From assembly GCA_002169695.1 (NCBI GenBank), contig NHJO01000003.1:1-34540 (forward strand): a stretch of DNA of 34,540 nucleotides. The letters run 5' to 3'. Positions 1 to 34,540 of the stretch are shown here, piece by piece. Numbering within the stretch: the first letter of the stretch is position 1; every line of letters starts with the position of its first letter. Made by a program: the position numbers and the translations under genes. Under the pieces are notes generated by a model. The model was not told the DNA's origin, made no database searches, and saw only the letters and a program-made list of their open reading frames with translations. The DNA comes from a bacterium TMED217. Lineage in GTDB: Bacteria; Fidelibacterota; Marinisomatia; Marinisomatales; UBA1611.

Positions 1-1
1 A

Positions 2-355
2 AAATATAAGTTTATTGATAAAAATGCGGCTGAGATCAGCAGTGGTGCTGGGGAGCTTAATATAAAAATATTACCAAGTAGATTTGATGTATATCAGAAT
101 TATCCGAATCCATTTAATGCTGAGACCATTATTCGATATGATCTTCCTAAACCGGAAGATGTTTCAATAAAAATATATGATATTATGGGTAGAGAGGTTT
201 TTTCAGAATTTTATAAAAAACAAAGTCCTGGGGAAAATAGTTTTGTATGGAAAGGGAATAGTAATATAGATGTACTGGTAAGTTCAGGAATGTATTTCTT
301 GCAGATTTCTGCAGGTAAAGAGATAAAAAGAATGAAAATGTTATTATTAAAATAG
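2..355 (+). CDS. 3' end of a secreted protein with a type IX secretion C-terminal sorting domain
   Basis: Only the last 117 codons of this gene are in the window; the 5' end lies outside. The reading frame contains YQNYPNPFNAETIIRYDLP, then a short beta-rich stretch (IKIYDIMGREV), then SSGMYFLQISAG and a basic ending, KRMKMLLLK. This is the usual layout of the T9SS type A sorting domain, which shares a fold with the FlgD Ig-like domain. In FCB bacteria this domain directs a protein across the outer membrane and is then removed or anchored. The function of the rest of the protein cannot be read here. The stop lies 7 bases from the convergent argS stop. The sprA-like gene at the right edge of the window fits the presence of this export system. 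The domain call is strong; cargo function is unknown. Confidence 0.85.
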   Translation, partial: KYKFIDKNAAEISSGAGELNIKILPSRFDVYQNYPNPFNAETIIRYDLPKPEDVSIKIYDIMGREVFSEFYKKQSPGENSFVWKGNSNIDVLVSSGMYFLQISAGKEIKRMKMLLLK

Positions 356-362
356 GGTTGTT

Positions 363-2027
363 TTACATTTTTTCTGGTGCGCTTATACCTAATATAGAAA
401 GCCCAGTAGAAAGTATAATTTTTGTGCTAAAGATCAATCCTAATCGTGCTTGAGTCAGTTCTTTATTTTTTGTAATCACTTTGCAGGTTCCGTAGAACTT
501 ATGGAAATATGTAGCAAGGCTTTGTAGGTAATTAGCAATATTTTGTGGCTCTAGAGTTTCCAATGCTGTGTGCATGATAATAGGAAAATTTGACATAAGC
601 TTTATCAATTTTAATTCATTCTCATCGTTTAGTATACTAGGATCAAAATTATCCGAAAACTTGAAGCCTTGACCTTCACCGTGTTTAATTATATTACATA
701 TTCGAGCATGCGCGTATTGTAAATAAAATATAGGATTCTTATCTGACTGGTCTTTTGCTAAGTCAAGATCAAAATCAAGATGTGAGTTCATACTCCGCAT
801 AATAAAAAAATAACGAACAATATCTATTCCTAATTCGTTTAGTAGATCATCAAGCGTCACAAAATCTGCTTTTCTTGTGGACATTTTTACTTTTTCGCCA
901 TCTCGAATTAGAGTTACAAATTGGTAGATCAATATTTTGATGTGATCTGTTTTTAGTCCTAGTGCATTTAAAGCAGATAAAACATCCGGGTATGTATCTG
1001 TGTGGTCAGCTCCAAAAACATCAACAATTAGATCATATGATCTGATAATTTTATCTTTATGGTAAGCTGTATCTGGTAATCTATAAGTCGGCTCACCAGT
1101 ACTTTTTATATACACTTTATCTTGTTTCCCGCCTATTGATGTGGCTCTATACCATGTTGCTCCTTCTTTTTCATATATCAAATCTTTATCTTTTAGTTCC
1201 GATAATAATTTTTCTATAGCTCCTGAATCATAAAAGGATTTTTCATTAGTAAATGTATCAAATTTAATGTTTAGTTTCTTGAGACTGTCTTCTATTTGTT
1301 TAAAAATCACTCTTTCAGCCTCAGAGAGAAATACGGAATCATTTTTATGAAGATTTTTTCCAAACGACTGAATTATTTCTTTAGCGATATCAATAATATA
1401 TTCACCTTGATAACCATCTTCAGGGAATTCCGAGGGCTTATTAATTAAATCAAAGTATCTAGACTCAACAGACTTTGCAAGTACTCTCATTTGTTTTCCG
1501 GCATCATTATAATAATATTCTCTTGTTACTTTATAGTCATGCCATTCTAAAATATTTGATACTGTATCTCCAATCACAGCATTTCTTCCATGCCCAACAG
1601 TAAGAGGTCCAGTTGGATTTGCACTTACGAATTCAACATTAGCTGATTTTCCTTTTCCAATTCTGTCTTTTCCAAAAGAGTTACCATATTTTATAATTGA
1701 TTTTATTTGATTTTGATAGAATGTAGCTTTGATTACAAAGTTAATAAAACCAGGGGGTGTAACAGTGATATCTTCAATATTGTCTATTTTTTTTTCTATT
1801 AAATTATTTTTTATTCTATTGGCGATATCAATTGGATTCTCTTTTAGTGATTTAGCTAAAATCATAGAAATATTGGATGAAAGATCTCCAAAACTATCAT
1901 GTTTTGGAGAGGAAAGGCTAAATTCACTTTCTGGCCTTTTTATATCTAGATCGTTTAAAGATTTAACTATTTCTTGATAAATATATTTCTTAAATGAGTT
2001 AATAAGTGTATTCCTTTTTAGGAGCAT
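363..2027 (-). CDS. argS: Arginyl-tRNA synthetase
   Basis: Charges tRNA-Arg with arginine in the cytoplasm; class I synthetase of 554 residues, normal for the family. The N-terminal Add1-like domain (about residues 10-100) is followed by VEFVSANPTGPLTVGHGRN (about 131-149), the ArgRS form of the HIGH motif. Further on, KVKMSTRKADFVTLDDLL carries the KMSKS-equivalent KMSTR. The C-terminal DALR anticodon-binding domain ends in LGISAPEKM, as in other ArgRS proteins. The chosen ATG puts the start 29 bases inside rsfS. No later in-frame ATG preserves the N-terminal helix (next M at residue 55), so the overlap is probably real. It is last in the minus-strand gene run and likely translationally coupled to rsfS. 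Confidence 0.97.
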   Translation of the reverse strand: MLLKRNTLINSFKKYIYQEIVKSLNDLDIKRPESEFSLSSPKHDSFGDLSSNISMILAKSLKENPIDIANRIKNNLIEKKIDNIEDITVTPPGFINFVIKATFYQNQIKSIIKYGNSFGKDRIGKGKSANVEFVSANPTGPLTVGHGRNAVIGDTVSNILEWHDYKVTREYYYNDAGKQMRVLAKSVESRYFDLINKPSEFPEDGYQGEYIIDIAKEIIQSFGKNLHKNDSVFLSEAERVIFKQIEDSLKKLNIKFDTFTNEKSFYDSGAIEKLLSELKDKDLIYEKEGATWYRATSIGGKQDKVYIKSTGEPTYRLPDTAYHKDKIIRSYDLIVDVFGADHTDTYPDVLSALNALGLKTDHIKILIYQFVTLIRDGEKVKMSTRKADFVTLDDLLNELGIDIVRYFFIMRSMNSHLDFDLDLAKDQSDKNPIFYLQYAHARICNIIKHGEGQGFKFSDNFDPSILNDENELKLIKLMSNFPIIMHTALETLEPQNIANYLQSLATYFHKFYGTCKVITKNKELTQARLGLIFSTKIILSTGLSILGISAPEKM

Positions 2028-2358
2028 CGGACCAGAGGTTTTCTATATTATAATAATCTCTTTCTTCTGTTTTGAATATATGTACCACAGTATCAATATA
2101 ATCTAAAAGTACCCAGGATAATTTTTCATATCCTTCAATATGCCAAGGTTTATGAGGTGTCCCTTTGCGGATATTGTCACATATTGCTTTTATCTGTGGT
2201 TCTGTATTTGCTGAACAAATAACAAAATGATCGGTGAATGAGGTAAGATTTTTTACATCTAAAACTATTAGTTTTTCAGCTTTTTTATCTAGCGCGCACT
2301 CTACGATGTTATCAACAAGAATAGTTGTAGAATTAGTATTTTTAGGTTTTTGAGTCAA
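1999..2358 (-). CDS. rsfS: Ribosomal silencing factor RsfS (Iojap family)
   Basis: RsfS binds ribosomal protein uL14 on the 50S subunit and blocks subunit joining when nutrients are short. The 119-residue length is typical. Family signatures are visible in order: KKAEKLIVLDVKNLTSFTDHFVICSANT (residues about 25-52), then a helix with QIKAICDNIR, then EGYEKLSWVLLDYIDTVVHIF and the ending RDYYNIENLWSDA. It lies between the LytR_C gene (1 base upstream) and argS (29-base overlap). In many bacteria rsfS sits next to nadD or a LytR-family gene, so the LytR_C neighbour fits. Assignment is firm. Confidence 0.95.
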   Translation of the reverse strand: MTQKPKNTNSTTILVDNIVECALDKKAEKLIVLDVKNLTSFTDHFVICSANTEPQIKAICDNIRKGTPHKPWHIEGYEKLSWVLLDYIDTVVHIFKTEERDYYNIENLWSDAPKKEYTY

Positions 2359-2359
2359 A

Positions 2360-2893
2360 TTAATAGTTAGCAGAAATATAATTATTTAATTCTGCAAAGG
2401 AGGTGTAGTCCTCTCCTAAAATAATAGTGACATCTACGCCGAGTGATTCATCAGGTAATGTTTGAACATGAGTGCTATCTGTGAGATAAACTCCAAAGGT
2501 TTCTACAATTTTCTTTAAACTTTTGAATTTTTCATTCCGTTGTATGATTAAAGTTTTTTTATAATTGTGATTATCTGCATTATCAGAGTTTATAACATCT
2601 ATTTGTTTTGTACGTAGAAACTCTGTTGTTTGTGATGCTAAGGCATAAACACCACAACCATTTAATACTTCAACTTTAATATTTTCAATAGGGTTTTGAA
2701 TGTAAATATCTTTTGCAAGTATCGGCTGTGATGTGGTTTTAGAAATAATCGGTTTTATTTCTATACCATCATGAAGCTGATTTTTTGAAAAAGAGTAGAT
2801 AAAGCCGAGTAATATTATACCTGAGAAAGTAATAGCTGTATTTAGAGCTATCCCAAGATTATCTGAATTTTTTTCCCCTTTTTTTCTTGGCAA
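2360..2893 (-). CDS. Membrane-anchored LytR C-terminal domain protein
   Basis: 177 residues. A basic start (MPRKKGEKNSDN) precedes one hydrophobic segment at about residues 15-35 (IALNTAITFSGIILLGFIYSF), so the protein is probably anchored in the inner membrane with its bulk outside. The second half begins IKVEVLNGCGVYALASQTTEFL, typical of the LytR_C domain (the small domain found after LytR-CpsA-Psr catalytic domains and alone). The LCP catalytic domain itself is absent, so this is not a cell-wall ligase. The role of the stand-alone domain is not established. The start codon is TTG; no suitable ATG exists upstream of the membrane segment. It is 1 base before rsfS and 5 bases after the upstream secreted-protein gene, so it is very likely in one operon. 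Confidence 0.8.
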   Translation of the reverse strand: MPRKKGEKNSDNLGIALNTAITFSGIILLGFIYSFSKNQLHDGIEIKPIISKTTSQPILAKDIYIQNPIENIKVEVLNGCGVYALASQTTEFLRTKQIDVINSDNADNHNYKKTLIIQRNEKFKSLKKIVETFGVYLTDSTHVQTLPDESLGVDVTIILGEDYTSFAELNNYISANY

Positions 2894-2898
2894 AACGT

Positions 2899-3375
2899 TT
2901 AATAAACCCCCAATCCATTGTTATTAGGCATTCTTCTTCCGTAGAGATTATTACTTGATCCATAGTTTGGAAGGTTCTTAAAATTAATTTGAAGAAAGGT
3001 GTTTTTTGTTGGTTGGTATATTAGGCCAGCATCCAGCGCAATTTTCGGACCATTATTTTGATTACCAAGAGCATTAATTACTGGTTGATATAATAAGATG
3101 TTTGCATTTAGCCTCAGATTATTATTTGCCCAATATGTGATATTATTTGAATAACCGGCAACTGACACTGATTGATTTCCAACATTCATCATTGAAATAG
3201 AGAACCCTTGCTGAATATCAAATCTATCAGAATCGAATAAAGACAATGCATTATAATCTAATTGTCCATGCAAATTATTTGGAACCAGCTTTGGCGTATG
3301 TTCTGGAATAAATTGCGAAAAAGCCGTATTTATAATTATGCAAAAAATCAACGTGGTATAGGTATTTCTATTCAT
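2899..3375 (-). CDS. Small secreted protein, probably outer-membrane associated, unknown function
   Basis: 158 residues with a clear signal peptide (MNRNTYTTLIFCIIINTAFSQ, cleavage probably near FSQ). The mature part alternates polar and hydrophobic residues with many Asn, Gly, Tyr and Ser (for example NLRLNANILLYQPV and NTFLQINFKNLPNY), as in short transmembrane or surface beta strands. It ends with an Asn-rich, low-complexity tail, PNNNGLGVY. I do not recognise the family. A small beta-barrel or periplasmic protein is plausible, but that is inference from composition. It opens the LytR_C-rsfS-argS cluster, 60 bases after mnmA, and may have its own promoter there. Confidence 0.7.
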   Translation of the reverse strand: MNRNTYTTLIFCIIINTAFSQFIPEHTPKLVPNNLHGQLDYNALSLFDSDRFDIQQGFSISMMNVGNQSVSVAGYSNNITYWANNNLRLNANILLYQPVINALGNQNNGPKIALDAGLIYQPTKNTFLQINFKNLPNYGSSNNLYGRRMPNNNGLGVY

Positions 3376-3435
3376 ATCTATTACTTTAATTTAATAAAAG
3401 TATTATTGTTCCAAAAATAACTTAACACTTTTTTG

Positions 3436-4524
3436 TTAATTATTTGAATTTGAGCGCGATTCAATTATTCCACCTCCAATACATATATCATTGTTATAGA
3501 AAACAATTGACTGGCCAGGTGCAATAGCAAATTTAGGAGCGTTAAATTCAACTATTATACTATCTGATTGTGTAATTATTTTGCAAGCAGTATCTTTAGA
3601 TCTGTATCTTATTTTAGCGGTAATGTTTTGATTTTTAGTTGGTGGAATTCCAGATATCCAATTAATATTTGAAGCGGTTAAGAAAGAATGATATAAACTA
3701 GGGTGTTCATTACCTTGAACAGCGACCAATCGATTTTCTGATATAATTTTTTCTGAAACATACCATGGCGCATCTTTATTACCACATCCGCCACCAATAC
3801 CTAACCCTTGTCTTTGTCCATAGGTGTAGTACATGAGTCCCTCATGCTGACCAATAACATCTCCATTATCAGAAACAATATCTCCTGGCTGAGGATTAAT
3901 AAACTTTTTCAAGAAATTTCTATAGTTTCTTTCTCCAATGAAACAAATACCTGTACTATCTTTTTTATTATGATTTAAAAATCCAAGTTCATCTGCTTTT
4001 TTTCTAACATTTTTTTTGTTTAAATCACCTATAGGAAATACGCTCTTGGATACCTGAGATTGATCTAGTCTATATAAAAAATAACTCTGGTCTTTATTGG
4101 AATCTTTACCACGGATTAGCTGAAAAATATTATCATGCTTATTTATATTTGCATAGTGTCCAGTTGCAATTTTGTCTGCTCCTAATTCTAATGCATAATC
4201 TAAAAACGCACGAAATTTTATTTCTTTATTACATATTACATCAGGATTTGGCGTTCTTCCTTTTTTACATTCTTCTAAAAATATTTTAAATACTTTATCC
4301 CAATATTCATTTGTAAGATCAATTGATCTAAGCGGTATGTCTAAGATATCACATACTTGTAGCGCATCTTTGTAGTCTTGTGTAGCTGTACAAAATTCTT
4401 CATCCTCTTCATCCCAATTTTTCATAAATACTGCTTCAACATTATATCCATTTTCAATAAGTATTGATGCTGCTACTGCACTATCGACTCCACCACTCAT
4501 TCCTATAATTATTGTTTCTTTCAT
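3436..4524 (-). CDS. mnmA: tRNA-specific 2-thiouridylase MnmA
   Basis: Adds sulfur to U34 of tRNA-Lys, -Glu and -Gln, using ATP and a persulfide relayed from a cysteine desulfurase. The 362 residues match the family. The PP-loop is GMSGGVDS at residues 8-15. The first catalytic cysteine is Cys98 in TPNPDVICNKEIKF, and the second is Cys194 in STGICFIGERNYRNFL; both are present. The tRNA-binding stretch GHYANI and the C-terminal beta domain (APGQSIVFYNNDICIGGGII) are intact. Its ATG overlaps the stop of the cysteine desulfurase gene (ATGA), so the two are almost certainly translated together and work as a sulfur relay pair, like YrvO-MnmA in Bacillus. Confidence 0.97.
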   Translation of the reverse strand: MKETIIIGMSGGVDSAVAASILIENGYNVEAVFMKNWDEEDEEFCTATQDYKDALQVCDILDIPLRSIDLTNEYWDKVFKIFLEECKKGRTPNPDVICNKEIKFRAFLDYALELGADKIATGHYANINKHDNIFQLIRGKDSNKDQSYFLYRLDQSQVSKSVFPIGDLNKKNVRKKADELGFLNHNKKDSTGICFIGERNYRNFLKKFINPQPGDIVSDNGDVIGQHEGLMYYTYGQRQGLGIGGGCGNKDAPWYVSEKIISENRLVAVQGNEHPSLYHSFLTASNINWISGIPPTKNQNITAKIRYRSKDTACKIITQSDSIIVEFNAPKFAIAPGQSIVFYNNDICIGGGIIESRSNSNN

Positions 4525-5624
4525 ATAATTTCTTTTAATGCATTCAGTAGTTTATCTACTTCATCTTTAGTATTATTTTTTCCAAAACTAAAGCGAAGTG
4601 TAGATAGGTTAAGATCGTTTTTTATACCCATTGCTTTAAGGACATTTGAAGGCTTTATATTGCCAGTATTACATGCAGATCCATTTGAAACAGCGATTTT
4701 TTTTCTATCAAGCTTTGCCATTAATATATCTGATTGAAATCCAGGGAAAGTTATACTTATCAAGCCAGGAAGATTATTAATACTGTTACATATTATATTA
4801 GGAGAATTAGATTTAAGATTATCTAAAAAATATTTTTCTAAATTTTTTAAATGGGAAGAACAAGTTTGTTGATTTTGTATAGCTATTTCTGCTGCTAAGC
4901 CCATTCCAACGATGCCAGATATATTTTCTGTACCTCCTCTTAAACCATCTTCTTGATCACCTCCAATAATAAGTGATTGTATTTTCTTTTTATTTTTCAC
5001 AAATAATGCGCCGATACCTTTAGGTCCATAAAATTTGTGAGCAGACAAACTTAAATAATCTACTCCTAACGAATTTACATCTATAGGGATTTTCCCAAGG
5101 GCTTGGACTGCATCAGTATGAAAAGGAATATTTAATGATTTAGTATTTTCAATGATTTCTTGGATTGGCTGGATAGTACCCACTTCATTATTTGCTAACA
5201 TTATACTTATAAGGCCGGTATCCTTTTTAATTAATTTCATTACGGACTCTATTTCAACGAGTCCATTTTTATTAACAGGGATAAAGGATGCGGTTATACC
5301 ATAGCGCTCAATATTTTTTAAAACTTTTATTATAGCTGGATGTTCAATAGATGATACAATAATATGTTTTTTTTCTTCATTTAATTTATTCCAGAGAACT
5401 TGGTTATTCGCTTCTGTTCCACCACTGGTAAAAAAAATTTGTGTGTTTTTAGCGCCAATCGCATTCGCTACCTGAGTTCTGGCTTTTTCAATTAATGATT
5501 TTGCTTTTCTTCCTTCTGAGTAAATACTTGATGGATTCGCATAGTGTATACGATTTATGTTATTTACTTTTTTTGCAACTAATGGATGTATTGGTGTTGT
5601 GGCACTATGGTCGAAATAAATCAT
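4521..5624 (-). CDS. Cysteine desulfurase (NifS/IscS family)
   Basis: PLP enzyme that takes sulfur from cysteine and holds it as a persulfide. 367 residues. It starts MIYFDHSATTPIHP, typical of the family. The PLP lysine is Lys197 in SLSAHKFYGPKGIGALF, and the sulfur-carrying cysteine is Cys318 in AVSNGSACNTG, on the short loop of the group I (NifS/IscS) class rather than the SufS class. There is no IscU, IscA or IscR gene beside it. The 4-base overlap with mnmA suggests tRNA thiolation is its main job, though supply to Fe-S assembly cannot be excluded. I therefore leave the symbol blank; iscS would be the closest name. Confidence 0.95.
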   Translation of the reverse strand: MIYFDHSATTPIHPLVAKKVNNINRIHYANPSSIYSEGRKAKSLIEKARTQVANAIGAKNTQIFFTSGGTEANNQVLWNKLNEEKKHIIVSSIEHPAIIKVLKNIERYGITASFIPVNKNGLVEIESVMKLIKKDTGLISIMLANNEVGTIQPIQEIIENTKSLNIPFHTDAVQALGKIPIDVNSLGVDYLSLSAHKFYGPKGIGALFVKNKKKIQSLIIGGDQEDGLRGGTENISGIVGMGLAAEIAIQNQQTCSSHLKNLEKYFLDNLKSNSPNIICNSINNLPGLISITFPGFQSDILMAKLDRKKIAVSNGSACNTGNIKPSNVLKAMGIKNDLNLSTLRFSFGKNNTKDEVDKLLNALKEII

Positions 5625-5649
5625 AACTATAAAATATTATGTAATAATT

Positions 5650-6420
5650 CTAATTATCGCCAATAGAAGCGTATTTTACTGTATTTTTTAGATTTAAATA
5701 AAAGGGTGTTTTACGTTCTTCTAGACGTTTAATAATTAGTTCTTTATCATAGTCAAAGCGAATTACTTCCCAATTAACGGTATCTCCAATTGTTAAGAAT
5801 GCAACTGAACCACGAGTATCTTTATCAAAAGGAAGGCCAGTTGCTCCTTGACAATAAATAGTTAAATTACCTTCTTTTTCTTCTCTAGGCACATGTACAT
5901 GTCCATGCACGAATATAAAATTAGAAATATTATCATGAGAATCTTTTATGTGAGCTTTCCAGTTTAATGCTTCTTGCATTGAAGGGGGGTGATCATCGCG
6001 TTGATACCAAGCATGTGTAAATTCTACTAATGTTGAGCCAACGACATCTCTATGCGAGATAACCATTTTTCTGATAAAATCAGTTCCAGCTTTACCAAGT
6101 TTTTCGGCTGTCCATTTTTCATTATCCACAATTGCCTTACAAATTGGATCATAAGGGTCCATACCTTCAAGCGTCGGGAGTTCTTCTTCCCAAAGTTTTT
6201 CAATGATATATCTATCATGATTACCTCTAATAAAGATACAGTTATCAATAGAGCTTAGAGTTTTCAGTGTTTTTTCAGGTTCTGGACCTAGTGAGAAACA
6301 ATCGCCTAGGCATATGATTTGATCGATATCCTTTTTATCATTAATAATATTCACTGCTTTTTTTAATGCAGAAATATTTGAATGAATATCAGTAATAATT
6401 GCAAATGTTTTATTTGACAT
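5650..6420 (-). CDS. Calcineurin-like metallophosphoesterase, YfcE/DUF2437 type
   Basis: 256 residues. Two-metal phosphoesterase fold with all key motifs: DIHSN (Asp11, His13), GDCFSLGP (Asp40), RGNHDR (Asn67, His68), a His in FTHAWY, and VHGHVHVPR near residue 175. This set is seen in cytoplasmic phosphodiesterases and in diadenosine tetraphosphatase-like proteins; the substrate cannot be told from sequence. There is no signal peptide, so it is cytoplasmic. It is the first gene of the minus-strand run leading to the cysteine desulfurase 25 bases on, and is divergent from the sugar kinase gene across 114 bases that must hold both promoters. Confidence 0.88.
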   Translation of the reverse strand: MSNKTFAIITDIHSNISALKKAVNIINDKKDIDQIICLGDCFSLGPEPEKTLKTLSSIDNCIFIRGNHDRYIIEKLWEEELPTLEGMDPYDPICKAIVDNEKWTAEKLGKAGTDFIRKMVISHRDVVGSTLVEFTHAWYQRDDHPPSMQEALNWKAHIKDSHDNISNFIFVHGHVHVPREEKEGNLTIYCQGATGLPFDKDTRGSVAFLTIGDTVNWEVIRFDYDKELIIKRLEERKTPFYLNLKNTVKYASIGDN

Positions 6421-6534
6421 AACAAAGTAATCTATTTTAGAATTTCACAGTTCTCCAAGACAAATTTAGTATTAGATTTTAGTTATTATTAAGACTATAT
6501 AAAATATTATACACTTTAAGGAATAAAACTCTAC

Positions 6535-7416
6535 ATGAAAAGTTCAAATAAAATTCTTATACTGGGTTCTATTGGTTTAGACACGATTGAGACCCAATAT
6601 GGTAAAAAAGAAAGCCTCTTAGGTGGTTCAGCTACTTATGCTACAATCGCAGCTGGGATTAATGGTGCAGCTGTTCCTTTAGGGATAGTTGGAGATGACT
6701 TTCCATCAGAAGGTTATGACGTTTTTTCCAAATATTCTTTAAATATAAATAATATAGAGGAGCAGTCGGGAGCAACATTTAGATGGGGTGGTAAATACCA
6801 TGATGATGGAGATGGTCGGGATACGTTATTTACAGAATTGGGCGTCTTTGAAAAATTTCAACCATTGATTAAACAAAGCGATTCTAATGTTTCTTGGTTA
6901 TTTTTGGCAAATATACATCCTGCTATGCAGATGAGCGTTCTCGAGCAATGTACGAATAATCCTGTAGTAATTATAGATACCATGAATCTCTGGATTGATA
7001 CGACTCCTAATGAGTTAAGGATGCTTTTAAATAAAACAAATATTTTATTAATTAATGAAAGTGAAATTTTTGAACTAACTGAATCTGCTAATGTAGAAGT
7101 TGCTGTAAATAAAGCTCTTTCGATGGGGCCAGAAAAAATAATTGTTAAATTTGGTAGTAAAGGGGCTAGATATTTTTCTAGTAATGAAGATATTTCTATT
7201 GGTGTATTCCCTGTTTTAAAAGCAATTGACCCGACTGGAGCTGGAGATGTTTTTGGGGGAGGTTTTGTATCCGGTTTAGCAGATGGATTATCAGTTTATG
7301 ATTCAATGAAAAGAGGCACGGCTCTGGCATCTTTTTGTATTGAAGATTTTGGTGTAACGCGGTTATTGAGTATTGAGCCTGATGAATTAGAGGAAAGAAT
7401 CGATTCTATTAATTAG
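6535..7416 (+). CDS. PfkB-family sugar/nucleoside kinase
   Basis: 293 residues of the ribokinase fold. The N-terminal substrate half has LLGGSATYATIAAGINGA (about residues 28-45), the GG glycine pair of PfkB signature 1. The C-terminal signature 2 is AIDPTGAGDVFGGGF with catalytic base Asp238 and the anion hole GAG at 235-237. NESEIFELT (about 174-182) is the usual ATP-side motif. The substrate is not decided by these motifs; adenosine, ribose or a deoxyribonucleoside are all possible. No SD of note precedes the ATG (AAGGA sits too far, about 14 bases away). The TPR lipoprotein gene follows after 75 bases on the same strand. Confidence 0.9.
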   Translation: MKSSNKILILGSIGLDTIETQYGKKESLLGGSATYATIAAGINGAAVPLGIVGDDFPSEGYDVFSKYSLNINNIEEQSGATFRWGGKYHDDGDGRDTLFTELGVFEKFQPLIKQSDSNVSWLFLANIHPAMQMSVLEQCTNNPVVIIDTMNLWIDTTPNELRMLLNKTNILLINESEIFELTESANVEVAVNKALSMGPEKIIVKFGSKGARYFSSNEDISIGVFPVLKAIDPTGAGDVFGGGFVSGLADGLSVYDSMKRGTALASFCIEDFGVTRLLSIEPDELEERIDSIN

Positions 7417-7491
7417 CTTATATAGATTGCTTGTTCACATTGAATTATTCCGATTAAGTTCTAAATTAATATTTTTAAGAAAGAGGTTATA

Positions 7492-8610
7492 ATGATCCAA
7501 TTTTTAAGATTAAAATTAAACTACTTACTAGCTACTATTTCAGCTTTAGTTATTATTGCTTGCTCTAGTCAGGAATACACAACTGCTAAGTTAGCTATAC
7601 AGCAGTCAGACTGGTCTAAAGCAGAGGAATGGCTCCCAAAAGCGATGGCAGTTGAACCTGATAATCCTGAAATTCCAATAGTTTATGCGATTGAGGTTCA
7701 TGCAAGGAATGGTGATTGGGAGGAAATGAGTGAGATGTTACAAAAAGCGATGTCTTTAGATGCAAATAAGAAAGTTGAAATAAGAGCTGTTTTTCTTCCT
7801 GTCTCTGAGCAGGTAAATAATTACATTCAATATTATTGGGCAGAGCAGTTTAACACAGGCGTTGAAAAATTTAAAAAAATTCAAGAAGACCCTGGTAATA
7901 AAAAAGAGTATTTAAATCAAGCCATAGAAAATTTCACAAATGCATCTATAATTAACCCTAAAGATGCTCAAACATATACTACGTTATCAAAGTGCTATCT
8001 TGACCTAGATGATAAAGAAAATGCTATAAAATTTATTAAAAAAGCTGTCGATAAAAACCCTGATAATTTTAGTGCTAATTTTACTGCAGGACAGATAATG
8101 TTACGATGTGGATTGACTAGTGAAGATGTTATCCCCTATTATCAGAAAGCTGTCCAGATTGAGCCATCTAATAGCAATGCTCTGAGAGAATTGGCATCTA
8201 TGTACTATGATATTGGTCAAAAAGAAAAGTCTATCCAGGTGTTCCAAGATGCAATCCAAAATGAAAATGATAATATTATCAAAGCAGATTTATATTTTAA
8301 TCTAGGTGTGATTCATAATCAGATGAAAAATTATGAAGAAGCAGAAAAGTCATTTGATGAAGCATATTATTTAAATGAAGATGATTTTGAAGCAGCACTT
8401 GGAATGGCTAGCGCATATGAAGGACTTGGAGATAAATATTTTAATGGGACAGATGGTTTTAATAAAGATTTAGATTTAGCTGCACGTTGGTATAGAAAAG
8501 CAGAAAAAAAAATTAAAGATGTAAAGAGTATTGATTTTGAGAATGCAGCTGAATATCAGCGTCAATTAGAGTTGATTCGTTATAAAAGAGATATTGCAGA
8601 ACAAAAATAG
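7492..8610 (+). CDS. TPR-repeat lipoprotein
   Basis: 372 residues. Residues 1-24 form a lipoprotein signal: basic start, hydrophobic core (YLLATISALVIIAC) and lipobox IIAC with Cys24 followed by SSQ. The rest is built of tetratricopeptide helices, seen at about 30-95 and then 140-330 (for example AQTYTTLSKCYLDLDDKENAIKFIKKAV, and repeats with PDN and PSN caps). Such proteins are membrane-anchored scaffolds in the periplasm; no partner can be named. The ATG has a good SD, AGAGG, 5-6 bases upstream. It is convergent with the DUF58 gene across 10 bases. The family is clear, the function is not. Confidence 0.85.
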   Translation: MIQFLRLKLNYLLATISALVIIACSSQEYTTAKLAIQQSDWSKAEEWLPKAMAVEPDNPEIPIVYAIEVHARNGDWEEMSEMLQKAMSLDANKKVEIRAVFLPVSEQVNNYIQYYWAEQFNTGVEKFKKIQEDPGNKKEYLNQAIENFTNASIINPKDAQTYTTLSKCYLDLDDKENAIKFIKKAVDKNPDNFSANFTAGQIMLRCGLTSEDVIPYYQKAVQIEPSNSNALRELASMYYDIGQKEKSIQVFQDAIQNENDNIIKADLYFNLGVIHNQMKNYEEAEKSFDEAYYLNEDDFEAALGMASAYEGLGDKYFNGTDGFNKDLDLAARWYRKAEKKIKDVKSIDFENAAEYQRQLELIRYKRDIAEQK

Positions 8611-8620
8611 ACTGATATTA

Positions 8621-9481
8621 TTAACCTAATTTTTGTCTTTTGTTAAAATATTCATTTAAGCCTTTATCCAGACTATCATCTGTGAATAATGGGACATAAT
8701 CAATTAGATTTAATCTGCACTGATTTTTATAATAATCCTGCAAATTTTCTATAAGATTTTTATAATCATTTTTTACATGCCAGGGGTCAGTTGTTAGTTC
8801 TTCGCCAGATTCCATATCGACAAATTTTGTTCTACTGTTAAAATCAAATTCTAATTCATTGCGGTCAAGTATATGGAAAAGGATTACTTCTTGTTTACTA
8901 TGGCGAAAATGTTTTAGGCCATTTATGATATTATTAGGTTCATCAAAAAGATCTGATATAATTATAACTAATCCTCTTTTTTTAATTCTCTCAGCCATCT
9001 CATGTAATACCGGCTCTATCTTTGTATCTGTACCAGGCGTATTCACATCTAATACATTTAGCAAAGTATTTAAATGACTAGGATTTGATTTTGGTGGAAT
9101 AAATGACCTTATTGATTCATCAAATAAAACAACTCCAGCAGCATCTTGCTGACGAATCATTAAATATGAAAGCGCGGCTAGTAGATAGCTTCCATATTGT
9201 AATTTTGATACTTTCCCACTAGTATAATTCATTGACTTACTGGTATCCAATATTAAATGCGCTCGTAAGTTTGTTTCTTCTTCGTATCTTTTTATATAAA
9301 GTCTATTTGTTTTTCCATAGAGTTTCCAATCAATATGTCTGACTTCATCACCGGGTTCATAGCTTCTATGCTCTGCGAATTCAACACTGAACCCATGATA
9401 AGGACTGCGATGTTGGCCTATGATATATCCTTCTACGACCATTTTTGCTCTCATAGACAATGAGTCAAGCATCGCTACCAT
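8621..9481 (-). CDS. DUF58 (vWA-like) protein, MoxR partner
   Basis: Follows a MoxR ATPase gene, the standard pairing for DUF58 proteins, which are thought to help MoxR in protein maturation. 286 residues from the first ATG. The family signature is YHGFSVEFAEHRSYEPGDEVRHIDW (residues about 28-52), followed by a vWA-like part with HLILDTSKSMNY (a DxSxS metal-site motif) and LVIIISDLFDE. No membrane segment is seen. The first ATG probably starts too late: the in-frame upstream codons give ISQIADKKKYLRPE, which continues the family's usual N-terminus (KYL-D/R-PE before the first helix). An AGAGG SD lies 6 bases before an ATT codon at 9523-9521, so the true start may be this ATT, giving 8621-9523. 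Confidence 0.9.
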   Translation of the reverse strand: MVAMLDSLSMRAKMVVEGYIIGQHRSPYHGFSVEFAEHRSYEPGDEVRHIDWKLYGKTNRLYIKRYEEETNLRAHLILDTSKSMNYTSGKVSKLQYGSYLLAALSYLMIRQQDAAGVVLFDESIRSFIPPKSNPSHLNTLLNVLDVNTPGTDTKIEPVLHEMAERIKKRGLVIIISDLFDEPNNIINGLKHFRHSKQEVILFHILDRNELEFDFNSRTKFVDMESGEELTTDPWHVKNDYKNLIENLQDYYKNQCRLNLIDYVPLFTDDSLDKGLNEYFNKRQKLG

Positions 9482-9520
9482 TTCTGGTCGCAGATATTTC
9501 TTTTTATCTGCTATTTGTGA

Positions 9521-9536
9521 AATATTATACCTCTAT
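9521..9536 (-). promoter_or_regulatory. Shine-Dalgarno site before a likely ATT start of the DUF58 gene
   Basis: On the minus strand the sequence reads AGAGG, then TATAAT, then ATT, directly after the moxR stop (TAA, one base before ATT). The spacing of 6 bases is ideal for a start codon at 9523, while the annotated ATG at 9481 has no recognisable SD (upstream bases GCGACCAGAA). ATT as a start codon is known but rare, for example in infC. Seen: SD, spacing and conserved residues upstream of the ATG. Inferred: use of ATT. Confidence 0.5.
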
Positions 9537-10520
9537 ATTTTCTATAAGGTGATTTATAATATCATCTGTTTTTATGCCTTCAGATTCTGCATTAAAACTA
9601 GGGAGAATTCTATGTCGTAATATATCAGGAGCGAGTGATTGTATATCCTCAATCGCAGGTGTTGGCCTACCATCTAATAATGCTTTAGCTTTTGCGCCAA
9701 GTACAAGATATTGAGAAGCTCTTGGGCCAGCACCCCATTCAATCCATTTTTTTATATATTCATTGCTGGTTTTTTCATTTGGCCTGGTTGAGGCAGATAA
9801 TTTAACCGCATAATTTATAACGTTATCTGATATAGGTACTCGTAGTGTAAGGTTTTGGAATTTAATGATAGATTCTTTTGAAAATACTTTTTGAACATCA
9901 TACTTTTTTCCAATTGTTGTTTCATTGACAATTGATATTTCTTCATCAATTGTTGGATAATTAATATTTAAATGAAACATAAATCTATCTAATTGTGCTT
10001 CAGGGAGAGGGTATGTTCCTTCTTGTTCTATTGGGTTTTGAGTAGCTAAAACAAAAAAGGGCTCATCTATTGTATATGTATGGCCCCCAGATGTTACTCT
10101 ATGTTCCTGCATTGCTTCTAATAATGCTGCTTGTGTTTTTGGTGGTGTTCTGTTTATTTCATCAGCGAGTACAATATTTGCAAAGATAGGTCCTTTATAA
10201 AATCTGAATGTTCTTTTTTCTGTTTCTGGATCAATATCAATTAATTCTGTACCAGTAATATCACTTGGCATAAGGTCTGGTGTAAATTGAATTCTTTTAA
10301 AGTTTAAATCACAGATTTCAGCCATTGATTTAATTAAAAGTGTTTTTGCTAATCCTGGAACGCCAACTAATAATGTATGTCCTCTAGTCAAAAGAGCTAT
10401 AAGCATTTGATCTAAAATATCTTTTTGCCCAATTACAATTTTTCCTATTTCATGGAAGAAGTGTTTCTTTGCTTCAACTAGTTGTTCAAGTTTTTCAGTA
10501 TCATTATTAGTTTTAGGCAT
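9525..10520 (-). CDS. MoxR-family AAA+ ATPase
   Basis: 331 residues. Walker A is GVPGLAKT (53-60), Walker B is VLADEINRTPP (117-127), and sensor 1 is in FVLATQNPIEQEGTYPLPEAQLDRF, the pattern specific to MoxR proteins. The C-terminal lid domain ends with APDILRHRILPSF, also typical. MoxR ATPases act as chaperones that load metals or mature partner proteins, usually with a vWA or DUF58 protein from the next gene, as here (DUF58 follows at once). The later members often seen in such clusters (BatA/BatB-like vWA and TPR genes) are missing, so this is a reduced two-gene version. It is divergent from rlmN across 107 bases. Confidence 0.94.
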   Translation of the reverse strand: MPKTNNDTEKLEQLVEAKKHFFHEIGKIVIGQKDILDQMLIALLTRGHTLLVGVPGLAKTLLIKSMAEICDLNFKRIQFTPDLMPSDITGTELIDIDPETEKRTFRFYKGPIFANIVLADEINRTPPKTQAALLEAMQEHRVTSGGHTYTIDEPFFVLATQNPIEQEGTYPLPEAQLDRFMFHLNINYPTIDEEISIVNETTIGKKYDVQKVFSKESIIKFQNLTLRVPISDNVINYAVKLSASTRPNEKTSNEYIKKWIEWGAGPRASQYLVLGAKAKALLDGRPTPAIEDIQSLAPDILRHRILPSFNAESEGIKTDDIINHLIENIEV

Positions 10521-10627
10521 TTATATCTCTTTTTCTTTATAATAAATATTTGCGGCCAGAAACTTACTTTGATAAGTTAATTTCGGAAAGTGAAATACGA
10601 ATTATTATATTAATTATAAATAAACGA

Positions 10628-11674
10628 ATGAAAATTGAAAAAATATCTTTAGTCGGTAAAACATTAGAAAATCTTATTGAGATTTGTGAGTCATATGAGG
10701 TTAAAAAATTTAGAGCAAAACAATTATTTAATTGGATCTATAAAAATAAAATAAATACTTTCAATTCTATAAAAAATTTGCCCAAGATTTTTTTACATCA
10801 ATTAGAAAAAGAATATAAAATACACTCTTTAAACTTTGTTCGTTCAACGCAATCTGAATCAACATTAACCAATAAGTTTTTATTTAAAACTCAAAAAGGG
10901 TCATTGGTTGAGTCTGTATTAATGATCGAAGGTAAAAGAGTTACATTATGTTTATCAACGCAGGTAGGATGTGCTTTAGATTGTAAATTTTGTGCTACAG
11001 CAAAAATGGGTTTTATCGCTAATTTGAATCCAGGGGAAATTGTTGATCAGTTTTTATTAGTAAGTAAAAGTTTAGAAAAGCCTATTACGAATGTTGTTTT
11101 TATGGGAATGGGAGAGCCTTTTCTTAATTATAATAATGTCATTAAAGCAGCTGATTTATTGCATGATCCAAATGGTATTAACCTTGGTTATAAACGGATC
11201 ACTATATCTACTGCAGGAATAGTTAAAAAGATTGATCAATTTTCAAATGAAGGGCAAAAATATAAATTGGCTATTAGCCTTAATGGCACTACGAATGAAC
11301 AAAGACTAGCAATTATGCCAGTGACCAAAAATAATTCACTAAATAGTTTATTAGAAGTTTCTAAAAAATATACTACAAACTCGAACACATGGTTGACATT
11401 CGAGTACGTATTAATTGAAGGAAGCAATGATACAATAGAAGATGCATCTAGATTAATAGAAATTTTAGTAGGAGTAAAAAAATGCAAATTGAATATTATC
11501 CCATATAATGTCACGGATGGAATTTTTCAAAGACCAGATAATACCCATATAAAAGAATTTATGAAAAAATTAAACCAGGCCCCTTTTCCTGTAACAATTC
11601 GATGGAGTAAAGGGACAGGTATTGATGCAGGATGTGGGCAATTAGCTACTACAGAAAAGTCAATAAGCGATTGA
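10628..11674 (+). CDS. rlmN: Dual-specificity 23S rRNA/tRNA adenine-C2 methyltransferase RlmN
   Basis: Radical SAM enzyme that methylates C2 of A2503 in 23S rRNA and of A37 in some tRNAs. 348 residues from the ATG chosen here. The 4Fe-4S cluster motif is GCALDCKFC (Cys115, Cys119, Cys122). MGMGEPFLNYN is the GGEP-like SAM motif, and the second catalytic cysteine (about Cys336) is in GIDAGCGQLA. An in-frame TTG at 10550 would add 26 residues (IIILIINKR-rich) that do not look like RlmN; the ATG at 10628 gives the normal N-terminus MKIEKISLVGKTLENL. Its stop overlaps the next ATG as TGATG, so it is coupled to the purine nucleoside phosphorylase gene. Confidence 0.96.
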   Translation: MKIEKISLVGKTLENLIEICESYEVKKFRAKQLFNWIYKNKINTFNSIKNLPKIFLHQLEKEYKIHSLNFVRSTQSESTLTNKFLFKTQKGSLVESVLMIEGKRVTLCLSTQVGCALDCKFCATAKMGFIANLNPGEIVDQFLLVSKSLEKPITNVVFMGMGEPFLNYNNVIKAADLLHDPNGINLGYKRITISTAGIVKKIDQFSNEGQKYKLAISLNGTTNEQRLAIMPVTKNNSLNSLLEVSKKYTTNSNTWLTFEYVLIEGSNDTIEDASRLIEILVGVKKCKLNIIPYNVTDGIFQRPDNTHIKEFMKKLNQAPFPVTIRWSKGTGIDAGCGQLATTEKSISD

Positions 11675-12456
11675 TGGTCATGTTAATCAAAAATCTTAAA
11701 AGAGAATTAAAATTTAATGGAAATACTGGTATTATACTTGGTTCTGGTTTAGGGCATTTAGCAAATGAATTGAAAGATAAAATTTCAGTGCCTTATAATA
11801 ATATAAAATCTTTCCCTATTTCTACCGTTAGCGGACATAACAGTGATTTTGTTTCTGGCTTTTATAATGACACTCAGCTTTTACTTGCGAGAGGAAGATT
11901 TCATTTTTATGAAGGTTTTGATTTAGATACGATTACGCTTCCGGTAAAAGTATTTAATGATTTAGGAGTAAAGAATATTATTATTACAAATTCATCTGGT
12001 AGTTTAAATATAAAAAATTTACCAGGATCATTAATGATTATTAATGGTCACTATGATTGCACATTTAGATCAAGTTATTCAATGCCTTCATTGAAAGAAG
12101 GAGAGGAATATTATAATTCGGAAATGGTTACTAAAGCTAAGATGGTTGCAAAAAAAGATAATATAAAATTATTAAAAGGAAAATATTGTTGGACTATGGG
12201 GCCAGCATATGAAACTCCAGCTGAAGTAAAATTTTTATCTAAATTAGGGGGTGATGCTGTTGGTATGAGTACAGTTCCAGAAGTTGAATATGCGAAAAAA
12301 ATTAATATGAATATACTTGTTATTTCTGCCTTAACAAATTTTGCAGCAGGACTCAATAATGATATATTAACCCATGAAGAAGTATTGATTAATGCAGAAA
12401 AAATAGGAGGAGATTTTAAACGTATTTTACTAAAAACAGTAAATAATATAGATTAG
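11674..12456 (+). CDS. Purine-nucleoside phosphorylase (trimeric class)
   Basis: Splits inosine and guanosine with phosphate into base and ribose-1-phosphate, in purine salvage. 260 residues with the start taken at the ATG in the TGATG overlap with rlmN (an ATG two codons on is also possible). Motifs of the trimeric PNP family, in order: GIILGSGLG (phosphate loop), VSGHNSDF, RGRFHFYEG, ITNSSGSLNIKNLPGSLMII, GPAYETPAEVKFLSKLGGDA and VGMSTVPEVEYA. ALTNFAAG near the end holds the base-binding Asn. All catalytic positions appear present. In the usual NAAGG motif the alanines are replaced by serines (NSSGS). It heads into the M20 peptidase gene 3 bases downstream. Confidence 0.93.
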   Translation: MVMLIKNLKRELKFNGNTGIILGSGLGHLANELKDKISVPYNNIKSFPISTVSGHNSDFVSGFYNDTQLLLARGRFHFYEGFDLDTITLPVKVFNDLGVKNIIITNSSGSLNIKNLPGSLMIINGHYDCTFRSSYSMPSLKEGEEYYNSEMVTKAKMVAKKDNIKLLKGKYCWTMGPAYETPAEVKFLSKLGGDAVGMSTVPEVEYAKKINMNILVISALTNFAAGLNNDILTHEEVLINAEKIGGDFKRILLKTVNNID

Positions 12457-12459
12457 AAT

Positions 12460-13626
12460 ATGAAGATTAATATTAGAGAGGAAATTAAAAATATCCGTGA
12501 AGATATTTATTATTATAGGAGGGACTTTCATCAGAATCCAGAACTTAGTTTTCAAGAATATCGCACTGCACAAACAATTGAAAAACATCTAAATAGTTTC
12601 GGAATAAAGTATAAGAAAAATATCGGAAAAACGGGTATAGTTGGAGAATTGAATTTTGGAGATGGTCCTACAATTGCATTAAGGGCAGATATGGATGCAT
12701 TACCTATTCAAGAGGTTAGTGATTTAGATTATAAATCAAAAAATAATGGTGTTATGCATGCATGTGGGCACGATGGTCATATGGCAATATTATTAGGTGC
12801 TGCCAAAGTTTTATCACAAAATAGATTAATAACAAAAGGTAAGGTAAGATTTATTTTTCAGCCTGCAGAAGAAGGTGGCGGTGGTGCTAGGTATATGATT
12901 GAAGATGGTTGCCTAGATGGTGTAGATGAAATATATGGATTGCATCTATGGAATTACCAGCCTTTAGGTGAAGTAGGTGTTAAAGATGGACCAATAATGG
13001 CTTCAGCAGATATATTTGATATAATTATAAGAGGTAAGGGTGGACATGGAGCGACTCCCCAAGGGACTATTGATGCCGTAGTAGTTGCGAGTCATTTGAT
13101 AAGTATGCTACAAACAATTGTCAGTAGAAATACAAACCCATTAGAAAATACGGTTGTTTCAATCGGGAAAATTAATGGAGGGCAAAATTTTAATATTATT
13201 GCTGATACGGTTGAGCTATCCGGTACAACAAGAGCTTACACTGATCAAAATCGTAATATGATTAAAACGAGAATGGAAGATATTATTAAAGGAGTTGCAG
13301 AAGCATTCAACGCTGAAATAATACTTAATTATAAAGAAGGATATCCGCCTACAATCAACCATGAAATACCTACAGAAAATATTTTAAACGCTGCGTCAGA
13401 TGTAGTAGGTAAAGGCGCTGGTTTTCCTTATTTATCTATGGGAGGCGAAGATTTTTCATATTATTTGCAAAATATACCTGGTTGTTTCTTCTTTGTTGGT
13501 TCTGCACCAGATAAGAAAAATATTTTATCCACACCCCATCACTGTTCACATTTTAATATTAATGAGCGCGCGTTGCTTGTTGGTGCATCTATTTATATAA
13601 ATCTAATTGAAAATATTTTGGGGTAA
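12460..13626 (+). CDS. M20-family amidohydrolase (N-acyl amino acid / hippurate hydrolase type)
   Basis: 388 residues, cytoplasmic (no signal). RRDFHQNPELSFQE (20-33) opens the family, RADMDALPIQE (75-85) gives the metal-binding Asp, and HACGHDGH (100-107) gives Cys102 and His104 as ligands in this subgroup. QPAEEGGGGA (134-143) gives the catalytic and metal-binding Glu pair. The dimerisation domain holds GKGGHGATPQGTIDAV. These are hallmarks of the subfamily that includes hippurate hydrolase, IAA-amino acid hydrolase and N-acetyldiaminopimelate deacetylase; the acyl substrate is not decided. It sits 3 bases after the PNP gene and 2 bases before the MORN gene, so they form one operon. Confidence 0.93.
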   Translation: MKINIREEIKNIREDIYYYRRDFHQNPELSFQEYRTAQTIEKHLNSFGIKYKKNIGKTGIVGELNFGDGPTIALRADMDALPIQEVSDLDYKSKNNGVMHACGHDGHMAILLGAAKVLSQNRLITKGKVRFIFQPAEEGGGGARYMIEDGCLDGVDEIYGLHLWNYQPLGEVGVKDGPIMASADIFDIIIRGKGGHGATPQGTIDAVVVASHLISMLQTIVSRNTNPLENTVVSIGKINGGQNFNIIADTVELSGTTRAYTDQNRNMIKTRMEDIIKGVAEAFNAEIILNYKEGYPPTINHEIPTENILNAASDVVGKGAGFPYLSMGGEDFSYYLQNIPGCFFFVGSAPDKKNILSTPHHCSHFNINERALLVGASIYINLIENILG

Positions 13627-13628
13627 AA

Positions 13629-14522
13629 ATGCGCATCGTTATAGCTGTTGTCTTTTCAACATTGGTTAATGCTCAAATATTAGTTTCAGATTTGGTTGAT
13701 GCCGTTAATTCTGATGGTATTTTAATAAAATATTTAAAAGATGCTTCTGTACCATATTCTGGTAGAGTATATAATAATTATCCTAATGGAAATAGAGAAC
13801 TACAGGGTAATTATCTTAGAGGACTAAAAGAGGGGAAATGGGTATGGTGGCATACAAATGGTAATAAGCATAAAGTTGGTTATTATACTCAGTCTATTGA
13901 GGATAGTTTATGGCAGTGGTGGTTTGCAAATGGACAATTAAAAAAAAGGGGAAAATATTTAGAAAGTGCAAAGGGAGGAAGATGGATTGAATGGTATGAT
14001 AATGGAGTTTTATATAAATCTTATCCTTATTCAAATAATAAACTAAATGGTAAATACATTGAAAAGTATAAAAATGGTAAAAATAAATCTGAGGTACTAT
14101 ATCGCAATAATGACAAAAGTGGTATAGAAAAGTTTTGGTTAGAAAATGGGCAACCTGATTACGAATACAGGTGGAAAGATGGAGTTAGAGAAGGTTTACA
14201 AATAGATTGGGGTAAATCTGGTTTGGTGATTTATAAACACAATTATATAAAAGGCGTATTTCATGGAGAATTCAAAGAGTATTATAGTAATGGCCAAGAG
14301 GCTGTTACAGGAATCTACAAAATAGGGAAGAAACAAGGGGAATGGACTTGGAACTATAAAGAGGGGTTGGTTGCATTAACTGGTAATTATAAAAATGACA
14401 GTCCAGTAGGGACATGGTATTGGATAAGAGCCAACAAATCGGAGATGAGGACTGTAGATTTTCCAAATATTGATTGGGTAAATGATCGAATTAGAGAGTG
14501 GGAAAAAATTTATAATCAATAG
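13629..14522 (+). CDS. Secreted MORN-variant repeat protein (YwqK-like)
   Basis: 297 residues. A signal peptide (MRIVIAVVFSTLVNAQ) precedes a chain of about ten short repeats of the pattern G-x-W-x-W-W/Y-x-x-N-G-x-x-x-x-x-G-x-Y, for example GKWVWWHTNGNKHKVGYY, GRWIEWYDNGVLY and HGEFKEYYSNGQEAVTGIY. This is the MORN_2 (YwqK) repeat, a beta-hairpin array. In Bacteroidota and relatives such secreted proteins are common and mostly of unknown role; the database name 'toxin-antitoxin system YwqK family antitoxin' should not be taken as function here, since no toxin gene is nearby. It ends the rlmN operon and overlaps the convergent ggt stop by 7 bases. Confidence 0.85.
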   Translation: MRIVIAVVFSTLVNAQILVSDLVDAVNSDGILIKYLKDASVPYSGRVYNNYPNGNRELQGNYLRGLKEGKWVWWHTNGNKHKVGYYTQSIEDSLWQWWFANGQLKKRGKYLESAKGGRWIEWYDNGVLYKSYPYSNNKLNGKYIEKYKNGKNKSEVLYRNNDKSGIEKFWLENGQPDYEYRWKDGVREGLQIDWGKSGLVIYKHNYIKGVFHGEFKEYYSNGQEAVTGIYKIGKKQGEWTWNYKEGLVALTGNYKNDSPVGTWYWIRANKSEMRTVDFPNIDWVNDRIREWEKIYNQ

Positions 14523-16207
14523 CCAATTGCAGATGTCTCATTTCTACAATCACCGCCACCATAAAGTCCATCGTCAGATATAATTATACCGTTTGCTACT
14601 CCCATATATCCTCCACCATAAGTTTTAATTATATGCCCGCGAGATTCTAGATTTGTTATAATGTCTTTAGATAGTCCATTTGATTCAATGTAGATAGTGT
14701 TATCTGGTATCCATTGATGATGGAACCTAGGTGCACAAACTGCTTCTTTTATGTCCATATCATGGACTAATACATTTAATATAGATTGCAAAACGGTTGT
14801 AATGATTTTAGATCCACCAGGAGATCCGATTGTCATAATTGGTTGTCCATTGTACATTAGAATTGTTGGCGTCATTGAACTAAGAGGTCTTTTGTTTGGT
14901 TCAATTGCATTTGCCTTGCCTCCAATCAAGCCCCAAGCGTTAGCTGTTCCTGGCTTACTGGAAAAATCGTCCATTTCATTATTCAATAAAAATCCAGCGC
15001 CTTCTACGACATGTTTATTTCCGAAATTTGTGTTTAAAGTAGTAGTAATAGCAACGGCATTTCCCTGCTTATCTACAACAGAATAATGGGTCGTTTCTGT
15101 ACCTTCATTATCATTATAAATCCCTGAGTATACTTCTTTGCTTGGGGTATAGCTATCCATGGAAATATTTGATATCCTTTTTTTTGCATAATCTTTTGAT
15201 AAAAACATATTTCGAGGGTTATCCCAATAATCTGGATCTCCAAGATGCTGTGCTCTATCAGCATAAGCACGTTTAGCTATTTCTGTTAAGAGATGAACAT
15301 AGTCTGTTGAATTCCAGCCGAGAGTATCTATATTGAAATTTTCAAGTGCGTTAAGCATATGTATAAGTAAAAGTCCACCTGAGCTAGGAGGACCCATTGA
15401 GATGATTTCGATATCTCTAAATGAGCCAATTACTGGTTCTCTATAGACTGATCGATATTGTTCAAGATCATATTTTGAGATTAAACCATTACTCTTATTC
15501 ATTTCTTTTATAATTAATTCTGCTGTAACGCCTTTATAAAACCCATCTAATCCAAATTTTGCTATTCGTTTTAATGTTTTTGCTAAATCTTTTTGAAAAA
15601 AACGATCTCCTTTTTTCCATGGTCTGTTATCTTTTCGTATAAAAATTTTTGATGTAGCATTGTTTGATAAAAAAGATTCTTTATAAATATTAAAAAGATC
15701 AGCCTGATATTTAGATAATGGGAAACCTTTTTCTGCTAGTTTTATTGCTGATGATAATAATTGCTGTATACGAATATTACCTGATCCATGATCAGACCAT
15801 GCAGTTAATAGACCGTGAACTGTTCCTGGTACACCGCTTGCCGCTCTTGAGGCAAGAGACATATATGGTATTACAGAACCATTTTTATCTAAAAACATAT
15901 TATGGTTTGATTTTGAAGGTGCTTTTTCTCTATGATCTTGTGTAAATATTTTTCCATTAGCTGTAGCACCAATTATGAAACCGCCTCCACCTAGATTTCC
16001 ATTTTCGGGACAAGTGACGGCTAATGTAAAGCCGACTGCAACTGCTGCATCAACAGCATTTCCACCTTTCTTAAGAATATTAATTCCCGCTTCTGAGGCA
16101 TGGATATTATTTGAAACCACCATTCCATTATCAGCAAAAATAGGGTCTGGAGATGCAGGGAACAGATAGTTAATAAGTATAATTAGGAAAGGTATAGATT
16201 TTTTCAT
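14516..16207 (-). CDS. ggt: Gamma-glutamyltransferase (glutathione hydrolase)
   Basis: 563 residues, exported to the periplasm (signal MKKSIPFLIILINYLFPAS). The precursor cuts itself before a threonine to give two chains; here that is Thr372 in GTETTHYSVVDKQGNAVA, matching the E. coli TTHYSVVD site. The large chain has MVVSNNIHASEAG and CPENGNLGGGGFIIG. The small chain carries GFLLNNEMDDFS and the oxyanion stretch GSPGGSKIITTVLQ. It removes the gamma-glutamyl group from glutathione and similar peptides, which lets marine cells reuse cysteine and nitrogen. The gene is 17 bases after glyS, so it may share its transcript. Confidence 0.96.
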   Translation of the reverse strand: MKKSIPFLIILINYLFPASPDPIFADNGMVVSNNIHASEAGINILKKGGNAVDAAVAVGFTLAVTCPENGNLGGGGFIIGATANGKIFTQDHREKAPSKSNHNMFLDKNGSVIPYMSLASRAASGVPGTVHGLLTAWSDHGSGNIRIQQLLSSAIKLAEKGFPLSKYQADLFNIYKESFLSNNATSKIFIRKDNRPWKKGDRFFQKDLAKTLKRIAKFGLDGFYKGVTAELIIKEMNKSNGLISKYDLEQYRSVYREPVIGSFRDIEIISMGPPSSGGLLLIHMLNALENFNIDTLGWNSTDYVHLLTEIAKRAYADRAQHLGDPDYWDNPRNMFLSKDYAKKRISNISMDSYTPSKEVYSGIYNDNEGTETTHYSVVDKQGNAVAITTTLNTNFGNKHVVEGAGFLLNNEMDDFSSKPGTANAWGLIGGKANAIEPNKRPLSSMTPTILMYNGQPIMTIGSPGGSKIITTVLQSILNVLVHDMDIKEAVCAPRFHHQWIPDNTIYIESNGLSKDIITNLESRGHIIKTYGGGYMGVANGIIISDDGLYGGGDCRNETSAIGY

Positions 16208-16224
16208 AAAACTAAGATAGGGTA

Positions 16225-17550
16225 TTAGATTAGACTTTTTTGAATTATTCCCAAGATATTATTTATATCAATACGATCTTGTTTTTGTGTATCTCTATGG
16301 CGTAGAGTAACGGTATTATCTTCCAAAGATTGATGATCTACTGTAATCCCGTATGGCGTTCCGGCTTCATCTTGTCTATAATAGCGTTTACCGATAGAAC
16401 CTTGTTGATCATAAAGGACGTTAAAATGTGGTTTTAGTACTTCCATTATTGACCTTGCTTTATCTGGTAGGCCATCTTTTTTTATTAGTGGGCATATTAC
16501 TGCTTTAAATGGAGCAATTTTTGGATGTAGCCTCAAAACAGTTCGGTTATTATCAGTATCTTCCCAATACGCATCGGCTAAAACTGCTAGCATCATTCTA
16601 TTGAGGCCAGCAGACGTTTCTATGATATATGGTAAATATCTTTCATTCGATATTTGGTCAAAATATTTTAAATTTTTTCCTGAAAATTGCTCATGCCTGG
16701 ACAGGTCAAAGTCTGTTCTATTATGAATCCCTTCAACTTCAGACCATCCAAATGGGAAATCATATTCTATATCCCAAGCTTCTTTGGCGTAATGTGCGAG
16801 TTCGTCTTCACCGTGTTCATGAAATCTGATATGTTTTTTATCTATGCCTAAGGTTTCAATATAAAATTTTTTTCGTTTTTCTTTCCAATCTATCATCTCT
16901 TTATCATCATTGCCTGGTTTAACAAAATATTGCATTTCCATTTGTTCAAATTCACGAGTTCTAAAAATAAAATTTCTTGCGATAATTTCATTTCGAAATG
17001 CTTTTCCTATTTGTGCTATACCAAAAGGGATTTTCATTCTGGTTGAACCTTGAACTAATTGATAGTTAACATAAATACCCTGAGCAGTCTCTGGCCTTAA
17101 ATAAGCAGTCTCCCCAGATTCTTCTACAGGTCCAACTTGAGTTTTAAACATTAAATTAAACTGCCTAGGTGAGGTCATCATCCCGGTGACACCACACTTA
17201 GGACATTTTATTTTATCCCATTTTTCAGAATTAATATTATCAGATAATTCATCTGCTCGATATCTTGATTTACATTGTTTACAATCAACAAGTGGGTCAT
17301 GAAACTCACCTATATGCCCAGAGGCTTCCCAAATTTTTGGATGCATTAAAATTCCGCTATCTAATCCAACAATATTCTCGTGGATTTGGGTCATCTCTTT
17401 CCACCAGTAATTAGCAATGTTATTTTTTAGTTCTACTCCTAATGGGCCATAATCATATACTGCTCCAAATCCTCCATATATTTCTGAACTCTGGTAAACG
17501 AAACCTCTTTGTTTGCAAAGTGAGACAATTTTTTCTATAGTTTTATTCAT
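16225..17550 (-). CDS. glyQS: Glycyl-tRNA synthetase, dimeric (alpha2) type
   Basis: Class II synthetase of 441 residues, the single-chain form rather than the alpha/beta GlyQ+GlyS form. It begins with KIVSLCKQRGFVYQSSEIYGGFGAVYDYGP. A small Zn-binding insert follows, with pairs DCKQCKS and KCPKCGVTG. Motif 2 is AFRNEIIARNFIFRTREFEQMEMQYF; motif 3 is SAGLNRMMLAVLADAY. The C-terminal anticodon domain has CPLIKKDGLPDKA and ends with LRHRDTQKQDRI. Its ATG overlaps the topA stop (ATGA), so the two genes are coupled. The symbol follows usage for this one-gene form; glyS is also used. Confidence 0.96.
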   Translation of the reverse strand: MNKTIEKIVSLCKQRGFVYQSSEIYGGFGAVYDYGPLGVELKNNIANYWWKEMTQIHENIVGLDSGILMHPKIWEASGHIGEFHDPLVDCKQCKSRYRADELSDNINSEKWDKIKCPKCGVTGMMTSPRQFNLMFKTQVGPVEESGETAYLRPETAQGIYVNYQLVQGSTRMKIPFGIAQIGKAFRNEIIARNFIFRTREFEQMEMQYFVKPGNDDKEMIDWKEKRKKFYIETLGIDKKHIRFHEHGEDELAHYAKEAWDIEYDFPFGWSEVEGIHNRTDFDLSRHEQFSGKNLKYFDQISNERYLPYIIETSAGLNRMMLAVLADAYWEDTDNNRTVLRLHPKIAPFKAVICPLIKKDGLPDKARSIMEVLKPHFNVLYDQQGSIGKRYYRQDEAGTPYGITVDHQSLEDNTVTLRHRDTQKQDRIDINNILGIIQKSLI

Positions 17551-20063
17551 TTCTTTTTTCGTTTTTTTCTACGGGTTCTTTTTGGAGCTGCTCTCTTTAG
17601 ATTAATGAGGGTGATAGCTTCTTCTAAAGTTATGCTTTCTGGATTATTATCAGATTTTAATGCTGCGTTGACTTTTCCATCGGAAATGTACGGTCCATAT
17701 CTACCTTCTTTTAGTAATAGGTTTTCACCAGTATCTGGATGTTTTCCTAAATTTTTTAATTCGCTAGAACCCTTTTTGGATTTGTTTAAAATCTCGACTG
17801 CTTCATCGAGAGTTACATTTAATGGTGTTATATTACCAATAAGTCTGGCATTCGATTTGTCCATTTTTAAATATGGTCCATATCTACCATAGTCAGCAGT
17901 AATTGAAATATTTTTTTCTGGATGTATGCCAATAGTTCTGGGCAATGAAAGTAAGTTTACAGCTAGATCTAAATCAACGGTATCGATGTCTGTGCCCTTA
18001 GGAATAGCTTTACGTTTTGTAGTCTCGCCAAGCTGTATGTAGTAGCCATATGGTCCTTTTTTTAATAGTATATTTTCTTTTGTATCTGGGTCTTTACCTA
18101 ATGATTCATCTTCTCTTTGATCCTTGAAGAGTGAATTAATTATTTCATTGGTTAGGTCACCGAGGTAGATGTTTTGAGGGATTGATCGTGTGTCATCTTT
18201 TTTGCGTAGATAAGGGCCAAATCTCCCAATTCGACCTTCCAAATCATTATCTTTACCATCGGGAAGAGATATAGTGCATGCTTTCCCTATATCTATTTTT
18301 TCATCTAGCATTTTTTCTAGTCCTAAGTGCTCCTTATTCCCAAAATAGAAATTTTTCATGAATGGAAGTGAATCTAATTCCCCTCTTGATATCGCGTCTA
18401 ATTCATTCTCCATTTTTGCTGTAAAATCTCTATCTACTAACGTTGAAAAGTGGTTTTCTAATAGTTGCGTTATTGCTAATCCCAAATATGTTGGGGAAAG
18501 ATTACTTTTTGTTTTTTCTACATAACCTCTCCGGACTATTGTATCAAGTATAGATGCAAAGGTCGAGGGTCTTCCTATGCCATTAGACTCCATTTCTTTT
18601 ACAAGAGAGGCTTCTGTAAACCTAGCAGGAGGTTTCGTTTTATGAGCTTGTGTCTCCAGTTTAGAACAGTTGAGTTTTTCATTAACTGATAATTCAGGAA
18701 GAATTTTTTCTTTATTAGCAAGTTCTGCATCGGGATTATCTCTTCCTTCAACATAAATTTTCATATAACCTGGGAAAACAATGATCTGACCACTGGCTCT
18801 AAACTCAGTTTCAAGATTACTTATTATTACTGACGTTTGTTTTAATTTAGCAGGTAGCATTTGACTCGCTATTGTCCTTTGCCAAATTAATTCATATAGC
18901 TTGCCAGCATCATTACCTAATTGTGATGAAACTTTTTCAATGCTTAAAAATACTTTATGTGCAGGCCTGATTGCTTCATGTGCTTCCTGTGCATTTTTAA
19001 CATTAGTTGTATATTGGTTTGCAGTTTTAGGAAGAAAATCGTCTCCATATAGCTTGGAGATAATATTTCTTGATCCTTTCAAAGCTTCTTCAGAAAGATG
19101 AGTAGAATCTGTCCTCATATATGTAATGAATCCATTTTCATATAGCTGTTGTGCTACTCTCATAGTGTTTTTTGCAGAGAAGCGTAATTTTCTAGCTGCT
19201 TCTTGCTGCAATGTACTTGTTGTGAACGGAGGTTTAGGGTTAGAAGTTCTTGGTTTTTCTTTAATATCATTTACAACCCAATCTCCCTTTTCAATTTCAG
19301 ACAATAATTTTTCAACTTCTTTTTTATTTAGTAATAATGAATCAGGATTTTTTAATCTACCCGTATCTGAGTCAAAATCACTACTAGAGACGATTGATTT
19401 TCCATTAACCTTATTTAGTAATGCATCAAATGACTTTTTAGATCCATGCTTTTGTAGATTTACTTTTATTCCAAAATATTCAGTTCTAGAATATTTTTGT
19501 CTCTTTCTATCTCTTTCAATCAAAATTTTTACGCAGGCTGACTGTACTCTCCCAGCAGATAGAGTGGTATTAACAAAATTCATATTTTTTTGTAAGGTTG
19601 CCCATAGTACTGGTGAAACTTTGTATCCGACAAGACGATCAATAATTCTTCTTGTTTTTTGTGAGCTTATCAAATTGTCATCAAGTTTACGACTATTGTT
19701 CATACCGTCTTTAATTCCAGCTTTTGTGATTTCTGTAAATTCTACTCTTTCTAGTTTCTCTTTAGGTACTTCACTTGCGAGATGAGCTGCAATTGCTTCA
19801 CCTTCACGGTCCGGGTCACTTGCGATATATACCCTATCTGCTGAATCACTTTTTTTTCTCAGTTCTTTAATAAAGTCTTTTCTATTTGGAAGAATATCAA
19901 GTGTCATTTCAAAATTATTTTCAATATCTATTCCAAGTTTATTAGACGGAAGGTCTTTGACGTGGCCAACGCATGCAACAACTTCGAATTTACTTTCTAG
20001 GTATTGTTCAATTGTTCTTGCTTTTGATGGTGACTCTACAACGATTAAGGATTTTTGTTTCAT
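17547..20063 (-). CDS. topA: DNA topoisomerase I
   Basis: Type IA topoisomerase that relaxes negative supercoils. 838 residues. The Toprim domain starts SLIVVESPSKARTIEQYL (catalytic Glu10) and has DPDREGEA (83-90). The active-site tyrosine is Tyr315 in NGFITYMRTDSTHLS. SNGIGRPSTFASIL (about 560) completes the core. The C-terminus has no Cys4 zinc fingers. It has about four Topo_C repeats instead (GRFGPYLRKKDD, GPYGYYIQLGE, GRYGPYLKMD, GRYGPYISDGK) and ends in a very basic tail, KRTRRKKRKKK. This form is normal in Bacteroidota, Actinobacteria and relatives. It overlaps glyS by 4 bases and follows hisS after 68 bases. Confidence 0.97.
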   Translation of the reverse strand: MKQKSLIVVESPSKARTIEQYLESKFEVVACVGHVKDLPSNKLGIDIENNFEMTLDILPNRKDFIKELRKKSDSADRVYIASDPDREGEAIAAHLASEVPKEKLERVEFTEITKAGIKDGMNNSRKLDDNLISSQKTRRIIDRLVGYKVSPVLWATLQKNMNFVNTTLSAGRVQSACVKILIERDRKRQKYSRTEYFGIKVNLQKHGSKKSFDALLNKVNGKSIVSSSDFDSDTGRLKNPDSLLLNKKEVEKLLSEIEKGDWVVNDIKEKPRTSNPKPPFTTSTLQQEAARKLRFSAKNTMRVAQQLYENGFITYMRTDSTHLSEEALKGSRNIISKLYGDDFLPKTANQYTTNVKNAQEAHEAIRPAHKVFLSIEKVSSQLGNDAGKLYELIWQRTIASQMLPAKLKQTSVIISNLETEFRASGQIIVFPGYMKIYVEGRDNPDAELANKEKILPELSVNEKLNCSKLETQAHKTKPPARFTEASLVKEMESNGIGRPSTFASILDTIVRRGYVEKTKSNLSPTYLGLAITQLLENHFSTLVDRDFTAKMENELDAISRGELDSLPFMKNFYFGNKEHLGLEKMLDEKIDIGKACTISLPDGKDNDLEGRIGRFGPYLRKKDDTRSIPQNIYLGDLTNEIINSLFKDQREDESLGKDPDTKENILLKKGPYGYYIQLGETTKRKAIPKGTDIDTVDLDLAVNLLSLPRTIGIHPEKNISITADYGRYGPYLKMDKSNARLIGNITPLNVTLDEAVEILNKSKKGSSELKNLGKHPDTGENLLLKEGRYGPYISDGKVNAALKSDNNPESITLEEAITLINLKRAAPKRTRRKKRKKK

Positions 20064-20131
20064 TTATTTATTTTTATCTTTTAGTTAATATGTTGTTTTT
20101 TCTTTGCGCGTATAAAATGTAATAGAAAAAA

Positions 20132-21394
20132 TTAAAATGTCAAACTTTTGAAATAATTAAATACGTTTTTTAGTTCAATTGTTTCTTGATTGCCAACGCT
20201 TAAGTTTTTCAATTGAATTGTTTTATTAACCAGCTCTTGCTGTCCAACTATTATTGCAAAATCAGCATTATATTTATTAGCATCTCTCATTTGGGCTCTC
20301 ATACTTCTTCTCAATGTTTCAAATAAAACCTTATATCCTATTTTTCTTAGATTTGTTGACAGCTTTTGTAATGATCCCAAGGCTTCTTTATCTATACATA
20401 CTATATAAATAGTTGGAGTAGTCTTTTTATTTATCGCAATGTCATCTAGTGCCATTAATATTCTTTCCATGCCTGCTGCAAAACCAATAGCTGGAGTATC
20501 CTTTCCGCCTAAAGATTTAATAAGTCCATCATATCTTCCTCCACCGAGTAGGGCATCTTGCGCTCCTAAATCATTAGATATGATTTCAAAAGTAGTTTGA
20601 GTGTAATAGTCTAATCCTCTTACTAATAAAGGGTCTACAGTAAAAGGAATATTCATAGATTTTAGAAATATTTTGACTTGGTCAAAATGGTCTTGATCTT
20701 CCTTTGTATAATAATCTTCAATTTTAGGAGCAGATTTAATTATCTGTATTTCATTTTTATTTTTTGTATCAAGTATTCTCAGGGGATTGTTTCCTAATCT
20801 ACGTTTGCTTGTTTCTGATAATTTTGAAACATGTGGCTTTAAGAAATTTATTAGCGCATTTTTGTATTTATTTCTGCACTCTTTTGAGCCAATACTCGAA
20901 AGTTTAAGCTCTAAGTTGTTTATACCTGCTTTTTTAAGTATTTCCCAACCTAATGCTATTACTTCAGCATCCTGTTCTGGGTTCGCACTACCGATTGCCT
21001 CAACACCAAATTGGTGAAATTGTCTTTGTCTGCCCTTTTGGGGCCTTTCTCTGCGAAATGAGGGCCCGATATAATATAACCTCTGGAGGACAGATTTATT
21101 ATGTAGATTATGTTGAATATATGATCTAACTACTGAAGCAGTCATTTCTGGTCTTAAAGCAATAGTTTTATTATCTCTATCAGTCCAAGAATACATTTCT
21201 TTAGAAACAATATCTGTATTTTCACCAATACCTCTATTAAATAATCCAGCCTCTTCAATTATAGGTGTTCTAATTTCGCTATATCCAGAAAGTGAGGCAC
21301 TAGCATGGATTATTTTTTCAAGATTTTGCCAATTCCTAGAATTTTCTGGTAAGATATCATGAGTTCCTTTTATTGTTCTCATTTGTTTCACCAT
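20132..21394 (-). CDS. hisS: Histidyl-tRNA synthetase
   Basis: Class II synthetase of 420 residues. RTIKGTHDILPENS at the start is the HisRS opening. TALRPEMTAS-type motif is seen as IALRPEMTASVVRSYI, motif 2 as FRRERPQKGRQRQFHQFGVEAIG, and the two HisA motifs as LVRGLDYYTQTTFE and AIGFAAGMERIL. The C-terminal anticodon domain has YKVLFETLRRSMRAQMRDANKYNADFAIIVG. Two starts are possible: the ATG at 21394, overlapping the zinc-ribbon gene by 7 bases with GGAG 4 bases before it, or the ATG at 21382, which gives the tighter family N-terminus MRTIKG. Either way it is coupled to the gene before it. Confidence 0.96.
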   Translation of the reverse strand: MVKQMRTIKGTHDILPENSRNWQNLEKIIHASASLSGYSEIRTPIIEEAGLFNRGIGENTDIVSKEMYSWTDRDNKTIALRPEMTASVVRSYIQHNLHNKSVLQRLYYIGPSFRRERPQKGRQRQFHQFGVEAIGSANPEQDAEVIALGWEILKKAGINNLELKLSSIGSKECRNKYKNALINFLKPHVSKLSETSKRRLGNNPLRILDTKNKNEIQIIKSAPKIEDYYTKEDQDHFDQVKIFLKSMNIPFTVDPLLVRGLDYYTQTTFEIISNDLGAQDALLGGGRYDGLIKSLGGKDTPAIGFAAGMERILMALDDIAINKKTTPTIYIVCIDKEALGSLQKLSTNLRKIGYKVLFETLRRSMRAQMRDANKYNADFAIIVGQQELVNKTIQLKNLSVGNQETIELKNVFNYFKSLTF

Positions 21395-21726
21395 TTTTCT
21401 CCAGTTATAGAATTAACTATGGTAATTGCCTGTTGTTCGTATGATTTAGGAACAAAAATTCTAATCATATTATCAATTAATCCTGATCCACTTGTATTTA
21501 ATGCAGAACTGCTCCAATTATTTTTAACATAGTGAGGAATCTCTTTTTTATTTAATACTTCAACAATCATATCTGAAAAAACACTTCCAATAAAGGCTGG
21601 TAATGGCGTCCATGTCATTTCCGGTATGGGCAAATCAATTACACATGCATCTACTAGAGTTATTTTACAGTCACCGCATTCAATGAAATTATCTAAATAT
21701 TCAGCTTGGCATTCTGGACATATCAT
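21388..21726 (-). CDS. Zinc-ribbon plus DUF2007-like small protein
   Basis: 112 residues. An N-terminal zinc ribbon has CPEC (Cys3, Cys6) and CGDC (Cys17, Cys20). After a Pro/Trp linker (PIPEMTWTPLPAF) comes GSVFSDMIVEVLNKKEIPHYVKN, then a loop and IRIFVPKSYEQQAITIVNSI. The second half follows the pattern of DUF2007 ('putative signal transducing protein', PF09413), a small ferredoxin-like fold whose substrate or partner is unknown. No signal or membrane segment is seen. It overlaps hisS by 7 bases, so its expression is tied to the synthetase. The domain call is moderately sure; function is unknown. Confidence 0.78.
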   Translation of the reverse strand: MICPECQAEYLDNFIECGDCKITLVDACVIDLPIPEMTWTPLPAFIGSVFSDMIVEVLNKKEIPHYVKNNWSSSALNTSGSGLIDNMIRIFVPKSYEQQAITIVNSITGEKW

Positions 21727-21785
21727 ATTCTTGGTTAAATAATTATTATAATTTCATAAATATAATTTATAGAACAAATAGGATA

Positions 21786-24700
21786 TTAAAATGGTGATTT
21801 AGAATAAACACCACCTTTTTTCTCTATTTTTAAATCTTTTAGGTTAGGCGATTTTACATTTAGTTTTACATAAACTCCTTGCCCTATTCCACCTGGTGTC
21901 CAATTAAGAGATAGTTCCCAACAGTGAAGATCTCGATTTAAAGAGACATTGTGGCTTACTAAATCTTTTTTAATCATATCAAAACGTGCTCGATAGGCTA
22001 GTTTCCAATTTTTTGATAATTGAATATTTGATGAAGTATTAACCCAAAATGTTTTTGTTTCGTTTAAAGGGTTATATGCATTATAGTTATAACTTAGACT
22101 AAAGTTAGTACTCCATAAATTTCCACTTTTTAATGTATTTTTCATTGAATTAATTGTATTTAATTCCGATAGATGGTCGTTTGTTTTTAGAGAATCAATA
22201 TCTGTTGGTATTTGTTCATCTTTTTTCTGCCAATGACTTCCATTTAGTCTGAAGCCAGTAGAAAGTCTAGCATTTATTAATCTTGGGTCAAGAATTCCAT
22301 TATTATTCTTTCTATACTCATTTATTCTAGCGCCAGTTTCATTATCATAATCGTAAAAATCATGTGTCGTTGATAGGTCAAGATTAAGTTTTCCAAAAAG
22401 CTTTGATCTAATAGATGATTTTAAGTTTGCAAGATTATATTTATCAGCAGCATAGTTATAGCTACTACTCACTCTCCAACTAAAAAGATCTATTTTTTTT
22501 TCTTCATCATTAATTGTTGTTTTTGCTTGAAATATATTGTTCAGAGAAAAGTTAACATTTTTTTGTTCATTACTTGGTGTGCTCCCTGCCATGGTTTTGG
22601 AAAAACGATCATGCTTAATAATATCTCCATTTATTGGATTATTGTAGGTTTCTATATATCCTAAATCATAACCAAAGACAGGTTCTGAAAAGTCTGGAGT
22701 CCATGAATAACCTATCGATGGTGAGGCTACATGTCTTATTATTTTTAGAGGACCAAAAGGTAAAGCAAAAACACCATATAATTTAGTATTTGCATTAACG
22801 GAAAATGACCCTGTTGTTCTAGTATCAAATCCTTTATTTTCAATATCCTGAAAACTGTTAGTTGAATCATTCCAAATTTTATCAAATGATCTATTAACCC
22901 AGTTTGACCTTAAATTGATTCTTGGATTAATATTGATGTACTTAAATAATTTAGTTGGAGCATTTAACGATGCGGTATGTGTCCATCCATTATCTATAAA
23001 AGTGGTATCTATTGGGCTACCGCTATCATTTCTTTTCCAATCATAAATACTAAGCGAATCAATAAAAACCGATTCATAATATTTTCTATCTTTATTTGTA
23101 AAATTAAAACCGTAGTTCCATGTAATATTATGATACCAGCGTTTTTGATTGTTTTTTGTAGCTAAAAGATTGCTTTGACCATGCCTAAATGAAACTTTTG
23201 GGATGGTTCTATTTATAATATTCAATTGATATCCAGCTTGCGTAGGTGCAACGTAATAGTTACTTGTATTATCAGTTTTTTTATCAACTAAAAGATCTTG
23301 GTTTGAATAAAGGTTAAAGCTCATAGAATTTTTTGATTTAGTCCATCTTTTAGTATATGTAATGTTTGAAGTCGCTTTTTGATCCATACGTTCGGCGACA
23401 TCTAGGCCATATTTTCTATTATAGCTGCCATTACTTGAATAAGTAGTATTTGCGTTAAAAGTTTGATTATTCCTAAGCAATTGAGAATGCTTCCAACGGA
23501 GCATGAAATTACTATTTCTGTTTTCTTTTAATGAAATAATATCCTCACTTCCTGATAAAAATTGCTGATTTCTAAAATAGAAGTTTCCGTTGAATTTGTA
23601 TCGTACTCTATATTGATTGTTTACGCTTAATACTGCGCCCTGTCTATCCCCAAAACTGAGTGTAAACTTTGAGCCCCAGTAGTCATTTGGGGCCCAGTAG
23701 TATCCCAGTCCATCAATATATTGTCCCCGAGAACGACTTTCTCCATATGCTGGCATTATCCAGCCAGAATGTCTTCTGCCGCCTTGATGGGGGAAGATTG
23801 CTAGTGGAATGCCAAAGACAGGTATATCAGCTAGTTTTAATACAATTGGCTTTGCAATCACAACATCATTTTGAATAATTTTCATTTTATTTGATTCGAA
23901 GTGAAAATGGGGTGTGTCAAGATCACAAGTAGTAAATACTGAATTTTTAATATAGATAACCTTATCACCTTCATTTCGTATCTCTTTACCCTTATAAAAG
24001 CCATCTTCCGCTTTTGTTTTTCCATAAATAATCTTTCCTCTTTTTGTATCTAGGTTATAGATCATTTCATCCCCGACCATTGGATCTCGGCCTTTCTCAA
24101 TGATAGTTGGTATAATCGATTTATAGATTGAATCAGTTTCGCTCTTAGGATATGCATATAGTATTTTTGTTGGCCAGTTTACATTGATATATCCAGCTTC
24201 TAAATCTGTATTTTCATGGCGGGTTTTTGCATTACCGATAAGTTTTGTTTCTTCTGCCTTTAGATAATAATCTATTTTTTCTGCAGAATATATTAGTGGA
24301 GAGTGTATTTCATTTGATAATGAGTCTGGGGTGTACTTGCCCTGAGAGCCGCCATTAACAATAATGTTGGTTAGATTTTTTTCTTTAAAATTCATTATAA
24401 TCGTATCTCCTGATGTCACATTCTTTCCTTTGTATAATGAGTCTTCGATAATATGATACAGAGTAGTGGCCATTCCACTTAACCTTAATGAGTCAAGCAC
24501 GCCATTAATAAAATATCCTTGGAGGTTATTGCTAGTCATATCATCATTAAATTTTAATTTTTTGCGACTGCTGTCTTGTTTACTGTATTTAAAAGCTTCT
24601 ATGGTAGTTATTACTCGAGCATTATCTGGTATAAAAATATGTTTTAACATTTTTTTAGTATAGCTCAAAATAATTTTTTTGCCATTTAGAGAACGTTCTG

Positions 24701-25304
24701 CATCAACTATTTTTGGTTTTATTTGCAAGTGAGTTTTTTCATTATCATGGTTATATATTGCTATGCCGCACGTTGCTGTTCTTAGTGAGTCTTGAATCTC
24801 TACATTTCCTATTGCGGTATAAGAAACAGCACCTGAACCTGGTTTTTTAATATATTCAATTCTGTTTGCTTTTATTTTTTGATTATTTTGAAATAGTTCA
24901 ACATTACCTATAGCTATTCCACTATCGATTTCCGTAAAATAAATTAAACTATCTGATATTAGAGAATATTCTCTATCAATTATTTTTGGATCTCCGGCAC
25001 TTTCAATTCTGTTTTTTTTAGAGTAAAACGTTATACTATCACAAGTTAGTGTAAGTGTTTCTTTAGTAAGGCTTACTTCATCAAATAAATATGCGATATC
25101 TTTTTTTTCTTTATAATTACCATATTGACACTTCAGATTTATCAGTCCTTTTTGAAACTCAACATCGCCTTTAAGATACTTTATTGATTCACCTTTAATC
25201 GTTTTGCTTTCTAGAATTTCTGCTTTTTTTAGTTTCAACCTATTTGCAGAAATAGTTGATATCAAAAAAATAAATAATAAAATATTTTTTGATAATGAAT
25301 TCAA
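21786..25304 (-). CDS. lptD: LPS-assembly outer-membrane protein LptD (OstA/Imp family)
   Basis: 1172 residues with signal peptide MNSLSKNILLFIFLISTISA. The first third is OstA/LptA-like beta-jellyroll: repeated units such as LKGDVEFQKGLINLKCQYGNY and AIGNVELFQNNQKIKANRIEYI. The middle has KPIVLKLADIPVFGIPLAIFPHQ followed by GGRRHSGWIMPAYGES, the conserved LptD region that opens the barrel. The remainder is a large beta-barrel, rich in Asn, Tyr and Trp, ending at SPF. It inserts lipopolysaccharide in the outer leaflet, implying that this cell makes LPS. The size is above that of proteobacterial LptD (about 780) but usual for the FCB form. The start is TTG with GGGT 5 bases before. No LptE gene is nearby. 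Confidence 0.88.
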   Translation of the reverse strand: MNSLSKNILLFIFLISTISANRLKLKKAEILESKTIKGESIKYLKGDVEFQKGLINLKCQYGNYKEKKDIAYLFDEVSLTKETLTLTCDSITFYSKKNRIESAGDPKIIDREYSLISDSLIYFTEIDSGIAIGNVELFQNNQKIKANRIEYIKKPGSGAVSYTAIGNVEIQDSLRTATCGIAIYNHDNEKTHLQIKPKIVDAERSLNGKKIILSYTKKMLKHIFIPDNARVITTIEAFKYSKQDSSRKKLKFNDDMTSNNLQGYFINGVLDSLRLSGMATTLYHIIEDSLYKGKNVTSGDTIIMNFKEKNLTNIIVNGGSQGKYTPDSLSNEIHSPLIYSAEKIDYYLKAEETKLIGNAKTRHENTDLEAGYINVNWPTKILYAYPKSETDSIYKSIIPTIIEKGRDPMVGDEMIYNLDTKRGKIIYGKTKAEDGFYKGKEIRNEGDKVIYIKNSVFTTCDLDTPHFHFESNKMKIIQNDVVIAKPIVLKLADIPVFGIPLAIFPHQGGRRHSGWIMPAYGESRSRGQYIDGLGYYWAPNDYWGSKFTLSFGDRQGAVLSVNNQYRVRYKFNGNFYFRNQQFLSGSEDIISLKENRNSNFMLRWKHSQLLRNNQTFNANTTYSSNGSYNRKYGLDVAERMDQKATSNITYTKRWTKSKNSMSFNLYSNQDLLVDKKTDNTSNYYVAPTQAGYQLNIINRTIPKVSFRHGQSNLLATKNNQKRWYHNITWNYGFNFTNKDRKYYESVFIDSLSIYDWKRNDSGSPIDTTFIDNGWTHTASLNAPTKLFKYININPRINLRSNWVNRSFDKIWNDSTNSFQDIENKGFDTRTTGSFSVNANTKLYGVFALPFGPLKIIRHVASPSIGYSWTPDFSEPVFGYDLGYIETYNNPINGDIIKHDRFSKTMAGSTPSNEQKNVNFSLNNIFQAKTTINDEEKKIDLFSWRVSSSYNYAADKYNLANLKSSIRSKLFGKLNLDLSTTHDFYDYDNETGARINEYRKNNNGILDPRLINARLSTGFRLNGSHWQKKDEQIPTDIDSLKTNDHLSELNTINSMKNTLKSGNLWSTNFSLSYNYNAYNPLNETKTFWVNTSSNIQLSKNWKLAYRARFDMIKKDLVSHNVSLNRDLHCWELSLNWTPGGIGQGVYVKLNVKSPNLKDLKIEKKGGVYSKSPF

Positions 25305-25356
25305 ATTTTACCCAATATTATTAGAGTTTTAATTCTGCATGACATTGATTAAACGA

Positions 25357-25364
25357 GGGGGGGG
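25357..25364 (+). repeat. Run of eight G in the lptD/tRNA-Thr intergenic region
   Basis: GGGGGGGG directly followed by a perfect TATAAT (25365-25370). Long G runs are conspicuous in such AT-rich DNA, and such tracts slip during replication. It lies about 53 bases upstream of the lptD start on the other strand (there a run of C) and 165 bases upstream of tRNA-Thr. Confidence 0.9.
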
Positions 25365-25404
25365 TATAATTGTTCAAAATAATTTTATATCTGTTATTCA
25401 TCGT

Positions 25405-25433
25405 TTGATATATGAATTTAACACGCTTATAAT
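25405..25433 (+). promoter_or_regulatory. Sigma70-type promoter for tRNA-Thr
   Basis: TTGATA at 25405-25410 (5 of 6 to TTGACA), a 17-base spacer, and TATAAT at 25428-25433 (6 of 6). Transcription would start near 25440, about 89 bases before the tRNA. It is the best promoter match I found in the window and no other plus-strand gene lies between. Confidence 0.7.
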
Positions 25434-25528
25434 TTTTCAAATAGATATTCATATAATCTAATTTTTATATATTTTATAATTTTTTGTATTTAAAAGTAAG
25501 GGTGAATTCTTAAATTAAATTAATAATT

Positions 25529-25602
25529 GCCGGGTTAGCTGAGTTGGTTCAAGCGACTGATTCGTAATCAGTAGTAGGTGGGTTCGATTCCCATACCCGG
25601 CT
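25529..25602 (+). tRNA. tRNA-Thr (anticodon CGU)
   Basis: Folds as a standard cloverleaf. Acceptor GCCGGGT pairs with ACCCGGC, 7 of 7. The D stem is GCT/AGC, the anticodon stem is ACTGA/TCAGT around loop TTCGTAA, and the T arm is GTGGG-TTCGATT-CCCAT. The anticodon CGT reads ACG (Thr). The discriminator base is T and no CCA is encoded, so CCA must be added after transcription. It sits between lptD and the YidD-like gene, 95 bases after the -10 box described above. Confidence 0.95.
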
Positions 25603-25612
25603 CAATTGCAAT

Positions 25613-26248
25613 TTATTTTTTAGATTGATTTTTTTTAAGTGGTTGATAATATTTTGCAGCTCTCCAAGATCCATATATTTCAGCTATATAAAGAGTCGTA
25701 AATGCAGCGGTAAAAATTGGAGCTAAAATTTTTTGATTATTTTTTGTAGCTACTTTAGATGCTTCCCAAGTTATAGCTAAATTTATTAAGCTATAAAAAC
25801 TATCATAGAATCTATCCGTATAAATACGGCCTAGGCCAGGGACTATTGCTAAGATTGCAGCAATAGTAGGAGATTTTGGTCCTTTTTGATATAATTTAGG
25901 CTTCACAAAATCGATTAGCCTTCCATCTTCATCATTATATACTCCATTAATTTTTTGGTGGTAGAATAATGCAGAAGGATTGCACCTAATAATCCTATCT
26001 GTAGCAATAATTGGGCCCATTATTAAACCATTCTCTTTTAAGGATATTGCACAAAAATTTGAGCAGCTCGGATAAAACTGACAATTAAAAATATCAGAGT
26101 TATAAGAAATGCGTTGCCATCGAGATACTGGGTAAATGAACATTTTTTTTATAAATGAAATATTTTTTGAACTTAATAATGAATCAGCGGGGTATTTTAT
26201 TTGAGCAGGCGCAGCTGATATAAATATTATTAATATTATTTTTTTCAT
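25613..26248 (-). CDS. YidD-domain protein fused to a C-terminal membrane domain
   Basis: 211 residues. A signal peptide (MKKIILIIFISAAPAQ) is followed at about 38-95 by the YidD core: NCQFYPSCSNFCAISLKENG, then GPIIATDRIIRCNPSA, with Cys56, Cys62 and Cys89 at the usual places. Stand-alone YidD is about 70-100 residues, cytoplasmic, and helps YidC insert membrane proteins. Here the domain has a signal sequence and is followed by about 75 residues with hydrophobic segments (TIAAILAIVPGLGRIYTDRFYDSFYSLINLAI, then APIFTAAFTTLYIAEIYGSW). The stretch PGLGRIYTDRFYDS resembles the PGLGQ-Y-GR motif of DUF5683-type membrane proteins of Bacteroidota. The role is not known. It lies 10 bases after tRNA-Thr, convergent with it. 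Confidence 0.75.
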   Translation of the reverse strand: MKKIILIIFISAAPAQIKYPADSLLSSKNISFIKKMFIYPVSRWQRISYNSDIFNCQFYPSCSNFCAISLKENGLIMGPIIATDRIIRCNPSALFYHQKINGVYNDEDGRLIDFVKPKLYQKGPKSPTIAAILAIVPGLGRIYTDRFYDSFYSLINLAITWEASKVATKNNQKILAPIFTAAFTTLYIAEIYGSWRAAKYYQPLKKNQSKK

Positions 26249-26326
26249 ACTTGTGAATCTATTAATATTATGTATCGAACTCTAAACTGAATATATAAAT
26301 AACAATTTGATGAAATAGAACAAATA

Positions 26327-26632
26327 ATGGAAAATATAATAGAATTAATAACCGCAAATCCTGTATATCTAGCTATAGCAGTTATTTTAGCGATTGTCGT
26401 TGTTTATGGTTTTATTAAAAAAATAATTAAACTTGTCCTTGTAACTGCTTCTATTTTTATTTTATACATTGCATATTTGCATTATACTGGGAACAACACA
26501 GCAGAAATTTCAAAGTCTGTTTCAAAGTCTGCAGAAATATTAAAAGAGGCAGTATCAAAAACAGGTGAAAAAGTAAAAGAGTCAGCTATTAAAACAATTG
26601 AAAAAAAGGTTGAAGACAAATTAACTGATTAA
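26327..26632 (+). CDS. Small membrane protein with a charged amphipathic tail, unknown function
   Basis: 101 residues. Two hydrophobic segments lie close together (about 12-30 and 34-51: YLAIAVILAIVVVYGFI, then LVLVTASIFILYIAYL). They are followed by about 45 residues of Lys/Glu/Ser-rich amphipathic helix with a loose 11-residue rhythm (KSVSKSAEILKEAVSKTGEKVKESA), as in LEA-like or membrane-surface helices. No family recognised. It is divergent from the YidD-like gene across 78 bases and its stop overlaps the NUDIX stop on the other strand by 4 bases (TTAA shared). It is probably real: open, with a clean ATG and normal base use, but not conserved by any test I can run. Confidence 0.65.
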   Translation: MENIIELITANPVYLAIAVILAIVVVYGFIKKIIKLVLVTASIFILYIAYLHYTGNNTAEISKSVSKSAEILKEAVSKTGEKVKESAIKTIEKKVEDKLTD

Positions 26633-27264
26633 GTTATTCGTTTTATAATTTCTTTAAACTCTGATAGAATCATTGATGTTGCGCCCCATACTATTTCCTT
26701 ATTTAAATTAAAATATGGCATCGTTACAGGCACTCCTCGTATTGTAGTATTTTTTTTTCTTTGATTATGATTATTAATTAATTCATCTATTGAAATTTCG
26801 ATAATTTTTTCTACTTCATCCTCTGATGCTTTTAAATCTGGGACTTTAGATGTCCATCCAACATAAGGGTAAATATTAAAGCCAGAAAAAGGGACATAGA
26901 TTGTAGAGAGTTTTCCAATTAGTTCTACAATTTCTGTTGAAACTCCAATCTCTTCCTTTGATTCTCTCAGGGCTGTTTGTGATAAGGTTTCATTTCCTTC
27001 TTGTACTCCTCCTGGTAAGGAAATTTGTCCTTTGTGTGACTCAACTTTTTTTGATCTTAGAGTGAGAATAAAATTGAATGTTTTATTTTTAGGATATAAT
27101 AAGATTAGCACAGCAGCTGGGACAGGTGTTTTCATAATATAATCTATTGCTTTAGGAATACGCGGCTCTGTTCTCATAGCATTATGGGCTTTTTTACCTG
27201 GGAGTTTTGACTTCATATTATTTTTCAAGAGTTGAATAAACTTAGGTATGTTTTGTTGTTTCAT
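26629..27264 (-). CDS. NUDIX hydrolase, CoA pyrophosphatase type
   Basis: 211 residues. The NUDIX box runs from Gly86 to Gly107: GVQEGNE, then REsKEEIG, with catalytic Arg100, Glu101, Glu104 and Glu105. Just before it, TLRSKKVESHKGQISLPGG matches the extra motif of the CoA/NudL subgroup, which cleaves CoA and its derivatives into 4'-phosphopantetheine and 3',5'-ADP. The Ser at position 102 where a hydrophobic residue is usual is a minor deviation. No signal; cytoplasmic. It is divergent from the HAD gene across 65 bases. Subgroup call is good; substrate is inference. Confidence 0.88.
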   Translation of the reverse strand: MKQQNIPKFIQLLKNNMKSKLPGKKAHNAMRTEPRIPKAIDYIMKTPVPAAVLILLYPKNKTFNFILTLRSKKVESHKGQISLPGGVQEGNETLSQTALRESKEEIGVSTEIVELIGKLSTIYVPFSGFNIYPYVGWTSKVPDLKASEDEVEKIIEISIDELINNHNQRKKNTTIRGVPVTMPYFNLNKEIVWGATSMILSEFKEIIKRIT

Positions 27265-27329
27265 TTCTTTTTGTTGTATTTCTATTTGATTAATTTATAT
27301 TTGAAATTTGTTTTTATTTAAATACATAA

Positions 27330-27968
27330 ATGAAATATAAGCATATAGTTTGGGACTGGAATGGCACACTTTTAGATGATTTGTGGTTATGTGTTAATGC
27401 AATCAACTATGTATTGCAATCTAGAGATATGCCGCTGGTTACAACAAAAAGTTACAGGAGCATATTTTGTTTTCCAGTTATAGAATATTACAAAAAGTTA
27501 GGATTTGATTTTACAAAAGAGCCATTTCCAATACCTGGGTTTTTAGAATATTATAAAAATAAATTTGAAAGTTGTGATCTTCATCAAGATGCAAAAGTTA
27601 TTTTAAAAAAGATTAATCAATCTGGGTTTACTCAGTCAATTCTTTCAGCGGGGAAGCAGAGTTCTCTAATTAACTGGGTTGAATATCATAATATATCTCA
27701 TTTTTTTAATCAAATTGTAGGTGTTGATAATGAAAATGCAGATGGTAAAATAGAAGCTGGAGTCCATTGGATAAAAAATTCACTTTATAAGCCTGAAAAT
27801 ATTTTGTTAATTGGAGATACTATTCATGATAGTGAAGTAGCGAACTATATGGGTGTCAAATGTGCTCTTCTCCCCATTGGTCATGTAAGCGAGGATAGAT
27901 TAAAAAGTACAGGAGAAACTGTTTTACCGTCTCTTAAAAGTATACTTGAATATTTAGAAATAGATTAG
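27330..27968 (+). CDS. HAD-superfamily hydrolase (phosphoglycolate phosphatase-like)
   Basis: 212 residues. The motif I nucleophile is Asp9 in VWDWNGTLLDD. The usual second Asp of DxD is Asn11, a form seen in a HAD subgroup of which many members carry WNGTLLDD. Motif II is ILSAGKQSSL (Ser/Thr phosphate site), motif III is around Lys 146-155, and motif IV is LLIGDTIHDSEVA with two Asp. A helical cap lies at about 18-80. The substrate is unknown; a small phosphorylated sugar or phosphoglycolate is usual for the fold. The stop is followed 11 bases on by a terminator-like hairpin. Confidence 0.88.
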   Translation: MKYKHIVWDWNGTLLDDLWLCVNAINYVLQSRDMPLVTTKSYRSIFCFPVIEYYKKLGFDFTKEPFPIPGFLEYYKNKFESCDLHQDAKVILKKINQSGFTQSILSAGKQSSLINWVEYHNISHFFNQIVGVDNENADGKIEAGVHWIKNSLYKPENILLIGDTIHDSEVANYMGVKCALLPIGHVSEDRLKSTGETVLPSLKSILEYLEID

Positions 27969-27978
27969 TTGTTAAAAA

Positions 27979-28005
27979 CCCTCAAAATAAATAATGAGGG
28001 CTTTT
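27979..28005. terminator. Bidirectional terminator hairpin after the HAD gene
   Basis: CCCTCA (27979-27984) pairs with TGAGGG (27995-28000) across a 10-base A/T loop. On the plus strand it is followed by CTTTT; on the minus strand by TTTTT (27974-27978). It can end the HAD transcript on one side and the minus-strand RNA proposed below on the other. The stem is short (6 bp) but all but two pairs are G-C. Confidence 0.6.
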
Positions 28006-28054
28006 AATACAAAGTAACCGCTGACCTCCTAAGAGATTCAAGCTCTTAGGTGTG

Positions 28055-28102
28055 TTACACAGCTGATCCTTTGGAGGTCAGCGTTATATTTAAATTAGAC
28101 AA
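28055..28102 (-). CDS. Possible 15-residue leader peptide
   Basis: TTG start 6 bases after GGAGGT, then 14 further codons and TAA: MSNLNITLTSKGSAV. The SD is a perfect match over 15 bases and the spacing is ideal. Codons 7-10 (ACG CTG ACC TCC) are one arm of the long inverted repeat, so translation would open the stem, as in attenuator leader peptides. No downstream gene follows on this strand, so a classical attenuator role is doubtful. Chance is possible for a frame this short. Confidence 0.3.
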   Translation of the reverse strand: MSNLNITLTSKGSAV

Positions 28103-28148
28103 CTGATCACCTCCTTTCTTTATTGTTAACGAAATACACACACACAAT

Positions 28149-28176
28149 ATTAAAAATAAAAAATTATAAATATCAA
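28149..28176 (-). promoter_or_regulatory. Possible minus-strand promoter for the small RNA
   Basis: Minus strand TTGATA at 28176-28171 (5 of 6), 16-base spacer, TTTAAT at 28154-28149 (5 of 6). The start would be near 28142, about 23 bases before the SD. In A/T-rich DNA such matches occur by chance, so this counts only together with the structure downstream. Confidence 0.35.
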
Positions 28177-28267
28177 ATCTGTTTATAATGATATTATTAT
28201 TTTTATGGTTTTCATGGATAATGATATTTAATAAAAAATATATCTATTAATTCATTAATATTGGCCC

Positions 28268-28771
28268 ATGAGAAATGTTATTATCTTATTTATTATATTT
28301 TTTTTATTGAGATGTAGCGGTGATAAAGTAAGTGTAAAAGTTGTTAGCGCATCAGAGTTATATAGTCATATCAATGAAAATAATTCCTCATCTTTTGTGT
28401 TATTGAATATATGGTCGACATCATGCCTACCTTGCATACAAGAGTTTCCCTATATTGTTAATCTTATTAATCATTATGATAGGAGAAAATTAGATATAAA
28501 ATTTTTAAGTACTGATTGGGATGAAAACTCAGATAAAGTATTGAATTTTCTTGCTGATCAAAATGTCATCGGTCAGCATTATCGGAAAAAAGAAGGAGAT
28601 GACCAAGATTTTATTAATGAGATTTGTAAATCTTGGTCTGGTGCACTACCTTTTACTGGAATTTTTAATAAAGAATTAAAACTTATTTCATTTTGGGAAG
28701 GCAAAAGAGATGAGTCTTTTTTTATTAGTAAGATTGATTCATTACTAAATATAGAAGGAGAGAGATTATGA
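28268..28771 (+). CDS. TlpA-like thioredoxin-fold lipoprotein
   Basis: 167 residues. A hydrophobic N-terminus ends in FLLRCSGD; Cys16 is probably lipidated, although Arg at the -1 position is unusual for a lipobox. The thioredoxin domain has LLNIWSTSCLPCIQEFP with the redox pair Cys53/Cys56, and the cis-proline loop GALPFTG. It resembles TlpA/ResA proteins that reduce disulfides or assist cytochrome c maturation outside the inner membrane. The partner is not visible. Its stop overlaps the next ATG (ATGA), so the two redox genes are one unit. The 5' side is the 299-base gene-free stretch. Confidence 0.85.
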   Translation: MRNVIILFIIFFLLRCSGDKVSVKVVSASELYSHINENNSSSFVLLNIWSTSCLPCIQEFPYIVNLINHYDRRKLDIKFLSTDWDENSDKVLNFLADQNVIGQHYRKKEGDDQDFINEICKSWSGALPFTGIFNKELKLISFWEGKRDESFFISKIDSLLNIEGERL

Positions 28772-29352
28772 TTAGAATATTGGTATTATGTATTTTTGTT
28801 TACACAACTTTAATGAGTGAAGAAATATCTATAGGCAGTAAAATGCCTGGTTCGGATTTTATTTTAAAAAATATTGATGGTAAAGAATCGGAGCTTATTT
28901 CTTATAAGAAAAAAAATGGACTTCTTGTTATTTTTAGTTGCAATACATGCCCTTGGGTAATACGTTGGCAAGATAGATATAATCCTATATCAGAATTATG
29001 TGCAAAAAGTGAAATTGGTTTTGTTGCAGTTAATTCTAATGCAAGTTTGCATGAAAGTGTTGATAGTTTTGAATCAATGGTAGAACACGCAAATAAGTAT
29101 AATTATAAGTTCCCGTATGTTGTAGATAGTAGTTCAAAACTTGCAAAATCATTTGGAGCGATGAAGACGCCTCATGTATATCTTTTTAATAGTAATGGTG
29201 AGTTAGCTTATAGCGGAGCGATTGATGATAATGCAAAAAATGCAAAAAAAGTGAAACGCAATTATCTTACTGATGCTATTAATTCTATTTCAAATGGGAA
29301 ACCTATAAAAAATAAAACGACAAAAGCTTTGGGCTGTTCTATAAAATTTTAA
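28768..29352 (+). CDS. Secreted redoxin (thioredoxin/peroxiredoxin-like, CxxCPW type)
   Basis: 194 residues with a signal-like start (MIRILVLCIFVYTTLMS). The domain begins IGSKMPGSDFILKNIDGKE, followed by FSCNTCPWVIRWQDRY, where Cys58 and Cys61 form the CxxC of the PRX-like group (commonly CNHCP). TPHVYLFNSNGELAYSGAIDDN and the ending TKALGCSIKF are the typical C-terminal signatures, with a third cysteine. Proteins of this group are widespread in FCB and marine bacteria; the reaction (peroxide reduction or disulfide exchange) is not settled. It overlaps the TlpA-like gene by 4 bases and probably works with it in the periplasm. Confidence 0.87.
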   Translation: MIRILVLCIFVYTTLMSEEISIGSKMPGSDFILKNIDGKESELISYKKKNGLLVIFSCNTCPWVIRWQDRYNPISELCAKSEIGFVAVNSNASLHESVDSFESMVEHANKYNYKFPYVVDSSSKLAKSFGAMKTPHVYLFNSNGELAYSGAIDDNAKNAKKVKRNYLTDAINSISNGKPIKNKTTKALGCSIKF

Positions 29353-29368
29353 ATTAAAACCATATTAT

Positions 29369-31231
29369 TTATTTAAGAAATTTTCCCATGTTAGACATTA
29401 CTAGGTTGATGTCCTTAGATTCAAAATAGTTGATGTATTTTTCGTTTGATAATAGCTCATATTCTTTATTTCTAATTTCAAAAGTATTCATATTATAACT
29501 TTCGGTAGAGAATACTAATGTGGCATTTTTAGTGATAATCGCGCTTTCACTCCATCCGCTAGAAACCACGAATTTTCTATTTTTGATTTCTTCTGATAGT
29601 AAAGATTGACCAAAACAATATTCTCTATAGGGAGTGATAGACCCTAATAACTCTATTAGTGTTGGAGCAATATCTAAATGACTAGTTAATGAATTAAATT
29701 TTTTTGGTTCTGTATTAGGTAAATAAAAAATAAATGGGACTTTAATTTGTTCTGGAGAGAATGCACTATTATGGCCCCAAAATCCGCGTTCGTAAAATTC
29801 TGCGCCATGGTCTCCAGTTATAATTACGATTGTGTTATTTAATAGGCCTCTGGTTTTTAAAATTTTTATCAAATTTCCAACTACAAAATCATCAAAGTAG
29901 ACCGCATTTTTGTAATTGTTAAAAAATGGCTCAACATTACTTTTTTTATTTAAATCCATATAATTAATATTATTTGCGGAAGGTCGAAACTTTGTAAAAC
30001 TTTTTGGATAGCTATATGGTTCGTGCGGAGCATCAAGGAAAAGAAAAGAGAAAAAGGGTCTTTCATTATTAATAGTGTCTAACCAAGTATTAAAAAGTTT
30101 TGGATGTTGAATGTCTCTTTCTTTTGCACCAGAACCAGAGATCTTATCAAAAATTTGTTTTGGTACACCAATAAAAGCAGTTTTTCTAAATTCTGGCCAT
30201 GTTAATTGTGTGCTAGACCAGATCCCAATATTATAATCCATTTTTCTCATTTCCTCCATTAATACGGGCTCTCTTCTTTCTGATAAGATTGAGTGCCAAT
30301 AAGAACCATATATACCATAAAACATAGAAAAAATGCCAAACCGGGTTGCATTCCCGCCACTAAAATGATTGTTAAATATCAATGCTTTTTTAGAAAATGA
30401 GTGTATTGCAGGCGAAACATTCTCATTCATCATATCATATCTCCAAGAGTCGATAGTAATGATAACAATATTAGGAAGTTTCTTTTTCTCTGAAAATTTT
30501 AGATTCTTCAAAGGGTAATTTATTAGACTTCCTGTTTTACTTTGTTTAAAGTCAAGTTCTTGATTGACATTGTAACCCCATTTTTTTGCCAATCTTTTTA
30601 TTGTCAGAGGTTGATAGAGAGGGAAGAGTTTAGCGTATCTAGTTATTTTTGTTTTATTTATTAGATCGCCGTAAGCATAAATAAATTTATCAGTAATAAT
30701 GATCGTAATAAGAAATAAGGCAAGATATTTTATACCTGACCTTCCATTTATTTTGAATACATTTTTAATAATTAATCTATCAATAAAAATATAAATACCT
30801 ATTTGAGATAGAATTATTAATATTACATAAATAATAAAACTAACTATAGTTGATGTCCCTAAAATAACAGAGTCTGAAGAGCCTTCAGTTATTAAAATAT
30901 TCCAAACTAAACTATTAATATGGAATCTGTATAATTTAAATATTATTGTATCAATGAATAATATTGTATTTAAAGAGGATATTATTAATCCAGATATAAT
31001 AAAAATGATAGATCTAATTGGTGTGTATTTAAATAATAAAAAAAAGAGAGTTCCTATCAATAAGTAGATTAAGCCAAAATTAGAAATAAATGCTATCCTT
31101 GGGAATATCCATTCCGTAAATGATGTAGCTGGTGGTAAAAATTTTAGATAGGTATGAGCAATAAACAAGGTAATAAGAATATTAGTACATATAAATATAA
31201 AAAAAATGGAATAGCGTAATTCGGATTTCAT
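29369..31231 (-). CDS. YejM/PbgA-like inner-membrane protein with sulfatase-fold periplasmic domain
   Basis: 620 residues. Five hydrophobic segments in residues 1-185 precede a periplasmic alkaline phosphatase/sulfatase domain. Stretches line up with E. coli YejM (PbgA, LapC) as I recall it: FKLYRFHINSLVWNILI, LFPLYQPLTIKRLAKKWG, SGGNATRFGIFSMFYGIYGS, and YCFGQSLL near the end. YejM senses LPS and controls LpxC stability. Unlike E. coli YejM, this protein seems to keep the metal and nucleophile residues of active family members: Asp261 in ITIDSWR, Thr296, His403 in APHEPY, and Asp474/His475 in ITGDHGAEF. It may thus be an enzyme (a phosphoglycerol or phosphoethanolamine transferase or lipase-like) rather than only a sensor. 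Convergent with the redoxin gene; tRNA-Phe lies just upstream. Confidence 0.75.
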   Translation of the reverse strand: MKSELRYSIFFIFICTNILITLFIAHTYLKFLPPATSFTEWIFPRIAFISNFGLIYLLIGTLFFLLFKYTPIRSIIFIISGLIISSLNTILFIDTIIFKLYRFHINSLVWNILITEGSSDSVILGTSTIVSFIIYVILIILSQIGIYIFIDRLIIKNVFKINGRSGIKYLALFLITIIITDKFIYAYGDLINKTKITRYAKLFPLYQPLTIKRLAKKWGYNVNQELDFKQSKTGSLINYPLKNLKFSEKKKLPNIVIITIDSWRYDMMNENVSPAIHSFSKKALIFNNHFSGGNATRFGIFSMFYGIYGSYWHSILSERREPVLMEEMRKMDYNIGIWSSTQLTWPEFRKTAFIGVPKQIFDKISGSGAKERDIQHPKLFNTWLDTINNERPFFSFLFLDAPHEPYSYPKSFTKFRPSANNINYMDLNKKSNVEPFFNNYKNAVYFDDFVVGNLIKILKTRGLLNNTIVIITGDHGAEFYERGFWGHNSAFSPEQIKVPFIFYLPNTEPKKFNSLTSHLDIAPTLIELLGSITPYREYCFGQSLLSEEIKNRKFVVSSGWSESAIITKNATLVFSTESYNMNTFEIRNKEYELLSNEKYINYFESKDINLVMSNMGKFLK

Positions 31232-31270
31232 AATATTATAACATTTAGGATATTAATAGTATCTCTGGAG

Positions 31271-31343
31271 TGGCTCGGGCCGGAATCGAACCAGCGACAC
31301 ATGGATTTTCAGTCCACTGCTCTACCAACTGAGCTACCGAGCC
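31271..31343 (-). tRNA. tRNA-Phe (anticodon GAA)
   Basis: On the minus strand the acceptor GGCTCGG pairs with CCGAGCC, 7 of 7. The D arm is GCTC-AGTTGGTA-GAGC, the anticodon stem GTGGA/TCCAT holds loop CTGAAAA (GAA, Phe), and the T arm is GCTGG-TTCGATT-CCGGC. Discriminator A; CCA is not encoded. It lies in the 328-base space between the YejM-like gene and rdgB and is transcribed away from rdgB. Confidence 0.97.
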
Positions 31344-31503
31344 AACAACAGAAAAATATTCTTAGTAAAAATTTAATATATAATATTAAATAAGCGGCGA
31401 AAATTAATATATTTTATTGTCTTTTCAACTTTTCTTCTAAAATCATTTACTTAAATAGTTTTATTATGTTAGTGATAAATAACAAAGAGGAGTGTTTTTG
31501 TTA

Positions 31504-31532
31504 TTGTATTGATAGTATTTAAACTATATAAT
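31504..31532 (+). promoter_or_regulatory. Probable promoter of rdgB
   Basis: TATAAT at 31527-31532 (perfect -10) with TTGTAT at 31504-31509 17 bases upstream (weak -35). Transcription would start near 31540, only about 20 bases before the rdgB ATG. No SD is visible there (GCCAATAATTAATA precedes the ATG). The rest of 31344-31559 is A/T-rich with no other signal that I see. Confidence 0.5.
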
Positions 31533-31559
31533 TCATCGAATCGTTGCCAATAATTAATA

Positions 31560-32162
31560 ATGGAATTAATAAAAGAAATTGTAATTGCTACTCATAATCC
31601 TTATAAAAAAAAGGAAATGGTTGTAGCGCTTTGTGATTTAGGTGTTAATATATTAACTCTTGATAATTTCCCAGAAATTGGTGAGATTGAGGAAACGGGT
31701 TCTACGTTACTAGAGAACTCTTTAATTAAGGCACGTACAGTTTTTGCAAAAACTGGGATACCAACAATTGCAGATGATACTGGCCTTGAAGTTGATGCTT
31801 TAAATGGTGCTCCGGGGATTTATTCAGCACGTTATGCGGGAACTAATGTGACATATGAAGATAATGTCAGAAAATTACTAACTGAAATGTCTTCAATAGA
31901 TATAAAATCTAGGACAGCTCGATTTAAAACAGTTATTAGTTTTTCTTATAATAATAAGGAACTTTGGACGGAAGGAGTTATTGAAGGTAGTATAACAGAA
32001 CATTCAATTGGGGAAAAAGGGTTTGGTTATGATCCTGTTTTCAGAGTTATAGAAACTGGGAAAACCTTTGCGGAAATGACGAAAAAAGAAAAGAATAAAA
32101 TTAGTCACAGAGGATTAGCACTGAAAAAAATGAGTAAACTGTTAATGGAAAATTTAAAATAG
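31560..32162 (+). CDS. rdgB: Non-canonical purine NTP pyrophosphatase (RdgB/HAM1)
   Basis: House-cleaning enzyme that hydrolyses ITP, dITP and XTP to the monophosphates. 200 residues, normal length. IVIATHNPYKKKEM (residues 7-20) is the nucleotide-binding start (usual form ASxNxgKxxE). ETGSTLLENSLIKA (45-58) and TIADDTGLEVDALNGAPGIYSARYAG (69-94) are highly conserved, as are GEKGFGYDPVF and EKNKISHRGLALKKM near the end. All metal-binding acids appear intact. It is 51 bases upstream of the sprA start and may be transcribed with it. Confidence 0.96.
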   Translation: MELIKEIVIATHNPYKKKEMVVALCDLGVNILTLDNFPEIGEIEETGSTLLENSLIKARTVFAKTGIPTIADDTGLEVDALNGAPGIYSARYAGTNVTYEDNVRKLLTEMSSIDIKSRTARFKTVISFSYNNKELWTEGVIEGSITEHSIGEKGFGYDPVFRVIETGKTFAEMTKKEKNKISHRGLALKKMSKLLMENLK

Positions 32163-32213
32163 AGAAGGAAAATTTATCGAATAGATTGCTATCAGTTAAC
32201 TAAAAGCTGAAAG

Positions 32214-34540
32214 TTGGTTATAAAACATATATATTTATTAATCTTGGGCATAATTACTATTTTGTCCAATGCTCTATCTCCTTACCAAAAACTTAACGCT
32301 CAAGAGACGGACACATCTCTACATATTAACTCAGAATATTCTCAATTTCTTTATTTACCTGAGTCTCAATTTGTTGTCAATCCATTCCCTAATTATATTA
32401 TGAGCCTTGTACAGCCTCTAGATTCAATATCAAGCCCTAAAAATATTTTACAAATAAAATATGATAATTTGGAAACTGACATAGTCCTTGCTAGAGACTG
32501 GAGTACGATTACAATTCATGAATACATAGATGGGATATCTTATAAAATGCCATTTAGTGCAGATGTAGAATGGTATTTAAATAAATATAATGAAAGGAAG
32601 AGTTATTTAAAATTAATTGAAATAATGCAAAAAGAATCAAAAGATGGTTCTAGTAAAAGGAAAGGCCAGATGATGGAAGTAGTTGGAATGGACCTTGGGA
32701 ACCTTGGACGTGCATCCCTTAGTTTAAATGGGAACGTTACAATCACCGGGAATATGATATTTCAAGATCAAGAACTAGTCAGATCTTCTCTTAGTGAAAC
32801 CCAAAATACTCATCTAGAGTTTGACCAGAAGCAGCATCTAAATATTCAAGGTAAAATTGGAGACAGAATTACTGTGAATATGGATCAAGACTCTGAAAGG
32901 CAATTTGATTGGGAAAATAATATACGTATTAATTATGAAGGGCTAGAAGATGATATCGTTCAAAAAATAGAGGCTGGAAATATTTCTTTGTCTTTGCCTG
33001 CTACTAAGTATGTCACTTTTTCAGGCAAGAACCAAGGTCTCTTTGGGATAAAATCTGTATCTAAACTTGGACCAATAGACATTACAACAATTGCTTCTAT
33101 TGAAAAAGCAAAGAAAGAACAAGAGGAATATAAAGGTGGCGCTCAGTCAAGTACCCAGCAAATCAGAGATGTAGATTGGTTAAAAAATCGTTACTTTTTT
33201 ATTCATCCATGGTTTAGAAATGGTGTCGATACAGCAGTTGTTAATGATTTAGTAATTAGACAAGTTAGTATTCCTTCATTTTATCCCTTGAGAAATGGGC
33301 TTCATTATATAGGTAATCTTGTGGTAAAGAATTTCGAATTATATAAGTCGATTAATACAAATGAAGCTGGTGCAGTTACTGGGACAGCATATATAAATCC
33401 AATTAATCCACTTGATTCTGTATATATAGATGACAATGAAACAGGAAATTTTATTAGGCTCGAATCTGGTACAAATTATATGCTTAGTGCAGATTTGGGT
33501 TATATAAGATTAAGGGATATGGTTATGAACGAGATACTTGGATGTTCCTTTGTTCTTGAAGATCGCAATACTGGAGAGATTGTACTTGAAGTCGGTTCTC
33601 CAGCAGATTCAGCTGGAACGAACTTATCTTTAATGATGCTTAAGCCTCGTAATAGTCATCCTAATCATCCTAGTTGGCCATTGATGTTTAAAAATGTATA
33701 CTACCTTGGCACTACACAAATTAATCAAGAAGGATTTGAGGTTAAAATAATCAATAAAAGATCTACACCTGAAAGTGATCGTGACAGAACTACTAGTTTG
33801 CCTTATGTAACATTATTTGGGTTAGATAGCCTTGATGTAAACGGAGATAGACAGTATGATGAAATTATAGATGTCCAATCTGGTAATATATTGAATATGC
33901 TTAATGGAGAGTTGCTTATTCCTTCTTTGCATCCTTTTGCTATTTCAGACTCATTGGATGGAGGTAATACGGTTGATGAATTGAAAGAGCAATTAGGAAA
34001 AGGCGTGATGTATACCTCATCAGTGAATTCCGAAATAAATAGTGATAACAGATTTGTAATTGAAACAAAATATAGTAATCAAAGCTCTACAATTAATTTG
34101 GGATTTATGTTAGTTGAAGGCAGTGAGGAAGTCGTACAGAATAATATAGTTTTAAAAAGAGGAATAGATTATCAAATTGATTATTTTACTGGGACAATCG
34201 TCTTAATGGGCAGTGCAGCTGATGACCCTAATGCAGATTTAAAAGTTCGTTATGATAGGCATGAAATAGTATCATTTGATAAAAAAACAATCTTTGGAAC
34301 TCGTGCACAGATGGATCTAGGGGAGAAATCATTTATTGGTGCAACTGCTTTGTATTATAATCAGTCAATTATGAATCAAAAAATAGAAGTTGGTTATGAA
34401 CCAACTAGAAATTTTATATGGGACTTGAATGGTCGCTATGAGTGGGAGCTTGATGGTATTACAAGGTTTTTAGATAGATTGCCTGTTATAGAGACTGATA
34501 AAATGACTAGCTTATCGGTTGAAGGAGAGATTGCCCAAGT
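32214..34540 (+). CDS. sprA: SprA-type outer-membrane translocon of type IX secretion (5' part)
   Basis: An open frame of 775 codons that runs off the right edge; full SprA proteins have well over 2000 residues. It starts at a TTG that gives the signal peptide MVIKHIYLLILGIITILSNA; no ATG keeps it. Conserved stretches follow: HLNIQGKIGDRITVNMDQDS, FDWENNIRINYEGLEDDIVQ, KIEAGNISLSLPATKYVTFS and NQGLFGIKSVSKLG. Later come YQIDYFTGTIVLMG and GYEPTRNFIWDLNGRYEWELDG, the pattern at the entrance of the barrel domain. SprA forms the very large barrel through which proteins with sorting domains, such as the one at the left edge of this window, cross the outer membrane. Family assignment is strong from several ordered motifs. 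Confidence 0.88.
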   Translation, partial: MVIKHIYLLILGIITILSNALSPYQKLNAQETDTSLHINSEYSQFLYLPESQFVVNPFPNYIMSLVQPLDSISSPKNILQIKYDNLETDIVLARDWSTITIHEYIDGISYKMPFSADVEWYLNKYNERKSYLKLIEIMQKESKDGSSKRKGQMMEVVGMDLGNLGRASLSLNGNVTITGNMIFQDQELVRSSLSETQNTHLEFDQKQHLNIQGKIGDRITVNMDQDSERQFDWENNIRINYEGLEDDIVQKIEAGNISLSLPATKYVTFSGKNQGLFGIKSVSKLGPIDITTIASIEKAKKEQEEYKGGAQSSTQQIRDVDWLKNRYFFIHPWFRNGVDTAVVNDLVIRQVSIPSFYPLRNGLHYIGNLVVKNFELYKSINTNEAGAVTGTAYINPINPLDSVYIDDNETGNFIRLESGTNYMLSADLGYIRLRDMVMNEILGCSFVLEDRNTGEIVLEVGSPADSAGTNLSLMMLKPRNSHPNHPSWPLMFKNVYYLGTTQINQEGFEVKIINKRSTPESDRDRTTSLPYVTLFGLDSLDVNGDRQYDEIIDVQSGNILNMLNGELLIPSLHPFAISDSLDGGNTVDELKEQLGKGVMYTSSVNSEINSDNRFVIETKYSNQSSTINLGFMLVEGSEEVVQNNIVLKRGIDYQIDYFTGTIVLMGSAADDPNADLKVRYDRHEIVSFDKKTIFGTRAQMDLGEKSFIGATALYYNQSIMNQKIEVGYEPTRNFIWDLNGRYEWELDGITRFLDRLPVIETDKMTSLSVEGEIAQ

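Follow-up and report, generated by a model that had tools for sequence, protein, structure and literature searches.

The window, a stretch of 34,540 nucleotides from a Marinimicrobia genome, carries a standalone small RNA gene on the minus strand at about 28140-27972, and this is a better description of the site than the bistable fold put forward in the initial annotation. Of its two flanking genes (named from their translations), the thioredoxin-like one is divergent and the HAD-type one convergent. The parts of the RNA are these:

28147..28176, minus strand: putative sigma-70-like promoter (TTGATA at 28176-28171, 18-nt spacer, TAATAT at 28152-28147), read from the sequence.
28105..28119, minus strand: extended Shine-Dalgarno AGAAAGGAGGTGATC, a 15-nt perfect complement of the 16S rRNA 3' tail GATCACCTCCTTTCT.
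28055..28102, minus strand: mini-ORF of 15 codons with a TTG start, MSNLNITLTSKGSAV then TAA; frame, stop distance and Met-Ser are kept in homologues.
28073..28086, minus strand: 5' arm of a long-range stem, within the ORF at about codons 6-10; it holds ACCTCC, a mimic of the anti-Shine-Dalgarno.
28061..28082, minus strand: competing proximal hairpin GCTGA...TCAGC (28082-28078 with 28066-28062).
28030..28060, minus strand: inner small hairpins, GTG-TAA-CAC around the stop codon and CCTAAGAG/CTCTTAGG, read from the sequence.
28015..28029, minus strand: 3' arm of that stem, with the inner hairpins on one side and the terminator on the other; it holds GGAGGT.
27972..28005, minus strand: intrinsic terminator hairpin AAAAGCCCTCA...TGAGGGTTTTT, with equivalents in homologues.

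The HAD-type gene (27330-27968, plus strand), being convergent, can use this terminator too. Alignment of the homologues places TTTGA and a TA-rich -10 box at positions matching the promoter, as in TTGACT-N17-TAAGAT of loci L011-L014. The region 27960-28142 folds at -55.5 kcal/mol against -35.0 +/- 3.7 for shuffled sequences (z = -5.6, with 0 of 200 shuffles as good). Since the plus strand folds equally well (z = -6.4), folding alone cannot assign the strand; we read the minus strand as sense because the promoter, Shine-Dalgarno, ORF and homologues all point there. An RNA of the plus strand carrying an anti-Shine-Dalgarno was therefore rejected despite its equally strong fold, the promoter, ORF and homologue orientation all being those of the minus strand. 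A fragment of a 16S gene was also rejected, the sole shared part being the 15-nt tail complement, in antisense, as was a phage origin, for which matches were weak and at chance level.

The Shine-Dalgarno block AGAAAGGAGGUGAUC (minus strand 28119-28105) forms a perfect 15-nt duplex with the 16S tail at -26.8 kcal/mol, while the best Shine-Dalgarno duplex among 232 ordinary genes of the same genome reaches -13.2 kcal/mol and their longest match to the tail is 7 nt. These 232 long ORFs, taken from 334 kb of the source genome (300 kb elsewhere, loci L230-L244, plus the window), score hardly above shuffled upstream regions, so that Shine-Dalgarno usage in this genome is near background. The 16S rRNA ends in GGATCACCTCCTTTCTA in 15 of the 15 Marinimicrobia where it was readable, the source genome's own 16S not being among them; 16S was located by a short DNA probe in 25 of 100 genomes, and none was found with RF00177. 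Relatives with a GGGGG variant of the Shine-Dalgarno keep the 16S pairing through G-U (-21.8 kcal/mol), and across the element class the Shine-Dalgarno is a perfect 13-15 nt complement of the tail. The initial annotation had suggested that the RNA reports ribosome availability; its link to ribosome engagement is borne out by this 15-nt complement, and the RNA may act as a sensor.

The mini-ORF, which had escaped the initial annotation, opens with a UUG at 28102, 7 nt past GGAGG and at ideal spacing behind the Shine-Dalgarno. Relatives may begin with GTG, and their ORFs run to 13-16 codons. Of 94 non-redundant elements, 93% have an open frame 0 of 12-35 codons, where the other two frames give 24% and 27%, and in the same set the start codons interchange (GTG 47, ATG 32, TTG 15). 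Where the search pattern left codon 2 free, it was TCT in 20, TCG in 5, TCA in 1 and another codon in 3 (serine in 26 of 29); thus the serine is conserved rather than the bases. Past residue 2-3 the peptide is free to differ from taxon to taxon, and codons 4-7 show non-synonymous changes within Marinimicrobia. As conservation across taxa does not extend to the peptide's middle and end, selection acts on the frame and its size, and on the evidence of these comparisons the reading frame, start and stop of the mini-ORF are under selection. Ribosome profiling in Caulobacter reported two earlier ncRNAs as translated (PMC4117421).

The structural elements first noted at the site are largely real. 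The minus-strand GGAGGT copies (28114-28109 and 28029-28024) and the single ACCTCC (28078-28073) lie exactly where they had been placed, and the 14-bp stem with one bulge is present (28086-28073 with 28029-28015, the bulged G at 28018/28019). The two small hairpins described inside it, GUG-UAA-CAC and CCUAAGAG/CUCUUAGG, are possible, though the minimum-energy structure shows another interior; constrained folding retains the second of them when the ORF is forced open. What did not hold up is the idea of a bistable fold: forcing the Shine-Dalgarno to pair with ACCUCC yields -30.1 kcal/mol against -38.0 for the closed form, and since this hidden state is some 8 kcal/mol worse, and thus thermodynamically minor, the RNA is not bistable at equilibrium. 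With the Shine-Dalgarno open or bound the energy is -37.7 kcal/mol, with the 30S footprint open -33.8, and with the whole ORF open -11.0. Opening the Shine-Dalgarno or the footprint thus spares the stem and opening the ORF costs it, which makes ribosome docking compatible with the stem and means that translation of the ORF would destroy it. Across the element set, the tendency of the Shine-Dalgarno to be sequestered by downstream sequence is modest (mean z -0.9); pairing of the early ORF with the pre-terminator segment has a mean z of -1.7, with 47% of elements at p <= 0.05.

A covariance search, the check proposed with the fold, found the element in 33 of 245 genomes of the phylum with model R1, which is not chance; the matches fall in families f1, f2, f12 and f15, and blastn finds the element within the same family. 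Records holding these loci are titled Candidatus Marinimicrobia or Neomarinimicrobiota, and the aligned homologues share promoter boxes, Shine-Dalgarno block, stem and intrinsic terminator in the minus-strand sense of the window. A sequence pattern matched 26 of 244 genomes of the phylum and, without codon 2 imposed, 65 of 289 alphaproteobacteria (about 22%); the reversed-pattern control gave 0-1 (0 in alphaproteobacteria). Scanning 84,980 species genomes with AAAGGRGGTGATCDNDTGTCT returned at least 118 stretches. Among the matches listed are Alphaproteobacteria (Rhizobiales, Sphingomonas, Azospirillum, SAR116, Rhodobacteraceae), some Gammaproteobacteria, Gemmatimonadota, Nitrospinota and Marinimicrobia; the same architecture is sporadic in Nitrospinota, Gemmatimonadota and Gammaproteobacteria, and in a scan of 185 gammaproteobacteria the query genome itself was the only match. 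The collection-wide pattern imposes the Shine-Dalgarno and TCT, so that diverged relatives are missed and the conservation of the Shine-Dalgarno is partly ascertained. We set aside L119, L141, L179, L270 and L282 as chance matches and regard L212 and L158 as doubtful. Among the named loci checked, most genomes hold one copy. The element is missing from most Marinimicrobia, and this patchiness argues that it is dispensable. Only the Shine-Dalgarno and start region are conserved across phyla; neighbour clustering shows adjoining genes to differ between taxa in identity and orientation, with synteny within genera or orders only. In Azospirillum and Skermanella replicons the element is unannotated.

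Contrary to what had first been suggested, the class is not wholly undescribed: it belongs with the alphaproteobacterial sRNA CC2171 (Rfam RF01867), which is its only described part. At a relaxed cmscan threshold the window matches RF01867 over its full length (model positions 1-159) at 33.9 bits, E 6e-6, below the gathering score of 75 bits. The alphaproteobacterial loci L286, L279 and L283 pass that score (90.5, 79.7 and 76.3), and the remaining loci grade down continuously, including a second Marinimicrobia form (L204, 42.8 bits). Both RNAs share the core cAAcaAucGAAAGGAGGUGAUC..KUGUCU.AU, a stem from the start region of the ORF to the segment before the terminator, and the terminator itself; the window carries the CC2171 5' core GAAAGGAGGUGAUC with a start-like triplet and UCU. 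The long-range stem of the CC2171 type is present in Marinimicrobia, but its sequence differs and it is shifted by about 4-5 codons: the arm lies at codons 7-10 in the window and at codons 3-5 in CC2171, and the arm sequences are unrelated. The window also has a UUG start, an A+T-rich sequence and a 15-codon ORF. RNA-seq in Mesorhizobium huakuii detected a CC2171 transcript, MH_s33 (PMC5596092), the sole mention of expression in the open-licence literature searched, where no function for CC2171 was found.

The initial annotation held that compensatory changes in the 28015-28029/28073-28086 stem would support its fold. Inside Marinimicrobia this expectation failed: of 300 cells for the ten core pairs, 289 remain paired, the 17 one-sided changes all lead to G-U, and the core has no double compensatory change, double changes occurring at the outermost pair only. 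In the equivalent stem of other phyla, such changes are clear. There the 3' side was anchored on the base of the terminator, blind to pairing, in 53 elements. Codons 3-5 pair with the abutting pre-terminator segment in 67.7% of cells, compared with 26-47% when slid and 48.7% when shuffled (maximum 57.4% over 1000 shuffles), and the pairs often exchange between A-U and G-C (AT 23/GC 13, TA 21/GC 11, GC 21/AT 11). Relatedness of the rows inflates these figures somewhat; non-majority rows alone are 52.1% paired against 39.3 +/- 2.6%. Pairing of the upstream GGAGGT with ACCTCC is kept at 99.6% in Marinimicrobia relatives, and this reflects nothing more than the invariance of those bases, whose columns hardly vary. 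The proximal hairpin GCTGA/TCAGC is paired in 87% of cells over 30 relatives. In the alignment of L056-L060 it becomes GCTGGC/GCCAGC, with both sides changed; in these loci (GCTGGCCTCC...GCCAGC) an ORF codon passes from Thr (ACC) to Ala (GCC) along with its hairpin partner, an RNA-driven amino-acid change.

At the level of sequence, then, the element unites a maximal Shine-Dalgarno, a start at ideal spacing, a Met-Ser frame of fixed small size, a stem linked to the ORF, and a terminator, and it has no conserved partner gene. We favor, with a probability of roughly 0.5, a standalone, ribosome-gated mini-mRNA, a distant relative of CC2171, that would serve as a sink or sensor for ribosomes using Shine-Dalgarno sequences. 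Available initiating 30S subunits would dock on the Shine-Dalgarno and translate the ORF, thereby opening the long-range stem; for the RNA of the window, the predicted energies would have the stem lost on opening of the whole ORF and kept on Shine-Dalgarno binding alone. When ribosomes are short, or the 16S tail is hidden, the RNA would fold into its closed form. It may thereby act as a high-affinity sink or sensor for Shine-Dalgarno-capable ribosomes in genomes where few ordinary genes use such sequences. As little of the peptide past Met-Ser is kept across taxa, the function is likely the engaging and translating of a ribosome and not the product. The stem of the alphaproteobacterial form begins right behind codon 2, and docking itself should therefore compete with it. 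More tentatively, and at distinctly less than even odds, the class across several phyla (CC2171 with the Marinimicrobia RNA) may sense or buffer ribosomes with a free 16S tail by means of a maximal Shine-Dalgarno, an ORF of fixed size whose product is irrelevant and a stem opened by translation only. Our search, limited to open-licence papers, found no precedent for an RNA that titrates ribosomes.

Alternatively, the RNA could have a dual function, translation exposing the 3' arm as a ribosome-unlocked seed that pairs with target mRNAs in trans; this is unlikely, although the arm, sited past the ORF and immediately ahead of the terminator, would be left single-stranded if the ORF were translated. 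Its sequence varies between taxa (GACAATG, TCAC, GGAGGTCAGC), so that the targets would differ by lineage. There is a similarly built parallel in rnTrpL/peTrpL of Sinorhizobium meliloti, an attenuator-derived sRNA with a translated 14-aa leader peptide and trans activity, as cited in PMC10117765. The two are alike as short terminated RNAs with a tiny ORF (translated in rnTrpL, predicted here), and they differ in that rnTrpL is leaderless, with no Shine-Dalgarno, and derives from the trpE attenuator, whereas the window RNA stands alone with an extended Shine-Dalgarno. The 13-15 nt of complementarity, far beyond what initiation needs, would also suit a pure decoy whose sole effect is to mask the anti-Shine-Dalgarno tail on free 30S subunits, titrating or protecting the 16S 3' end, with the ORF and stem irrelevant; we think this improbable, for start codon, Ser codon, open frame and stop are all kept, and a pure decoy could do without any of them. 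That Ser is retained through the synonymous codons TCT, TCG and TCA, together with frame and length, is what one would expect of an ordinary tiny mRNA for a bioactive Met-Ser micropeptide, a reading made improbable by the free divergence past residues 2-3 and the changes at codons 4-7. A leader attenuator or riboswitch acting on a downstream gene, which the leader-peptide-like ORF, competing hairpins and terminator might evoke, is highly improbable because neighbor genes are not conserved, the next gene in the window being convergent and the downstream gene and its strand varying across taxa, and because Rfam yielded no riboswitch match. The earlier remark that no gene follows downstream, only a terminator, is supported in that this is a standalone small RNA with its own terminator and no conserved gene behind it.

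The preferred reading, of an RNA that engages ribosomes through its Shine-Dalgarno and mini-ORF, can be set beside known systems. Bar-type minigene ORFs have only a few codons, whereas those of the present class have 14-28 and belong to an RNA of their own that has a terminator and a conserved stem. Shared with minigenes of the phage lambda bar type and the axe-txe minigene (PMC8708949) is the very short ORF behind a Shine-Dalgarno, which here too would act via translation rather than product. The rpsU gene of Flavobacteriales also has a single extended Shine-Dalgarno where such sequences are otherwise hardly used, and it reports the state of the 16S tail in connection with bS21 and anti-Shine-Dalgarno sequestration (PMC9976891); rpsU, however, encodes a ribosomal protein, and the window RNA has a 15-codon ORF only. 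UpsM of Rhodobacter was considered and set aside as another RNA: it forms a 5' leader of mraZ, and its sORF overlaps its terminator.

It is unexpected that distant phyla should retain a perfect complement of the 16S tail when their genomes for the most part disregard Shine-Dalgarno sequences. The orphan Rfam entry CC2171 thereby gains a testable hypothesis, and should the RNA turn out to read ribosome engagement, it would gauge initiation capacity directly, as an RNA. Cultivable Sphingomonas, Azospirillum and Bradyrhizobium carry the same construct, as does Caulobacter via Rfam, so that the question is answerable there.

Some individual loci deserve mention. In second copies of Azospirillum (L212) and Sphingomonas (L229), the same Shine-Dalgarno block is followed by ATGTCTCATGG; the ORF opened there is longer and signal-peptide-like in L212 and has 18 codons in L229, possibly a sister family or a leader captured by a gene. 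Loci L075 (called Gammaproteobacteria), L078 (Gemmatimonadetes), L144, L161 and L164 share a near-identical element and a nearby polyketide-synthase-like gene, and one set of taxon labels among the L075/L078 bins is probably wrong. In Microvirga and its allies (L079, L090, L140, L143, L146, L152, L174), and in this group only, the element adjoins a divergent gene resembling release factor 3 (prfC).
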